Shown here in pieces: positions 1 through 64,000 of a stretch of 64,000 nt of DNA. The notes beneath the pieces are model-generated. The model saw only the letters and a list, made by a program, of their open reading frames with translations. It made no database searches and had not been told where the DNA came from. Positions within the stretch are counted from its first letter, which is position 1; each line of letters starts with the position of its first letter. This DNA comes from Pseudoalteromonas sp. DL-6 (GTDB lineage Bacteria; Pseudomonadota; Gammaproteobacteria; Enterobacterales; Alteromonadaceae): NCBI RefSeq assembly GCF_004328665.1, contig NZ_CP019770.1:558001-622000 (forward strand). The letters are read 5' to 3'. A program made the translations under genes and the position numbers.

Positions 1-1369
1 CAATATCGCCACGTGAACGGGTTTCACTTTCTACTTCTTTATTAAAAAGTGTTTTAACCGATTTAATACGCTCTTTTGATTTATCAACTTCTAGTAAGCT
101 GGTAATGGTATTGGGCATATCTTTATTGTCGTTGTAAAAGCCAACTTGTGTGGTTGTTTCACTATAGCGTTGCCATTGCAGATTAAAGTAGTCAATTAAG
201 CGCTGACCATTGGTATTATTTGGCGCTAGCAACATAGGTTTTTGATAACCTTGCGCTAAAAAGTGCTCTAGAGTTTGTTGTACTTCATGCTCTGGATTAA
301 GCGCAAAAAAGTAGTGTTGCAGAGAGGTTCGTTCGCCATCAAAGGTATTTAAATGTAATGTGGGTATATCGAGTAATGTGTTGGTATTAGCGAGCTTATC
401 AATATTGGCTTTTAATAGCGGGCCAATAACAAAGTCTGGTTGTAATTGCGAAATCTGTGCGCTCAACGCTTCGGTTTCGGTATTTTCATCAATAAACAGC
501 GTTTCGCTAATCTCTTTTTTATCAAGTGCAGCCAGTATGCCGGCTTTTAATGCATCTCCTAAGCGCTTGTTAGCACCTGACTGAGGTAATAGCACAACTA
601 AGCGTTCAATATTTAGTGGTGCTAATTCATTGGCGTAAGTATCTTGTTTTGGTAGAACATTGGTACCAGGGTGCCCAAGGTAACGGCGGCGCCAATTATT
701 AATCGCTTGGTCTAAATCAACAGAGCTGTTGGCATAAACCTGATGATACAAAGCTAAGTTAACCCAGCCTTGTTGAATAACCGAGCCACGGTTAAATCGC
801 TCTAATGCATACGAAGAAAGCTGCTTTAAATTATGCCAAAGTGCGTCATTAAGTTTAGGGATAGAAATATTATTTTTTGCTACCGATTCAGAGGCAGCAA
901 AAAAGTAAGGAGCTGCACGTTTTGGTAAGTCTTGCGACGCAAAAATGCTGGCAGTTAAAAATTGGTGCCAAGCAAAATGCTCAGGTTGCTTAAGTTGCCC
1001 CTCAAGCGTGTTTAGTACCTCAAGTGCTTGCTGATTTTTATTTTGTTCTTTTTGCGCAAAGGCAATGTATAAACGATTTTGAATTTGATCAACACTGGCG
1101 GTAAGTGCAAGTTCAGTGCATATTTTTTCGAGTAGTGGCCAGTTTTCTTCTGTAATTGCGCTATCACGAGCACTATAAAGTAGCTGAATTTTATCAGCGC
1201 CATAGCGGTTTTGCGCTAATTGGTAAATAGATTGCGCATTCAGTGCTTCATTTTTCAGCGTATTGGCACTGTTACTTAAGTTATCGCTGGTTTTAGTTGG
1301 TTTTTCGGTTGTGCTACACGCCGATAACCCTGACAATATAATTAATAGACTAACTAGTTTAAGTCGCAC
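1..1369 (-). CDS. lpoA: Penicillin-binding protein activator LpoA (N-terminal part, runs off window)
   Basis: Outer-membrane lipoprotein that activates the synthase PBP1A from the periplasmic side. The minus-strand frame is open from position 1369 to the window edge, about 456 codons; E. coli LpoA has about 680. The start is a GTG preceded by GGGA about 7 bases upstream. The N-terminus is a lipoprotein signal: a basic start, a hydrophobic run, then a lipobox reading LSAC, so the mature protein should begin at that Cys. Divergent pairing with rsmI is the conserved gammaproteobacterial arrangement and supports the call. The C-terminal part lies outside the window. Confidence 0.85.
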   Translation of the reverse strand, partial: MRLKLVSLLIILSGLSACSTTEKPTKTSDNLSNSANTLKNEALNAQSIYQLAQNRYGADKIQLLYSARDSAITEENWPLLEKICTELALTASVDQIQNRLYIAFAQKEQNKNQQALEVLNTLEGQLKQPEHFAWHQFLTASIFASQDLPKRAAPYFFAASESVAKNNISIPKLNDALWHNLKQLSSYALERFNRGSVIQQGWVNLALYHQVYANSSVDLDQAINNWRRRYLGHPGTNVLPKQDTYANELAPLNIERLVVLLPQSGANKRLGDALKAGILAALDKKEISETLFIDENTETEALSAQISQLQPDFVIGPLLKANIDKLANTNTLLDIPTLHLNTFDGERTSLQHYFFALNPEHEVQQTLEHFLAQGYQKPMLLAPNNTNGQRLIDYFNLQWQRYSETTTQVGFYNDNKDMPNTITSLLEVDKSKERIKSVKTLFNKEVESETRSRGDI

Positions 1370-1429
1370 AATGATTTCCCATACGTTAACGCGATTTGCT
1401 TATATTACTGACTGACGCAGGAGACCTCA

Positions 1430-2287
1430 ATGTTAAATGAGGAGAATTCACAGAAAATTGGCACTCTTTACGTTGTTGCCACCCCAATCGGCAATTATGA
1501 CGACTTAAGTCAGCGTGCAATCGCGACATTATCGCAGGTTGACTTAATCGCGGCTGAAGACACTCGCCATACTGGTAAGCTACTTAGCCACTTTGGTATT
1601 AAGGCTAAAACCTTTGCGTTACATGACCATAATGAAAAGCAAAAAGCGCAGCAAATTATCGACCAACTTAATCAAGGGTTAAATATTGCATTAGTTTCTG
1701 ATGCAGGCACACCCCTGATCAGTGATCCTGGTTATGCGGTGGTTAATTTATGTCGTGAGCAGGGCGCAAGTGTAACACCCGTGCCTGGTGCATGTGCTGC
1801 TATTACGGCGGTATGTTGTTCTGGGTTACCTACTGACCGTTTTCAATTTATTGGTTTTACACCTGCCAAAAGTAAAGCGCGCCAAGACTTTTTTATAGAT
1901 GCGGTTAACTCAAGTATTACCAGTATTATGTATGAAAGTACCCACCGTATTATGGCAAGCCTTGACGACTTAGAAGTAGCGCTAGGTAGTGAGCAGCAGG
2001 TGGTATTTGCCAAAGAGCTCACTAAAACCTTTGAAACTTTCTTTAATGGCACAGTGAGTGAGTTAAAGCAGTTTTTAACTGACGATCCTACCAAGCAACG
2101 CGGTGAAATAGTACTCATGCTGCCAGGGAAAGCTAAGGTAGTTGACGATATTCCGCCAGAAGCCCGTAAAATGTTAGCGTTACTCGAAAACGAAATGCCA
2201 ATGAAAAAAGCCTGTGGTGTAGTAGCCGATTACTTCGGCATGAAGAAAAACGCGTTGTATAAAACAATTATTGAAGAAAAACAGTAA
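1430..2287 (+). CDS. rsmI: 16S rRNA (cytidine(1402)-2'-O)-methyltransferase RsmI
   Basis: Methylates the ribose of C1402 in the decoding centre of 16S rRNA using S-adenosylmethionine. The protein has 285 residues, the family length (E. coli 286). The tetrapyrrole-methylase fold shows an N-terminal TLYVVATPIGNYDDL motif, AAEDTRHT, the glycine-rich LVSDAGTPLISDPG near residue 90, and PVPGACAA. The start is fixed by a good ribosome binding site (GGAG) about 8 bases upstream. It diverges from lpoA and is followed directly by the RNase P RNA gene on the same strand. Confidence 0.96.
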   Translation: MLNEENSQKIGTLYVVATPIGNYDDLSQRAIATLSQVDLIAAEDTRHTGKLLSHFGIKAKTFALHDHNEKQKAQQIIDQLNQGLNIALVSDAGTPLISDPGYAVVNLCREQGASVTPVPGACAAITAVCCSGLPTDRFQFIGFTPAKSKARQDFFIDAVNSSITSIMYESTHRIMASLDDLEVALGSEQQVVFAKELTKTFETFFNGTVSELKQFLTDDPTKQRGEIVLMLPGKAKVVDDIPPEARKMLALLENEMPMKKACGVVADYFGMKKNALYKTIIEEKQ

Positions 2288-2294
2288 ATGTTTA

Positions 2295-2323
2295 CTGCGT
2301 AGTGTGGTGCTCTCATGTATACT
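2295..2323 (+). promoter_or_regulatory. Likely rnpB promoter
   Basis: A good -10 hexamer TATACT lies at 2318-2323, seven bases before the predicted 5' end of RNase P RNA at 2331. The -35 at the 17-bp spacing (CTGCGT, 2295-2300) is poor. It starts just after the rsmI stop codon, so rnpB is probably transcribed separately from rsmI. Confidence 0.55.
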
Positions 2324-2330
2324 GCGCGCC

Positions 2331-2694
<364 letters not shown>

Positions 2695-2701
2695 ATTCAA
2701 T

Positions 2702-2736
2702 AAAAAAGCCCGCAGTTAACGCTGCGGGCTTTTTTG
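2702..2736 (+). terminator. Intrinsic terminator of rnpB
   Basis: A GCCCGCAG/CTGCGGGC stem extended by an A-tract/T-tract, with a 5-base loop and at least six T residues. It lies 7-10 bases after the RNase P RNA 3' end. The A-tract on the left arm makes it able to work in both directions. Confidence 0.93.
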
Positions 2737-2764
2737 TGTTTGAAATAAGCTGTCAGGTCCCAGT

Positions 2765-2813
2765 CGGGCGGCGGATTGCGGGCGGCGAGAGACGAGCGAC
2801 GAGGAACGGGTTA
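2765..2813 (+). repeat. Degenerate heptamer tract, seven CGRRNRN units
   Basis: Seven consecutive 7-bp units each begin CG followed by two purines: CGGGCGG, CGGATTG, CGGGCGG, CGAGAGA, CGAGCGA, CGAGGAA, CGGGTTA. The units are perfectly in phase with no indel. It is the first of several 7-bp-phased tracts between rnpB and the MscS gene. No coding potential is apparent. Confidence 0.75.
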
Positions 2814-2824
2814 AGATTGACTGG

Positions 2825-2850
2825 TGTAGCAGCGGGTTTATCCCGCGTCT
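2825..2850 (+). repeat. REP-like hairpin with TTTAT loop (copy 1)
   Basis: TGTAGCA followed by a GCGGG-TTTAT-CCCGC hairpin and GTCT. The same frame with a different but still paired stem (GCGAC/GTCGC) occurs at 2955-2980 and three times near 42.2-42.8 kb, so the stem is conserved as structure rather than sequence. Confidence 0.75.
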
Positions 2851-2863
2851 GGTTAAAGACAAA

Positions 2864-2898
2864 GGTTCTAGGTGCTAGGTATTAGGTTTTAGGTAGAG
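2864..2898 (-). repeat. Degenerate heptamer tract, five GGTNNNN units
   Basis: Five in-phase 7-bp units: GGTTCTA, GGTGCTA, GGTATTA, GGTTTTA, GGTAGAG. Read on the minus strand they are CCTNNNN units of the type found at 3169-3196 and in the perfect array at 3268-3372. With 3169-3196 they form an inverted pair. Confidence 0.75.
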
Positions 2899-2931
2899 AT
2901 TAAGCCAAGCACGGTGTTTGGATTAGACGTA

Positions 2932-2980
2932 GGCGGGGCTTTATGCCGCGCAAATGTAGCAGCGACTTTATGTCGCGTCT
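2932..2980 (+). repeat. Two adjacent REP-like TTTAT-loop hairpins
   Basis: 2932-2951 is a GCGGGGC-TTTAT-GCCGCGC-type hairpin (one imperfect pair). 2955-2980 is TGTAGCA plus GCGAC-TTTAT-GTCGC plus GTCT. Both keep the TTTAT loop while the stem varies. Confidence 0.7.
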
Positions 2981-2989
2981 GTTAGTGAT

Positions 2990-3106
2990 TTTATTTACTA
3001 CAGAGGTAAAGAGAACACAGAGGAAATGATTAAAGACATGGTTTATTTGCTTTATCTTTTCTGTGTAGCGCGAAGCGCCTCGGTGTACTCTGTGGTTCAA
3101 AATGAT
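2990..3106 (+). repeat. Dispersed repeat with ACAGAGG/CTCTGTG arms
   Basis: A segment with CACAGAGGAAATGATTAAAG at its left and CTCTGTGGTTC at its right, containing a GCGC-GAA-GCGC hairpin. The left part closely resembles the CACAGAGGAAGTGATTACAG segment repeated at 42.4-42.7 kb, and the repeats there also carry the TTTAT-loop hairpin. It looks like one dispersed repeat family. The extent is approximate. Confidence 0.5.
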
Positions 3107-3113
3107 TTTTAAA

Positions 3114-3132
3114 GCGGGGCTTTATGCCTCGC
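3114..3132 (+). repeat. REP-like TTTAT-loop hairpin
   Basis: A GCGGGGC-TTTAT-GCCTCGC hairpin with one non-canonical pair, of the same type as 2932-2951. Confidence 0.6.
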
Positions 3133-3151
3133 AGGTTTGGTTTAAGTTCAT

Positions 3152-3196
3152 GGGTGACGGGTGACGGGCCTAAAACCTAATACCTAAAACCTAATA
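3152..3196 (+). repeat. Heptamer tract: two GGGTGAC units then four CCTAAWA units
   Basis: GGGTGAC is repeated at 3152 and 3159. After a GGG, CCTAAAA, CCTAATA, CCTAAAA, CCTAATA run in phase from 3169 to 3196. The CCT half is the inverted counterpart of 2864-2898. Confidence 0.8.
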
Positions 3197-3198
3197 AC

Positions 3199-3223
3199 GA
3201 CGCGGGGTGAACCCGCTGCTACA
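3199..3223 (-). repeat. REP-like hairpin, inverted copy
   Basis: Read on the minus strand this is TGTAGCAGCGGGTTCACCCC followed by GCGTC, the same element as 2825-2850 in the opposite orientation with a changed loop. The two copies bracket about 400 bp. Confidence 0.75.
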
Positions 3224-3229
3224 GGTATA

Positions 3230-3263
3230 AAAAAACCTTGTAATATTAACTGCAAGGTTTTTA
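3230..3263 (-). terminator. Intrinsic terminator, probably of the MscS gene
   Basis: An AAACCTTG/CAAGGTTT stem with a T-tract on both strands. On the minus strand it is the first terminator after the MscS-family gene. The 105-bp heptamer array lies between the stop codon and this hairpin and so would be part of that mRNA's 3' untranslated region. Confidence 0.7.
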
Positions 3264-3267
3264 AATT

Positions 3268-3372
3268 CCTCGAACCTCGAACCTCGAACCTCGAACCTCG
3301 AACCTCGAACCTCGAACCTCGAACCTCGAACCTCGAACCTCGAACCTCGAACCTCGAACCTCGAACCTCGAA
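3268..3372. repeat. Perfect heptanucleotide array, 15 copies of CCTCGAA
   Basis: Fifteen uninterrupted, identical 7-bp units (105 bp) followed by a partial CCT, ending three bases before the MscS stop codon. Because 7 is not a multiple of 3 a coding role is unlikely. Perfect identity suggests recent slippage expansion, so copy number is probably variable between strains. The unit fits the CCTNNAA-type degenerate heptamers found at several other sites in the window. Confidence 0.97.
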
Positions 3373-3377
3373 CCTAT

Positions 3378-4490
3378 CTATATAATATTTTTGCCTTGCT
3401 CCGGATCGCGCGATTCATCGGCTTGCTCGCGAATATCATCCGTATCACTGCTTACATCATCAATACTGTGTTCATGCTCTGTGTTTTTATGTTTTTGAGT
3501 ATGTGGTTTCTCTTTAGTTTTTTCTGTTGTCTCTGTTTTAGCTTCGCTTGCTGTGGGGTAAATATCTTCACCTTGGCTATTGAGTAATACACGCTCTCTA
3601 GCATCGTCAGGCATACTTATATTATGTTGTGTAAAGCTGTTGATTAACTCTCGCATAAGCTGTGAGGCTACTTTTACAACGCTGTATTGTTCGCCATTGA
3701 CCCAAAAGTAAACAGTAAAGTTGATAGTGGCGGAGCCTAAGTTATCAACCAATACTTGAGGAGGCGGATCGCTAAGCACAGAGGTTTGAGCTGATATAAC
3801 GCTAATAGCAAGACTTTGCGCGCCGCGAATGTCATTATCGTAGCCAATACCAATTGAGAAATGACCGCGCATCTTTGGATTAGCGGTTAAGTTTTTAATG
3901 GTATTTTTATACACAGTCGCATTGGGTATTTGAATATGATTGCCATCGTAGTCAACTAAAGTGGTTGCTCTTGCAGTTACTTTTTTAACTATACCTATTC
4001 TGCCATCAACTTCTATTACATCATCTATTTTAAACGGACGTTGTACGCTTAGTAACAAGCTGGCGATAAAGTTTTCAGCAATATCCCGAAAGGCAAACCC
4101 TAAAATAAGCCCTATTAACCCAGTGCCACTCATAATAGCGACCGCGAATTCAGTCAAGCCAGCCAAACGTAAAAATAGGTAAAACCCGAGTAAAATGATT
4201 AAGGTACTAATGCCACGCCTAGCAACTAGGTGTACTAATTTACTGTTGGTCATGTAAGTAACGGGCTTTATTAACAAGCGTGATAATGGGGTGGCGATTA
4301 AATAACTAATCACCAAAATAATAATCCCTAAAAACAAAGTGGGCAGTAATTGCACGAATGAGTGTAGTAATTGCACGCTTTGCTCTTTTAAAAAGTCCCA
4401 TGAAACCGAGTTTGGCTGAGCGGTGTTGATTGCAGGAATAGATGCGTTATTAGCGAGTGTTGCAATTAAAGCGCTGAGCATAGGAGCCAT
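3378..4490 (-). CDS. MscS-family mechanosensitive ion channel
   Basis: Inner-membrane channel that opens under membrane tension to release solutes on hypo-osmotic shock. It has 370 residues. Three membrane segments are visible near residues 45-70, 95-115 and 118-145. The third is the pore helix, rich in Gly and Ala and running into the conserved NFIASLLLSVQRPFKIDDVI. The MscS beta-domain follows (DYDGNHIQIPNATVYKNTIKN). A Glu/Asp/Lys-rich, low-complexity tail of about 70 residues is longer than in E. coli MscS. It diverges from the YihY gene. The start codon lacks a clear ribosome binding site, so the N-terminus is less certain than the family. Confidence 0.9.
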   Translation of the reverse strand: MAPMLSALIATLANNASIPAINTAQPNSVSWDFLKEQSVQLLHSFVQLLPTLFLGIIILVISYLIATPLSRLLIKPVTYMTNSKLVHLVARRGISTLIILLGFYLFLRLAGLTEFAVAIMSGTGLIGLILGFAFRDIAENFIASLLLSVQRPFKIDDVIEVDGRIGIVKKVTARATTLVDYDGNHIQIPNATVYKNTIKNLTANPKMRGHFSIGIGYDNDIRGAQSLAISVISAQTSVLSDPPPQVLVDNLGSATINFTVYFWVNGEQYSVVKVASQLMRELINSFTQHNISMPDDARERVLLNSQGEDIYPTASEAKTETTEKTKEKPHTQKHKNTEHEHSIDDVSSDTDDIREQADESRDPEQGKNII

Positions 4491-4603
4491 CCGTGTTAGG
4501 TTGAGTTAATTAGGGTCTGTGTAAAACAATAGCAGCAAGTTTAATACCAAGGGATATTTGTTTGGCAAACATCTTGCAATTAATTGGGAAAAGGGAGTTA
4601 GCT

Positions 4604-5551
4604 ATGAGTGACTTTAAGCGTGGCCAAAGAGCCAAGCAGCCTAACCATATCCCTCTGCGTGGCTGGTGGGATATTGCAAAGCGAATTATTAAACAAATGA
4701 GCCGTGATAATTTATCCTTAGTAGCTGCAGGCGTGGCATTTTATGCGCTTCTTGCTATTTTTCCAGCCATTGCGGCATTGGTGTCTGTGTATGCTTATTT
4801 TGCTTCACCGAATGAGATTAGTGCGTATTTAAGTCAGTTTATGGCGTTATTGCCACAAAGTACCCAAGAGATTATTTTGTCTCAGGTTTCAAGTCTTGCG
4901 CAAAAGTCTCAAACTAGTTTAAGTCTCAGTGCGCTGGGTACTTTATTGCTTACTATTTGGAGTAGCTCTAAGGGCAGCCAAGCTTTGATCACCGCGTGTA
5001 ATATTAGTTATCACGAATACGAAAAACGCTCATTTTTTAAGGCGCAACTTGTACGTTTATTATTTTCAGTGGGTGCGATTGTGGTGGCGGTCATTGCATT
5101 GGTAATCATAGGTATATTACCGCTTGCCCTTAATTTATTGGGAATTAAAGAGAGTATCGATTTTTTAATCATGCTTATATCGTGGCCATTACTGGCACTG
5201 ACCTTTAACTTTGCATTATTAATTTTATACCGCTATGCGCCACATAGAAAAGCCGCCAAGTGGCGTTGGGTCAGTGTAGGCTCATTGACAGCCACGGTAT
5301 TATGGATTGTGGCATCTTTTGGCTTTTCATTTTATGTGTCACACTTTGCTAGTTACAACGAAACATATGGTTCCCTGGGCGGGGTGGTCATTATGCTAAT
5401 GTGGTTATTTATTAGTGCTTATATCATTATTTTAGGAGCCACAATCAATGCCGCGTTAGAGCAGCAAACGGCGCAAGATAGCACGATAGGCCCAGATAAA
5501 AGAAGAGGGCAGCGAGGTGCTTATGTTGCAGATCACCTCGATACTCAATAA
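4604..5551 (+). CDS. YihY/virulence factor BrkB family inner membrane protein
   Basis: Polytopic membrane protein of the YihY/BrkB family; its molecular function is not established. The protein has 315 residues from the ATG at 4604, which has AAAGGGAG upstream; an in-frame TTG at 4562 lacks one. Family features are visible: LSLVAAGVAFYALLAIFPAIA in the first membrane segment, a WSSSKGSQALITACN motif, and YGSLGGVVIMLMWLFISAYI near the C-terminus. About six membrane helices are predicted by eye. It is transcribed divergently from the MscS gene. Confidence 0.88.
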   Translation: MSDFKRGQRAKQPNHIPLRGWWDIAKRIIKQMSRDNLSLVAAGVAFYALLAIFPAIAALVSVYAYFASPNEISAYLSQFMALLPQSTQEIILSQVSSLAQKSQTSLSLSALGTLLLTIWSSSKGSQALITACNISYHEYEKRSFFKAQLVRLLFSVGAIVVAVIALVIIGILPLALNLLGIKESIDFLIMLISWPLLALTFNFALLILYRYAPHRKAAKWRWVSVGSLTATVLWIVASFGFSFYVSHFASYNETYGSLGGVVIMLMWLFISAYIIILGATINAALEQQTAQDSTIGPDKRRGQRGAYVADHLDTQ

Positions 5552-5570
5552 CCAAGATTAACTAATTATT

Positions 5571-8500
5571 TTAGTTTAAGTTAATTACTTGGTTTGTTGT
5601 TATCAGCTGCATAAACGAGGTTTTGTGCAGTGGCTTTGAAAACAAATAGCCTTGGCCATAATCACAACCAGCCTCAAGTAATAAATCCATTTGTAATTTT
5701 GTTTCTATGCCTTCGGCAATTACTTTTAAACCAAGCTGATGAGCCATCATAATAATTGCTTCACATAAGGCGAGCTCTTGGCTATCTTTTTGAATATTAT
5801 CAACAAAGCGTTTATCGATTTTTAGGTAGTCGGTATCCATTTCTTGTAAGTAAGCAAGCGATGAGTAACCCGTACCAAAATCATCGAGTGCCAATTGCAT
5901 CCCTGATTTAACCAAGGCTTTTAAGCGGCTTTGGGTCAGCTCTTCAGGATTAACCATCAAGCCTTCAGTAATTTCTGCCACAATACTCGATGCAGGTAAA
6001 TTTGCTGCCTCAAGCATGTCGTACCAATCGTCTATGCCGCTGTCTGTGGCTGCCAACTGCACCGGCGATACGTTAATACTGATTTGAAATTCATCTTTAA
6101 TATGCTTTTTAATGTCGTTGAGTGTTTGTAGTGCCTCAGCAAATACAAATTGACCAAGCGCATTGATTTGTCTGGTTTCCTCGGCTAGGGGAATAAAGTC
6201 AGCGGGGCTGATCAGGCCTTTTTCTGGGTGCTGCCAACGAATAAGTCCCTCAGCTTTATGAATATGTAAATCATCAAGCGATACAATAGGCTGGTAATAT
6301 AACTCAAACTGCTCTAGCTCTATGGCTGAGCGAAGCTCTTTGAGCAACTGCATTCTTGCATTTGCATCTTCACGCATATCATGTGAGAAAAATTCAAAGT
6401 CATTTCGGCCGCTATTTTTTGCCTTATACATAGCTTGGTCAGCAGCTTTAAGCAGTTGCTCTGGGTTTTGGCCATCATCTGGCGCGCAGGCAATACCAAT
6501 ACTGGCACTTATATACACTTTTTCATCTTCAATAAAAATAGTCGAAGCAAGGCTAAGTAGCAGTGATTTTGCTATTTTTTTGATATTATCGCTACCGCGT
6601 AAGTCACTAAATACAATAACAAATTCATCGCCACCAATACGTGCTACAAAGTCAGCCTCTTTGGCTGTTTGCACAATTCGCTCAGATACTAATTTAAGTA
6701 ATCTATCGCCATAATGATGGCCTAACGTATCATTAATATCTTTAAAGTGATCAATATCTAACAGCATAATGACCAGTTTTTGGTCGTGGTTGTTTACGCT
6801 CGTAAAGCGTTTATTTAACCGCTCTTTTAGTTCTAGTCGATTAGGTAAGTCGGTTAAATGATCAAAATGAGCTTGTCGCCAAATTAGCTCGTCAGCTTGT
6901 TTTTTCTCGGTTAGATCAGTAAAAATAGCAATACGGCTAGTTGGGGCTTTATTTTTATCGTAAATAGTATCTATGGTTAACCATTCAACATACAGCTCGC
7001 CATTTTTACGACGATTGGTTATTTCACCTTGCCAGCGGCCAGTTTTATTTATTGACTGCCACATGTAATCATAAAACTCTTTATCGTGTTTACCCGATGA
7101 TAAAATACCCACCGTTTTATTGAGTACTTCTTTTCGAGAATACAAAGTTGTTTCACAAAATGCAGGGTTCACATCATAAATAACGCCATTTTCATCTGTG
7201 ATTGCCATACCTTCACTGCTGTTGTTGTAAACTAATGACGCTAAATGCAAAGACTCTTGATTCTGCTTTCGTTGCGTGATGTTACTAATAACAATTATAA
7301 ACTCATCCACTTTTTTCATTGGGCTGATTTTAGCTTCATAAAACTGATTGTCTTGTTTATGTTCAAGCTCAACAGTGACAGGAGCGCTCAGGGTTGTTAA
7401 GTACTCTTCTACTTGTTTTAAATTAGCACTAGAGAATAAGCATGATAACTTTTTAGGCGGTGTTGAATGGCTATAATTTAACGATTTAATACGTCCACCG
7501 GTATCAAGTATATTGCCATTGGCATCTACACGTAAAAAAGCATCGGGTAGCGCATTAAGCAAGCTATTAAGCTCGTCATGTTTATGTTTAAGGCATGCTT
7601 CAGCTGTTAAGCGAGTTTCGGCCATATATTTAAAACGATGATAGAGTCTATTTAGCTCAGGACTATTGGGCTGCTCGTCGTCATGAGGCATATTACCGGC
7701 TGCTAAGCGGTTAACGGCCTGCGTTAAACTTTTAATCGGGTTTAAGATGCTTTTATTAACTAATCGTCTAGCCAATACGGCTAAAAGCAAAATGGTCATT
7801 AAAAATCCCAAAACCATTTTTACAAAGTTAATATCTATTTGCTCAAGTGTTTCATCTATTGGTTGAGTAATATAAATAGAGAGCTTATTGTTATTGCCAT
7901 CACGATAGAGTGTTGTTTGATGGAAAACTCTTCGGATACCATCTTTTCCTTTAAAAATAACACCAGCTTGCAAGTTATGCGCTAAATCGAACTTTTCCAA
8001 TTTGTTGCCTAGTCTATCGGCTGAAAAAGGGTAGTTAGCTAAAATACTACCGTTAGAGTCAGTAATGACAGCTCTGATTTCTGTCGATAAATTTAAAGTA
8101 TTAAGTGCCGAGCTCCACCAGTCTAAAGCGATTACGGTCACAATAACGCCTTCAATATCATTATTTTCATTTAAGATAGGGTAAGCAAAGTTAATACTTT
8201 GCGCTTTGAGGCTGCGATCGTGCTGGAAATGGCCAATACTGAACTCTTTACTGGCGATCGCGTTTTTAAAATAGGGACGGTCACTAATGTTAATATTAGT
8301 GTCGCTACTTTTTGAGGTACAAATTAGGTCACCATTTTTATTTACTATACCAATATTCGCGATATTACCATTGAGTGCCTTAACATCTAAAAAATACGCA
8401 GGACAAGTAGAGGGTAAAGATTGAATGTTTTTCTGTTTTTTTGCTAAAAACTCAGTAACTTTTTTGACATCATCAATCATGCTTTGTTGTTTGATAATTA

Positions 8501-8663
8501 GTTGCTCAGTGATGGTGCGCACTTTTGTCTCGTGCTCTTTAATGGCTGCATCACGACTAAACCACAAGGTTACTAAAATAATAGCAGCAACAGGTATGCA
8601 AATTAGCATAAGAAGGCGGTAGAGTTGATGTTTTAATGATGAAGTAAAAATAGTCGTATCCAA
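5571..8663 (-). CDS. Membrane-bound c-di-GMP protein: CACHE-HAMP-PAS-PAS-GGDEF-EAL
   Basis: Likely makes and/or degrades cyclic di-GMP in response to a periplasmic signal. It has 1030 residues: membrane helix ~15-33, periplasmic CACHE-like sensor ~35-275, second helix ~280-300, HAMP, two PAS domains (~360-465 and ~470-590), then GGDEF and EAL. The GGDEF motif is intact at 677-681. The inhibitory RxxD site upstream is not canonical (KEAD). The EAL signature reads EGL at 805-807, while other catalytic motifs are present (INVSP, EITE, DDFGTGYSS, LKIDKRFV, VIAEGIET). The only start in this frame before a stop is a TTG without a clear ribosome binding site. It is divergent from the pirin gene. Confidence 0.9.
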   Translation of the reverse strand: MDTTIFTSSLKHQLYRLLMLICIPVAAIILVTLWFSRDAAIKEHETKVRTITEQLIIKQQSMIDDVKKVTEFLAKKQKNIQSLPSTCPAYFLDVKALNGNIANIGIVNKNGDLICTSKSSDTNINISDRPYFKNAIASKEFSIGHFQHDRSLKAQSINFAYPILNENNDIEGVIVTVIALDWWSSALNTLNLSTEIRAVITDSNGSILANYPFSADRLGNKLEKFDLAHNLQAGVIFKGKDGIRRVFHQTTLYRDGNNNKLSIYITQPIDETLEQIDINFVKMVLGFLMTILLLAVLARRLVNKSILNPIKSLTQAVNRLAAGNMPHDDEQPNSPELNRLYHRFKYMAETRLTAEACLKHKHDELNSLLNALPDAFLRVDANGNILDTGGRIKSLNYSHSTPPKKLSCLFSSANLKQVEEYLTTLSAPVTVELEHKQDNQFYEAKISPMKKVDEFIIVISNITQRKQNQESLHLASLVYNNSSEGMAITDENGVIYDVNPAFCETTLYSRKEVLNKTVGILSSGKHDKEFYDYMWQSINKTGRWQGEITNRRKNGELYVEWLTIDTIYDKNKAPTSRIAIFTDLTEKKQADELIWRQAHFDHLTDLPNRLELKERLNKRFTSVNNHDQKLVIMLLDIDHFKDINDTLGHHYGDRLLKLVSERIVQTAKEADFVARIGGDEFVIVFSDLRGSDNIKKIAKSLLLSLASTIFIEDEKVYISASIGIACAPDDGQNPEQLLKAADQAMYKAKNSGRNDFEFFSHDMREDANARMQLLKELRSAIELEQFELYYQPIVSLDDLHIHKAEGLIRWQHPEKGLISPADFIPLAEETRQINALGQFVFAEALQTLNDIKKHIKDEFQISINVSPVQLAATDSGIDDWYDMLEAANLPASSIVAEITEGLMVNPEELTQSRLKALVKSGMQLALDDFGTGYSSLAYLQEMDTDYLKIDKRFVDNIQKDSQELALCEAIIMMAHQLGLKVIAEGIETKLQMDLLLEAGCDYGQGYLFSKPLHKTSFMQLITTNQVINLN

Positions 8664-8850
8664 ATTAGTGCAAAGTAGAGTGACGCTTGATAATCCTACT
8701 ATAAATAACCATTGAAGTACTAAGGTTATATCTAAGATTTTGCAATAAAATAGTGTTGCATATGATTGAAATATATTAATTTACGTATAAAAAACATGAT
8801 GAAATAATAATTTAATCCCTTATATATTTACATAACATATTAGGCAAAAA

Positions 8851-9696
8851 ATGAAAATAACCAAAGTTTTAACTGCTTATGCTACCCAAGATGGGGATGG
8901 CGTCAATATCCGTCGTATTCCAGGATTTGATGGTAAATATTTAGACCCATTTTTAATGATTGATGAGCTTAAATCTGATGATGAGAGTGACTATATTGGT
9001 GGTTTTCCTCCTCACCCTCATCGAGGTATCGAAACTTTTACCTATATTTTAAAAGGAGGATTTGAGCATAAAGATCAAATGGGTAACATAGAAGCGATTC
9101 GCGCCGGTGACGTGCAATGGATGAGCACCGGTAGTGGTGTTATGCACAGTGAAATGCCACTTGCTGATGCTGAAAAAGGCTTACATGGCTTTCAAATTTG
9201 GCTCAATATGCCAAGCGCTGACAAAATGCGTGAGCCGCAATACCAGGATACCACAGAGCATCCAGCACCGAGGTTTACTAATCAACAAGGTATTAGTCTT
9301 AAAGCGCTAGCAGGGACATGGCAATTTGATTCACAGCAATTGGTTTCAAGCTTACAAAACTTAGCCGCTAATGGTGCTATAGCCGATGTGGCTTTGCCTG
9401 CAGGTAAGGAGCTTTATCTACCAGCACTAAAACAGCAAAAAGTGATGATTTACATACACACTGGGTCATTAGAATCAGCGCAAGGTGAAACCTTTGATGC
9501 AGGAAAATTACTTATTGTTGAGCCATCGAGTGATATTTGCATACGTGCCGAAAAAGCAGCAGGTGTTCTGATTTTAGCAGCTGATCCGCTTAATCAGCCA
9601 ATTGCACATATGGGGCCGTTTGTAATGACCACTGAAGCTGAAATCCGCCAAGCGGTTAGCGATTATCAAAACGGTTATTTTGGCTCACTGTCGTGA
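8851..9696 (+). CDS. Pirin family protein
   Basis: Bicupin metal-binding protein of the pirin family. Bacterial members include quercetin 2,3-dioxygenase-like YhhW, but the substrate here cannot be told. It has 281 residues. The N-terminal cupin shows FPPHPHRGIETFTYILKGGF and the HSEMP motif with the metal-binding His residues. A shorter C-terminal cupin starts around residue 170. It stands alone, divergent from the GGDEF/EAL gene and convergent with the small yqjK-like gene. Confidence 0.9.
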   Translation: MKITKVLTAYATQDGDGVNIRRIPGFDGKYLDPFLMIDELKSDDESDYIGGFPPHPHRGIETFTYILKGGFEHKDQMGNIEAIRAGDVQWMSTGSGVMHSEMPLADAEKGLHGFQIWLNMPSADKMREPQYQDTTEHPAPRFTNQQGISLKALAGTWQFDSQQLVSSLQNLAANGAIADVALPAGKELYLPALKQQKVMIYIHTGSLESAQGETFDAGKLLIVEPSSDICIRAEKAAGVLILAADPLNQPIAHMGPFVMTTEAEIRQAVSDYQNGYFGSLS

Positions 9697-9718
9697 CGAT
9701 TTAATGTAGGAGTGAATT

Positions 9719-9961
9719 TTAAGCGAGTAGTTTTAATAACCAACTGTATTTTTTTACCATGTTGGTGTCTCCCTTTGCCGACTCCACAACCGCGCCTGCG
9801 GTAAAAGCACTAACGAGCCCCACTTTTGTTGCGGCAAAACGTTTGGCTCGATATTTTATTGCCGTGAGGTGCTGACGCTTTAGCTCAGAGCGCATCACGA
9901 CTTCTTTGTGTAGCTGTTGCACTCGAGCATTCGGTGAGTTGATCAAGTAATTAATTAACAT
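9719..9961 (-). CDS. Small YqjK-like protein, last gene of a yqjD-yqjE-like operon
   Basis: A basic 80-residue protein with a central weakly hydrophobic stretch (KVGLVSAFTAGAVVES). I identify it by position rather than by a clear motif: it follows a DUF883 (YqjD-like) gene and a holin-superfamily (YqjE-like) gene, as yqjK does in E. coli. The gap to the upstream gene is only 13 bases. An internal ATG at residue 23 is an alternative start. Function unknown. Confidence 0.55.
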   Translation of the reverse strand: MLINYLINSPNARVQQLHKEVVMRSELKRQHLTAIKYRAKRFAATKVGLVSAFTAGAVVESAKGDTNMVKKYSWLLKLLA

Positions 9962-9974
9962 AATAGTGTATGCC

Positions 9975-10415
9975 TTATAATTTAAGCAGCTGCTTTAGAC
10001 TATTTAGCGTTTTAGTAAAGCCAATTTTTTTGCTTAGATAAACTGCGTTCCGCCACAGCCAAATTAAGCATAAAATTTGTAGGCTGATCACTACAGTAAT
10101 GCTCAGCCAAATCGAGCTAAATAAGTCAAAAGTCGCAAAGCCTACAATACCTAAAAACCCGACCCACAGTAACACCAAGCCACTGGCAAAACATCCGAGT
10201 AGGATGGTGATCAGTGCTAAGGATCTTAACGACAATTTCCATTCAGCTATGGCAAGCTGATGTGTCAACTTTCCTTGTTGATGATAATCATCCTTGAGCT
10301 GCGCTGCATAATCAGCAAGCTTAGCAACATGATCTTGCCAGTCATCGGCATGTTTTGCCGATGACTGCGAATCTGTCGATTGTGATTCACTTGATGTTGA
10401 ATGTAGGTTTTGCAT
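9975..10415 (-). CDS. YqjE-like membrane protein (phage holin family superfamily)
   Basis: A 146-residue protein with a Ser/Gln-rich N-terminus and a coiled region around residues 25-60. Two membrane segments follow, near 68-95 and 98-122 (ITILLGCFASGLVLLWVGFL and a second block ending in LCLIWLW). This is the YqjE layout. It lies five bases after the DUF883 gene, so the two are almost certainly co-transcribed. YqjD/YqjE proteins are inner-membrane, stationary-phase or stress-linked proteins in E. coli; that role is inferred here. Confidence 0.7.
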   Translation of the reverse strand: MQNLHSTSSESQSTDSQSSAKHADDWQDHVAKLADYAAQLKDDYHQQGKLTHQLAIAEWKLSLRSLALITILLGCFASGLVLLWVGFLGIVGFATFDLFSSIWLSITVVISLQILCLIWLWRNAVYLSKKIGFTKTLNSLKQLLKL

Positions 10416-10420
10416 TAGTA

Positions 10421-10738
10421 TTACTTGCGACGAAATAGTGCAGTAACTAACATACCAGCAGCAAATGCAAGACCAGCCGTTGCTAATGGGTTTTCTGATG
10501 CGAGTTGACGAGTCTTAGAAGTACATTCTTCTAATTTCTCGCGAGCTGCTAATTGTTTCTCATTAAGTGTTTCTGCTGAGCTGCTTGCTCCTTTACGAAC
10601 GCCATTTTCAGCTACCGCCGCTTTACTCGATAATGCATCTACTGCGTCATGCGCAGCTGATGTTGCCTTATCTGTTAACGGGGCCTCAATCTCTTGTTTT
10701 GTATCAATAGGTGTTTTGCTCTTTGTTGCCGTAGCCAT
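10421..10738 (-). CDS. YqjD-like DUF883 protein, C-tail-anchored
   Basis: A 105-residue protein with a long amphipathic, Ala/Lys/Glu-rich helical region (~20-80) and a C-terminal membrane anchor, PLATAGLAFAAGMLVTALFRRK. This is the ElaB/YqjD/DUF883 organisation. E. coli YqjD associates with ribosomes and the inner membrane in stationary phase; a similar role is inference. The ATG at 10738 has AAGGA 7 bases upstream and is preferred over a TTG two codons earlier. It is first gene of a three-gene minus-strand operon. Confidence 0.85.
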   Translation of the reverse strand: MATATKSKTPIDTKQEIEAPLTDKATSAAHDAVDALSSKAAVAENGVRKGASSSAETLNEKQLAAREKLEECTSKTRQLASENPLATAGLAFAAGMLVTALFRRK

Positions 10739-11180
10739 AATCAATCCTTAATAGTTTTTTAAAAGTAATTATTAAGGTGCAATGATTAAACCAGTTTTTA
10801 ACTCATTGTTTTTTATGGATTGTATTTTATTTACTAATTTTTAGTAGGTTTATAGCTGTAACTATTGCGACAACAGTTTGTAATTTTTACAAACTAAGGC
10901 GTTTTGATCATTCGAGGTTGATTTTTCCTTTGCTTACTCGGTTATACATTTCAGGTCACGATTTAGTTGCACCTAGTTCGAATAAACAAAGCCCTACACA
11001 CCCTAAATAAATTGTAATTATTCACTGTTTATTCATTAAGCAAATAATGCCAGTAAGCTAATAAAAAAAACGATAAAAAATTTTTTACTGGCTGATCAGA
11101 TTTTTTACTAAACAATTCAACCGCTTTAATCTGAGCCTTATTTTTTCAGGCTTCGCGGGGCGCTAAAGCTGGGTGACTTA
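10739..11180. other. Non-coding region between the yqjD-like operon and the mra promoter
   Basis: About 440 bp, AT-rich, without a convincing gene. It holds an 8-bp inverted repeat AGTTTGTA-ATTTT-TACAAACT at 10875-10895, and a weaker CAATGA...TCATTG pair (10780-10808) just upstream of the yqjD-like gene that could be an operator. No tRNA or riboswitch was recognised. Confidence 0.6.
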
Positions 11181-11211
11181 CTTGACAAAAAGGCTTGTCA
11201 AGCCCTAAACT
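11181..11211 (+). promoter_or_regulatory. mra promoter (dcw cluster)
   Basis: A consensus -35 TTGACA at 11182-11187 is followed, 18 bp later, by TAAACT at 11206-11211. This lies about 95 bp before mraZ, as in E. coli. The -35 sits in a perfect 7-bp inverted repeat, CTTGACA...TGTCAAG (11181-11202), and the -10 touches the first TGG box of the downstream operator. Confidence 0.75.
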
Positions 11212-11255
11212 GGAGCACTGTGGTAAAAAGTGGTGTTTAGTGGATCAAACTGGAT
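11211..11255 (+). promoter_or_regulatory. Putative MraZ operator: five TGG boxes at exact 10-bp spacing
   Basis: TGGAG, TGGTA, TGGTG, TGGAT and TGGAT start at 11211, 11221, 11231, 11241 and 11251, all on the same strand in perfect 10-bp phase. E. coli MraZ binds three TGGGN repeats separated by 5 bp in the same place, so the phase matches. The boxes begin at the -10 element, consistent with repression of the cluster by its first gene product. Confidence 0.75.
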
Positions 11256-11302
11256 CGGGTTAATCAAAAAGTTGATTAAAATAATTTTACAATAGGCTTT
11301 TT

Positions 11303-11761
11303 ATGTTTCGTGGCGCAAGTTCACTGAGTTTGGATGATAAAGGACGTTTTGCGGTACCAACAAAGTACCGAGACACGCTATTGTCTGAAGATCAGGGAAC
11401 GGTTATTTGCACTGTTGCACTCAATGAGCCTTGCCTTTGGTTATACCCCCTTGCTGAATGGTTAGAAATAGAAAGCCGTTTAGCAAAAATATCTAATATG
11501 AATCCCAGAGCGCGACGGATGCAACGTATGTTGTTAGGTAATGCGACAGAGTATCAGCTTGATAAAAACGGTCGAATTTTGCTGGCGCCTTCTTTGCGCT
11601 CACATGCAGAACTTGGCAAAAAAATTATGCTGGTGGGCTTAATGAATAAATTTGAGATTTGGGATGAGGCGCGTTGGCACGAACAAATGCGCCAAGACAC
11701 TGAGCTTGAAAGGCTTGGTGAATTTGAACCGAATGACGATTTAGATAACTTTACCCTCTAG
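11303..11761 (+). CDS. mraZ: Transcriptional regulator MraZ
   Basis: DNA-binding ring protein that represses the dcw cluster from the mra promoter. It has 152 residues, identical in length to E. coli MraZ. Two AbrB-like SpoVT half-domains are visible, each with the DxxGR signature: DDKGRFAVPTKYR near residue 11 and DKNGRILLAPSLR near residue 90. It is first gene of the dcw cluster; the upstream TGG boxes are its probable binding sites. Thirty bases separate it from rsmH. Confidence 0.96.
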   Translation: MFRGASSLSLDDKGRFAVPTKYRDTLLSEDQGTVICTVALNEPCLWLYPLAEWLEIESRLAKISNMNPRARRMQRMLLGNATEYQLDKNGRILLAPSLRSHAELGKKIMLVGLMNKFEIWDEARWHEQMRQDTELERLGEFEPNDDLDNFTL

Positions 11762-11790
11762 CAGCAAAACAAAAAGGCAAAAAATAGCTA

Positions 11791-12729
11791 ATGACAGCGC
11801 AATTTGAACACGTATCCGTATTAATGGAAGAAACCATAGATGCACTTGCAATTAAGCCAGACGGCATTTATATGGATGGCACCTTTGGACGTGGCGGACA
11901 TTCAGGGCAAATATTAGCGCGCTTGGGCGACGCTGGTCGCTTGCAGGCTATTGATCAAGATCCACAAGCTATAAAGTCAGCAGAAAAGTTTGCCGATGAT
12001 TCACGTTTTTCGATTGCTCACTCACGGTTCTCAAAGTTATACGAAGTTGCTGAGCAAAACGATCTAATTGGTAAAGTTGATGGCATTTTACTTGATATTG
12101 GTGTGTCGTCACCGCAGTTAGATGATGCCGCTCGTGGCTTTAGTTTTATGAAAGACGGCCCGCTTGATATGCGAATGGATCCAAGCACAGGCCGTAGCGC
12201 TGCGCAGTGGTTAGCTGAGGCGGAACTAGATGACATTACCCATGTGATCAAAAAGCTAGGTGAAGAAAAATTTGGTAAGCGCATTGCGCACAAGATATTG
12301 GAAGTGCGTGAACATACGCCAATCACTACCACTAAACAGCTCGCAGATTTAGTTGATGAAGCAGTACCCGTTAAAGATAAGTTTAAACATCCTGCAACGC
12401 GCACGTTTCAGGCAATTCGTATTTATATCAATAGCGAGTTAGAGGAAATTCAAACCGCACTACAAGCGGCGATTAAAGTTCTTAAGCCGGGTGGTCGCTT
12501 AGTTGTTATTTCTTTTCACTCTTTAGAAGATCGCATTGTAAAACAATTTATTAAAAAACAGAGTAAGGGAGAAGCGATACCCAGAGGTCTGCCTTTAACC
12601 GACGCACAAATAAATAAAAACCTGACGTTAAAAGCAGTGGGTAAAGCTATTAAACCAAGTGCTGATGAAGTGGCTCGCAATCCACGCTCTCGTAGCTCAG
12701 TACTAAGGATTGCACAGAGGTTGGGATGA
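11791..12729 (+). CDS. rsmH: 16S rRNA (cytosine(1402)-N4)-methyltransferase RsmH
   Basis: SAM-dependent methylation of N4 of C1402 in 16S rRNA; the same nucleotide is 2'-O-methylated by RsmI, also in this window. It has 312 residues (E. coli 313). Visible are the SAM-binding motif [11 protein letters not shown] near residue 28, [14 protein letters not shown], the GPLDMRMD motif, and [12 protein letters not shown]. Its stop codon overlaps the ftsL start (ATGA). Confidence 0.97.
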
Positions 12730-13052
12730 GTAAAAAAGCGAGTTATCGCCAACCCAATCTATTTATTGAAATAATTAAAGGCCTAGGTGCGAACAAGATC
12801 ACCTTGGCCTTGTTGGTTGTGATATTCGCGTCAAGTTTGAGCGTGGTGCAGGTAACTCATTTATCTCGTGCGCAATTAATTGAGCAAGATTCGTTACTGC
12901 AAGAGCGTGATGAATTGGATTTAGAGTGGCGTTATTTTTTAGTGGAAGAAGAATTTTATTCGCAACATGCACGCATTGAAGAAGTGGCAACGTCACAATT
13001 AGAAATGAAGCGGCCAACCAGCCAAGATGAGCAGGTAATTATATTACAATGA
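12726..13052 (+). CDS. ftsL: Cell division protein FtsL
   Basis: Bitopic inner-membrane protein of the FtsQLB complex that activates septal peptidoglycan synthesis by FtsWI. It has 108 residues: short cytoplasmic N-terminus, one membrane helix (~24-44, [20 protein letters not shown]), then a periplasmic coiled coil with leucine-type heptads to about residue 85. It is slightly shorter than E. coli FtsL (121). It overlaps rsmH and ftsI by 4 bases each. Confidence 0.95.
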
Positions 13053-14866
13053 GAACGCGAGGCAAAAAACCAGTCAACAACCTAATCGCATGGCGCTTTA
13101 TTTTAGTGTGCGCGGTGATTTTTTTAGTGTTTGTGACTTTGGTATCGCGCGCCGCATATTTGCAAGTAATTGAACCCGATAAGGCTCGCTCCGAAAGTGA
13201 CAAGCGTACAGTACGTGTTGAAAAATTGCATGTGCAACGCGGTATGATCTTCGATCGTAACGGTAAAGAGTTAGCTGTTAGTGTGCCTGTAGTCAGTGTG
13301 TATGCAGATCCTAAAGCTTTGCATAAATCACTGGTGAGCAAAGTGCTCAGACAAGCCCGTAAAAATGGTGAAGATCAGCAAACTCTGCGTGAAAATGTCG
13401 CTGAGCTAAACAAGCGTACCGCCCTGTATTATAAAAACGATTTGCGCTGGCGTGAACTAGCCGATGTACTGCGCATTGAACCGAGCAAAATTAATACCCG
13501 ACTACTTGATGATCCTACTCGTCGCTTTGTTTACTTAAAACGCCAAGTTACTCCGGCTGTTGCTAATTATATTGGCGATTTACGCCTACCAGGTATTCAT
13601 TTATTAGATGAATCAAAACGCTATTACCCTGCCGGTGAGGTCAGTGCGCATATCATTGGTTTTACTAATATCGATGGCAAAGGCATTGAAGGCATTGAAA
13701 AGCTTTACGAAAATGCACTCACAGGTGAAGAAGGCCGACGTACGATTCGAAAAGATGCTCAAGGACGTGAAGTTGAAGTGCTTGATGAGCGCGAGCGAGT
13801 GGAGCCTGAGAGTATTCAACTGAGTATTGATCAGCGTATTCAGGCGATTGCCTACAAAGCGGTTAAATCAGCGGTATTAACTTACAAGGCCACTTCAGGT
13901 TCAGCCATGGTGGTTGATGTTAAAACTGGTGAAGTTTTGGCTATGGTAAATAGTCCTTCATTTAATCCTAACAATTTAAGCGGTGCGGCTCCTCATAAGC
14001 GTCGTAACCGTGCAATTACCGATTTGTTTGAACCCGGCTCAACCGTTAAGCCTCTAGCCATTTTAGCTGGATTAGACTACGGCACAATCCAACCGGATGA
14101 CAAAGTTGATACCTACCCAGGCTGGATGCGTTTAGGGGGCAGCTTAGTACAAGATACCCGTAATCATGGTGAAATGACGCTGCGCGAAATTTTAAAGTAC
14201 TCCAGTAATATGGGCGTAACGAAAATAAGCCAAACCGTGCCCAAAGACTACTTTGTAGGTCTTTACCAAAAGGTGGGTTTTGGTAGTGATAGTGGTACCG
14301 GCATGGTCGGGGAAAGCAGTGGTTTATTTTACCCAAACCGTCGTTGGTCAGATCACGAAATTGCCGCACTTTCGTTTGGTTACAATATTGCCGTGAGTAC
14401 CGCGCAAATGGCTCGTTTTTACGCCATGTTAGGCGCAGGTGGGGTTAACCGCCCACTCACTGTACTAAAGCAAGACTCTATACCTGAAGGTGAACGTGTT
14501 TTTCAACAACAAGATGTTGAAGCTGTAGTTCATATGATGGAAAGCGTATTTGAAGAAGGTGGTACCGCACGCCGTATTAAAGTTGATGGCTACCGTGCAG
14601 CTGGTAAAACAGGTACTTCTAAAAAGGCCGCTGCAGGTGGTTATGGTGACGAATATGTAGGTTATTTTGCGGGCATTGCCCCTGCGAGTAATCCGCGATT
14701 AGCCGTTGTGGTATTAATCAACGAGCCCGGTGGAGATGTTTATTACGGTGGCGCAACGGCAGGTCCGGCGTTTGCAGAAATAATCTCTAATTCATTAAGA
14801 ATTTTAAACGTTGCCCCAGATAAAGACTCGGTGGCATACGTGAAGGGCAAAGATGATGGTGCGTGA
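13049..14866 (+). CDS. ftsI: Peptidoglycan D,D-transpeptidase FtsI (PBP3)
   Basis: Septal class B penicillin-binding protein that cross-links peptidoglycan at the division site. It has 605 residues: membrane anchor ~18-40, non-catalytic pedestal with RGMIFDRNGKELAVS, then the transpeptidase domain. All three active-site motifs are present: S331-TVK (nucleophile Ser331), S385-S-N387, and K520-TGTS. It partners FtsW, encoded six genes downstream. Start and stop overlap ftsL and murE. Confidence 0.97.
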   Translation: MRTRGKKPVNNLIAWRFILVCAVIFLVFVTLVSRAAYLQVIEPDKARSESDKRTVRVEKLHVQRGMIFDRNGKELAVSVPVVSVYADPKALHKSLVSKVLRQARKNGEDQQTLRENVAELNKRTALYYKNDLRWRELADVLRIEPSKINTRLLDDPTRRFVYLKRQVTPAVANYIGDLRLPGIHLLDESKRYYPAGEVSAHIIGFTNIDGKGIEGIEKLYENALTGEEGRRTIRKDAQGREVEVLDERERVEPESIQLSIDQRIQAIAYKAVKSAVLTYKATSGSAMVVDVKTGEVLAMVNSPSFNPNNLSGAAPHKRRNRAITDLFEPGSTVKPLAILAGLDYGTIQPDDKVDTYPGWMRLGGSLVQDTRNHGEMTLREILKYSSNMGVTKISQTVPKDYFVGLYQKVGFGSDSGTGMVGESSGLFYPNRRWSDHEIAALSFGYNIAVSTAQMARFYAMLGAGGVNRPLTVLKQDSIPEGERVFQQQDVEAVVHMMESVFEEGGTARRIKVDGYRAAGKTGTSKKAAAGGYGDEYVGYFAGIAPASNPRLAVVVLINEPGGDVYYGGATAGPAFAEIISNSLRILNVAPDKDSVAYVKGKDDGA

Positions 14867-16337
14867 TTTACACACAATTTTAAAATATTTAGAAATAGAT
14901 GCAGCAAGTTTAATGGTAAACGAGTTGCGTTTAGACAGCCGCGATGTAAAACCTGGTGATGTGTTTGTGGCAATAAAAGGTCATCAGCTTGATGGCGGAC
15001 AGTTTATTGATAAAGCAATTGAGAATGGTGCCAGTGCAATTATTGCCGACAGACTGTGTGAGTTTGAAAGTGATTTTGAGCCGCTTTATTTAGTCTCAGA
15101 ATTAAATAAAAAATTGCCTGTATTAGCGAGTAAATTTTACCAGCAACCGAGCCTAGAATTAGATTTAGTTGGCGTAACAGGTACCAATGGTAAGTCGACT
15201 ACTACCGCAATGATTGCTCATTTAGCACAGTTTTGTCGTACCCAAGCCGCAATTATAGGCACGCTCGGTTATGGCCATCCAGATAATTTAACACCGCTAC
15301 AAAACACCACACCATCAACGGTTGATTTACAGCATATTTTAAGTGACTTAAAAGAGCAGCAACATCGCTTAGTAGCGATGGAAGTATCATCGCATGGATT
15401 GGTACAGCACCGTGTTGATCAGTGCCATTTCAAAGCGGCGGTATTTACTAACCTATCTCGTGATCATCTAGATTATCATGGTGACATGGATAGTTACGGT
15501 GATGCCAAATTGATGCTGTTTCGTGATTTTGATGCTGCCAATGTCATTCTTAACCAAGATGACGGACAAGCAGAGCAATGGATTGAAAAATATAGCTTTA
15601 GTAAACTAATTTGTTATGGCCGTAAAAACTTAGCCCCTAAAAACGCTCAGTTTGTGTATTTTTCTGATGTTAGCTATTCAGCAACCGGTATTTCGGCGCA
15701 ATTAACTACAAGTTGGGGTGATATTGCCATAAAATCACCGTTATATGGTGAATTTAATCTATACAATTTAACCGCTGCTTTAGCCACATTATTAGCGCTA
15801 GGTTACCCATTAACGCAATTAGTGGCAGGGTGTGAGTATTTGCAACCTGTAGCAGGCAGAATGCAAGCATTTACAGCGCCAAATATGCCTACTTGCGTGG
15901 TTGATTATGCACATACGCCTGATGCACTCGCACTAGCGTTACAAGCGCTGCAACAACATGTACCAGGTGGAGTGAGTTGTGTATTTGGTTGCGGCGGCGA
16001 CAGAGATAAAGGTAAACGTGTACTAATGGCACAAGCCGCCGAGCAGTTTGCAGACAAAGTGATCATTACCAGTGATAACCCGCGCTCTGAAGATCCCAAT
16101 GAAATTATTAATGATGTAGCTGCAGGATTAACACACCCACAAAACGCCCTTTTAGAGGCCGACCGGGGTGCTGCGATACAATTTGCTATAGATAACGCAA
16201 AAGCCGGTGAGGTTATTTTAATTGCCGGTAAAGGGCATGAAGACTATCAAATTATAGGTAACAAACGCATTGATTTTTGCGACCGCCAATTTGTACAACA
16301 ACAATTAAAACAAGCAGTAAGAGGGTCTCAAGCATGA
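14853..16337 (+). CDS. murE: UDP-MurNAc-L-Ala-D-Glu:meso-DAP ligase MurE
   Basis: Cytoplasmic ATP-dependent ligase adding the third stem-peptide residue. It has 494 residues (E. coli 495). The P-loop GVTGTNGKSTTT is near residue 108. The substrate-specificity motif DNPR is present, the signature of meso-diaminopimelate rather than lysine addition, so the wall is of the usual Gram-negative type. It overlaps the end of ftsI by 14 bases and murF by 4 bases. Confidence 0.97.
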   Translation: MMVRDLHTILKYLEIDAASLMVNELRLDSRDVKPGDVFVAIKGHQLDGGQFIDKAIENGASAIIADRLCEFESDFEPLYLVSELNKKLPVLASKFYQQPSLELDLVGVTGTNGKSTTTAMIAHLAQFCRTQAAIIGTLGYGHPDNLTPLQNTTPSTVDLQHILSDLKEQQHRLVAMEVSSHGLVQHRVDQCHFKAAVFTNLSRDHLDYHGDMDSYGDAKLMLFRDFDAANVILNQDDGQAEQWIEKYSFSKLICYGRKNLAPKNAQFVYFSDVSYSATGISAQLTTSWGDIAIKSPLYGEFNLYNLTAALATLLALGYPLTQLVAGCEYLQPVAGRMQAFTAPNMPTCVVDYAHTPDALALALQALQQHVPGGVSCVFGCGGDRDKGKRVLMAQAAEQFADKVIITSDNPRSEDPNEIINDVAAGLTHPQNALLEADRGAAIQFAIDNAKAGEVILIAGKGHEDYQIIGNKRIDFCDRQFVQQQLKQAVRGSQA

Positions 16338-17716
16338 TCCCAATGGATTTTGATTGGCTAGCTAATGTGCTAGCAACCGATTATCAAGGTGATAATCGTC
16401 AAGTAATAAATATAAACACCGATACCCGTACTTTATGTGATGGTGAAGTGTTTTTGGCACTTAAAGGCCCTAACTTTGATGGTCATAAGTTTATTGAGCA
16501 AGCAAAACAAAAAGGTGCTATTGGAGTCATTGTCGATCACGCTGTTGATACCGACATTGCTCAATTTGTAGTTGCCGATACCCGTATTGCATTAGGCACA
16601 ATTGGAACAGCGGTTATGGCGCAAGTTGCACCTAAAACTATCGCTATTACTGGCAGTGTAGGTAAAACCACAGTTAAAGAAATGTGTGCCGCTATTTTAT
16701 CAAGTAAAGGGGATGTTTTAGCGACTAAAGGCAACTTCAATAATGATATTGGCGTGCCTCTTACCTTATTGAGATTAGAGCCACAGCATCGTTATGCTGT
16801 TATTGAACTCGGTGCAAACCATATTGGTGAAATTGCCTACACTACCGCCATGACCAAACCGGATGTTGCCGTGGTATGTAATGTTGCCGCGGCACATTTA
16901 GAAGGTTTTGGTAGCTTACAAGGGGTAGCACAAGCCAAAGGCGAAATTTACGATGGTTTAAAAGACGATGGCATTGCCATTGTTAATTGCGATAGCGAGT
17001 TTAGTCAGTATTGGCTTGATAAATTAGCAGCGCGAAAGGTTAAATGTTTTTCTAGCAGTGAAAAACTGGATATTTGGGCTGAGGACATCAGCCTAGATGC
17101 ACAAGCTCGAGCAAGCTTTATGTTATGTACCAAACAACACAGAGTTCCGGTTACGTTAGCATTGCCAGGCAAGCATAATATTAGCAACGCGCTTATTGCT
17201 GCGGCATTAACCAGTGAGTTTGACGTGTCGCTTGAAGAAATTGCCAGCGCCCTAGCGACCATGGGTGAAGTTAAAGGGCGGGTTAACCTGATTGAAGCTA
17301 GTGATTCACTCACCATTATTGATGATACTTATAATGCCAACGTTAAATCGGTAAAAGCGGCGATTGATTTACTTAGCGATATTCAAGGTCATCGTATTTT
17401 GGCTCTCGGTGATATGGGGGAGCTTGGTGAAGATGCTCGTAAGTATCATCAAGAAGTGGGCGAATATGCATTAGCGCAAGGCATTGATGAGCTATTTACA
17501 CTCGGTGTATTAAGTAAGTCAGCAAGTGATGTATTTGAGCTGCCTAATCGTCACTTTTCAAATCGTGAGCAAATGCTGCAGCAAATTCAAAACAGTATTA
17601 GCAAAGTAGATAAAAAAATTACCCTTGTCGTGAAAGGATCACGCAGTTCTCGCATGGAGCTTTTAGTAACCGATTTAGTTAATGGCCAGCAACAAGCCAT
17701 CAATGGAGTATCATAA
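16334..17716 (+). CDS. murF: UDP-MurNAc-tripeptide:D-alanyl-D-alanine ligase MurF
   Basis: Adds D-Ala-D-Ala to the UDP-MurNAc-tripeptide. It has 460 residues from the ATG at 16334, which gives an ATGA overlap with murE, carries GAGGG upstream and starts like other MurF proteins; a longer frame from 16277 has no such support. P-loop [13 protein letters not shown] and the MurF-type [17 protein letters not shown] are visible. The final TAA shares one base with the mraY start. Confidence 0.97.
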
Positions 17717-18798
17717 TGTTAGTTTGGCTGGCTGAGTATTTAACTCAATATTATAGTGGCTTTAATGTTTTTTCGTATTTAACTCTTCGTGCCATTTTAG
17801 GTATTTTGACCGCATTAATTATGTCGCTTTATTTGGGGTCAAAGTTAATTCGTGGTTTACAGCGCATGCAAATTGGACAAACAGTACGTGATGATGGTCC
17901 GCAATCGCATTTGTCTAAATCGGGTACGCCGACCATGGGTGGCTTACTTATTTTAGCGGCAATATTCACCAGCACTTTATTGTGGGCTGATTTGTCTAAT
18001 AAATACGTATGGGCCACATTATTTGTGATTGGTTCATTGGGGATTGTTGGCTTTATTGACGATTACCGCAAAGTGATCCGCAAAGATCCTAAAGGACTGA
18101 TTGCTAAGTGGAAGTATTTTTGGCAATCAGTAATTGCATTGGTTGTAGCAACTGCACTTTACATGACCAGTACCCAAGCGACAGAGACATCTCTTGTTGT
18201 ACCATTTTTTAAAGATGTACTGCCACAGCTAGGACTGTTTTATATCGTAATCACGTATTTTGCATTAGTGGGCACCTCAAACGCGGTAAACTTAACCGAC
18301 GGACTAGATGGCTTAGCTATTGTGCCAACAATTTTAGTGGCTGCAGCGCTGGCTATTATTGCTTATTTAACCGGTAATATTAACTTTTCAGCTTATTTAC
18401 ATATTCCGCATTTGCCACTTGCCAGTGAATTGGTAGTGGTGTGTACCGCTATTGTGGGTGCAGGGTTAGGCTTTTTATGGTTTAACACCTACCCAGCACA
18501 AGTGTTTATGGGCGATGTAGGCTCGTTAGCTCTAGGTGGTGCATTAGGTATTATTGCTGTGCTGGTTCGCCAAGAGTTATTACTTATTATTATGGGGGGC
18601 GTGTTTGTAATGGAAGCGCTGTCGGTAATTTTACAAGTTGGCTCTTATAAATTACGCGGCCAGCGTATTTTTAAAATGGCGCCGATTCACCACCATTATG
18701 AACTTAAAGGATGGCCAGAGCCACGCGTTATTGTGCGCTTTTGGATAATTTCTATTGTGCTGGTGCTCGCTGGCCTTGCGACATTAAAGATCCGATAA
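17716..18798 (+). CDS. mraY: Phospho-MurNAc-pentapeptide transferase MraY
   Basis: Transfers phospho-MurNAc-pentapeptide to undecaprenyl phosphate at the inner membrane, forming lipid I. It has 360 residues, identical to E. coli, with about ten membrane helices. Conserved motifs are [18 protein letters not shown] with the catalytic Asp residues, and [14 protein letters not shown] ribosome binding site lies within the end of murF, and the start overlaps its stop by one base. Confidence 0.98.
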
Positions 18799-20133
18799 AT
18801 GCAGTATTTAAACGAGATAAAAAATAAACAAATAACAGTGCTCGGGCTCGGTGTAACCGGCCTGGGCATTGTGCGCTTTTTATTATCTCAAGGAATACAG
18901 CCCAATGTAGTCGATAGCCGAGAAAATCCTCCCGGTGTTGATTGGCTCAAGCAACATGCCGCTAATCTAAATACTCACTTTGGTGATTTAAATAACGCGG
19001 CGCTCAGTGCTTGCGATATGATCATTATTAGTCCCGGGCTAAGTTTAAAAACCCCTGCGGTTGCACAGGCAATGAATGCAGGTGTAGAAATAATTGGTGA
19101 TGTTGAGTTATTTGCCCGCATTAACACTAAACCAGTTGTTGCGGTAACAGGTTCAAACGGTAAATCAACGGTAGTAACCCTTGCTTACGAAGTATTAAAA
19201 ACCGCAGGTTATAAAGTAGCACTGGGCGGCAATATTGGCACAGCTGTACTGGATTTACTTGACGGTGACTTTGATGTGTTTGTATTGGAACTATCGAGTT
19301 TTCAGCTTGATACCACTGACAGCTTAAAAGCCAGCAGTGCAACTGTGCTTAATATTTCAGAAGATCATCTCGATCGCTATGATAGCTATCAAGCTTATAT
19401 AGATTCAAAGTTAAGTATTTATAACGGCGCTGAACTTTTAGTTATTAATGCTGACGATAGACAAACCCACCCAGTGAGTCGCACGTTAGCACCACAAGTT
19501 AGTTTTGGAGAAACACAAGGTGATTACCACTTAGCACAGCATAATAACGAAGCGTACTTTATGGTAAAGGGCGAAGCTTATTTACCAGTAAGTACTTTAG
19601 CTGTTGTGGGTAAGCATAACTATTTAAACACATTGGCAGTAATGGCGTTACTCAGCCCGTTTGAAATAACTAAAGCGCATTATAAAACTGCGTTAGCTCA
19701 ATTTAATGGCTTGGCACATCGTTGCCAGTTTGTGGGTGAGTTTAATAGCGTTAAGTATTTTAATGATTCTAAAGCCACCAATGTAGGCGCAACAATTACC
19801 GCTATTGATAGTTTAGCGGGTAAGCAACAAAACTTAGTGGTTATTGCTGGTGGCGATGCCAAAGGCGCGGATTTAGAGGCACTTAAACCTTATGTTGAGC
19901 AACACGTTAAAGCCCTCATTTGCTTTGGTAAAGATGCAAAAGAGTTAGTGGCACTAACTGCTAAAGGTCATTTAACCACTAACATGTCTGAAGCTGTGGC
20001 GCTTGCTAAACAATTAAGTACGTCAGGCGATACGGTTTTATTAGCCCCAGCCTGCGCCAGTATAGATATGTACAACAACTATATGCAGCGCGGTGATGAT
20101 TTTGTGCATTGTGTATTGCAGGAGCTGCCATGA
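18799..20133 (+). CDS. murD: UDP-MurNAc-L-Ala:D-glutamate ligase MurD
   Basis: Cytoplasmic ligase that adds D-Glu to UDP-MurNAc-L-Ala. It has 444 residues (E. coli 438). An N-terminal Rossmann-like GLGVTGLGIVRFLL binds the uridine nucleotide; the P-loop is VTGSNGKSTVV near residue 115; YFNDSKATNVGAT is the family's C-terminal motif. It directly abuts the mraY stop codon and overlaps ftsW by 4 bases. Confidence 0.97.
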   Translation: MQYLNEIKNKQITVLGLGVTGLGIVRFLLSQGIQPNVVDSRENPPGVDWLKQHAANLNTHFGDLNNAALSACDMIIISPGLSLKTPAVAQAMNAGVEIIGDVELFARINTKPVVAVTGSNGKSTVVTLAYEVLKTAGYKVALGGNIGTAVLDLLDGDFDVFVLELSSFQLDTTDSLKASSATVLNISEDHLDRYDSYQAYIDSKLSIYNGAELLVINADDRQTHPVSRTLAPQVSFGETQGDYHLAQHNNEAYFMVKGEAYLPVSTLAVVGKHNYLNTLAVMALLSPFEITKAHYKTALAQFNGLAHRCQFVGEFNSVKYFNDSKATNVGATITAIDSLAGKQQNLVVIAGGDAKGADLEALKPYVEQHVKALICFGKDAKELVALTAKGHLTTNMSEAVALAKQLSTSGDTVLLAPACASIDMYNNYMQRGDDFVHCVLQELP

Positions 20134-21305
20134 TAGCTTTTGCGGATATTAAAGAGGCATTTACTCCTAAACCTTCGGCGCAGCTTTATGATGTGCCGCT
20201 CCTTTATTGCATGTTAATGCTAATAGGGGTGGGCTTTGTGATGGTAACTAGTGCTTCAATGCCGACGGCCGATAGGCTGTTTGGCAATATTTATCATTTT
20301 ACTATCCGCCACGGTATTTTTTTAGGGCTCTCGTTTTGTTTATTTTGCATTAGTACTCAAGTACCTATGTCGTGGTGGAAAAAAGCTAATCCCTACTTAT
20401 TACTAATCGGCTTAGTGTTGTTATTGGTAGTGCTTATTGTCGGTCGTGAAGTTAATGGTTCGACCCGCTGGATACCTATAGGGCCATTTAATATTCAGGC
20501 TTCCGAGCTCGCTAAGTTATTCTTTTTTAGTTATATCGCTGGCTATTTAGTGCGTAAGCGCAGTGAAGTACAAGAAAACATAAAAGGCTTTGCTAAACCC
20601 ATAGCGGTATTTGCCGTTTATGCGGCACTTATTTTAATGCAGCCCGATTTAGGAACCGTGGTGGTGATGTTTGTTACTACGGTTGGTTTATTGTTTTTAG
20701 CCGGTGCCAAGCTTTGGCAATTTTTTGCACTTATTTTAACCGGTATTGCGCTGGTGGTTGGGTTGATTGTGTTTGAGCCCTATCGTATGGCGCGTGTGGT
20801 GGGTTTTTTAGAACCTTGGGATGACCCTTTTGGTAAAGGTTATCAATTAGTGCAATCACTGATGGCTTATAGTCAAGGTGATTGGTTTGGCCAAGGCTTA
20901 GGTAATAGCGTACAAAAATTACAATATTTACCGGAAGCACACACCGATTTTATTTTTGCCGTGATTGCTGAAGAACTCGGTTTTATGGGCGTATTGAGTA
21001 TTTTAATGGTATTAGGGACATTAGTATTTAGAGCGCTACTAATTGGCCAAAATGCGCTTAAAAACGGTAAAGAATATGAAGGCTATTTAGCTTTAGCTAT
21101 CGGTATTTGGTTTGCATTTCAAACTATGGTTAATGTAGGCGCCAGTGCCGGTATATTACCAACCAAAGGACTAACCCTACCGTTTATTTCCTATGGTGGC
21201 TCAAGTTTATTAATGATGACCATAGCCACTGGTATTTTATTACGGGTAGATTTTGAAACGAAGATGGCAACTAAACAGGCCACGTCGGGGGGAGCTAAAC
21301 GATGA
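20130..21305 (+). CDS. ftsW: Septal peptidoglycan glycosyltransferase FtsW
   Basis: SEDS-family polymerase of lipid II that works with FtsI at the septum. It has 391 residues and about ten membrane segments, with the SEDS motifs GSTRWIPIGPFNIQASELAK and PFISYGGSSLL. The ATG at 20130 overlaps the murD stop (ATGA) and has GGAG 6 bases upstream, so it is preferred over an in-frame GTG seven codons earlier. It is shorter at the N-terminus than E. coli FtsW (414). Confidence 0.96.
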   Translation: MIAFADIKEAFTPKPSAQLYDVPLLYCMLMLIGVGFVMVTSASMPTADRLFGNIYHFTIRHGIFLGLSFCLFCISTQVPMSWWKKANPYLLLIGLVLLLVVLIVGREVNGSTRWIPIGPFNIQASELAKLFFFSYIAGYLVRKRSEVQENIKGFAKPIAVFAVYAALILMQPDLGTVVVMFVTTVGLLFLAGAKLWQFFALILTGIALVVGLIVFEPYRMARVVGFLEPWDDPFGKGYQLVQSLMAYSQGDWFGQGLGNSVQKLQYLPEAHTDFIFAVIAEELGFMGVLSILMVLGTLVFRALLIGQNALKNGKEYEGYLALAIGIWFAFQTMVNVGASAGILPTKGLTLPFISYGGSSLLMMTIATGILLRVDFETKMATKQATSGGAKR

Positions 21306-22378
21306 GTAAAAAAATAGTCGTTGTAGCAGGGGGCACAGGTGGACATATTTTCCCGGGGATTGCGGTTGCTGATTATCTCAAACAGCAAGGTTGGCAAGTT
21401 AGCTGGATAGGCACTCCTGATAGAATGGAAGCCAGTGTCGTGCCCAAGCACAACATAGAAATTGATTTTATTGATGTAAAAGGCGTGCGAGGTAATGGTT
21501 TAAAACGCCTCATTAAAGCGCCATTCATGGTTATTAATGCAATATTGCAGGCGCGTAAAGTATTAAAACAACAACGCCCTGACGTGGTTTTAGCTATGGG
21601 CGGCTACGTGACAGGCCCTACGGGTATTGCAGCAAAAAGTCTCGGTATCCCTTTGGTAATTCATGAGCAAAACGCCGTAGCTGGTATGAGCAATAAATGG
21701 CTAGCGAAATTTGCGAATCGCGTATTAGCTGCATTTCCAAGTGCTTTTGCCAGTGGTAAAGCTGAGCTGGTGGGTAACCCTGTGCGTCAGAGTGTAGTTG
21801 ATATACCTAAGCGGGAAATATCAAGTCCAATTAATATGCTTGTAGTGGGTGGCTCACTAGGTGCGCAAGTACTTAACCAAACACTGCCTGAAGCATTTAA
21901 GCGCTTAAATGATACCTGTGCCATTAATGTTTGGCACCAAACTGGTAAAGGCCATTTTGCTAGTGTGAGCGAAAGTTACCAGCAGCAACAAATGGGCGAT
22001 GAACAAGTAACTGTTGCTGAATTTATTGATGATATGGATACCGCTTATAGCTGGGCCGATATTGTGATTTGTCGCGCCGGAGCGCTAACGGTTAGTGAAA
22101 TTGCTGCAGCAGGTAAAATGGCGGTATTTGTACCGTTTCCACATGCGGTTGATGATCACCAAACAGCAAATGCACAGTATTTAGTAATGGCAGAAGGGGC
22201 ATTATTAATGCCACAGGGGCAATTTAATCAGCGCAGCATTGTTGAACTTTTAAGTCCCTATTTAGCCGAACCTTTATTAATAACTAAAATGGCTGCTAAA
22301 GCAAAGCAGCAGGCTATTTTAGATGCCACAGCCAGCGTCGCTATGCACTGTGAGCAAGTAACAAATAAGAGAATATAA
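21302..22378 (+). CDS. murG: UDP-GlcNAc:lipid I N-acetylglucosaminyltransferase MurG
   Basis: Peripheral inner-membrane enzyme converting lipid I to lipid II. It has 358 residues (E. coli 355). GGTGGHIFPG is the N-terminal glycine-rich loop; MGGYVTGP, VVGGSLGAQVLN and the donor-site region DIVICRAGALTVSE with PFPHAVDDHQTANA are conserved. A strong GGGGAG ribosome binding site lies in ftsW, and the start overlaps its stop (ATGA). Confidence 0.97.
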   Translation: MSKKIVVVAGGTGGHIFPGIAVADYLKQQGWQVSWIGTPDRMEASVVPKHNIEIDFIDVKGVRGNGLKRLIKAPFMVINAILQARKVLKQQRPDVVLAMGGYVTGPTGIAAKSLGIPLVIHEQNAVAGMSNKWLAKFANRVLAAFPSAFASGKAELVGNPVRQSVVDIPKREISSPINMLVVGGSLGAQVLNQTLPEAFKRLNDTCAINVWHQTGKGHFASVSESYQQQQMGDEQVTVAEFIDDMDTAYSWADIVICRAGALTVSEIAAAGKMAVFVPFPHAVDDHQTANAQYLVMAEGALLMPQGQFNQRSIVELLSPYLAEPLLITKMAAKAKQQAILDATASVAMHCEQVTNKRI

Positions 22379-23830
22379 GTGAAACAGACATTAGCAAAAG
22401 AAAAATATACACGCCCTGCGATGCGCCGCATTGAAACTATTCACTTTGTAGGAATAGGTGGTGCAGGTATGGGCGGTATTGCAGAAGTATTGGCTTTTGA
22501 AGGTTACCGTATTACCGGCTCGGATATAGCGCATAGCGCCATGACCGAGCGTTTAATTCAAGCGGGCGCTGAAGTATTTATTGGCCATCATGAAAATAAT
22601 GTAAAAGACGCTAATGTGGTGGTGGTTTCAAGTGCAATTGATAAAACAAACCCTGAAATTCAAGCCGCGCAAGCTGCACGTATTCCGGTGGTTCGCCGTG
22701 CAGAAATGTTAGCTGAGCTGATGCGTTTTCGTCATGGTATTGCTATTGCCGGTACCCATGGCAAAACCACAACAACCAGTTTAATTGCCAGTATTTATGC
22801 ACAAGCAGGGCTCGATCCAACCTTTATTATTGGCGGTTTATTAAATAGTGCTGGCAGCAATGCTAAAGTAGGCAAAAGCGACTTTTTAATCGCTGAAGCG
22901 GATGAAAGCGATGCTTCATTTTTGCATTTACAACCTATGGTATCGGTGATCACTAATATTGAAGAAGATCACATGGAAACTTACGGCGGTAGTTTAGAAA
23001 AAATGAAAGATACTTATGTTGAATTCATTCATAACCTGCCGTTTTACGGGTTAGCGGTGGTGTGTATTGATTCAGACGTTGCTGCTGAATTGATCCCCCG
23101 TTTTGGTCGTCCGGTGATCACTTACGGTGAGTCACACGAGGCTGATTATCGAATGAGTGACTTTAGCCAAACAGCGAACACATGCCAATTTACGGTGACT
23201 AATAAACAAGGTGAGAGTTTAACCGCCAAGCTGAATATGCCGGGTAAACATAATGCCCTCAATGCAACCGCAGCGATTGCCGTGGCTAAAGATCAAAATA
23301 TTGCGAATCATGCTATTTTAGCGGCTTTAGATACTTTTGAAGGCATTGGCCGTCGTTTTCAGCATTATGGTGAATTTGAAAACGAATGCGGTAATGTGAT
23401 GTTAGTAGATGACTATGGTCATCACCCATCAGAAGTGGCAGCTACCATCACCGCAGCGAGAGAAGGCTGGCCTGATAAGCGTTTAGTGATGGTTTATCAG
23501 CCGCATCGCTATACTCGTACTCGCGATTTATACGAAGATTTTGTGAAAGTACTCGCCGAGGTTGATCAGTTGCTATTGCTTGATGTTTACAGTGCAGGCG
23601 AAGAGCCGATAGTGGGCGCTGATAGTAAGAGTTTATGCCGCAGTTTACGCCAACGTGGCAAAGAGCCATTGCATGTAGCTTCAAGCTCAGAGCTTGCAGG
23701 TGTACTTGCTAACTGCCTGCAAAATAATGATTTAGTACTTACGCAAGGTGCAGGTAACATAGGTCAGTTAGTTAAAAACTTAGCAGCAACAAATATGTCG
23801 ATAGAAAAATTAAAGCAAGGTGAAGTATGA
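22379..23830 (+). CDS. murC: UDP-N-acetylmuramate:L-alanine ligase MurC
   Basis: First Mur ligase, adding L-Ala to UDP-MurNAc. It has 483 residues (E. coli 491). [14 protein letters not shown] binds the nucleotide; the P-loop is [12 protein letters not shown] near residue 123; [14 protein letters not shown] and [12 protein letters not shown] are MurC signatures. The start is a GTG placed immediately after the murG stop codon. It overlaps ddlB by 4 bases. Confidence 0.97.
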
Positions 23831-24747
23831 CACAGGTAAGTTCCCAGTTTGGTAAAGTAGCGGTGCTGCTAGGTGGAAACTCAGCAGAGCGCGACGTGTC
23901 ATTAAAATCTGGTAAAGCAGTCCTTAATGCACTTCTTGCCTGTGGCATTGATGCGATTGCGTTTGACCCTCAAAATCGTTCATTGTGGGAATTAAAAGAC
24001 TTAAACGTTGATCGCGTTTTTATTGCGCTGCATGGCCGAGGTGGTGAAGATGGCACAGTACAAGGTGCTTTAGAGTTTATGAACTTGCCTTACACCGGCA
24101 GTAATGTATTGGGTTCAGCATTGGCAATGGATAAAATTCGTTGTAAGCACTTGTTTAAATCGGCAGGCTTAAGCACAGCACCTTATGCGGTAGTTGATGC
24201 TAAAAAAGGCTTTGATGCTAAAGCAATTATCGATGAGTTTAAAAAAGTGATGGTAAAACCATCGCACGAAGGCTCAAGTATTGGTATGGCACAAGCAAGC
24301 TCTGCAGAAGAGCTTGAAGATGCGCTCAGCAATGCATTTAAGTTCGACAGCCAAGTATTGGTAGAGCAGTGGATCTCGGGGCGCGAATTTACAATTACGG
24401 TGCTTGGTGATGAAGTACAACCTGTGATTGAAATGAGCACGCCAAATGGTTTTTATGACTACCAAGCTAAATATCAGTCAAGTACGACACAATATCATTG
24501 TCCTGCTGATTTATCACAACCGGATACCCAAAAACTACAAGCAATGGCACTCGATGCGTTTGATTTGGTGGGTGCAAGTGGCTGGGGTCGCGTCGATGCA
24601 ATGCAAGATCAGCAAGGCCAATTTTACTTGTTGGAAGTAAATACCGTGCCAGGCATGACAGAAAAATCATTGGTGCCAATGGCAGCAAAAGCCAATGGGG
24701 CAAGTTTTGAGCAATTAGTTGTTCGCATTTTGGAGCAAACCCTTTAA
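23827..24747 (+). CDS. ddlB: D-alanine:D-alanine ligase DdlB
   Basis: Makes D-Ala-D-Ala for MurF. It has 306 residues, as in E. coli. ATP-grasp features are visible: [16 protein letters not shown] at the N-terminus, [45 protein letters not shown], and [13 protein letters not shown] near the end. The start overlaps the murC stop codon (ATGA). Confidence 0.97.
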
Positions 24748-24748
24748 T

Positions 24749-25510
24749 ATGCATCCCTTTTTAGAGAAAGCGCAGCAACTAAAACAGCAACTTAACTGGT
24801 CGCTGATTTTTGGAGTGAGCTTTTTTCTGGCTGTGGTGATTGGGTTAATTGAAATAACCAATGGGGTTTCCCATTGGTTAGTTGCAAATAAAGATGCGCA
24901 AATTAAGCATCTAACGGTGTTGGGGAGCCCCAAATACACCGATGAAAAAGCAATAACTACCGCGATAAAAAAAGCGGATTTAAGTAGCTTTTTTGAGTTA
25001 AACGTAAAGCATGTTCAGCATTTAGTGCAAGAACTACCTTGGGTTGCAACGGTATCGGTAAGAAAGCAATGGCCTGATACTATCCAAGTTTACGTGGTAG
25101 AGCATCAAGCGGTCGCTCACTGGAACAGTGATTTATTGATTAACCAAAGCGGCGAGGCGTTTGAGGCTAAAAGTGATAAATTAAGTGCCACATTACCCCA
25201 GTTATATGGGCCAGAAGGCAGTGAAAAAGAAGCATGGGTAGCGTTTAAACAGTTTGATGAAATGCTTAAAGTAAATGCACTAACGCTCACTAGCCTTGCG
25301 CTATCTGAGCGGTTTTCGTGGCAACTTTGGTTAGATAATGGCGTGCGTTTAAATTTAGGGCGCAAGGATAAAGCCAAGCGTGTACAGCGTTTTATAGACG
25401 TTTATTCACGCATAGAACAACGTGCTGATGCACAGATAGATGCAATTGATTTACGCTACGATACCGGCCTTGCAGTGAGCTATAAGCCAATGCAAGAACA
25501 GCAATTATAA
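24749..25510 (+). CDS. ftsQ: Cell division protein FtsQ
   Basis: Bitopic division protein that recruits FtsB and FtsL. It has 253 residues from the ATG at 24749, one base after ddlB stops; a TTG ten codons earlier is the alternative start. Cytoplasmic N-terminus ~25 residues, one membrane helix (~27-46, IFGVSFFLAVVIGLIEI), a POTRA domain starting with IKHLTVLGSPKYTDEKAI, and the FtsQ beta-domain with VRKQWPDTIQVYVVEHQAVAHW motif region. It is shorter than E. coli FtsQ (276). Confidence 0.95.
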   Translation: MHPFLEKAQQLKQQLNWSLIFGVSFFLAVVIGLIEITNGVSHWLVANKDAQIKHLTVLGSPKYTDEKAITTAIKKADLSSFFELNVKHVQHLVQELPWVATVSVRKQWPDTIQVYVVEHQAVAHWNSDLLINQSGEAFEAKSDKLSATLPQLYGPEGSEKEAWVAFKQFDEMLKVNALTLTSLALSERFSWQLWLDNGVRLNLGRKDKAKRVQRFIDVYSRIEQRADAQIDAIDLRYDTGLAVSYKPMQEQQL

Positions 25511-25523
25511 TAAAGAGTAAGGC

Positions 25524-26756
25524 ATGACTAAGTCAGCAGAAAGAAACCTAGTGATTGGATTAGACGTTGGCACTTCGAAGGTAGTGGCCACGGTAGGTGA
25601 AATCACCACAGATAACAAGCTCAGCATTGTTGGCGTGGGGAGCCAAGTATCTTATGGAATGGATAAAGGCGGCGTTAACGATTTAAATTTAGTGTCTGAG
25701 TCTATTCGCCGCGCAATTGATGAAGCTGAATTGATGGCTGATTGTCGTATTAGCTCGGTTTATTTGGGTATTTCTGGCAAACATATTCAGTGTCAGAACG
25801 AAAGTGGTGTTGTCGCTATTAACAACACCGAAGTAACCGATGAAGACATTGAAAATGTAATCCATATTGCTCGCTCAGTACCAATTTCAGCTGAACGCAA
25901 AATGTTGCATGCGCTGCCACAAGAGTACAGCATTGACATGCAAGAGGGGATTAAAAACCCACTCGGTATGAGTGGGGTGCGTATGGAAGCGCGCGCGCAC
26001 ATTATTACCTGCTCCAGCGACATGGCTAAAAATATAGAAAAATGTGTTGAACGTTGTGGGCTTGAAGTTGACCAACTTATATTCACTGCGCTTGCCTCGT
26101 GTTACTCCGTACTGACTGATGACGAAAAGGAGCTAGGTGTTGCGGTGCTGGATATTGGTGGTGGTACTATGGATATCACTATTTATATTAATGGTGCGCT
26201 GCGTCATTCGGCGGTAATTCCGGTGGCAGGCAACCAAGTAACCGGTGATATTGCAAAAATATTTCGTACACCTATATCACATGCAGAGTCACTCAAAGTA
26301 CAATATGCCTGTGCCAGTAGCCAAATGGCGAGCAGCGAAGACACAATTGAAGTGCCAAGCGTAGGCGGGCGACCAGCAAGACTGATGTCTAGGCATACGT
26401 TGTCAGAAGTGGTTGAGCCACGTTTTAGAGAATTATTTGAGTTGGCGATGGAAGAAATTCGTCGCTCAGGATTAGAAGACCAAATTGCAGCAGGTCTCGT
26501 CATTACTGGCGGAACTGCTAAAATGACTGGCGCAATGGAAGTGGCTGAAGATATTTTTCAGATGCCAGTAAGAATAGGTAAACCAATTGGTGTAGTAGGT
26601 TTAACTGATTATGTTGATGATCCATCGTACGCAACTGCTGTAGGTTTGTTACAATACGGGCGTACTATGCAGTCGATGAATGCACAAAAGTCGAAAGCGG
26701 ATGATAACAATAATTGGTGGAACCGCATCACAAAATGGTTTCAAGGCGAGTTTTAG
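25524..26756 (+). CDS. ftsA: Cell division protein FtsA
   Basis: Actin-like ATPase that tethers FtsZ filaments to the membrane. It has 410 residues (E. coli 420). IGLDVGTSKVVATVGE is the phosphate-1 motif, VAVLDIGGGTMDITIY phosphate-2, and VITGGTAKMTG the adenosine motif. The C-terminal membrane-targeting amphipathic helix is seen as NRITKWFQGEF. It lies 13 bases after ftsQ, with AAGAG and AAGG upstream, and 21 bases before ftsZ. Confidence 0.97.
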   Translation: MTKSAERNLVIGLDVGTSKVVATVGEITTDNKLSIVGVGSQVSYGMDKGGVNDLNLVSESIRRAIDEAELMADCRISSVYLGISGKHIQCQNESGVVAINNTEVTDEDIENVIHIARSVPISAERKMLHALPQEYSIDMQEGIKNPLGMSGVRMEARAHIITCSSDMAKNIEKCVERCGLEVDQLIFTALASCYSVLTDDEKELGVAVLDIGGGTMDITIYINGALRHSAVIPVAGNQVTGDIAKIFRTPISHAESLKVQYACASSQMASSEDTIEVPSVGGRPARLMSRHTLSEVVEPRFRELFELAMEEIRRSGLEDQIAAGLVITGGTAKMTGAMEVAEDIFQMPVRIGKPIGVVGLTDYVDDPSYATAVGLLQYGRTMQSMNAQKSKADDNNNWWNRITKWFQGEF

Positions 26757-26777
26757 TACTCAAGTCGGAGAGTAAAT

Positions 26778-28034
26778 ATGTTTGATATAATGGAACAACA
26801 CAGCGAAGAAGCTGTAATAAAAGTAATCGGTGTAGGCGGTGGCGGCGGTAACGCAGTTGAGCACATGGTAAAACAACAAATAGAAGGTGTTCGTTTTATC
26901 GCAGCCAATACGGATGCGCAAGCATTACGTAATTCAGCCGCTGATGTAACGGTACAATTAGGTACGCAAATAACCTCTGGGTTAGGTGCTGGTGCCAACC
27001 CTGAAGTAGGTCGTCAGTCGGCTGAAGAAGACGCAGAGACCATTCGTGCCAGCCTTGAAGGTGCCGATATGGTATTTATAGCGGCAGGTATGGGCGGCGG
27101 TACAGGAACCGGTGCTGCGCCAGTTGTGGCTAAAATTGCTAAAGAACTGGGTATTTTAACTGTTGCTGTGGTAACACGTCCGTTTGATTTTGAAGGTAAA
27201 AAGCGTGCCGCTGCTGCGGAGCAGGGGATTAGCGAATTATCTGAAATTGTGGACTCGTTAATCACTATTCCAAATAACAAGTTACTAAAAGTATTGGGTA
27301 AAGGAACAACTTTACTGGATGCGTTTGCTAAAGCAAATGACGTATTGTTTGGTGCAGTACAAGGCATTGCTGAGTTAATCACTCGCTCGGGTCTAATTAA
27401 CGTGGATTTCGCCGACGTACGTACTGTTATGTCTGCAATGGGCACAGCGATGATGGGGACTGCATCTGCATCGGGTCCTGATCGTGCACAAGAAGCAGCA
27501 GAAGCCGCTATTTCAAGCCCGCTTCTAGAAGACGTAGATTTAACCGGCGCTAAAGGTATCTTGGTTAATATTACAGCGGGTATGGATATCGCGATTGAAG
27601 AATTCGAAATTGTGGGTAATCACGTTAAGGCGCTAGCGTCTGAAAATGCAACGGTTGTTGTTGGCGCGGTAATTGACCCAGAAATGACAGACGAGCTACG
27701 TGTAACTGTGGTTGCAACTGGCTTAGGCGGCGATCGTCGTCCACAGTTTGGTATTGTAGATAACGGTTTCAAAAAAGCGTCAGGCTCTGATGTTACTAGC
27801 TCAAGCACACAAACAAGCAGCAGCATGTATGTACCTAGCTTCGCAAGCCAAGGCACAAGCACAACTGACGAGTCAGCAACGACTTCGCAAACTGAATCAA
27901 AGGAGCAAGGCACATCGTCTAGTTCTTCAAGTTCTTCAGCGAATACGTCGTCAAGCAGCGCTAAGAAAACAGATAAGTCTGAGGGTGGCGATTATTTCGA
28001 CATTCCTGCTTTTTTACGTAAACAAGCAGACTAA
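26778..28034 (+). CDS. ftsZ: Cell division protein FtsZ
   Basis: Tubulin-like GTPase forming the Z-ring. It has 418 residues, longer than E. coli FtsZ (383). The GTPase core holds [13 protein letters not shown] and the tubulin signature [10 protein letters not shown] near residue 107. The extra length is a Ser/Thr/Gln-rich disordered linker (~320-402) including a run of Ser. It ends with the conserved C-terminal peptide [14 protein letters not shown], which binds FtsA and ZipA. A GGAGAG ribosome binding site precedes the ATG. Confidence 0.98.
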
Positions 28035-28071
28035 TTAAAAACAGTACTTTTGTGCGAAATGTGAACGAATA

Positions 28072-28100
28072 TTGTAGTTATACCGTATTTATGCTACACT
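28072..28100 (+). promoter_or_regulatory. Possible lpxC promoter
   Basis: TTGTAG at 28072-28077, a 17-bp spacer and TACACT at 28095-28100, in the 107-bp gap between ftsZ and lpxC. It would let lpxC be transcribed apart from the dcw operon, as E. coli lpxC is. Both hexamers are imperfect. Confidence 0.45.
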
Positions 28101-28141
28101 CCGCCGTCTAACTGTAATATATACTTAAAGTGAGCGAACCT

Positions 28142-29053
28142 ATGATTAAACAGCGTACGATTGCACAAGTAGTCAAAGCCATAGGAATTGGACTTCATAA
28201 AGGTGAGAAGGTCACAATAACTCTCCGACCTGCGAGCGCAAATACTGGGATTGTATTTCGTCGTGTCGACCTTGATCCGGTTGTTGATTTTGAAACAACG
28301 CCTGAAGCCGTTGGTGATACGCAATTGTGTACCTGTTTAATAAACAAAGATGGTGTTCGCTTATCAACTACTGAGCATTTAATTGCAGCTGTTGCGGCAA
28401 TGGGTATCGACAATCTGATTGTTGAACTTGATAGCTCAGAAGTACCAATAATGGATGGTAGTGCATTACCATTTATTTATTTATTACAAAAAGGTGGCAT
28501 TGAAGAGCAAAATGTCGCGAAGCGCTTTATTCGTATTAAAGAAAAAGTACGTATTGAAGAAGGCGATAAATGGGCCGAAGTAGAACCTTACGACGGATTC
28601 CATATCGACTTTGAGATTGCCTTTGATCACCCTGCAATCAATGAAAGCCGCCAACGCATTGGCTTAGATATTACCGCACAAAGCTTTACTGAAGAGATTA
28701 GCCGTGCGCGTACTTTTGGCTTTATGAAAGACATTGAATACATGCATGCTAATAACCTTGCACTAGGTGGTAGCATGGATAGCGCAGTGGTACTTGATGA
28801 ATTTAAAGTTTTAAATCCGAACGGTCTGCGATACCCAGACGAGTTCGTCAAGCATAAGATACTAGACTGTGTAGGTGACATGTTTATGACAGGTCATAAC
28901 CTTTTAGGTAAAGTAACGGCATTTAAATCAGGCCATGATTTAAACAACAAGTTACTACGCAAAATTATGGCAACTGAGTCAGCATGGGAGTGGGCAACCT
29001 TTGAAACGCCTGTTTCGATGCCTGCACCCGGTCTTGAATTAGCAAACGCCTAA
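28142..29053 (+). CDS. lpxC: UDP-3-O-acyl-N-acetylglucosamine deacetylase LpxC
   Basis: Zinc enzyme for the committed step of lipid A synthesis. It has 303 residues (E. coli 305) from the ATG at 28142, which gives the family's conserved N-terminus [11 protein letters not shown]; an in-frame GTG four codons earlier is not used by homologues. [20 protein letters not shown] (zinc-binding His), and the C-terminal [20 protein letters not shown] are present. It closes the dcw cluster; the usual secA neighbour is not present downstream. Confidence 0.97.
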
Positions 29054-29080
29054 TCAGTTAATCGCTTACATACAGTTATA

Positions 29081-29111
29081 AAAAATGACGCTTATTAGCG
29101 TCATTTTTTTT
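29081..29111 (+). terminator. Bidirectional intrinsic terminator, lpxC/yjjG
   Basis: A strong AATGACGC/GCGTCATT stem with a short loop, flanked by A-tract and T-tract. It lies between the convergent genes lpxC and yjjG and can end both transcripts. Confidence 0.93.
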
Positions 29112-29133
29112 GGCTGTTTGTAATCACAATCAG

Positions 29134-29811
29134 TCAGGTCAGACCTAAAATAGTTTGTAACTGTTTTAACTCAGTGACTTGATACGTTGGCTTAATACCT
29201 TCAGGTAAGATTACCCCAGGGTGCTGTAACCAGCAGGTGTCTATGCCTGCATTTCGTCCACCAAGAATATCACTGCTGGCGGTATCACCTACCATTAAAA
29301 TTTGCTCTTTCGGTGGATTCCCCATTAAATTAAAGGTGTGCTCAAATATCTCTTTTGCAGGCTTAGCAATACCTACTTTTTCAGAAATTACCAGCCAATC
29401 GAACATATCTTGCAGCCCCGTATGTGCTAAGCGACGTGCTTGCAGCTGAGAAAAGCCATTAGTGATAATACCTAATTTGGCATGAGGTTTTAGGGCGTTT
29501 AATAATTCAACCGCACCGGGTAAAGGCATACAAATTTCAGCCATTGCCGATAAAAAATCATCATTAAGTTGCTGAGCTGGTACATCAAGCTTATTTGCCA
29601 GCTCACTAAAACGAGTTACTTGCAGGTGGTTTGCGGTAATTTCGTTATTTTGATAGGCAATCCATAATGGCTTATTGGTATTTTGGTAATGGTCATAATC
29701 TGCCTTGGTAAAATCCATGTCATAAGCTGCCAACATTTTTTGTAAGCCAGCAAAGGCATTAAAGCTAAATAAGGTTTCGTCGGCATCAAATAATATGTAG
29801 TTATACTTCAT
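29134..29811 (-). CDS. yjjG: Pyrimidine 5'-nucleotidase YjjG (HAD family)
   Basis: HAD phosphatase that dephosphorylates pyrimidine nucleotides, including non-canonical ones. It has 225 residues, identical in length to E. coli YjjG. Motif I FDADETLF (nucleophile Asp) is at residues ~8-15; motif II contains GIITNGFSQLQ; motif III lysine is in VGIAKPAKEIF; motif IV is MVGDTASSDILGG. It lies 11 bases downstream of yjjX on the same strand, so the two nucleotide-sanitising enzymes are probably one transcript. Confidence 0.94.
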   Translation of the reverse strand: MKYNYILFDADETLFSFNAFAGLQKMLAAYDMDFTKADYDHYQNTNKPLWIAYQNNEITANHLQVTRFSELANKLDVPAQQLNDDFLSAMAEICMPLPGAVELLNALKPHAKLGIITNGFSQLQARRLAHTGLQDMFDWLVISEKVGIAKPAKEIFEHTFNLMGNPPKEQILMVGDTASSDILGGRNAGIDTCWLQHPGVILPEGIKPTYQVTELKQLQTILGLT

Positions 29812-29822
29812 TAAAACATCCG

Positions 29823-30362
29823 TTATTGATTATATAAAGTGGGATTAAGAAAAGGCGCCATGGCGAGAGTCAGCGCTTGAGTATAGGTACTTTCTCGTGT
29901 TGCATGATGATCAGTTAATAAACCAATAGCACCCCCTTGCTGCTTGATATTGGTGGTATTAAAAGCCTTATCCATCACGTCTCCGAGCTCTTCACCTTGC
30001 AGCAATGCTTTATAAAAAACCGGAGGCAAAGGTAAGTTACTGCTTCGGCCTGTAACTTGCTGTGCGCCGTCATCAATAACAACATAGGCAAAGGTTGCTG
30101 CACCATAGCTAAATTGCGCTGCGCCACCTTCCATCGCTATGTAGTAGTCTGCTTGATGCTGTGCTTTACAGTAGTTAACTCGGTTTTGTGCACCCAAACA
30201 CGTCTGCTCTTCGCCTATAGGTTGATCGGGTACATCAGAGGGGGCGTGAACGCCACCACATTCAATTACCTGCTCGGGAAAATACATCGCAAAAATGTGT
30301 TTAGCGGCATTTACTTTTACTGGGTTGTTAGACCCGACAATAATTTTAATAGCTTGCGACAT
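29823..30362 (-). CDS. yjjX: Inosine/xanthosine triphosphatase YjjX
   Basis: Hydrolyses ITP and XTP to keep damaged purines out of nucleic acids. It has 179 residues. Family motifs are IIVGSNNPVKVNAAKHIF at the N-terminus, a GARNR-like GAQNRV motif, the EGG segment (AMEGG), and GRSSNLPLPP. GAGAG sits upstream of the ATG. First gene of the yjjX-yjjG pair; it shares its upstream region with an 11-bp inverted repeat at 30463-30498. Confidence 0.93.
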   Translation of the reverse strand: MSQAIKIIVGSNNPVKVNAAKHIFAMYFPEQVIECGGVHAPSDVPDQPIGEEQTCLGAQNRVNYCKAQHQADYYIAMEGGAAQFSYGAATFAYVVIDDGAQQVTGRSSNLPLPPVFYKALLQGEELGDVMDKAFNTTNIKQQGGAIGLLTDHHATRESTYTQALTLAMAPFLNPTLYNQ

Positions 30363-30462
30363 ACTGCTCTCATCATACTTAAAATCAGCAGTGTACGTGA
30401 GTTAGACTAAACAAAAAAGAGCAGAATGTATTTGCGATCACTTGATAAAAGAGGTGGCCAAT

Positions 30463-30498
30463 TTCATAAGATCATCACATGTTGTTAGATCTTATGAA
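30463..30498. repeat. Perfect 11-bp inverted repeat between prkB and yjjX
   Basis: TTCATAAGATC at 30463-30473 and GATCTTATGAA at 30488-30498 are exact reverse complements separated by 14 bases. No T-tract follows on either strand, so a simple intrinsic terminator is doubtful. It lies 32 bases past the prkB stop and about 100 bases upstream of yjjX. It could be an operator or an mRNA-stabilising hairpin. Confidence 0.8.
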
Positions 30499-30529
30499 CC
30501 AAGTACTTTCTAAGAAATGAGCGATACAC

Positions 30530-31429
30530 TTAAATAGGAATTTCAGGTGGGGCTAATTTTGCTAAGGCGCGCTTTTTCAAAATAATATCTTTGATCAGTG
30601 GCGTAAGCACTAGTTCCATTGCCAGTCCCATTTTGCCACCGGGCACTACAAGCGTATTGATCCGCGACATAAAGCTGCCTTCAATCATGCGTAAATAATA
30701 CGGGAAATCAACGTCATCAATGCCCCTAAAGCGAATAACGACAAAGCTTTCATCAAGGGATGGGATATCTTTAGCGCTAAATGGATTAGAAGTATCAACG
30801 GTTGGCACTCGTTGAAAGTTAATATGGGTACGTGAAAATTGCGGCGTTATATGATTAATGTAGTCATCCATACTGCGCACAATCGAGTCCATTACTTTTT
30901 CACGAGAATGACCGCGTTCTGAGGTATCGCGAATAAGCTTTTGGATCCACTCAAGGTTAATAATTGGCACCATGCCTATAAGTAAATCAACATGCTTAGC
31001 AACATCATGATCTTCGTCGACCACGCCGCCATGTAAGCCTTCGTAAAACATTAAATCTGTGTTTTGCTCAAGCTCTTGCCAAGGAGTAAATGTTCCTGGT
31101 AACTGGTTATAAGGCACGGCTTCATCAAAGGTATGTAAATAACGACGCAGTTTACCTTCGCCTGTTTCACCATACTTAGTAAATAAGTCTTCTAATGCAC
31201 CAAAGTCATTGGCTTCTCGGCCAAAATAACTGATATGTTTACTTTCTTGTTGGGCTTCTCGAATTTTTTTGTCCATTTCAGGACGTGTATAGCGATGAAA
31301 GCTATCACCTTCAATAAATGCAGCATTGATGTCGAGGCTGCGGAAAATATGCTTCACGGCATTGGTGGTTGTTGTAGTGCCTGCTCCAGATGAGCCGGTG
31401 ATTGCAATAATAGGGTGTTTAGCTGACAT
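30530..31429 (-). CDS. prkB: Phosphoribulokinase PrkB
   Basis: Member of the proteobacterial phosphoribulokinase (PrkB) family, P-loop kinases annotated to phosphorylate ribulose 5-phosphate. It has 299 residues. The P-loop is ITGSSGAGTTTT at residues ~10-21; EGDSFHRYTR and the YEGLHGG segment follow the Walker-B-like region, as in the family. No RuBisCO or other Calvin cycle gene is in the window, so the physiological role is unclear, as for E. coli PrkB. It is a single gene, divergent from the beta-propeller gene. Confidence 0.93.
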   Translation of the reverse strand: MSAKHPIIAITGSSGAGTTTTTNAVKHIFRSLDINAAFIEGDSFHRYTRPEMDKKIREAQQESKHISYFGREANDFGALEDLFTKYGETGEGKLRRYLHTFDEAVPYNQLPGTFTPWQELEQNTDLMFYEGLHGGVVDEDHDVAKHVDLLIGMVPIINLEWIQKLIRDTSERGHSREKVMDSIVRSMDDYINHITPQFSRTHINFQRVPTVDTSNPFSAKDIPSLDESFVVIRFRGIDDVDFPYYLRMIEGSFMSRINTLVVPGGKMGLAMELVLTPLIKDIILKKRALAKLAPPEIPI

Positions 31430-31544
31430 GTTTGTTCTCTTTTTTATGACCCGTTAGTTATAAAGACCTTACTAAGCTAGGTCAAGTGACGTCATCAGTA
31501 AATAACGTTATCATGAGGTGCTTAAAATTAAAACGAGAGAAAGC

Positions 31545-32420
31545 ATGAAACTGATCAAACCGTTGTTAGGGCTAATAACAATTAATGCTTTAACATTAGG
31601 CGTTGCCCAAGCAAATATGCCTAAAAGTCAAATACTACTTGCCGATTTAAATACCCCGCATGGCATACGCGTAAGCATTGTTAGTGATAAAACCAGCTAC
31701 AACAATCAGCCCCATTTAACCGATACGGGCCTTTATTATACGCGTGAGGTAATCAGTAATAAGCAGAGCCAAACTGATATTGCACGTTATGATTTATCAT
31801 CAAAACAAACCTCTATGATCACAAATACAGCTGTAAGTGAGTATTCGCCAACAGTAACACCGAGTGGCGATAGTTTATCTGCTATCGTGGTTGAAGAAGA
31901 TGGCAAACAAAAACTATGGCAATATCCGCTGAGTACAGAGCTGGCACCAAGTCGTATTTTTGATTGGATTGAGCCTGTGGGCTATCACGCTTGGGGAAAT
32001 AACAACGATTTAGTAATGTTTATTTTAGGCGAGCCACATACATTACAATATACCTCGGTTGTTGCGGCTAAAGGTGAGGTTGTAGCAAATAACATTGGTC
32101 GCACACTTATTTATAATAAAGCGCAGAGGGAATTTTTATTTAGTCATAGTAAGAATGGCCAGCATCACTTAGCCCGTTTGGAACCACAAACCAAGCAGGT
32201 GAGCAACATCCTTAGGCTGCCAAACCAAGTACAAGACTTCATCTTAAAAGATGAAAATACCATTGCTTACGCAATTAAAAACCGTATCTATCAACGAAAA
32301 CTAACAGCAGGTTCTGACATATCGCAATGGCTTGATTTAAGTCAATATTGCGATACTGAAATAAGCCGGTTGAGTTATAACAACGATAAGCTTGCATTTG
32401 TCTGCCACGTAACACAATAA
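31545..32420 (+). CDS. Secreted TolB-like beta-propeller protein, function unknown
   Basis: A 291-residue protein. The ATG at 31545 has GAGAG upstream and opens a signal peptide (basic start, hydrophobic core, cleavage near AQA at residue ~24); a longer frame from 31518 would spoil it. The mature part repeats the WD40-like/PD40 pattern (YSPTVTPSGDSLSAIV, Q-K-L-W-Q-Y blades), suggesting a periplasmic beta-propeller of about five short blades. I do not recognise a specific family. It is followed 61 bases later by another unknown gene. Confidence 0.7.
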   Translation: MKLIKPLLGLITINALTLGVAQANMPKSQILLADLNTPHGIRVSIVSDKTSYNNQPHLTDTGLYYTREVISNKQSQTDIARYDLSSKQTSMITNTAVSEYSPTVTPSGDSLSAIVVEEDGKQKLWQYPLSTELAPSRIFDWIEPVGYHAWGNNNDLVMFILGEPHTLQYTSVVAAKGEVVANNIGRTLIYNKAQREFLFSHSKNGQHHLARLEPQTKQVSNILRLPNQVQDFILKDENTIAYAIKNRIYQRKLTAGSDISQWLDLSQYCDTEISRLSYNNDKLAFVCHVTQ

Positions 32421-32481
32421 AGTAAGACTTCATATTGCGTATGCGTTAAGGTTATACATAAATCAACGAATAGGGATAAAC

Positions 32482-32847
32482 ATGGCCTACAGTGCAGACG
32501 AGTTAACAGAGCAGCTGATAAAACTAGAGTGTAGAAGTAACTTTAAAATAAAAAACATTGCTGAGTATATGCTAGCAAACTCTAAAGAAGCGTTTTACAC
32601 CCATGCCGAAACAGGGAAAGGTAAAATTGTGATCCGCCCTGCATTTGAAGTATTTAGTGATGACTTTACTGATATTGATGGCGTAGTGCGTACTCAAGGT
32701 TATTTTCATAGCAGTGAAATGACCCGTTTTCCCACTCGTATTTATAAAAGCGCACAGCCTATTCATTATGGTGTCGCTTTTAAAATTAACTCTGAACAAG
32801 CGGCAAAAGAGTTTATAGCTAAGCTAACGATGATTATTGGCGGTTAA
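32482..32847 (+). CDS. Conserved hypothetical cytoplasmic protein
   Basis: A 121-residue protein I cannot assign. It has no signal peptide or membrane segment and looks like a mixed alpha/beta single domain: an N-terminal helix (ADELTEQLIKLE), a central beta-rich part (GKIVIRPAFEVF), and a C-terminal helix (SEQAAKEFIAKL). A ribosome binding site (AGGGAT) precedes the ATG. It lies downstream of the secreted propeller gene with a 61-base gap, so co-transcription is possible. Confidence 0.65.
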   Translation: MAYSADELTEQLIKLECRSNFKIKNIAEYMLANSKEAFYTHAETGKGKIVIRPAFEVFSDDFTDIDGVVRTQGYFHSSEMTRFPTRIYKSAQPIHYGVAFKINSEQAAKEFIAKLTMIIGG

Positions 32848-32860
32848 TAGAATGGTGCAG

Positions 32861-32923
32861 GGCTAAAGGCAAAAGGTGCAAGATAAAATCTTCAACCTTT
32901 AACCCTTAACCTTTAGCTTTTAA
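32861..32923. repeat. Heptamer tract forming an inverted pair
   Basis: Left half: GGCTAAA, GGCAAAA, GGTGCAA (32861-32881). Right half: CCTTTAA, CCCTTAA, CCTTTAG, CTTTTAA (32896-32923). Both are in 7-bp phase and roughly complementary, so the RNA could fold. It fills the gap between two convergent genes and may act as a weak two-way terminator. Confidence 0.7.
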
Positions 32924-32924
32924 C

Positions 32925-35498
32925 TTATTTACTATTTAAAAAGCTATTTACTGATTTGAGTTCACGGTTTTTAAGTGCAATACAGTCATTCGTACTTTCT
33001 GCAAGCTTACTTAATGTGCGCGCATAGCCAGGAACTTCATCAAGTTTAGCGTCAAAGAATTTTTGCGTTGTCGCTAAACTTTCAGCATCACAGCTAGCAG
33101 TAGTAAAGTAAGGTAAGTTAGGCACAAAAAACGGTGGTAAACTTGCTGTTACTTTATCGTAGTTGCTATAAACCCAATCAATAAACAGTGCTTGGCGTTC
33201 ATCGGTGTAACTTTGCCCCGATAAAATAGTACGCATATCAGAAGCGGTTACTTCATCGGTTAAGCTATATGTAAGCACAGATTTTTGAAGTTCAGGTTTA
33301 CCAAAATAGCCCATTGCAGCCAGCATATTGGTACGCACTTGTGGATCTTTAGTGGTTTTAAAGGTTGTCATAAATTGATCAAGCAGCGCTTTATCACCAT
33401 GAAAAGCCGCAAGGCGTAAGTAAGTACCCGCTAAATAAGGGTCTACTTTTTGCGGATCGTTTAAGTAAGCGGCTGTTTGTTGCTTAGCTTTATTGATCAC
33501 ATTCTTATCTTCACCATCAAAGCCTAAACGCGATACCACCGCAGCTCTCAGTTGAGCAACAGCGCCATCCTCACCCATTTTTGCCTCTAGGCCATATTTT
33601 TTAGCGGCAGGCATGACTGCATTTTGAATAAATGTAGGCCATAAATCTTTGTTGCTATCGTCTTTAAAGGTACGTTGCTGAGATGCTAAATAACCTAAAG
33701 CAGTGTTAGCCACGCGAGGATGACTATCGCTGGCAAAAACTTCAAGCGTTTGCATCAGCTTAGCAGCAGAAATTACACCTGCGTCAAGTAAAGCGTCAGT
33801 GGCCGATAATAATGCAAGGCGCTCACGGTCGTTTAACACGCTCGCTGCATTATCTATTAGTGCGTTAAATTGCGCATCGTCCATGACCCAGCGGTAGTAA
33901 CCTAGCGCACCTTGGTCTGGATATATCCACTCTGGCTCAAAATCTAATTCTAGCGTTTGGCTTTGTTTATTAAGTAATACACTGGCAGTTTTTACTTTAT
34001 CGCCAGCACCATATTTAATAGCAACGGGTACATTCCACAGTTGGGCTGGAGCATCAACACCGGCATTGGCAAAACGACTTTGCGAAATCGTAATGTTATT
34101 ACCTTGCTGCTTAACGTTAATTAGCGGAAATGACGATTGTTCAATAAACGATTTCAAAACACTCGCTACATCTTTGTTAGATGCTTTACCAAGTGCCTCC
34201 CATAAATCGGCGGCTTCGGCATTTTTATAAGAGAACTCTTTTAAGTAATTTTGAATGCCAGCTTGAAATGCGTCTTCGCCAATCCAGTTTTCAACCATCG
34301 CCAGTACTGAGCTACCTTTGCTGTATGCAAGGCCTAAACCGTCCATAATATCGGCTTCGGTTTTAATTGGTTTACGAATTGGCTTAGTGCTTAAGCGAGC
34401 ATCTAACGCCATTACATTATTTTGTGGTAAATCTAGGTGTGATTCAAACTCAGGATTAAGTTGCTTAGTAATTTTTGCTGCCATCCAGCTTGCAAACGCT
34501 TCGTTTAACCATAAGTCGTTCCACCATTTCATAGTCACTAAGTTACCGTACCATTGGTGAGCTAATTCATGGGCAATAATAGAAACATTACGTTGCTTTT
34601 TACTTCGCGTTGCAGCTTCTAAATCAACCAGAAGAATATCTTCGCGATAAGTTACCAAACCTGAATTTTCCATGGCGCCAAACGGAAACTCTGGAACAGC
34701 CACTGAATCTAGCTTTTTATATACATAAGGAATACCAAAGTACTCTTCAAGTGCGCCCAGTACTTTAGGCATATTCTCTTTTGCATACTGCGCTAAATGA
34801 ATTTTACCCTGTGGGGTGATCACACGCCCAGGAATTGGCATGCCTTTAATTTCTAACTCTTCAAACGGGCCTACAGCCATAGCCACTAAGTAAGATGGAA
34901 TTGGCGGCGTTTTATCAAAGTAATGAGTAGTCATATCGCCACTGACCGTTGTTTTTAGCTCAGGTGTATTTGAATACACTTTTTGTGAGGTGGGGGCGGT
35001 AATGGTTAACTGAAACGGAATCTTATAGCTTGGTTCGTCAAATACAGGAAACGCACGACGGGCATCACTCATTTCAAATTGGGTGAACAAGTACGGAACG
35101 CCTTGATCTAGGGTTTTATATAACCCCACACTTTGGCGATTATATGGCGCGGAAAAATCAATTTTTAAAGTGTATTTACCTGGCTGAATTTGTTCTTCAC
35201 AGCTAAATTTAACTTTACCTGTTTTAAGCATTTCGCTGTTTAAGTCGCAGTTTTGCTCACCCAATAGTTGAACCATTTTGGTTGCGTAATCAACACCATT
35301 AAGTTCAATGTAGTGTGTTGGTTTAAGCACCTCCAAACTGATCTCAGTCATTCCTGTAAAAGTATCCTGACTTGGGTCGAGTGTTAAAGCAACTTTTTGT
35401 GAACTTGGCTTTGCGAGTTTTTCAATGACGAATTCATTAGCGTTAGCAGCATTCATCGCAAGCGCAACGCTCACGGTTAAGAGGCTTTTAAAAAACAT
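32925..35498 (-). CDS. Secreted M1-family metallo-aminopeptidase
   Basis: Zinc aminopeptidase exported to the periplasm or beyond. It has 857 residues from the ATG at 35498, which has AGGGA upstream and starts a signal peptide (MFFKSLLTVSVALAMNAANA); a frame 15 codons longer would hide it. The exopeptidase motif GAMEN is at residues 274-278. The zinc site HELAH is at 310-314, with the third ligand in NEAFASW. The N-terminal beta domain and a C-terminal ERAP1-like helical domain complete the M1 fold. It likely degrades peptides for nutrition. Confidence 0.93.
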   Translation of the reverse strand: MFFKSLLTVSVALAMNAANANEFVIEKLAKPSSQKVALTLDPSQDTFTGMTEISLEVLKPTHYIELNGVDYATKMVQLLGEQNCDLNSEMLKTGKVKFSCEEQIQPGKYTLKIDFSAPYNRQSVGLYKTLDQGVPYLFTQFEMSDARRAFPVFDEPSYKIPFQLTITAPTSQKVYSNTPELKTTVSGDMTTHYFDKTPPIPSYLVAMAVGPFEELEIKGMPIPGRVITPQGKIHLAQYAKENMPKVLGALEEYFGIPYVYKKLDSVAVPEFPFGAMENSGLVTYREDILLVDLEAATRSKKQRNVSIIAHELAHQWYGNLVTMKWWNDLWLNEAFASWMAAKITKQLNPEFESHLDLPQNNVMALDARLSTKPIRKPIKTEADIMDGLGLAYSKGSSVLAMVENWIGEDAFQAGIQNYLKEFSYKNAEAADLWEALGKASNKDVASVLKSFIEQSSFPLINVKQQGNNITISQSRFANAGVDAPAQLWNVPVAIKYGAGDKVKTASVLLNKQSQTLELDFEPEWIYPDQGALGYYRWVMDDAQFNALIDNAASVLNDRERLALLSATDALLDAGVISAAKLMQTLEVFASDSHPRVANTALGYLASQQRTFKDDSNKDLWPTFIQNAVMPAAKKYGLEAKMGEDGAVAQLRAAVVSRLGFDGEDKNVINKAKQQTAAYLNDPQKVDPYLAGTYLRLAAFHGDKALLDQFMTTFKTTKDPQVRTNMLAAMGYFGKPELQKSVLTYSLTDEVTASDMRTILSGQSYTDERQALFIDWVYSNYDKVTASLPPFFVPNLPYFTTASCDAESLATTQKFFDAKLDEVPGYARTLSKLAESTNDCIALKNRELKSVNSFLNSK

Positions 35499-35604
35499 AG
35501 TTATCCCTAGATTTTTGTTGTTAGAAGAGTGAGTACACTCCATCCTAACAGCTTTTATTGCTAGAGTAAGCGAACAACAAGAAGGAAAAGAGTAACAAAG
35601 TTTG

Positions 35605-36285
35605 TCAGTGGCTATCTCGCGCTAAAAAACGCTGCCAATGGAGGTGGGAATTGATAACACGAATTTGTTGTAATACGGTATTAAGCAGTTTGGTATCGGC
35701 AAAATGCTCTTCAGGGTAATCATTAAAGCCCATTAGGTAATTAAAGCAGTCTTTAGAGCCAGCTTGCAGGGCATAAATACGAATTTGCTGCTCAAAGTTC
35801 AGCCGCAAACTACTAATCGCGGTTTTCATCCCGAGTTGATCCACCGAAGGAATTGCACATTTTTGCAAATACCCCGCGCGTTCGCCTTCACCTGAAAACC
35901 AAATGCGTACTTTTTCACTGTAGCGTCCTGTTTTTGCTGGAAGGTCAAACAGTAAACGTGTGTGCTTTTGCGCTTTTAAGTAGGCTAAGTAATCATTAAA
36001 TCCGGCCTTGAGCAGAGCATGATGTACAGGAATTAAACGAGGTTTAATTTTACCATGAGTATGAAAGCTAAAGCAGAGGATGTTATTTTCAATCACCAAG
36101 TCATCTAGGGTTAAACAACCAATTTCATCGCTGTAAGCGCCACTGTAATAAGCAATTAGGGGCAGCCAAAAGTGCCAGTGCTTAGCTTGTTCGCGGGCAA
36201 GCCGGGTATCACTATAAATATATCCGGTATAGAGGGTATGCAGCTCCATAGCTGAAAATGGACGACGACCAAGATGGGTTTTCAA
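35605..36285 (-). CDS. Degenerate tyrosine-recombinase-like protein, probably inactive
   Basis: A 226-residue protein resembling the catalytic half of phage-type integrases: HFWLPLIAYYSGAYSDEIG matches the usual FWLPLI-TG-R-EEIC block, KIKPRLIPVHHALLKAGF matches the K-x-R-x-IPLHP block, and a later segment matches SFRHTF and LxGH. The key residues are altered. The first Arg is replaced (GAY in place of GAR/GMR). His of HxxR is Ser (SSLR). GH is GF, and no nucleophile Tyr is seen at the expected place. There is no N-terminal arm-binding domain. It may be a domesticated DNA-binding relic. No other mobile-element genes adjoin. Confidence 0.6.
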   Translation of the reverse strand: MKTHLGRRPFSAMELHTLYTGYIYSDTRLAREQAKHWHFWLPLIAYYSGAYSDEIGCLTLDDLVIENNILCFSFHTHGKIKPRLIPVHHALLKAGFNDYLAYLKAQKHTRLLFDLPAKTGRYSEKVRIWFSGEGERAGYLQKCAIPSVDQLGMKTAISSLRLNFEQQIRIYALQAGSKDCFNYLMGFNDYPEEHFADTKLLNTVLQQIRVINSHLHWQRFLARDSH

Positions 36286-36370
36286 CGCAGTACCTTGACA
36301 GTTTTTATTATTTTATACCCCAACTAATCGTTGTTAATTGGGGTAGTGTCAGTAAATAAACAGTTAAAGC

Positions 36371-36721
36371 TTATTCACTTAAAGCGCGGGCTAAACCAAC
36401 TGGCTCAATTTCTACACACACTTGATCGTCATTCCAATTTAAACCAACTAATGCATCATCTGATTTAAGGTCTTCAACCCAATCATCTAAAAACTCATCT
36501 AGGTTGATTTCTACCGGACTGTAGTCTTTCCACTCTTCTTTACATTGCTCTTTTGCTGCGTCTTCTGATTCCCACAGTAAAAGTACATCGGTGTCATCAA
36601 ACTGATTTGATTCACATACAACAAAGCCACCATCTTGTGCACCCAGTGCCCAGATCTGCTCACTAACACGTACTTTTTCTACAAAGCTAACTAGTTGTGA
36701 TTCAATTTCGATATCGCTCAT
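36371..36721 (-). CDS. DUF2750 family protein
   Basis: An acidic 116-residue cytoplasmic protein with the DUF2750 pattern: an N-terminal FVEKVRVSEQIWAL, a central LLWESEDAAKEQCKEEW, and EINLDEFLDDWVEDLKSDD near the C-terminus. The function of the family is unknown. It is eleven bases upstream of the GST-like gene's stop codon side, on the same strand and downstream of it, so the pair is probably one transcript (GST then DUF2750). Confidence 0.8.
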   Translation of the reverse strand: MSDIEIESQLVSFVEKVRVSEQIWALGAQDGGFVVCESNQFDDTDVLLLWESEDAAKEQCKEEWKDYSPVEINLDEFLDDWVEDLKSDDALVGLNWNDDQVCVEIEPVGLARALSE

Positions 36722-36732
36722 GTGTTCACCTT

Positions 36733-37317
36733 TTAAAATTTGAGTCGAGGGTTGGTACTTTTAGCCGCTTGACGCTGACTAAACGCTTCATAAAACTTAA
36801 CTAATTGCGATTGCGCGCTAAAATCAGTGAGTTCACGAAAGCAGATCCAATCTAGTAAGCAGTATAAACTGATGTTGAGGCATTCACAGCTTTTAAATTC
36901 ATCATCGCATAAATGATCATTTAAATAGTGTAATGTTTGCGCAATTCGCTCATTTTGCAGATTAAAAAATAGTTTATCAGCTTGTGTGTCAAACCCAGAG
37001 CGCTGACATAACAATAACTCAACCAATGAATCGTTACAGGCATTTATGCTAGTTAAAAAATGCTCTTGCGGCCAAGTTAGCGTGTTCTGCTGTGTTTTTT
37101 CAAGTAAGTAACGCAGTATAGTGTTTGAGTCGCTTAAGTTAAGCGAGCCATCAATTAAGATAGGGATTTTAGCTGCCGGGTTGTGCGACATCATTAAAGA
37201 GCGGTCATCGCTTGAAAAAATGTCGAGATTTATAAACTCAAGCTCACAGTTATTTTGTTGTGCCCAAATTCTGACACGGCGAACATAAGGGGAAGAAATA
37301 GAGCCAAGTAATTGCAT
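36733..37317 (-). CDS. Glutathione S-transferase family protein
   Basis: A 194-residue protein. The N-terminal thioredoxin-like domain starts LLGSISSPYVRRVRIWAQ, where Ser in SSPY is at the usual catalytic position. The glutathione-binding NPAAKIPILIDGSLNLSDSNTILRYL contains the cis-Pro and the SNTI turn (DSxxI). An alpha-helical C-terminal domain follows. The substrate is unknown. It resembles the short stringent-starvation/GST-like group in E. coli. It lies 11 bases upstream of the DUF2750 gene and is separated from ppiC by a terminator. Confidence 0.85.
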   Translation of the reverse strand: MQLLGSISSPYVRRVRIWAQQNNCELEFINLDIFSSDDRSLMMSHNPAAKIPILIDGSLNLSDSNTILRYLLEKTQQNTLTWPQEHFLTSINACNDSLVELLLCQRSGFDTQADKLFFNLQNERIAQTLHYLNDHLCDDEFKSCECLNISLYCLLDWICFRELTDFSAQSQLVKFYEAFSQRQAAKSTNPRLKF

Positions 37318-37345
37318 ATTGGGGCTTTTGCCAACTCCACATAAA

Positions 37346-37371
37346 TAAAAAGCCGCTAATGCGGCTTTATT
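37346..37371 (-). terminator. Intrinsic terminator of ppiC
   Basis: On the minus strand an AAAGCCGC-ATTA-GCGGCTTT hairpin is followed by TTATTT, 16 bases past the ppiC stop. It separates ppiC from the GST gene. Confidence 0.85.
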
Positions 37372-37386
37372 AATAAATCGATTTGC

Positions 37387-37668
37387 TTACTCTGAGCGGC
37401 TGGTTACTTCTAATAAATGGTAACCAAACTGTGTTTGAACAGGACCTTGTACTTGGTTAAGTGGCGCTGAAAAAACCACCTTATCAAACTCAGGAACCAT
37501 CATACCAGGTCCAAACTCACCTAATGCACCACCATCTTGACCAGACGGGCAATTAGAGTGCAATTTAGCCAGCTCTGCAAAGTCTTCACCTTGCTCAATT
37601 TTGTCTTTAAGGTCTAAACATTGTGCTTCACTGTCCACGAGTATGTGCCTTGCACTTGCCACTGCCAT
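37387..37668 (-). CDS. ppiC: Peptidyl-prolyl cis-trans isomerase C (parvulin)
   Basis: Minimal one-domain parvulin of 93 residues, the same length as E. coli PpiC. ARHILVDSEAQCLDLKDKI opens the fold; CPSGQDGGALGEFGPGMMVP and the closing TQFGYHLLEV are conserved active-site segments. No signal peptide is present, so it acts in the cytoplasm. A single-gene transcript with its own terminator is likely. Confidence 0.96.
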   Translation of the reverse strand: MAVASARHILVDSEAQCLDLKDKIEQGEDFAELAKLHSNCPSGQDGGALGEFGPGMMVPEFDKVVFSAPLNQVQGPVQTQFGYHLLEVTSRSE

Positions 37669-37743
37669 AAAATCTCCTATTTATAAGTTTAGTTTTTTAT
37701 CTACTAAGCAATATCTTAGTAAGGTTAAACTGAAAACACAAAG

Positions 37744-38313
37744 TTAAAATGCACTTTTGATGGCGCTTTCTAATTTTGCTGAATCGGGCGTAACGCGGCT
37801 GTTAAAGCGTGTCACTGTTTGGCGATCTGCCGAAACCACGTATTTATAAAAATTCCAGTTTGGTGAACTAGTTTGCGCGTTCAAATGTTTAAAAACTGGG
37901 TTGGCGTCGCTGCCACGCACTGCGCTGGTGGCTAACATAGGGAAAGTAACGCCGTAATTCACATAACACACTTTAGCAGTATCTTTTTCGTCATTTTCTT
38001 CTTGAAAGAAATCGTCAGATGGGAATCCCAGCACGACCAGGCCTTGATCTTTATATTTTTTGTAAAGCGCTTCTAACCCTTCAAACTGAGAGGTAAAGCC
38101 GCAATTGCTAGCGGTGTTTACAATCAGCAGTGGCTTATTTTTAAATTCACATAAGTTAAGGGTCTCGGTTGAGCGAAGCTTTCTAAGTGACACATTGGTA
38201 AAGTCATCGCAGGTATCAGCCTTTGCTGAAGAATTATTAGTGTTTGCGGCATGGGTGGCCATAGACGTACAGCCTAGAGCCAATGTTAATCCGAGTATTA
38301 TTTTTTTTATCAT
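37744..38313 (-). CDS. Glutathione peroxidase-family protein, exported
   Basis: Thiol peroxidase of the glutathione peroxidase family, 189 residues. A signal peptide is visible (MIKKIILGLTLALGCTSMATHA), so it is probably periplasmic. The active site is VNTASNCGFTSQ, with Cys71 in place of the selenocysteine of animal enzymes. LGFPSDDF is close to the family FPCNQF motif without that Cys, and the Trp of SPNWNFYKYVV is part of the catalytic set. The reductant is probably thioredoxin-like rather than glutathione. Confidence 0.9.
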   Translation of the reverse strand: MIKKIILGLTLALGCTSMATHAANTNNSSAKADTCDDFTNVSLRKLRSTETLNLCEFKNKPLLIVNTASNCGFTSQFEGLEALYKKYKDQGLVVLGFPSDDFFQEENDEKDTAKVCYVNYGVTFPMLATSAVRGSDANPVFKHLNAQTSSPNWNFYKYVVSADRQTVTRFNSRVTPDSAKLESAIKSAF

Positions 38314-38401
38314 GCGGTTACCTTGAATGCCATTTGGTGGGTGTTTATGTAACTTATCATACGCTACTATAGGCGAAATTGATCAATTTTACTTATTCTC
38401 T

Positions 38402-38890
38402 ATGACTATACGTTTAGCAAAACCTGATGATTTAACTGCCATTGTTGCCATTTACAATGAAACTATCCCTAGTCGAATGGTCACTGCCGATACCGAAGAA
38501 GTAAGCGTTGCTGATAAACAGCCTTGGTTTGATAGCCATACCGCTCAGCGACCTATTTTTGTTTACTGCGAAAATGACCAAGTATTAGCCTGGGTTAGTT
38601 ATAAATCGTTTTATGGACGCCCAGCCTACGACGGCACCGTTGAACTAAGCATCTATATTACGGCTGCAGCCCAAGGAAAAGGGTTGGGTAAAAAGCTGAT
38701 GCAATTTGCACAACAACAAGCACAAAACCTCGGCATTGAAGTGTTACTCGGGTTTATTTTTAGTCATAACGAACCGAGTATTAAATTGTTTAAGCATTTT
38801 GAGTTTGCCGTATGGGGAGAGTTGCCCAATGTTGCAAGGATGGATAACCAGCTGTACAGCCTAACTATTTTTGGTAAGCATCTAATCTAA
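38402..38890 (+). CDS. GNAT-family N-acetyltransferase (phosphinothricin acetyltransferase-like)
   Basis: A 162-residue acetyl-CoA-dependent acetyltransferase. TIRLAKPDDLTAIVAIYNETI at the N-terminus and the VELSIYITAAAQGKGLGKKLM block with the Q/RxxGxG/A acetyl-CoA loop (AQGKGLGKK) are diagnostic; the layout resembles the Pat/YncA group. The ATG at 38402 is chosen because the family begins there; the 25-codon upstream extension shows no domain and overlaps the glutathione peroxidase promoter region. The ribosome binding site is weak. The substrate is unknown. Confidence 0.85.
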   Translation: MTIRLAKPDDLTAIVAIYNETIPSRMVTADTEEVSVADKQPWFDSHTAQRPIFVYCENDQVLAWVSYKSFYGRPAYDGTVELSIYITAAAQGKGLGKKLMQFAQQQAQNLGIEVLLGFIFSHNEPSIKLFKHFEFAVWGELPNVARMDNQLYSLTIFGKHLI

Positions 38891-38999
38891 AATAATTATA
38901 GGCAAGCTAAACTGACATTTATGTAAGCGATTATGCCAAACCAAAAATTCTATACTATGCTGAAAAGACGTTTTATTAAACTCTTTTAAGTGTATATAA

Positions 39000-40994
39000 A
39001 TGGCGCAAAAAATACTTATTATCGATAGCAGTAGCATGATTGCTATGCGCTTAAAAGTACTGCTTGAGCTAATTGGCTGCGAAGTTGAATTAGTTCATTA
39101 TTCTATGTTTGATCAAAGCAGTAATATAGCTGCGTACGATATGCTTGCCTTTTCACAAGGGACACCAACAACTCTGGTTGCTTCGCTGGTAAAACAAGCG
39201 ACCCACCAATCATTTTTACTTTTAGCGCCCAAGGCTGAAAGTGGTGAACTGCTTGATGCATTTGGTAAGTTAAACGAGCTTGTTCCAGGCGCCACTATTA
39301 TTTATCCATTTTTTTCTAATAAAGAAATCACCTCATTTATTGAAGGGTTACTAGAAATCGGCCCTGATCATATTTTTAAACTGCCTACTATTTTGCTAGT
39401 TGATCATGTTAGTGAGCGTTTAGAAATGCTAAAAAGTAGCTTAGTGGGTGCACATATAGAGGTATACACAGCTACAAATCATGATGAGGCGCTTAATATT
39501 GCCAAACTCAGAATGATTGATATTTTAATTAGTGATTTTAGTTTAAAAGAAGGGCTTGGCTTAGATATATTTACCAGCCTTAAGCAGATACAGCCGCATA
39601 GCCGCTGCTTGTTATTAACCTCGCGTCCTGCTCAGGTTTCTATGATTGAAGCGATTCGCCAAGGTGTTGAAGACGTTTTAATTAAGCCACTCGATGACAA
39701 TGTGTTATTACAAGCAGTACATAAGTTGTGGCAAACCGAACTGCTAAAACGTCATAACGCAGAGCTAGTTGAAAGGCTACAAGATACAGTCGATGTACTG
39801 ATTGAAAAAGACAGTTTGCTGCAAGTAATTTTTAAAAACACTCCCGATCCAATCTTACTTTTTGAACGTAAAGGCAAAATAGTAGAGGCTAACGATGCGT
39901 GCTCAAAGCTATTTAATTTACCGTTTAAAAAGCTCATTGCTCACTCGTTATTTCACTTTTTAGATGACGATTCAGTAAAGGCAATAAAAGATAAAATATC
40001 TACCCTAAACAGTAATCGGCAATTTAGTTGCGACTTGCATATCGTTAATAAAGATGGGAGTAAAATTCCACTTGTTGGCTCATTTAATGAAATTGATCAT
40101 CATGGTGAGATAGCATTAGCGGTTATTTTTAAAAACGTAACCCATTTAAAACAAAAAGAAGATTTATTGCTTGAGGCGAAAGATCTTTTAGAAGAGCAGG
40201 TCAGAGCGCGGACTTCGCAACTTGAGCATGCGAAAAACATTGCTGAAGCAGCTAATTTAAGCAAATCAGAGTTTTTGGCGAATATGTCACATGAGCTAAG
40301 AACCCCCATGCATTCCATACTAAGCTTTTCACGCTTTGGTATCAGTAAGCTTGAAGAGGATGATTTTAGTAAAGATAAACTTTTAAAATATTTAACCCGA
40401 ATAGAATCAAGTGGGCAAAGGCTATTGTCATTACTTAACAATCTACTCGATTTGTCGAAATTAGATGTAGGTAAATTCCCATTTAACCCACGAGCATGCG
40501 ATTTAACGACTATTGTTAAAACAAGCATTGATGATGTGGCTGGGATTGCCATTGAAAAAGATATTAAGATTGCATTTAAATCAGATAAGCCGCCTGTTAT
40601 AGCGCAATGCGATGAAGAGCAAATTAATCAGGTACTTAGAAACGTATTGAGTAATGCATTAAAATTTAGCGAAGAACATAGCACTATCGAAGTTGCATTG
40701 GAAACAGACAGTGGGTGTGCAAATATTGAAGTAATAGATAGCGGGATAGGCATACCTGAAGACGAACTTGAAACGGTTTTTCAAAAGTTTGTGCAAAGCA
40801 GTAAAACAAATAGTGGCGCAGGTGGTACTGGATTAGGGCTTACCTTGTGTCGTGAATTTGTTTCTTTACATCAAGGAACTATTAAAGCCTGTAATAACCC
40901 TCAAGGTGGGGCAACGATTAGTATTCAAGTTCCTTTAGAAATAAACCTCGATGAATATTTAGCCGATGAGCAATTAGCGAAAAATAGTAGCTAA
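39000..40994 (+). CDS. Cytoplasmic hybrid sensor histidine kinase: pseudo-REC, REC, PAS, HisKA, HATPase
   Basis: A 664-residue kinase with no membrane segment. Residues 1-120 fold like a receiver (KILIIDSSSMIAMRL) but lack the phospho-acceptor Asp. Residues ~126-243 are a true receiver with Asp179 in LISDFSL and the Lys in LIKPLDD. A PAS domain spans ~270-385. HisKA has His431 in NMSHELRTPMHS. The ATPase domain shows NVLSNALKFS, DSGIGIPEDE and GGTGLGLTL. The next gene, 45 bases downstream, encodes a response regulator, so the two probably form a pathway. The signal is unknown. Confidence 0.92.
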   Translation: MAQKILIIDSSSMIAMRLKVLLELIGCEVELVHYSMFDQSSNIAAYDMLAFSQGTPTTLVASLVKQATHQSFLLLAPKAESGELLDAFGKLNELVPGATIIYPFFSNKEITSFIEGLLEIGPDHIFKLPTILLVDHVSERLEMLKSSLVGAHIEVYTATNHDEALNIAKLRMIDILISDFSLKEGLGLDIFTSLKQIQPHSRCLLLTSRPAQVSMIEAIRQGVEDVLIKPLDDNVLLQAVHKLWQTELLKRHNAELVERLQDTVDVLIEKDSLLQVIFKNTPDPILLFERKGKIVEANDACSKLFNLPFKKLIAHSLFHFLDDDSVKAIKDKISTLNSNRQFSCDLHIVNKDGSKIPLVGSFNEIDHHGEIALAVIFKNVTHLKQKEDLLLEAKDLLEEQVRARTSQLEHAKNIAEAANLSKSEFLANMSHELRTPMHSILSFSRFGISKLEEDDFSKDKLLKYLTRIESSGQRLLSLLNNLLDLSKLDVGKFPFNPRACDLTTIVKTSIDDVAGIAIEKDIKIAFKSDKPPVIAQCDEEQINQVLRNVLSNALKFSEEHSTIEVALETDSGCANIEVIDSGIGIPEDELETVFQKFVQSSKTNSGAGGTGLGLTLCREFVSLHQGTIKACNNPQGGATISIQVPLEINLDEYLADEQLAKNSS

Positions 40995-41039
40995 TAATTG
41001 AATTGTTTTAATGAACACGATTTATATGGATGAGAAATT

Positions 41040-42167
41040 ATGGCTTTAACTAAAATTCTTGCAGTCGACGATGAACCATTTAACCTCGAAATAATTGAAG
41101 AAATTCTAGAGGAACTTGACTTTGAGCTCAGGCTCGCCTCAAGTGGCCAAGAGTGTTTAAGTATGGTTGAAGAGTATATGCCTCAGGTTATTTTACTTGA
41201 TGTCAGCATGCCAAAAATGAATGGTTACGAGGTATGTAAAGAGCTTAAAGCGAACCCTATTACGCATGACATTATTGTGATGTTTGTATCTGCAAGGGGA
41301 ACGGTTGAGGAGCGTATGGAAGGGTATTCTGTCGGCGCTGAAGATTATATTGTAAAACCGTTTGGGCACGATGAACTAAAGCAAAAGTTACAGAAACTCA
41401 ATCAGGTTTTACTAGAAAAACAGCAACTGGAAAAACAGGTAAAAGAAGCAACCTCTACCGCCTTTAATGCCATGGCTAACAGTAGTGAAATGGGGCAGAT
41501 AGTTAACTATGTTGAACATATTGGATTAATTAACGATGTAGAGGAGTTAGGTAAGGCATTAGTGGAGTGCTTACAGGCATTTGACTTGCAAAGTAATATT
41601 GAATTTAGATGTAACGATATCAAATCGCACTTTGCATTAAATGGCGTGTGTTCACCCATTGTTATTGAGTTATTTGAAATGCTTAAAAGCAAAGGACGAT
41701 TGCATGAATTTTCTCATCGGATTTTAGTTAATTACGAGCTTGTGAGTTTGCTGATTTTAAATATGCCAGAACACGACGAGCAAAAACACGGGCGAATTCG
41801 TGACCATATTTGCTTTATTGTTAGTGTAACTGAGCAGCAGTTGCGGGCTATTACCACTAAGCAAATGTTGGTTTCGCAGCAAGAGCGATTAAACAAAGTG
41901 GCGAGTACTGTTCACAGTAAGTTTCATAGTTTAATTGGATTGCTTAACGACAGCCGGATAAATAACGAAAAAGTGTTTAAACGACTTCAAGAAGAGCTAG
42001 AAGAGCGGATCCCAACCATGGGACTCGATGAAGACCAAGAAGTGTTTATTTACAGAAAGGTCGATGAAACAATACAAAATTCGGTGGCACGGCAAGAATC
42101 TGTTGATCAGGTTAAAAAAGCGTTCTCAGAGATAGAGCAAGATCTCGCTTTATTGTTGAAAGGCTAA
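41040..42167 (+). CDS. Response regulator with a non-standard C-terminal output region
   Basis: A 375-residue protein. The receiver domain is at 1-122: ILAVDDEPFN acidic pair, phospho-acceptor Asp54 in ILLDVSMPKMNG, FVSARG, and Lys in YIVKPFG. A coiled-coil segment (~120-145) leads to a region (~150-285) that might be a degenerate GAF-like domain, then more coiled coil to the end. There is no DNA-binding, GGDEF, EAL or HD-GYP motif, so the output is unknown. It is probably phosphorylated by the adjacent kinase. The stop codon lies inside the first unit of the downstream 260-bp repeat. Confidence 0.85.
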   Translation: MALTKILAVDDEPFNLEIIEEILEELDFELRLASSGQECLSMVEEYMPQVILLDVSMPKMNGYEVCKELKANPITHDIIVMFVSARGTVEERMEGYSVGAEDYIVKPFGHDELKQKLQKLNQVLLEKQQLEKQVKEATSTAFNAMANSSEMGQIVNYVEHIGLINDVEELGKALVECLQAFDLQSNIEFRCNDIKSHFALNGVCSPIVIELFEMLKSKGRLHEFSHRILVNYELVSLLILNMPEHDEQKHGRIRDHICFIVSVTEQQLRAITTKQMLVSQQERLNKVASTVHSKFHSLIGLLNDSRINNEKVFKRLQEELEERIPTMGLDEDQEVFIYRKVDETIQNSVARQESVDQVKKAFSEIEQDLALLLKG

Positions 42168-42923
42168 AGGTACGGGTTACGGGCTGCGAGGCGCGGGGTA
42201 AACTCCTTGCTACGATTGATACATTAACTTGTAGCAGCGACTTTATGTCGCGTCTTTTAAAGGTTAAATACGAAAGGTGTGCGCTACAGATTAACTAAAA
42301 TCTGTACTTTAATTGTGGCTTCTCATTTACTCCTCATTTTCTTCTCTGTGTTAAATCATATATTAGTAAATTATGCACAAAGAGAGCTAAGAGGTCACAG
42401 AGGAAGTGATTACAGACAAGGGCTAAAGGTGCGGGTTACGGGCTGCGAGGCGCGGGGTAAATTGCTTGCTACGATTAGGCAAATAACCTATAGCAGCGAC
42501 TTTATGTCGCGTCTTTTTAAGGTTAAATACGAAAGGTGTGCGCTACAGATTAACTAAAATCTGTACCTTAATTGTGGCTTCTCATTTACTCCTCATTCTC
42601 TTCTCTGTGTTCAATAGGATACTTAGTAAATTATGCACAAAGAGAGCTAAGAGGTTACAGAGGAAGTGATTACAGACAAAGGCTAAAGGTGCGGGTTACG
42701 GGCTGCGAGGCGCGGGGTAAACTCCTTGCTACGATTGATACATTAACTTGTAGCAGCGACTTTATGTCGCGTCTTTTAAAGGTTAAATACGAAAGGTGTG
42801 CGCTACAGATTAACTAAAATCTGTACTTTAATTGTGGCTTCTCATTTACTCCTCATTTTCTTCTCTGTGTTAAATCATATATTAGTAAATTATGCACAAA
42901 GAGAGCTAAGAGATCGCAGAGGA
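42162..42923 (+). repeat. Three tandem ~260-bp repeats (A-B-A pattern)
   Basis: Units start at 42162, 42421 and 42681 with GGCTAAAGGT(A/G)CGGG and have periods of 259 and 260 bp. Each contains a run of 7-bp-phased G-rich heptamers, a TGTAGCAGCGACTTTATGTC hairpin of the REP-like type, and CTCTGTG/CACAGAG arms. Units 1 and 3 are almost identical, while unit 2 differs by scattered substitutions. Short frames across the units (42279-42557, 42572-42817) are repeat artefacts. The segment fills the 775-bp gap between the response regulator and queG. Confidence 0.95.
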
Positions 42924-42935
42924 GGTTAAAAGGGT

Positions 42936-42967
42936 AAAAGGCTTATGCGTCTCTGGGTAAGCCTTTT
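42936..42967 (-). terminator. queG terminator overlapping its stop codon
   Basis: A perfect 10-bp stem AAAAGGCTTA/TAAGCCTTTT with a 12-base loop. On the minus strand the TAA stop of queG is the first triplet of the right arm, and TTTT follows. The T-tract is short, so strength is uncertain. Confidence 0.65.
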
Positions 42968-44085
42968 TCAACTATACGAATTAACCGTGCTGTTTTACGT
43001 AGCTTTTGCCTTTGTTTATCGTGTTGCTGTGCGAGTGCCCAATTTATATGTTCACCCACCATATCACTTACCGTTTGGCGTTTATCTTCGAGCGCAGCAA
43101 TAATTGCCGGGCTAAAATCTGCGTTGCCTAAGCCAACGGCTATATTTCGTAGCCAACGTTCATGTCCAATGCGGCGGATTGGGCTGCCTTCGGTATTTTT
43201 TAAAAAGGTGGTTTCATCCCAGGCAAATAACGCGAGTAAATCTTTGTTTTTTAACTGTGTACGAGGATGAAAGTCAGCCTCATCAGTAATTTTTCCGTAG
43301 CGGTTCCACGGGCATACCAATTGGCAATCGTCACAGCCATAAATGCGATTTCCCATTAATGTTCTGTATTGCTCTGGAATAGCGCCTTGATGTTCTATGG
43401 TTAAATACGAAATGCACTTACGTGCATCAACTACATAAGGCTCTACAATAGCGCCAGTAGGGCAAAGAGTTATACAGGCAACGCATTTGCCGCAGCCCTC
43501 AAAAGTATTTTCATCATCAATAGGCAGTGGTAAATCTACAAATAACTCACCTAAAAAGAACCAAGAACCCGCCTCTTTATTTATTAATAAAGAATGTTTA
43601 CCTCGCCAGCCAAGCCCTGCTTTTTCAGCTAATTGGCGCTCAAGCACAGGCGCTGAATCAACAAAAGGCCTAAAGCCATAATCACCGACCTGCTGTTCAA
43701 TTTTTTTACCTAATTGCTTGAGCCGATTACGCATTAACTTATGATAGTCACGGCCAAGTGCATACCGGCTGATATAGGCTTTCTCGGTATTTTTAAGGTT
43801 TTTGGCGAAGCCAGAATCAGGTGGGAGGTAATTCATTTTAACTGAAATAACCCGCTGTGTTTTGGGTACTAACTCATTAGGGCGAGCGCGCTTCATCCCA
43901 TGTGCCGCCATATAATCCATTGAGCCATGAAAACCCGCATCAAGCCAACGCTGTAGCTGCGCTTCATGCTTAGTTAAATCAATGTCAGTAATACCCACTT
44001 CACTAAAGCCAAGTTGTTGACCCCATAGCTTTATTTGTTGGGCTAGCTGTTCATAATTTGGTTTTACGTCGCTCACATGCTTCAC
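42943..44085 (-). CDS. queG: Epoxyqueuosine reductase QueG
   Basis: Cobalamin-dependent iron-sulfur enzyme for the last step of queuosine synthesis in tRNA. It has 380 residues (E. coli 379). The N-terminal cobalamin-binding part includes LDAGFHGSMDYMAAH; two 4Fe-4S motifs are visible, CGKCVACITLCPTGAI and CDDCQLVCPWN. A HEAT-like C-terminal segment follows (RHERWLRNIAVGLG-type). It lies 62 bases after the chemotaxis receptor gene on the same strand. Confidence 0.96.
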   Translation of the reverse strand: MKHVSDVKPNYEQLAQQIKLWGQQLGFSEVGITDIDLTKHEAQLQRWLDAGFHGSMDYMAAHGMKRARPNELVPKTQRVISVKMNYLPPDSGFAKNLKNTEKAYISRYALGRDYHKLMRNRLKQLGKKIEQQVGDYGFRPFVDSAPVLERQLAEKAGLGWRGKHSLLINKEAGSWFFLGELFVDLPLPIDDENTFEGCGKCVACITLCPTGAIVEPYVVDARKCISYLTIEHQGAIPEQYRTLMGNRIYGCDDCQLVCPWNRYGKITDEADFHPRTQLKNKDLLALFAWDETTFLKNTEGSPIRRIGHERWLRNIAVGLGNADFSPAIIAALEDKRQTVSDMVGEHINWALAQQHDKQRQKLRKTARLIRIVEKGLPRDA

Positions 44086-44147
44086 ACAGTTATATTCTAA
44101 GCCGCGTAATTTAGCATAATCGCGGCTTGGGTAAAACTAGTCAGGCC

Positions 44148-45368
44148 CTAGTCTACAAAACGCTTTAGCTGTTGTTGGGTTTGTTGACTCAGTTTTTGTG
44201 ACTGCTCAGAGTCATGCAATGCGGTGTCTATTTGTTGCTTTGCCTGTTCGCCAAGTGCCACTATTTGTTCAACCGATTCATGGGTTTGGTTTTGCGTATC
44301 TTCGAGCAAATGTACAGCATTGGCTATTTGCTGCAACTGTTGCTGATTGTGCTCAAATTCATTGAGCATTTTTCCAAAACCTTCTGAGGTATCGTTGATT
44401 GCAGTTTGTGCGTTATTAGAGTGACTAATTAACTGCTGAGACTCTTTATTGGTTTCATTAACCAGCTCATTCATTTGGGTAATAAAATCACTAATTTGGC
44501 GTGTTGCATCACTTACTTTAACCGATAGGGTACGAACTTCATCGGCAACCACGGCAAAACCTCGCCCTGCTTCTCCGGCTCGCGCTGCTTCAATTGCCGC
44601 ATTCAGTGCTAATAAGTTAGTTTGATCAGAAAACTCTTCAACCATTTTTAAAATGCTACGAATGTTCTCGCTGTTCTCTTTTAAGCCTGCAATTGTTTTA
44701 GAGAAACTACCCAGCATTTCATTAATAAGTCTCACCTGTTCAACCAGTTTTGACAGTTCGCTAGCAGAGAGCTTAACAAAGCTAAGGTGTTCATTATTAA
44801 CTTGGTGCACACTATCGGTATTGCTCACAATATTTTGCAGGCTTTGAGTAATTTGGTTACTGGCATTAATTATGGTGTGACTTAAATTAATTTGCTGTTC
44901 GCTTAGTTGCTCTGTGTGCTGCATTGATTGAGTAACTTGGCTATTACTTTGTACGCTCTCTTGAGCACTGCTGTAGGTCGTACTTAATAAGCTGTTTAAA
45001 TGGGTAGTAAACTGGTTGTATTGTTCGCTTAAGTCTCTAAATTCGTCAAAAGTAAAATGAGGAAGTTTGGCAGCTAAGTTGGCATCTTGTTGATTAATAT
45101 TGATCAGCGTATCGCGCATGGCTTTTACCGGGCGCACAATTAAAAAACGCATATAAAAAATAGTAAAAATAAACCCTGCAATAATCAGCAAAGTAAGCGC
45201 CCAAAACAGTCCTGTGTTTTGCTGGGTCTCAGCTAAGCTACTATGTAACCAAAATAATGTAATAGCTTGAAATAAAAATACAAAGCTTAAATTACCCACT
45301 ATTTTTCGGGTTAAAGTAAAAAACAAAGTTTGTTCTAAAAAATTATAAATACGCATGTAGCTACTCAT
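44148..45368 (-). CDS. Methyl-accepting chemotaxis protein without a periplasmic sensor domain
   Basis: A 406-residue chemoreceptor. Two membrane segments lie close together (~27-43 and ~52-73) with only a short loop, so there is no periplasmic ligand domain. A HAMP-like region follows ([14 protein letters not shown]), then a coiled-coil signalling domain whose hairpin tip is [20 protein letters not shown] and VADEVRTL. A cue at the membrane or in the cytoplasm is likely. It is on the same strand as the glycerophosphodiesterase, 58 bases downstream of it. Confidence 0.92.
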
Positions 45369-45426
45369 TAAATAGTGACCTACTAAGTTATTGTTTTTAT
45401 AGCATAAATAGCAATTAAATAATTAG

Positions 45427-46131
45427 TTATAGTTCATTTAATTGCGCTAAATAATGCTTAGTTCGTTCAGGGTCGTTAGTAAAAATGCCATCTATGCCAC
45501 AGGCAAGCATCAGTTTAATATCTTCAACTTCATCAACGGTGTAGGCAAACACCTGTAAGCCGCGCAATTTGGCATCGTCAACAAACGACTTGTTCATAAA
45601 GTTTTTGTCAACATGAATGCTAAAGGCCTGTAAGTCCTCAGCAAACTTTGCATACTGCAATGGAATTGATGCAGTAAGTGCGCCAATTTTAAGCCAAGGT
45701 AAGCGGCTCTTTAGCCAGTGTAGTTGATGATGATTAAATGATGAAACTAAAATATTGTCAGCGGATATTTTGTTTGCGGCAATATTCATTTCCAGTTGGG
45801 TGGCAAACTTTTCTAGTTCAAAGGTATGTTTTAGCTCTAAATTAAGTAAGGTTTGGTTGTTATTCCAGTCAATTAATTGCTGCAGGGTAGGTACTTGTTC
45901 GCCATTTCCCGCATCAAATTGTTGAATTTGCTGAGCGCTTAGGTCGCACACTTTACCCTTACCATTAGTGGTTCTATCTAGGTAGGTATCGTGAATAATA
46001 ACGTAGTCATCAAGTGCGCTTTGTACATCAACCTCAATGCCATCTACATTCGCTTTTAACGCAGCCATAATGGCGCTTTGCGTATTTTCAGGAAAGTGTG
46101 TGCTTGTGCCTCTATGAGCAAATATTTTCAT
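45427..46131 (-). CDS. Glycerophosphodiester phosphodiesterase
   Basis: Hydrolyses glycerophosphodiesters to glycerol 3-phosphate and an alcohol. It has 234 residues from the ATG at 46131, whose ATGA overlaps the stop of the upstream transporter gene. The GDPD signature is complete: FAHRGTSTHFPENT (catalytic His), GIEVDVQ and the second His in VIIHDTYLDRTTNG. There is no signal peptide, so it is cytoplasmic, like UgpQ. The TIM-barrel end reads AYTVDEVEDIKLMLACGIDGIFTNDP. Confidence 0.93.
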   Translation of the reverse strand: MKIFAHRGTSTHFPENTQSAIMAALKANVDGIEVDVQSALDDYVIIHDTYLDRTTNGKGKVCDLSAQQIQQFDAGNGEQVPTLQQLIDWNNNQTLLNLELKHTFELEKFATQLEMNIAANKISADNILVSSFNHHQLHWLKSRLPWLKIGALTASIPLQYAKFAEDLQAFSIHVDKNFMNKSFVDDAKLRGLQVFAYTVDEVEDIKLMLACGIDGIFTNDPERTKHYLAQLNEL

Positions 46132-46994
46132 GGCTGCTTTTTCCGTGAAATTGACCAAGTTTCAAAGCACGCAGCACTAACAATCAGTGCGCCGCCAATC
46201 AGGGTCATCACTGAGAGGCGTTCGTGCAGAATAATTATAGCCAGTATTGTGCCATAAAGAGGCTGTAAGCAAGAAATCAATCCAGCGGTCGCTGCTGATA
46301 ATTTTTTTAAACTTGCTGCAAATAAGGAATGCGGCATTGCAGTAAAAACCACACCCGCAATAAGCAGCAATATTAAATCAGCATCATTAATTTGTGTTAT
46401 GGGCACTTCAATAAAAGCACACAGCATCAAGCTTGCGACTAACGTTTGATAAAACATGGTTTGCGGCCCACCATATTCGCTAAAGTAGCGTTTATGGGTA
46501 ATATTACGAATAGCAAAAAACAATGCTGATACCACGCCCGTTACAACACCTAAGGTGATGTCATCGCCTAAATTAACGTTAGGGATCAATAAATAAATAC
46601 CAGTAATCACCACTACAGCGCTTATTATATCTTTTGTCTTGGGCTTACTTTTATTAAATAGAGGCTCTAAAAATACCGTGATCACGGGATAGGTAAAAAA
46701 GGCTAACATGCCCACGGTTATTCCTGCCAATTGCATGCCAGCAAAGTAGGTTACCCAATGAATTCCCACAGCAATGCCCAATAAAATGGCAATCACATAA
46801 TCTTTAGCGCGGCGCAGCTTAATCGGTTTTTTTTGCAAGGTCAGCAGCACACAAATTGCCACCCCAGCAATAGCCGCGCGATAAGCGGTAATATCTAATG
46901 CATTTAAACCAATTAGCTTTGCGAATAAGGCGGTACCGCCAAATAAAAGGACGGCAATGTGTAAGTAAATTAAGCTTTGTTGTTGGGACTGCAT
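46128..46994 (-). CDS. DMT-superfamily transporter (EamA domains)
   Basis: A 288-residue inner-membrane protein with about ten helices in two EamA repeats (~10-140 and ~150-282). GTALFAKLIGLNALDITAYRA and the second-half HERLSVMTLIGGALIVSA are typical of drug/metabolite exporters. The substrate is unknown. It is translationally coupled to the glycerophosphodiesterase by a 4-base overlap, which hints that the two may act together. Confidence 0.9.
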   Translation of the reverse strand: MQSQQQSLIYLHIAVLLFGGTALFAKLIGLNALDITAYRAAIAGVAICVLLTLQKKPIKLRRAKDYVIAILLGIAVGIHWVTYFAGMQLAGITVGMLAFFTYPVITVFLEPLFNKSKPKTKDIISAVVVITGIYLLIPNVNLGDDITLGVVTGVVSALFFAIRNITHKRYFSEYGGPQTMFYQTLVASLMLCAFIEVPITQINDADLILLLIAGVVFTAMPHSLFAASLKKLSAATAGLISCLQPLYGTILAIIILHERLSVMTLIGGALIVSAACFETWSISRKKQP

Positions 46995-47216
46995 GATGTT
47001 TCCTTGCGCTGCTTTTAATGCAGTTTAACATTACTATTAATTACTTAAGATGAAATTTTTAAAAGCCTTAATAATTAATATGCAACCATTAAGGGGTTAA
47101 CTTTTTAAGTGTAATAGCGATTGTAAAATCAAAACTACGCGTTACTATGCTATTTATAACTATAAAAGTAACGAAAAGTGCTAAAAGCGCAGCTAAATGC
47201 ACTCAAAGAGGTTCGA

Positions 47217-47951
47217 ATGACCGCATTAATAAAAATCACCACTGAGCAAAACGTGGCAATACTTACCATGAATACCGCTGAAAACCGCCATAACCCTAGT
47301 TTTATAGCTGAACTTAATCAACACTTAGATAGCATAGAAGCCAATGGCGATATTAACGCCGTAGTATTAACCTCAAGCAGCGATAAAAGCTGGTCATTGG
47401 GAATTGATTTACAGTGGATGGCCAGTTCAGATAACACGCCTACAGTTATTGCTGATTTTATGAATTCGATAGGGCAGTTATTTAAACGTATAGTGACGTT
47501 TCCTATGCCTATTATTGCTGCACTAAACGGTCACACTTATGGTAATGGCTCAGTGCTGGCATGTGCCTGTGATTTTCGATTTATGAAATCGGACAAAGGC
47601 TTTTTTTGCTTTCCTGAAGTTGATGTACTGGTACCGTTTGTACCGTCTATGTTTCCGATTATTAATAAAGCGATTAATCCTCAATTTTTTAACCGCTTAG
47701 CTATGACTGGCGAGCGTGTTGATGCGCAAAAATTGTTACAACAAAATGTGGTAGAAGCAATTTTTGCTGATGAGCAAGCCTTGCAAGCGGGTGTGTTAGA
47801 GTTTGCGCAAAGCTTTAATAAAAATCGCTGGATATACGCTCAAAACAAAACCCAAATGAACAAAATTATTCTCGATACTATGGCAAAACAAGACCCGAGT
47901 TTTATCGATAATATAAGTAATTTGCTGTGGAAAAACTTACAGCAAAAATAA
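47217..47951 (+). CDS. Enoyl-CoA hydratase/isomerase family protein
   Basis: A 244-residue crotonase-fold protein from the ATG at 47217, which has AGAGG 5 bases upstream; a longer frame lacks support. The oxyanion-hole segments are SSSDKSWSLGIDLQWM and ALNGHTYGNGSVLACACDFRFM. The catalytic region GFFCFPEVDVLVPF differs from classical hydratases (FGLPEV), more like Delta3-Delta2 enoyl-CoA isomerases. The exact reaction is unresolved. It is a single gene with its own terminator. Confidence 0.87.
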   Translation: MTALIKITTEQNVAILTMNTAENRHNPSFIAELNQHLDSIEANGDINAVVLTSSSDKSWSLGIDLQWMASSDNTPTVIADFMNSIGQLFKRIVTFPMPIIAALNGHTYGNGSVLACACDFRFMKSDKGFFCFPEVDVLVPFVPSMFPIINKAINPQFFNRLAMTGERVDAQKLLQQNVVEAIFADEQALQAGVLEFAQSFNKNRWIYAQNKTQMNKIILDTMAKQDPSFIDNISNLLWKNLQQK

Positions 47952-47960
47952 GTGGTTTTT

Positions 47961-48002
47961 AAAAAGTGAGTAAAAACGCTACTGGCAGTCTACTCACTTT
48001 TA
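47961..48002 (+). terminator. Hairpin terminator after the enoyl-CoA hydratase family gene
   Basis: A perfect 10-bp stem AAAGTGAGTA/TACTCACTTT with an 18-base loop, followed by a short T-rich run. The long loop lowers confidence. Confidence 0.6.
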
Positions 48003-48157
48003 TGTGTATTAATTAAGTAGGTGTTAAGTGTTATTTAGTTACATTGCTACAAAATGCAAAAGCTAATAACGCTTTATTAAAAGTTTAATGGCTTTTACCT
48101 GTCTCATTTCGAGTATATGAGTTAAAATGCTTACATAACCAACTAACAAGATAGTGA

Positions 48158-50617
48158 ATGTCAAACCAAGATCCAAATCTCAGTCGAGAACAAGAAAAGT
48201 ACGAAAACCCAGTCCCTAGTCGTGAGTTTATACTTACTCACCTTCAAGAGCGTTCAAAACCTGCTAATTACACGCAACTATGCGAAGAACTCGCGGTCAA
48301 CGATGAAGAACGACAAATAGCATTTAAGCGCCGACTTCGTGCCATGGAGCGCGACGGGCAATTGTATTTTAATAAATTTAAATGTTATGCCCTGATTGAC
48401 GAAGCCGGTTTAACCAAAGGCAAAGTTGTCGGTCACAGAGACGGTTTTGGCTTTTTAGAAGTTGAAGGCGAGAGCAAAGACTGGTTTATTGCCAAGCATC
48501 AAATGAATATGGTGCTACATGGCGACATTGTTCTTGCGAAAGGCACTAAGCGTGGTTCAGGCTCAAAATGCGATGCCCGTATTATTAAAGTGCTTACTAA
48601 TGAGCGGGCGCCTATTGTTGGCCGTTATTTTGTTGAGCATGGTATTGCCGTTGTGGTTGCTGAAGATCCGCGCATTACTCAAGATATTATTATTTTACCG
48701 GGTAACGAAAAAGGCGCACGCCACAACCAAATGGTGCAAGTGCAAATAACTCAAAATCCAAGCCGCAATATGAATGCGGTAGGTAAAGTGATTGACGTAC
48801 TGGGCGAGCATTTAGCGCCGGGTATGGAAATTGAAGTTGCGCTGCGTAATCACGATATTCCACACGTGTGGCCTGAAGAAGTTGAGCAGCAAGTTGCCCA
48901 CTTAGGTGAATTTGTTGAAGAAGCCGATAAGCAAGGCCGTGTTGATTTACGCGGCTTACCACTTGTCACTATTGATGGCGAAGACGCTCGCGACTTTGAT
49001 GACGCTGTTTATTGTGAACCTAAAAAATCAGGTGGCTGGCGTTTATGGGTAGCCATTGCCGATGTATCCCATTATGTAGGTATGAACACGCCGCTTAACA
49101 AAGAAGCGATAGAGCGCGGTAATTCAGTGTATTTCCCTGAGCAAGTTATTCCAATGCTGCCAAAAGTATTGTCTAACGGTTTGTGTTCGCTTAACCCTGA
49201 GGTTGATCGCCTGTGTATGGTTGCAGAAATGACCGTATCGCAAGAGGGTAAGCTGTCGGGCTATAAGTTTTACGAAGCACTAATGAATTCGCATGCTCGT
49301 TTAACCTACACCAAAGTAAATGCCATTTTACAAAATGACGAAAAGCTCCGTAAAGAATACGCAGCTGTAGTGCCACATTTAACTGACTTACAGCAAATGT
49401 ACATGGCATTAAAAGCAGCACGCCAAGAGCGTGGTGCAATTGAATTTGAAACACTCGAAACTCGTTTTGTATTTAACGCGCAACGTAAAATAGAATCTAT
49501 TGTGCCGGTTATTCGTAACGATGCGCACAAGCTGATTGAAGAATGTATGATTTTAGCCAATGTTTCGGCGGCTAAGTTACTTGAGAAACACGAAGCAAGT
49601 GCATTGTTTAGGGTGCATGATGAACCGGATAGCGAAAAGCTGGGTAACTTTACTCAGTTTTTAACTGAGCTGGGTATTGAAAGCACGCTAAGTGATGAAC
49701 CCACCCCGAAAGAGATCACTCATGTGTTGGCTCGCTTAGGGGATCGTCCTGAAGCTGAGCTTATTCAAACCATGTTGCTACGCTCGATGAAGCAAGCGGT
49801 ATATCAGCCAGATAACATAGGCCACTTTGGTTTAGCATTATCAGCTTATGCGCATTTTACCTCGCCAATTCGCCGTTACCCCGATTTAGTGGTACACCGT
49901 GCAATTAAAGCGGTATTAAAAGCGCAAGGTCAACAAACCTCAGGTGAATACGCCTACAGCGATGATGAAGTTGATAAACTTGGTGAGCAGTGTTCTACAA
50001 CAGAGCGCCGTGCAGACGATGCCACTCGTGAAGTAGCCGATTGGCTAAAATGTGAATACATGCAAGATCATGTAGGCATGGAGTTTAACGGGGTTATTTC
50101 ATCGGTTACTAATTTTGGTTTATTTATTCGTTTAGATGATTTGCAAATTGATGGATTAATTCATGTTACCAATTTAGGTGATGAATACTTCCAACACGAT
50201 GCTGCTAAACATTGCTTGGTGGGTGAACACACACATACGGTTTATCGTTTAGGCGATAAAGTAACTGTACAAGTTGCCTCGGTAAGCTTAGATGATCGCC
50301 GAATTAACTTAACGCTTAAAGGCGATGTGGCTCAAGATCGTTATGCGCGCCGTCGTGCACCAAAAAAGAATGCCCCAGCAAGTGTTCGCTCGCAACTTAA
50401 AGCCGGTAAAATACCGGGTAAAAAGTCAGCGAGCGACAGTAAAAAACCTAAAGGTGGCAAAAAGCCTGCAAGTAAAACTAAGGCAGCGGGTAAGTCTAAA
50501 GTAACAGCGGATGACACCACCGCGAAGAAAAAAACCAAAAAGAAAGCGGTCAAAAAGCCTAAAAGACCAGGTAAAAATGCCCGTAAACGTAGTAGCCCAG
50601 GAGCAAACAATTCGTGA
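48158..50617 (+). CDS. rnr: Ribonuclease R
   Basis: Processive 3'-5' exoribonuclease that degrades structured RNA. It has 819 residues (E. coli 813). An N-terminal winged-helix domain (~20-85) precedes cold-shock OB domains. The RNB catalytic domain has [15 protein letters not shown] with the metal-binding Asp residues. An S1 domain follows (~645-725, [20 protein letters not shown]), then a Lys/Ala-rich tail of ~85 residues. It is cotranscribed with rlmB, whose GTG overlaps its stop. Confidence 0.97.
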
Positions 50618-51357
50618 GTAATGAATTAATTTTTGGCTTTCACTCTGTTGAAGCAATTTTAGCAAAAGAGCCAGAGCGCTTTATAGAAATATACGCCCTT
50701 AAGGGACGTGATGATAAGCGTTTATCGCCTGTGATTGAGCAAGCGCGTCAGTTTGGTATTTCAGTACAGTTTATGCAACGAAAAGCGCTTGATAACAAAG
50801 CGAAAGATGAGCAGCATCAAGGCATTATTGCCAACGTAAAAGCGGCGCGAGTGTTTAATGAAAAAGATCTCGATGAGATCATTGAACGTGAAGACACGCC
50901 ATTTTTACTGGTACTTGATGGTATTACCGATCCGCATAATTTAGGTGCTTGCTTACGTAGTGCCGATGCAGCGGGTGTACATGCGGTGATTGTTCCTAAA
51001 GACAAATCAGCAAAGCTTAACGGCACAGCACGTAAAGTAGCCTGTGGCGCAGCAGAAACGGTACCGCTTATTCAGGTAACTAACCTTGCACGTACATTGC
51101 GTGAAATAAAAGACGCGGGCGTTTGGGTTGTAGGTACTGCCGGTGAAACCGACACACATGTATTTGATGCCAGCTTAACAGGCCCAATGGCGATTGTGAT
51201 GGGTGCTGAAGGCGAGGGCATGCGCCGCTTAACGCGTGAGCATTGTGATGTGCTCGTTAAAATTCCAATGGCAGGCACGGTTTCAAGCTTAAATGTATCG
51301 GTAGCAACTGGTATTTGTTTGTTTGAAGTATTACGCCAGCGCGCAGAAACAAATTAA
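50614..51357 (+). CDS. rlmB: 23S rRNA (guanosine(2251)-2'-O)-methyltransferase RlmB
   Basis: SpoU-class methyltransferase for Gm2251 in the peptidyl transferase centre. It has 247 residues (E. coli 243). The knot motifs are [31 protein letters not shown] and [20 protein letters not shown]. The GTG start overlaps the rnr stop by 4 bases (GTGA), the usual rnr-rlmB operon. A strong terminator follows. Confidence 0.97.
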
Positions 51358-51381
51358 TCCTAAGCTAATTGCATAGGTATT

Positions 51382-51419
51382 AAAAAGCCGAGATTGATTT
51401 AATCAACCTCGGCTTTTTT
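51382..51419 (+). terminator. Bidirectional intrinsic terminator, rlmB/TonB receptor
   Basis: An AAAAGCCGAG/CTCGGCTTTT stem whose loop itself can pair (TTGATT/AATCAA). A T-tract is present on both strands. It serves the convergent rlmB and TonB-dependent receptor genes. Confidence 0.93.
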
Positions 51420-51441
51420 GTACTTTTAAGTTATCGCTTTA

Positions 51442-53598
51442 TTAAAAGCTGTAAGAGTAACCCATTTGTACTGAACGTGGCTTACCAGGTTGAATACCTC
51501 CATTTGCACGGTTAGCAATGTAAGTGTTATCAAACAGGTTATCTACGCTTAGGTATACTTTTTGATTTTCATCAATTAGGTACTTAGCTGCTAAATCCCA
51601 TACTACGCGGCTATCAATCGCATTTAAGCCTGAGTCAGAAAGATCAGCATGTGCATCCGACACGTAACGCATTTGGCTGTTAATCACAAAGGCATTAAAT
51701 TCTGCACCAAATGATAAAGCAACTTGGTTCTCTGGTACGTAAGGCATCGCATCGCCTTTTTCTACTGAGCCCCAAATTTCCGAATCAAACGTGTTTTTAA
51801 ATTCTGAATTGGTGTAGGTGTAAGTTAGTTTAACTGGGAACGCAACTGATGCAGTATTAAACGTACGACCAGCGCTAAATTCAAAGCCCGATACTTCTAC
51901 TTCACCGTAGTTGTATTGGTCACCAATGTTATCGTCGCTACAACCTACCGCAGCAGTACAGTTACCGTGCATGTTGTCGTAATCTGAGAAGAACGCAATC
52001 ACTTCACCGTTAAAGCCGCTTGCATTAAAACGAGAACCAAATTCAATATTGATACTTTCTTCTTCGTCTTGGTCAGCATTGCCTGGCGCTGCTGGTGCAT
52101 AGCCTTTTTGAATACCGGCAAGTAGCGTTACGTTGTCGTTAAGTGTGTAAGTAGCGCCTAATGACGGTACTAAAATCTCAGTATCGTTTGAAATATCTTT
52201 CGTTAAGCCTTGGCTACGAGTTGGATCTGATTTCGCCCACTCTTCACGGGTAATAGTAATGTCTTCATAACGCAGACCTGCGCTCACTACTAATGCATCC
52301 ATTGTCCATTCGTCTTGAATAAATAGGGTGCTTGCTTTTGCGCTGTCTAAGCGATTGCTATTAGAGCCTGGTGCGCCTTGTGAGGTAAGAGTCATGCTTA
52401 AATCTTGATTAAGCGTGTATTTGTCTTCCCACTGGAAACGATCCATTTCGTCTTCGTGGTAGCGCACGCCAACCGTAATGTAGTGATCGCCCGCTGGAAT
52501 GTGTAATTCAGACTGCACACCTTTAGCTTGGTAGTCGCGGTTATTAGCTTTAACACCGATGTTTTCGATACCCTCAGCCGTTGGGTTTGCTTCAAATTCA
52601 CTGTATTGCTCAAGGTAGCTTTCGCTTACTTTACTAGCTTTGTACCAGTTACGGTGGAAGTCATTTAGATAAGCGGTTGCTAAAAATTCGTAACCTTCAC
52701 CAAAGCGATATGCATAGTTTACTTGGTATGCATTATGACGAGTGTTCATCTCATCGTTTTGCGATGCAGCGTAACGACGGTTAGGATTTTGTTGGTAATC
52801 GGCATCAGTTAAGCCCATGTACGTTTCGTCTGATGTTTCTTCAGAGTACTTAGCTTTAAACTCAATGTTGTGGGCATCGTTTTCACCAAAGGTATGGCCA
52901 AACTTTACCAATACATCATTCTTTTCAAAACCAGTGTTGTCATCGCCTACTGGTAACTCTTTAAAGCCATCAGCGCCATAAGAAAATACTTCAATTAAGC
53001 CTGCTGTGTTATTTTTTTCTTTAGCGAAGTAAGCGTGACCTTTGTAGTAACCATCGCTACCAAGTGCCGCGTCAACCATACCCATAGAGCTATTTGCTTC
53101 TGTTGGTAAGCTGCGAGAAAGTAAATTTAATACACCACCCGTGGTGCGCGGGCCATATTTAACAGAGGCAGCACCTTTTAATACTTCAATAGACTCCATA
53201 CGACCCATAGTTGGGAAGTAATAAGCCGATGGTGCAGAGTAAGGAGCCGGTGCAACTAGAACACCGTCTTCCATCACTGAAATTTTATCGTTACGGCCAG
53301 TACCTGTGCCACGCATACCAATGTTTGGGCGCAGGCCGTAGCCATCTTCTTCTTGCACGTATACACCAGGTACAGATGCTAAAACACGAGAAATATCGGT
53401 AAATTCGAATTTTTGCAATTCTTCATCAGAGATAAATGTAGCAGACCCTGGAATATCGTTAATTGCTGCTTGTGAGCCAATAACGGTAATTTGCTCAAAA
53501 TTGCGTTCAACGCCGCCGGCATCTTTTGCCATTGCTGTAGCACTTAAAGACAGCGCTACGGCTGCAGTTAATGAAGAAACTAAAAATTTGTGTGACAT
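51442..53598 (-). CDS. TonB-dependent outer membrane receptor, FecA-like
   Basis: A 718-residue outer-membrane transporter. The signal peptide ends near residue 24 (ATAMA). A TonB-box-like ITVIGS is followed by a plug domain (~45-160) with the segments RPNIGMRGTGTGRNDKIS, APAPYSAPSAYYFP and KYGPRTTGGVLNLLSR, which resemble FecA, the ferric dicitrate receptor. The 22-strand barrel ends in a C-terminal Phe. There is no N-terminal signalling domain and no fecIR genes nearby. A likely Fur box upstream fits iron-regulated uptake; the ligand is inferred. Confidence 0.88.
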   Translation of the reverse strand: MSHKFLVSSLTAAVALSLSATAMAKDAGGVERNFEQITVIGSQAAINDIPGSATFISDEELQKFEFTDISRVLASVPGVYVQEEDGYGLRPNIGMRGTGTGRNDKISVMEDGVLVAPAPYSAPSAYYFPTMGRMESIEVLKGAASVKYGPRTTGGVLNLLSRSLPTEANSSMGMVDAALGSDGYYKGHAYFAKEKNNTAGLIEVFSYGADGFKELPVGDDNTGFEKNDVLVKFGHTFGENDAHNIEFKAKYSEETSDETYMGLTDADYQQNPNRRYAASQNDEMNTRHNAYQVNYAYRFGEGYEFLATAYLNDFHRNWYKASKVSESYLEQYSEFEANPTAEGIENIGVKANNRDYQAKGVQSELHIPAGDHYITVGVRYHEDEMDRFQWEDKYTLNQDLSMTLTSQGAPGSNSNRLDSAKASTLFIQDEWTMDALVVSAGLRYEDITITREEWAKSDPTRSQGLTKDISNDTEILVPSLGATYTLNDNVTLLAGIQKGYAPAAPGNADQDEEESINIEFGSRFNASGFNGEVIAFFSDYDNMHGNCTAAVGCSDDNIGDQYNYGEVEVSGFEFSAGRTFNTASVAFPVKLTYTYTNSEFKNTFDSEIWGSVEKGDAMPYVPENQVALSFGAEFNAFVINSQMRYVSDAHADLSDSGLNAIDSRVVWDLAAKYLIDENQKVYLSVDNLFDNTYIANRANGGIQPGKPRSVQMGYSYSF

Positions 53599-53652
53599 TG
53601 GTTACCCTAAAAATAGTTCAACTACTGGAATTGGCGTAATTTAAACATGTTA

Positions 53653-53675
53653 ACGAATGAGAATCAATATTATTT
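53653..53675 (-). promoter_or_regulatory. Likely Fur box of the TonB-dependent receptor gene
   Basis: CGAATGAGAATCAATATTAT resembles the Fur consensus (GATAATGATAATCATTATC) and lies 55-77 bp upstream of the receptor start codon. Position and sequence suit iron-dependent repression. Confidence 0.6.
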
Positions 53676-53840
53676 AGTTTTACTTTTGTTTACAATCGCC
53701 GTAAAAATGCGCTGTTTTTATAACATTTTTTACTAAGTGTTTAGCTTAGCTTTATAAAACCAACATAATGTACGGCTGGTGGCGGTTAATTTAACCTGAA
53801 CGTTGCTTGAGATAGATTTATTATCCAGACTTCAGATTAT

Positions 53841-54698
53841 TTAAGCAGTGGGATAGCCTAAGCGCAGCTTAATAAATTCGGCGAGTTTAAATACCGCGTT
53901 TTCAGGTTCGCTGGCGGTTTTTACTAAACTAATACCTATGCTACCAAGCGCAGGTAAATGTTTAGTGTGTAAGTGATAGGCTAAATCGTTAGGTACGGTA
54001 CTTTTTGCGAGCACTGTTATGCCTAGGCCTTCTTTTAATGCGGCAATTAAACCGGTTAAATCGGCATTACTATACACAATTCGGTATTTAATACCTGCCT
54101 TTTCAAGTGCTTGAGTTGCTCTGCGGCGATAAATACAGCCCTCAGGGGCGGTTACTAAGGTGACCGTTTCATTTTGCGCCAGTGATAGGTCGCCCACCCA
54201 CACTAATTGGTCTTGAATAAAAATAGGGAACTTTTCTGAGTCAAGTTGCTCGTTAAGCGCTAACACTAAATCAAATTGATCTTGGCGCTCATCAGAGAGT
54301 AGGTGTTTACTTAAACGTGATTTTACTTCAAGTGATACCTCAGGGTAGAGCGCCACAAAATCGCCAATAATGGAGGGCAAAATACGCGCTGCAAATTCGC
54401 TAGGGATCCCCAAGCGCACTTTACCGGTAACACTTTCTGAGGTGAACAACTGCAAAATGGCATCGTTATGCTGCACCATTTGCTTTGCCATAGGCAGTAA
54501 TAACTCACCATATTGGTTGAGCACTTGTCGTTGCCCCTGCTTTTTAAATAATTTATAGCCGAGTAAATCTTCTAAACGTTTTACTTGCAAGCTCACCGCA
54601 GGTTGCGAAAGGCCAAGTAAATCGCCTGCTTTGGCAAATCCACCAACCTCAACCACCATAACAAAAGTTCGTAAACTGTCGGTTGAAATGTTTTTCAT
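53841..54698 (-). CDS. LysR-family transcriptional regulator
   Basis: A 285-residue regulator. The winged helix-turn-helix (residues 1-60) reads STDSLRTFVMVVEVGGFAKA and LSQPAVSLQVKRLEDLLGYKLF; an effector-binding domain begins near residue 88. The N-terminal part recalls the LrhA/HexA group more than GcvA. It is divergent from the gcvT-like gene across a 126-bp region holding a 14-bp palindrome, so control of that gene (and perhaps the glycine cleavage operon) and of itself is plausible. Confidence 0.93.
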   Translation of the reverse strand: MKNISTDSLRTFVMVVEVGGFAKAGDLLGLSQPAVSLQVKRLEDLLGYKLFKKQGQRQVLNQYGELLLPMAKQMVQHNDAILQLFTSESVTGKVRLGIPSEFAARILPSIIGDFVALYPEVSLEVKSRLSKHLLSDERQDQFDLVLALNEQLDSEKFPIFIQDQLVWVGDLSLAQNETVTLVTAPEGCIYRRRATQALEKAGIKYRIVYSNADLTGLIAALKEGLGITVLAKSTVPNDLAYHLHTKHLPALGSIGISLVKTASEPENAVFKLAEFIKLRLGYPTA

Positions 54699-54740
54699 AT
54701 TTAAAATTACTATTTATATGGCTATATATATAAGTATTAT

Positions 54741-54754
54741 TTATCAATTGATAA
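54741..54754. promoter_or_regulatory. Palindrome TTATCAATTGATAA, possible LysR-regulator operator
   Basis: A perfect 14-bp palindrome with imperfect flanking ATTAT/GTAAT extensions. It sits in the intergenic region between the divergent LysR regulator and the gcvT-like gene, 43 bp from the former and 70 bp from the latter. This is a typical place for a LysR binding site. Confidence 0.55.
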
Positions 54755-54824
54755 GTAATTACAATTTGTTGTTGTAAGGCTTGCGCAATATACTTTTGCT
54801 ATTAAAGATAGATAGGTATTTGTT

Positions 54825-55424
54825 ATGACTTTTAACCCGATTATGTTTGCCCGCCATAGCAACGCTAACAGCGCGGTTATTAATGCCTTACAAGCCGATA
54901 GCAATCACGTTGTTATTGACTTTAGTGGTAGTGAAGCATCGGTATTTTTAAGTGCTATTTTAGGTCATGACCTCACCAAACTTACCGCCAGTGGCTTTGG
55001 CTTTAAAGGCACACTGGATGGCGATTTAAATTCTGATTTTAGCTACGCCGTTTATTACTTTAGCGAAACCGCCTTTCGATTTGTGCTTCCAGTTAATGCC
55101 AGCCTGCAATTACAAACGCTCATTAACGAGCAACAGCTTAGATACGATATCGACTTTGTGGTACGCACCGATTTAGCAACCTTTACTTTAAAAGGCGACA
55201 ATGCATTTGATACCTTAGTAGAGGCATTTAAACTAACCCCAGGGTTACGCCTTGCTGATGCGCAGCTTTGCTATGGCGCGCAAAGTGGTGATGTGTTTGT
55301 TACTGCAGTAGATCAAAACAATGAACAGCAGTTTATTGTTATTGCTAAAACGTCCACCCTTGATAAGTGGCAACAGTATATGCAGCAACAGGGCTTTAGT
55401 GTTACCAACACCCAAGCAGCCTAA
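54825..55424 (+). CDS. Diverged GcvT-like protein lacking the catalytic Asp, function unknown
   Basis: A 199-residue protein not immediately recognisable by itself. Its residues ~30-190 line up with residues ~55-200 of the adjacent GcvT: GSEASVFLSAILGHDLTKLT with [34 protein letters not shown] with [14 protein letters not shown], and GAQSGDVFVTA with [11 protein letters not shown]. The Asp pair of GcvT's IDDL segment is missing, as are the N-terminal [10 protein letters not shown] and the C-terminal barrel. It could be a regulatory or structural paralogue of the folate-binding domain. It lies 118 bases upstream of gcvT on the same strand. Confidence 0.7.
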   Translation: MTFNPIMFARHSNANSAVINALQADSNHVVIDFSGSEASVFLSAILGHDLTKLTASGFGFKGTLDGDLNSDFSYAVYYFSETAFRFVLPVNASLQLQTLINEQQLRYDIDFVVRTDLATFTLKGDNAFDTLVEAFKLTPGLRLADAQLCYGAQSGDVFVTAVDQNNEQQFIVIAKTSTLDKWQQYMQQQGFSVTNTQAA

Positions 55425-55542
55425 CGAGTAAAACTTAAAGATTACAATTTGGTAGGCTTATTAATGGCTACCATGTTATTCCCCCTCATTTAATTGAGGC
55501 CACGCCCACACACATGGGTTAATTTAAAAGTGAAGGAATATT

Positions 55543-56625
55543 ATGACTTCTAAAACAGTATTACATGCAAAGCACCTTGAAGCCGGCGCAAAAATGGTTG
55601 ATTTTCATGGCTGGGAAATGCCAATTAACTACGGCTCACAAATAGAAGAACACAACGCCGTACGTAACGATGCGGGTATGTTCGACGTATCACACATGAC
55701 CATTGTTGATATACAAGGTGAGCAAGCACAAGCGTTTTTACGCAAGCTAGTAGCTAACGATGTTGCTAAGTTAACCGTACCAGGTAAAGCGCTTTACACT
55801 GGCATGCTTAACGAGCAAGGCGGCGTAATCGACGACTTAATTATTTACTACTTTAGCGAAACATTTTATCGCTTAGTGGTTAACTCAGCGACCCGTGAAA
55901 AAGATTTAGCACATTTAGCTAAGGTGTCGAGCGATTTTGCTGTAACGGTTACTGAGCGCCCAGAATACGCCATGATTGCGGTTCAAGGCCCTAATGCACG
56001 TGCTAAAACAGCCCAGGTATTAAACGCAGACCAGCAAGCTGCAGTAGAAGGCATGAAGCCATTTTTTGGTGTTCAAGCCGGTGATTTATTTATTGCTACA
56101 ACAGGTTATACTGGCGAAGACGGTTACGAAATTGTAGTACCAAACGAGCAAGCAGCCGATTTATGGCAGCAACTGCTTGATGCCGGTGTGGCGCCTGCGG
56201 GCTTAGGCGCGCGCGACACACTACGTTTAGAAGCAGGTATGAACCTTTACGGCCTAGATATGGACGAAAGCGTATCACCACTGGCAGCTAACATGGCATG
56301 GACTATTGCATGGGAGCCAGAAGATCGTGACTTTATTGGTCGTGATGTTTTGGTAAAACAACGTGCAGAAAAAAGTACTCACAAGCAAGTAGGTCTTATT
56401 CTTGAAGAAAAAGGCGTACTACGCAGTGGTTCTAAAGTAATTGTTGATGGTGGTGAAGGTGTTATTACATCTGGCACATTCTCACCAACATTGGGCTATA
56501 GTGTTGCATTAGCACGTGTACCGCGTTCAACCGGCGACACAGCTCAAGTAGAAATGCGTAAAAAATTAGTTAACGTAAAAGTAGTTAAATCGGGCTTTGT
56601 ACGTAACGGTAAATCAATAATCTAA
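55543..56625 (+). CDS. gcvT: Glycine cleavage system T protein (aminomethyltransferase)
   Basis: Tetrahydrofolate-dependent release of ammonia from the aminomethyl-lipoyl H protein. It has 360 residues (E. coli 364). Signatures: [31 protein letters not shown] with the catalytic Asp, [27 protein letters not shown] and a C-terminal barrel ending [16 protein letters not shown] ribosome binding site. It is followed by a 13-bp hairpin before gcvH. Confidence 0.97.
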
Positions 56626-56638
56626 ATAATTTGGTTAT

Positions 56639-56669
56639 ACCAATAAATAAGTTAGCCTTATTCATTGGT
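56639..56669 (+). other. Intercistronic hairpin between gcvT and gcvH
   Basis: ACCAATAAATAAG and CTTATTCATTGGT pair over 13 bp with one mismatch and a 5-base loop. There is no T-tract, so it is more likely an mRNA processing or stability element than a terminator. Confidence 0.65.
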
Positions 56670-56701
56670 ATTCTCCCAATCTAAACCAAAGGATGAAAAA
56701 A

Positions 56702-57091
56702 ATGAGCAATATCCCTAGCGAGTTAAAATACGCACCTTCACACGAGTGGGTTCGTAACGAAGGCGACGGCACTTACACTGTTGGTATTTCTGAGCATGCG
56801 CAAGAACTACTTGGCGACATGGTATTTGTTGAATTACCAGAAGTAGGCGACGAAGTAGATGCAGGCGAAGACTGTGCAGTAGCAGAGTCAGTAAAGGCTG
56901 CATCAGACATTTACGCGCCAATTAGCGGTGAAATTGTTGCTATTAACGAAGAGCTAGAAGATGCGCCTGAAACAGTAAACAACGACGCATACGGCGACGG
57001 TTGGTTATTCCGCATTAAAGCGTCAGAAGAGTCTGAGTTAGATAACTTATTAGACGCTGAAGGTTACGCGCATACAATTGACGAAGACTAA
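56702..57091 (+). CDS. gcvH: Glycine cleavage system H protein
   Basis: Lipoyl carrier that shuttles the aminomethyl group between P, T and L proteins. It has 129 residues, as in E. coli. The lipoylated residue is Lys65 in [13 protein letters not shown]. The ATG at 56702 is chosen because AAAGG lies 9 bases upstream; the ATG three codons earlier would sit right against it. Confidence 0.96.
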
Positions 57092-57100
57092 TCGTTAATT

Positions 57101-57138
57101 AATAAAAGCCCCTCTATGTTAAAACATTGGGGCTTTTA
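57101..57138 (+). terminator. Intrinsic terminator or attenuator between gcvH and gcvP
   Basis: An ATAAAAGCCCC/GGGGCTTTTAT stem of 11 bp with a 16-base loop and a short T-run. It lies 10 bases after the gcvH stop and 118 bases before gcvP, so gcvP may need read-through or its own promoter. Confidence 0.75.
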
Positions 57139-57255
57139 TGATTAAAGCGCTTATTTTTCCATACAAAGTGAGCCGCTAAATCATACATATTTTTATTATT
57201 GCTAGTTACCCATTAGTAATAATCACATTTTTTTGGATCATAGGAATCTGGACAC

Positions 57256-60147
57256 ATGTCAAACGCCAAATCTCTTGAACAATTAGAGCAAAAGCAAGAT
57301 TTTATTCGCCGCCATATTGGGCCAAGCCCAGCGCAAGTAAACGACATGCTTAGCGCTCTTGAAGTATCGAGCGTTGAAGAGCTGATCGGTCAAACTGTAC
57401 CTGCTGGTATTCGTCTTGAGCAAGGTCTTAATATCGGCGAAAGCCGCACCGAAGTTGAAACACTAAGCTACTTAAAATCAGTAGCAAGCAAAAACAAAGT
57501 TTTCAAATCGTATATTGGCCAAGGCTACCACCCAACTCACGTACCGCACGTAATTTTACGTAACGTACTTGAAAATCCGGGTTGGTATACAGCGTACACA
57601 CCGTATCAGCCAGAGATTGCACAAGGGCGTTTAGAGTCACTATTAAATTTCCAGACTATGACCCTAGATATTACCGGCCTAGATTTAGCAAGTGCCTCAC
57701 TGCTTGACGAATCAACCGCTGCAGCCGAGGCTATGGGCCTGGCAAAACGTGTATCTAAAGCTAAAAAAGCCAATGCGTTCTTTATTGCCGACGACGTACA
57801 CACGCAAACCATTGACGTAGTGAGCACCCGTGCAGAGCAATTTGGTTTTGAAATTATTGTAGGTAAAGCCGCCGATGCTGTGAACCACGATATTTTTGGT
57901 GCGTTATTCCAATACCCGTCAACATCAGGCGAAATTGTTGACATAACAGACCTAATAGCTGGCGTACAAAGCAAAAAAGCGATTGCCTGTGTAGCTGCCG
58001 ATATCATGAGCTTATTACTATTAAAAGCACCGGGTAAATTAGGCGCCGACGTAGTACTTGGTTCAGCGCAGCGTTTTGGCGTACCTATGGGTTACGGCGG
58101 TCCACATGCTGCATTTTTTGCAACACGTGATGCGTACAAACGTTCATTACCAGGTCGTATTATTGGTGTATCAAAAGACCGTTTAGGTAACGATGCATTA
58201 CGTATGGCAATGCAAACCCGTGAGCAACATATTCGCCGCGACAAAGCCAATTCAAACATTTGTACTGCGCAAGTATTGCTAGCGAACATGGCGGCGTTTT
58301 ACGCTGTATACCATGGCCCGCAAGGCTTAAAAACTATTGCACAACGCATTCACCGTTTTGCTGATATTTTAGCAACCGGCTTAAAAGCAAAAGGTGTGGC
58401 ACTTAAACACACTACTTGGTTTGACACATTAACGGTAGTTGATGAAAACAAAGCCGACGTGATTGCGCGTGCTGTGGCTAAAGGCGTTAACTTTGCTGCT
58501 AACCATGCGGGTGAATACTCAATTTCAGTATCAGAAACCACAACCCGTGCAGACGTTGCTGAGTTATTTGATATTATTTTAGGCGAAGGCCATGGCCTAA
58601 GCGTAGATGCGATTGCCGCTGATGTTGAAGCAAATGGCAGCGAGTCTATTCCTGCAAGCCTAGTGCGTGATGATGAAATACTAACGCATCCAAACTTTAA
58701 CAGCTACCACAGCGAAACAGACATGCTTCGCTATATTAAGCGCCTTGAAAACAAAGATTTAGCGCTTAATCACTCTATGATCTCGTTAGGTTCATGTACC
58801 ATGAAACTAAACGCGACCGCTGAAATGATCCCAGTTACCTGGCCTGAATTCGCTAACCTTCACCCATTCTGCCCACTAGACCAAGCAGAAGGTTACCAAA
58901 TAATGATTAACGAGCTACACGATTGGCTAGTTAACATTACCGGTTACGATGCGGTTTCACTGCAACCAAACTCAGGTGCACAAGGTGAATACGCAGGCTT
59001 AATCGCCATTCGTAAATACCACGAGTCACGAGGGGACGCGCACCGTAACGTATGTTTAATCCCAAGTTCTGCGCACGGTACTAACCCAGCATCGGCACAA
59101 ATGGCCAGCATGAAAATTGTGGTTGTTAACTGTGATAAAAATGGCAACATCGACATGGAAGACCTAAAAGCGAAAGCTGAAGAAGTCTCTGAAAATCTAT
59201 CATGTGCCATGATAACGTACCCATCTACCCACGGTGTATACGAAGAAACGATTCGTGAGTTATGTGAAATTGTACACCAGCACGGTGGCCAAGTTTACAT
59301 GGATGGCGCAAACATGAACGCGCAAGTAGGTGTTACTAGCCCAGGCTTTATTGGCTCAGACGTATCGCATTTAAACTTACATAAAACCTTTTGTATTCCA
59401 CACGGTGGCGGCGGCCCAGGTGTAGGCCCAATAGGTGTTAAATCGCACCTTGCGCCATTTATGCCAAACCACAGCGTAATTAACGTACCAGGTACTAACG
59501 CTGGCAACGGCGCGGTATCGGCAGCGCCTTACGGCTCTGCAGCTATTTTACCTATTTCATGGGCTTACATTGCCATGATGGGCTCTGAGGGCTTAAAACA
59601 AGCGACAGAAATGGCGATTGTAAATGCTAACTACTTAAGCAATGAGCTTAGCAAGCACTTCCCAATTTTATACCGTGGCCGTAACAATCGCGTTGCCCAC
59701 GAATGTATTATTGACCTACGCCCATTAAAAGAAGCCTCAGGCATTACTGAAATGGACGTTGCTAAGCGCTTACAAGATTATGGTTTCCACTCACCAACAA
59801 TGTCGTTCCCAGTAGCGGGCACATTAATGATTGAGCCAACTGAATCTGAGTCTAAGGGCGAGATTGACCGCTTTATTGAAGCGATGGTATCTATTAAAGG
59901 TGAAATTGATAAAATCATTTCTGGTGAATGGTCTATCGAAAACAACCCATTGGTATTTGCACCACACACGCAAGCTGATGTGTTAGGTAATGAGTGGGAC
60001 CGTGCGTATGACCGTTTTTACGCTGCCTTCCCAGTACCAGCAGTAGCTAAAGACAAGTTCTGGCCAACCGTTACACGTATCGATGATGTATACGGCGACC
60101 GTAATTTAGTATGTGCATGTCCTCCGATTGAGACATACCGCGACTAA
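57256..60147 (+). CDS. gcvP: Glycine dehydrogenase (decarboxylating), P protein
   Basis: Pyridoxal-phosphate enzyme that decarboxylates glycine and loads the H protein. It has 963 residues (E. coli 957). It starts with the conserved FIRRHIGPS. The PLP-binding Lys710 lies in [31 protein letters not shown] and [11 protein letters not shown] segments are present. The protein is the fused P1-P2 homodimeric type. A 165-bp gap with a terminator precedes it. Confidence 0.98.
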
Positions 60148-60192
60148 TTTTTTGAAAAAATTTCCATTGTAGAGTGGGATTTATCAAAATTA

Positions 60193-60226
60193 TAAAAGCC
60201 GTTGCAGCAATGCAGCGGCTTTTTTG
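60193..60226 (+). terminator. Intrinsic terminator of gcvP
   Basis: AAAAGCCG and CGGCTTTT arms with inner pairing (TTGC/GCAG region) and six T residues, 45 bases after the gcvP stop. Confidence 0.88.
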
Positions 60227-60255
60227 TGCGTGGTGATTAACGTTAATTGTATAAA

Positions 60256-60288
60256 TGTAGGTTGGATAGAGTGAAACGAAGCCCAACA
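60256..60288. repeat. Dispersed REP-type sequence
   Basis: TGTAGGTTGGATAGAGTGAA followed by ACGAAGCCCAACA, with GTTGG/CCAAC arms. This pattern is a widespread REP-like repeat in proteobacterial genomes. Its presence just past gcvP begins the 609-bp non-coding region before the abortive-infection gene. Confidence 0.6.
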
Positions 60289-60431
60289 AATCACAAATAT
60301 ACTTACTAGCTCAAAAACCAAGAGTGTGTGTTATTTATTGTAGGCGCACAGCTTGCTTACGCGCTGCCTTAGCCTGAGTAGATGCTTGAAATTACTATTA
60401 CAGGTAAAGTTGATGCGTTTCGTGCTTCTAG

Positions 60432-60510
60432 AAATTAGAAACCTTATTCAAGGTTTTGTCGCGCTGGCGACGGCAGCCAAAGAGGGACTGCCGCTGACCC
60501 CTCTCTGGAC
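60432..60510 (+). repeat. 79-bp direct repeat, left copy, flanking the abi cassette
   Basis: It matches 61970-62048 at 71 of 79 positions in the same orientation. Internally it has a GTCGC-GCTG-GCGAC hairpin and a GGCAG...CTGCC hairpin. With the right copy it brackets 1459 bp holding the Abi_2 gene and its upstream small RNA. Confidence 0.9.
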
Positions 60511-60572
60511 ACTCTCAGCGCACCCGAGCATCACGCTCAATCCTTCAAACCACAATTGATGTGAACGTAAAC

Positions 60573-60627
60573 GGCGAAGATAGGCCATCCATGGCCTAGT
60601 TTCGCCTTATCGCGCATCCATGCGCGA
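60573..60627. repeat. Twin hairpins with identical CATCCATG tips
   Basis: Hairpin 1 (60573-60606): GGCGAA and TAGGCCAT arms, CC loop, ATGGCCTA and TTCGCC, with a 2x2 internal loop. Hairpin 2 (60610-60627): TCGCGCAT-CC-ATGCGCGA, perfect 8 bp. Only three bases separate them. They look like a REP doublet; no T-tract follows, so they are not ordinary terminators. Confidence 0.85.
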
Positions 60628-60725
60628 CATTACTCATCAATTGCTTATTTTCAGGGCGTGATGACGGGGGAGGGTGTTAAACGTGAGATTGGTGTTTTGT
60701 CTTGGCAAAATGCAAGATCTGAGAT

Positions 60726-60758
60726 AATAGATTTTTAATTTTTTATTAAAAACCTATT
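60726..60758 (-). terminator. AT-rich hairpin at the end of the abi gene
   Basis: AATAGATTTTTAAT pairs with ATTAAAAACCTATT over 13 of 14 positions with a T5 loop. It overlaps the stop codon of the Abi_2 gene on the minus strand. It is weak thermodynamically and has no G+C-rich base, so termination is only possible. Confidence 0.4.
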
Positions 60759-61785
60759 AGATAAAGAATTCGTGCTCTAGCCAATTATCTGGGAAGCCCA
60801 TAGGAAACAACGGAATTTCAGGATGCAATAAGATCAAAGCTTTCACTTTGTTATTCCATTGACTATCAGGGCTAATCTGTTTCATTAAATATGCTAACAT
60901 TAGTATGATCATGTAGATACGTCGATTTGGTTGAATTTTGCTAGGTTCTAATCTACCAGGTAATTGCCAAATGACACCACGGGGTACTTTAGGTTGGATA
61001 GCTAATTCTCTATTCCAGAGACGGCTATGGTGCGCGCAACAATTTCTTATGAAATTTAAAGTATGTAGCCAACTTTCAAATACTTCTTGAGGCAACTCAA
61101 ACCTTTTTGCAATTTCTTTTCTATCTATATCTTTTGCAAGCCCTCTATAAAGATGTGAAATACTCCCAAAGGTTAGCTCTTCAGCCATCGCCCACCCAGG
61201 CATCAATCTAGGCTTATCATATGAATAATGGTAAAAGCGGGGATAGTTCTCTCTAACCCTTTTTTCTATACGTTCTTGCTTTATTTCATCATTAGCTGAG
61301 TTACGTTCAATTTTCTTAATATCTCTTTGGAGAGCATTAAATTCTTTTGTTTGCTTATCCTCAACTTCTTTTAGTAAGCGTTTATGCTGGTAAGTTCTTT
61401 TGAATAGACTTTCATTTAAGTACCAGTGAGAGCCACTGCACTCATCAGTCTCAGTTTGATACTTTATGCCCATCACATTATTAAGAGTGGCTCTGATGGC
61501 TACTTCAACTCTCTCTACAGCATCCATAATAAGAAGCCTTAGCTCCCTATCAAAAGCATACAGATCAACTATTTTTTTAAACTCAACCCCGTCTTTGAAT
61601 TGGTGTTCAATTTCTTGTCTTTCTTTAGGTTGTTGGAAAGGTCGCATATACGCACTAAGGCGAAAAAAGCTGATTACTTCTAAGTATTTTTCTGCTCGGT
61701 CAGGCTGTAGAATATGTAGACCGCGACTTTGTAAAAGGGTTATTTGTTCGTTTACAGTGATGGCTGGTTTATTGAATTGAGTCAT
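60757..61785 (-). CDS. Abi_2 (AbiD/AbiF-type) HEPN abortive infection protein
   Basis: Predicted phage-defence protein, 342 residues. The Abi_2 N-terminal pattern is visible: QITLLQSRGLHI, AEKYLEVISFFRLSAYMRPF and LYAFDRELRLLIMDAVERVE. The C-terminal half has the HEPN ribonuclease-type motif R247-NCCAH252 followed by HSRLWNRE. A charged coiled insertion lies around residues 140-185. Active members are thought to cleave RNA on phage infection, stopping phage spread by halting the host; that is family inference. AAGG precedes the ATG. Just upstream is a small-RNA-like transcription unit, and 79-bp repeats flank the locus. Confidence 0.85.
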   Translation of the reverse strand: MTQFNKPAITVNEQITLLQSRGLHILQPDRAEKYLEVISFFRLSAYMRPFQQPKERQEIEHQFKDGVEFKKIVDLYAFDRELRLLIMDAVERVEVAIRATLNNVMGIKYQTETDECSGSHWYLNESLFKRTYQHKRLLKEVEDKQTKEFNALQRDIKKIERNSANDEIKQERIEKRVRENYPRFYHYSYDKPRLMPGWAMAEELTFGSISHLYRGLAKDIDRKEIAKRFELPQEVFESWLHTLNFIRNCCAHHSRLWNRELAIQPKVPRGVIWQLPGRLEPSKIQPNRRIYMIILMLAYLMKQISPDSQWNNKVKALILLHPEIPLFPMGFPDNWLEHEFFI

Positions 61786-61818
61786 TATGCCTTCTTAATA
61801 TTAGTAATAAGCAGACAT

Positions 61819-61870
61819 AAAAAAGCCCGCGCAATTTGAGCATTCAAAAGAGGCTTGGCGGGCGTGTTGT
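61819..61870 (-). ncRNA. Candidate small RNA upstream of the Abi_2 gene
   Basis: A complete promoter-to-terminator unit of about 50 nt on the same strand as the abi gene. The transcript would end in GCCCGC...GCGGGC followed by six T (a perfect intrinsic terminator). The large loop contains a second stem TTTGA/TCAAA. I recall that structured RNAs upstream of abiF/Abi_2 genes have been described, which this matches in position; sequence match was not tested. A role as an RNA antitoxin or sensor of the HEPN protein is inference. The 5' end is estimated from the -10 box. Confidence 0.6.
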
Positions 61871-61875
61871 TGACA

Positions 61876-61904
61876 ATACTAGCCATAAGAGATCGCTCCG
61901 TCAA
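61876..61904 (-). promoter_or_regulatory. Promoter of the candidate abi small RNA
   Basis: On the minus strand TTGACG (61904-61899), a 17-bp spacer and TAGTAT (61881-61876). Both hexamers are near consensus with ideal spacing. The predicted start is about 45 nt ahead of the terminator and about 85 nt ahead of the abi start codon. Confidence 0.65.
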
Positions 61905-61969
61905 TATATTTTAATAAAAACACGTTTTAGTAATTAACTCATAAAGAGTAAAAACAAACAAGGTATCTA

Positions 61970-62048
61970 TAATTAAAAACCTTATTCAAGATTTTGTCGC
62001 GCTGGCGACAGCAGTCAAAGAGGGACTGCCGCTGGCCGGTCTCTGGAC
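61970..62048 (+). repeat. 79-bp direct repeat, right copy
   Basis: Same orientation as 60432-60510, 71/79 identical. In this copy the second hairpin is GCAGTC/GACTGC, where a change on one arm (C to T) restores a pair lost in the left copy, so structure seems maintained. Confidence 0.9.
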
Positions 62049-62331
62049 TTGGTAAGATTCTTTTAAAATCATATTTTTGTTCTTTAGTTATTTTTAAAGT
62101 GAATGATGTATAAAGAAGTTGCTAAATTAATCTAGCCATAAGTATATTGTAGTGGCATAGTTGGTTTGGCCACCCATTAGAAAGTTCCGGTCAAGCAGGT
62201 TGCTGTGCTTTCTTGATCTTTTTATTCAAAAGCTAAGTGTTCTTATTATTTAAATTCGAACCAAAGGGGGTCAAATCTTGACTTCAGACATTAAAAATAG
62301 ATAAATCAGAATGGGTGTCATTATAATTATC
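62049..62331. other. Non-coding region between the abi cassette and the serine hydrolase gene
   Basis: About 280 bp, AT-rich, without an open frame of note. No terminal inverted repeats or transposase remnant could be recognised. Confidence 0.5.
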
Positions 62332-63690
62332 TTAAATTTTAATTGCCTCACTCGGCGTGGTTGATAACCCACTAAAATATTTCATTATTAATTTCCCTTG
62401 GCTGTTTTTTTCAATGACTAAATAGTTATTTGAATTAGGGTAATAAAAACTATTTTTAGACATGGGGATTAGCTTTATTTTATTTCCACCAGTGCGCTGA
62501 GAATATAAAACATCATTTTCATAAATTAGGCTGCGAGAAGTATTTTTATTAATACGGTAATCGCCTAAAACGGGTGATAGTTGCTCCGCTGTTACATTTA
62601 CGCTTTTAAATTTTGGTAGTTCTATACCTAGTACTTTAGCTGTGAGTTTTTCGTTTATAAAAATAGGGTTTATATGGTTTGAATTAGCGAGTACGGCTAC
62701 GTATAGTTTTTGTTCGGGTATATAGCGTGCATGTGCTAAAAAGCCATTTATTCCACCGGTGTGCTTAATTACCGTATAGTCATTAAAAGGCTTAACAATT
62801 AGGCCGTAACCATAGGATGAAAAGCTGCCGTTGTTGAGTTTAAAAGGGCTGACCATCTTCTCATAACTTGCTTTACTAATAAGCTTGCCAGACGATAATG
62901 CACTAAACCAAATATTTAAGTCAGTTGGAGTAGATATAAGGGCCCCTGCGGCATAGGGCCAATCCATATTAATATAACTTGTGTTTATAAAGCCTTGCGC
63001 TGTTTGTTCATATCCAGCTGCGCGGTGAGGAATAAGCTCTTGCCCTTCGTAGCTACTTTGTGTCATCCCCAGTTTTTTAAAAATATTTTGTTCAACGAAC
63101 TCTTTATAAGATTGCCCACTTGCTACTTCAACTATTTTACCAAGTAGTGAATAACCTGTATTTGAATAAGCCATTGCTTCGCCTGGTTTAAAAACCATAG
63201 GGTGCTTGGCAAAACGCGCTAGCGTGTCGTCAACGCTTGCAGGTACTTGTATTTCTTTATCGAATAGGTCGTCGTCATCGGTATAATTTGCTATTCCCGA
63301 TGTGTGGGTCAGTAAGTTTTCTATTGTGACGAGGTTACCCTCAGTAGGAAAGCTTGGAACATACTTATGAATATTGTCAGAGGTTAATAATTTACCTTGC
63401 TCTTGCAGCATCATAATTGCAGCAGCGGTAAACTGTTTTGAAATAGAGCCTAATCGTAAAACACTTTGATTGGTAAGTGGAATGTTGTGTTCAAGGTTGG
63501 CAAGCCCTCGGGTTCCTTTAAAAACAGTTTTTTCATTTTTACTTATTATCACCGACACACCAGGCTCACTGGCTGAAAGGGTATCATTAAGGATTTGCTG
63601 GTACTGTAAAGCTGTAGGCTCTGCTTTAGCTTGGTTGGGTATTAATAGAGTAAGAGCTAATAAGCAGCTCGTGTAAAATGGCTTTATCAT
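62332..63690 (-). CDS. Beta-lactamase-family serine hydrolase, exported
   Basis: A 452-residue protein of the class C beta-lactamase/DD-peptidase/esterase superfamily. A signal peptide is visible (MIKPFYTSCLLALTLLIPNQ, cleavage near AKA). The catalytic Ser82-x-x-Lys85 is in LGSISKQF, Tyr in AYSNTGYSLLG, and the third motif HTG in IKHTGGINGF. A C-terminal extension of ~100 residues follows. The ATG at 63690 has AAAGGA at good spacing; an ATG two codons earlier overlaps that site. The substrate (peptide, ester or beta-lactam) cannot be predicted; resistance should not be assumed. Confidence 0.87.
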   Translation of the reverse strand: MIKPFYTSCLLALTLLIPNQAKAEPTALQYQQILNDTLSASEPGVSVIISKNEKTVFKGTRGLANLEHNIPLTNQSVLRLGSISKQFTAAAIMMLQEQGKLLTSDNIHKYVPSFPTEGNLVTIENLLTHTSGIANYTDDDDLFDKEIQVPASVDDTLARFAKHPMVFKPGEAMAYSNTGYSLLGKIVEVASGQSYKEFVEQNIFKKLGMTQSSYEGQELIPHRAAGYEQTAQGFINTSYINMDWPYAAGALISTPTDLNIWFSALSSGKLISKASYEKMVSPFKLNNGSFSSYGYGLIVKPFNDYTVIKHTGGINGFLAHARYIPEQKLYVAVLANSNHINPIFINEKLTAKVLGIELPKFKSVNVTAEQLSPVLGDYRINKNTSRSLIYENDVLYSQRTGGNKIKLIPMSKNSFYYPNSNNYLVIEKNSQGKLIMKYFSGLSTTPSEAIKI

Positions 63691-63879
63691 GTTCATCCTT
63701 TAATTTTTATATCAAGTTCGCTAATGAGCTGGCGTTCCTTGCGCTTTATAGTGAGTTAATATTGCACAGCTAAAAAGTAAACACAATTAATGACGTTATT
63801 AAGTGCTTAGTACTGATTAATAAGTACAATAGTTAAAATTTATTTATTTTAATTTTATATTTATAAGGAAGTTGTTTAT

Positions 63880-64000
63880 ATGAGTGATGTAACGCCATTT
63901 TTATATATTGCTGTTATGGCTTTTTATTTTTTACACAAAAACGAAGAAGGTAAAATACTAGTACCGATTGTTGCTTTTGCAGCAATACCGTTATTTAGTA
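63880..64000 (+). CDS. N-terminus of an unidentified membrane protein (cut by window end)
   Basis: The frame from an ATG at 63880, with AAGGAAG about 9 bases upstream, is open for 40 codons to the window edge. Two hydrophobic stretches are seen (FLYIAVMAFYFL and VPIVAFAAIPLF) separated by a charged HKNEEGK turn, so it is likely an integral membrane protein. Too little is visible for a family call. Confidence 0.55.
   Translation, partial: MSDVTPFLYIAVMAFYFLHKNEEGKILVPIVAFAAIPLFS

Follow-up and report, generated by a model that had tools for sequence, protein, structure and literature searches.

A probable AbiF toxin-antitoxin locus in Pseudoalteromonas sp. DL-6 and orphan abiF RNAs in phages as candidate decoys

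Features of the abiF locus

The window analysed in this work is a stretch of 64,000 nucleotides from Pseudoalteromonas sp. DL-6 (contig NZ_CP019770.1, positions 558,001 to 622,000). An abiF gene lies on its minus strand between two direct repeats, and an RNA of the abiF family lies directly upstream of the gene. The features of the locus are listed below.

61971..62048, minus strand: upstream copy of the 78-nt direct repeat, 91% identical to the downstream copy
61876..61904, minus strand: promoter-like site TTGACG-17-TAGTAT, presumed start of the RNA and of the read-through mRNA
61825..61862, minus strand: abiF RNA motif RF03085 (43.9 bits, cut-off 37)
61819..61824, minus strand: T6 run directly 3' of the hairpin, a terminator-like structure read from the sequence
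61786..61819, minus strand: predicted read-through leader hairpin, in which AAGGCAU pairs with AUGUCU and so takes up the ribosome binding site
60757..61785, minus strand: abiF gene, 342 aa, Abi_2/HEPN toxin by profile and structure-database matches
61030..61047, minus strand: HEPN catalytic motif R247-N-C-C-A-H252, from the homologue alignment
60513..60680, minus strand: TwoAYGGAY element RF01731, inside a repeat of about 289 nt (60434-60722)
60433..60510, minus strand: downstream copy of the 78-nt direct repeat, the tail of the TwoAYGGAY element of about 289 nt

The earlier note on this DNA had named a promoter, a terminator, a ribosome binding site and an R-x4-H HEPN motif, and all four were located on the minus strand. 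TTGACG (61904-61899) and TAGTAT (61881-61876) are separated by a 17-nt spacer, both arms of GCCCGC...GCGGGC are present and are followed by T6 at 61824-61819, the ribosome binding site AAGGCATAATG lies upstream of the Abi_2 ORF, and the ORF contains R247-N-C-C-A-H252.

The ORF matches the Pfam Abi_2 profile (1.1e-49) and the PADLOC AbiD model (1.2e-66), and the NCBIfam profile search of the ORF gave no match. The protein also matches PDB 8vz6 over two stretches (1.3e-45), which makes it a sequence relative of a solved AbiF. The 8vz6 entry is given as the PbAbiF-ncRNA structure (PMC12737573), for which one RNA per monomer is reported (PMC12737573, PMC12373285). The two proteins are homologous; that of the window comes from another lineage and carries an insertion that separates the two stretches of similarity. 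R247 is conserved in 118 and H252 in 119 of the 120 homologues. The locus has several features of an AbiF system, namely an Abi_2 protein with a HEPN R-x4-H motif that is related to a solved AbiF, and an abiF RNA directly upstream on the same strand. The AbiF genes of four plasmid loci (L119, L120, L121, and L122) are surrounded by type I restriction-modification genes.

The covariance search that the earlier note had proposed identified the upstream RNA as abiF RNA, above the Rfam cut-off, with the model matched over its whole length (E 2.9e-06 for 2 kb). RNAs related to it have already been reported upstream of abiF-type genes, as the earlier note states, and form Rfam family RF03085. The RNA has an outer stem CCCGCC/G-GCGGG, an inner stem AGC/GCU and the core GCCAAGCCU...GCUCAAAU, and the window contains one copy of the motif. 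The fold of 61819-61868 was predicted at -15.5 kcal/mol (z -2.32). The hairpin is missing from a simple terminator scan because its loop is too long for that scan. T6 directly follows the motif in 12 of the 12 leaders examined, and two AbiF-linked RNAs (L123 and L125) have no T6 after the motif. The promoter-like site has 9 of the 12 consensus bases; the promoter scan returned nine promoter-like sites versus 6.6 +/- 2.6 in shuffles, so that the window site alone is no better than chance. A similar hexamer pair was seen by eye, unscored, in the corresponding position ahead of the genes of close homologues.

The read-through leader after the T run has a predicted fold of -23.6 kcal/mol (z -2.94) in which the ribosome binding site can be covered. 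Only L095 and L099 were predicted to form a similarly clear fold, and the other leaders fold otherwise or weakly; the leader taken for L097 was cut at a wrong position. None of the leaders compared carries two-sided changes that support this hairpin, and masking of the ribosome binding site by the leader hairpin is offered as a suggestion only. A TGYCTG-like stretch (61805-61819 in the window) was seen by eye after the T run in most AbiF leaders from L095 to L122, and it is kept even in leaders where pairing with the ribosome binding site is impossible.

The TwoAYGGAY element downstream of the gene and the flanking 78-nt repeats, on which the earlier note is silent, are the setting of the locus and stand outside the toxin-antitoxin unit. 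The survey of the genus found TwoAYGGAY in 73 of 108 genomes and the 78-nt tail in 62 of 108. Thirteen of the 20 loci that were chosen for good repeat matches contain gcvP, and the cargo beside gcvP differs among the nine loci listed. PADLOC models were matched by seven of ten cargo proteins chosen by eye. Both the window and L080 have a lone 78-nt tail upstream of the cargo and the full element plus tail downstream, and in both the homology starts at the same query base. The window site has the appearance of a variable defence locus that carries a repeat element, and the arrangement of tail, cargo, and element plus tail may be a candidate cassette. The variable locus with TwoAYGGAY repeats beside gcvP was observed in the window, L067, L068, L070, L071, L080, L083, and L084. 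The defence-like cargo models at this locus are LmuA/LmuB, Ankyrin, AbiD, and PDC-M18A. L069 (genome G103, 6278-7652) exhibits tandem units of TwoAYGGAY plus tail at a spacing of about 410 bp, and no ORF of at least 90 aa is listed inside.

Conservation and proposed mechanism of the AbiF system

RF03085 was matched in 3 of the 10 loci of the first homologue set (L095 with 37.0 bits, L096 with 27.9, and L097 with 51.1) and in 11 of the 13 loci of the second set (L099 with 53.6 bits, L125 with 37.6, and nine others with 27 to 37). These matches are often below the Rfam cut-off, with four loci of both sets at 37 bits or above. The novelty that the earlier note expected in this lineage is therefore small. 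The RF03085 scans of L103 and L124 returned no abiF RNA. Nine of the 108 genomes in the genus survey have Abi_2, and abiF RNA was found only in the genome of the window, one of these two scans having been run with stricter filters. The RF03085 scans of seven Abi_2 loci from the same genus (L087-L093) likewise returned no abiF RNA; therefore, not every Abi_2 gene works with such an RNA.

The alignment of 17 AbiF-linked RNAs, picked by the analyst for a visible motif, keeps all 151 of its 151 pair cells, and three of the nine pairs are changed on both sides. These changes are the covariation that the earlier note had proposed to look for among homologues. One shuffle control was not cleanly passed: 35 of 500 shuffles also gave three such pairs, and additional pair types did not exceed their number in shuffles. 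The core of the motif is fixed among the homologues and the loop is freely variable.

AbiF-RCd22 of the C. difficile prophage phi027 (PMC12373285) resembles the window locus in its Abi_2/HEPN toxin, its upstream abiF RNA with a terminator (a putative one in the window) between the two, its RNxxAH-type motif, and the same order of parts. It differs in having two motif copies and a separate terminator; in the window, the outer stem of the single copy continues directly into the U run. The single hairpin of the window with U6 seems to be antitoxin and terminator at once. The C. difficile study reports that the AbiF toxin stops growth and requires R202/H207 for toxicity, that RCd22 binds the toxin and neutralises it both in cis and in trans, and that most RCd22/AbiF transcripts end before the toxin gene, with the terminator limiting toxin mRNA (PMC12373285). 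The earlier note had suggested that the RNA neutralises the nuclease or that the terminator gates abi expression. Both suggestions gain support from family membership and both have been demonstrated experimentally for RCd22/AbiF (PMC12373285), from which they would extend to the window.

The gene, the RNA family, the arrangement, the catalytic motif and the covariation are established for the window, and we consider it very likely that the locus encodes a type III-like AbiF toxin-antitoxin system that follows the mechanism proposed here. Toxicity and neutralisation would carry over from the published relatives; for the strain itself, we infer the transcript ends, the termination, the masking of the ribosome site and the phage trigger. 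From one promoter, a short transcript would arise and form the abiF hairpin. Most transcription would stop at the U6 after the hairpin, so that antitoxin RNA would be abundant and toxin mRNA scarce. The abiF RNA would bind the AbiF HEPN dimer and block its ribonuclease, and when read-through does occur, which would be rare, a second hairpin in the mRNA may mask the ribosome binding site. Infection would upset the ratio of RNA to toxin, and free AbiF would then cut RNA and growth would stop. Tandem-repeat antitoxin RNA is described as a key feature of type III toxin-antitoxin systems (PMC12373285); the window has one motif copy only and is therefore called type III-like rather than strict type III. 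The window holds a compact AbiF system and offers a simple model in which the setting of such systems could be studied.

It is very improbable that the hairpin is only a terminator or attenuator of abiF that binds no protein. Its position with T6 directly before the gene would suit such a role, but the core GCCAAGCCU...GCUCAAAU is conserved far beyond the needs of a terminator and the same core is found in phages without the gene, and RCd22 is active in trans and is purified together with AbiF (PMC12373285). The suggestion of the earlier note that the RNA guides the nuclease, which would make AbiF RNA-guided like its relative Cas13, was rejected as scarcely credible, because, although AbiF is described as the ancestor of Cas13, the homologues have a fixed core, a freely variable loop and no spacer-like segment, and the accounts of AbiF in the same two papers describe a toxin with an RNA antitoxin and give no RNA-targeting specificity (PMC12737573, PMC12948488).

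Orphan abiF RNAs in phages

The window shows no difference from the RF03085 family, while orphan abiF RNAs in phages differ by the absence of the toxin gene. The IMG/VR database was searched with a pattern made of the core and the 5' arm, which gave 84 stretches, 80 of which were taken as loci (L133-L212); a scrambled-pattern control gave 16 stretches. An AbiF-like ORF was detected with our own profile in 9 of the 80 loci. A loose count of closing stems with at least four of five pairs separated the true sites (71/80) poorly from the control sites (8/16) and was replaced by a covariance model, R1, that was built only from the 17 AbiF-linked RNAs. R1 was run on 69 of the 80 loci; the nine with an AbiF-like ORF were left out, as were L182 and L158, the contig of the latter ending after the motif. 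Matches were obtained in 60 of these 69 virus contigs without an AbiF ORF at E 1e-3 or better, near-duplicates included, and none of the 16 control loci at E 1 or better. The contigs of L136 and L200 end 50 nt or less from the motif and a toxin gene was possibly cut off. The scan with two other 5' arms gave 69 further loci (L244-L312), none with an AbiF-like ORF by our own profile; 11 near-duplicates were dropped, and R1 matched 18 of the remaining 58 at 2e-4 or better.

A 46-nt orphan query matched 77 named phage records (E up to 10), Mycobacterium phages accounting for 53, and the weakest of these matches may be due to chance. Two further queries matched 3 and 11 records, with several of the latter weak and probably due to chance. 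Ten named phages (L233-L242) were taken further: Acinetobacter phage Acj61, Aeromonas phages PZL-Ah8 and T7-Ah, Mycobacterium phages Thibault and Lolly9, Salicola phage CGphi29, Synechococcus phages S-SZBM1 and S-CREM1, Roseobacter phage CRP-143, and Arthrobacter phage Mimi. Nine of the ten pass the Rfam cut-off (45.3 to 58.0 bits) and Mimi is below it (33.0 bits). R1 matched five of the ten at 1e-3 or better and the other five at 0.0026 to 0.033. Orphan RNAs without the toxin occur in phages of hosts from several phyla.

The Pfam Abi_2 profile was searched against 77 whole orphan records (50 contigs, 17 further contigs and the ten named phages) and matched 0 of 77, many of which are fragments, while the positive controls, run with the latter 27 records, were matched in 5 of 5. 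On this count, orphan abiF RNAs are solitary defence RNAs without their effector. A protein search of viral contigs with AbiF, a method that reaches close relatives only, found nothing. Phage records with AbiF-like proteins at 1e-10 are from Streptococcus (44), Bacteriophage sp. (6), Clostridioides (3), Lactococcus (3), Listeria (1), and Lactobacillus (1) phages, and these hosts are absent among the listed hosts of the orphan query, bar one unnamed 'Bacteriophage'. AbiF-like proteins are encoded on plasmids of Acinetobacter, Arthrobacter, Rhizobium, and Synechococcus, which are genera with phages that match the orphan query.

The 3' arm was absent from the search pattern and nevertheless varies in step with the 5' arm, as tallied over distinct orphan sites. 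The 5' arm CCGCC is joined by the 3' arm GCGG at 40 of 58 sites, GTGG at 3, GCAG at 0, and none at 15. CCACC is joined by GTGG at 8 of 22, GCGG at 0, GCAG at 1, and none at 13. CTGCC is joined by GCAG at 2 of 31, GCGG at 3, GTGG at 3 (possibly by G-U pairing), and none at 23. Many sites with none of these 3' arms resemble chance matches inside genes. The alignment of 62 distinct orphan rows, which was fitted to the model and hence leans towards it, has 99.4% of its cells paired and 16 two-sided cell changes versus 0.9 in shuffles. Seven outer-stem pairs with the core kept are exhibited by Acj61 (ACCAGCC/GGCUGGU), T7-Ah (GCCCGAC/GUCGGGC), Thibault (CCCCUCC/GGGAGGGG), Lolly9 (CCUACCC/GGGUAGGG), and, with one bulge, CRP-143. 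S-CREM1 and S-SZBM1 have five outer-stem pairs each and Mimi has four. PZL-Ah8 and CGphi29 have the variant core GCACACTTTGGCGGG, the same as in the AbiF-linked RNA of L122.

A tRNA on the same strand lies within 60 nt of 11 of the 70 distinct orphans, versus 0.52 expected when position and strand are randomised within the same contigs (maximum 4 in 20000 simulations). The orphan RNAs of S-CREM1, S-SZBM1, Mimi, and Lolly9 likewise adjoin a tRNA. The stem in T7-Ah starts 14 nt past a promoter-like repeat that has 17 copies in this phage (three mismatches or fewer) versus 0.1 by chance. A -10-like sequence is present at 25 of the 70 orphans, an uncontrolled count that carries no evidential weight.

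Possible roles of the orphan RNAs

The toxin-RNA pair at the window is already known as a kind, and the new result is the orphan phage RNAs, which lie outside the window. We consider it rather probable that these RNAs, carried by phages of many hosts and in some cases located in tRNA clusters or behind putative phage promoters, are decoys that bind the host AbiF and switch off abortive-infection defence, an RNA-based counter-defence against the ancestor of Cas13. The phages keep the part that marks the own RNA of AbiF and no toxin is present. The simplest reading proposed here is that they would produce antitoxin RNA on its own and thereby keep AbiF in check, much as CRISPR repeats are copied by Racrs. 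Racrs, the solitary CRISPR repeats of phages, are likewise lone defence-system RNAs without the effector (PMC10651486). They differ in that the target of the orphan RNAs would be AbiF, and the Racr survey, as described, covers all CRISPR types except VI (PMC10651486).

It is possible, though we are doubtful, that the orphans are instead remnants of AbiF systems that have been lost, or that phages have reused the hairpins to process RNA, to terminate transcription or to control their own genes in cis. The motif sits in the leader of a structural gene in T7-Ah and PZL-Ah8, a T run follows the stem in 33 of the 70 distinct orphans, and several orphans adjoin tRNAs, where processing is common. A relic would be expected to decay, yet the core is retained and changes in the outer stem are compensated; hairpins for processing or termination would need no AbiF core; and the genes next to the orphan RNAs vary between phages.

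A region of the lactococcal phage sk1 reportedly protects phage 712 from AbiF, going by the title of a paper of Rince et al. from 2000. The whole sk1 genome was scanned with Rfam to E 10 and with R1 and contains no match to the abiF motif, although a divergent RNA may be present there. This result does not support the decoy reading and favours relics or reuse.

The literature search found no reading of phage abiF RNAs as decoys of AbiF; the Zilberzwige-Tal and Rfam source papers, outside its reach, may say more. One account mentions the copy of S-CREM1 and three phage genomes listed in Rfam and gives no role (PMC9964418), and the role is called unconfirmed elsewhere (PMC12197685). If the orphan RNAs are decoys, phage counter-defence by borrowed antitoxin RNA would be common, phage tRNA clusters would not be limited to tRNAs, and AbiF must exert natural pressure on phages, something that the C. 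difficile study describes as challenging to demonstrate (PMC12373285).

Tandem pairs of abiF motifs were also observed in two orphan virus contigs (L175, 6654-6803, and L183, 11783-11932), comparable to the two copies of RCd22.
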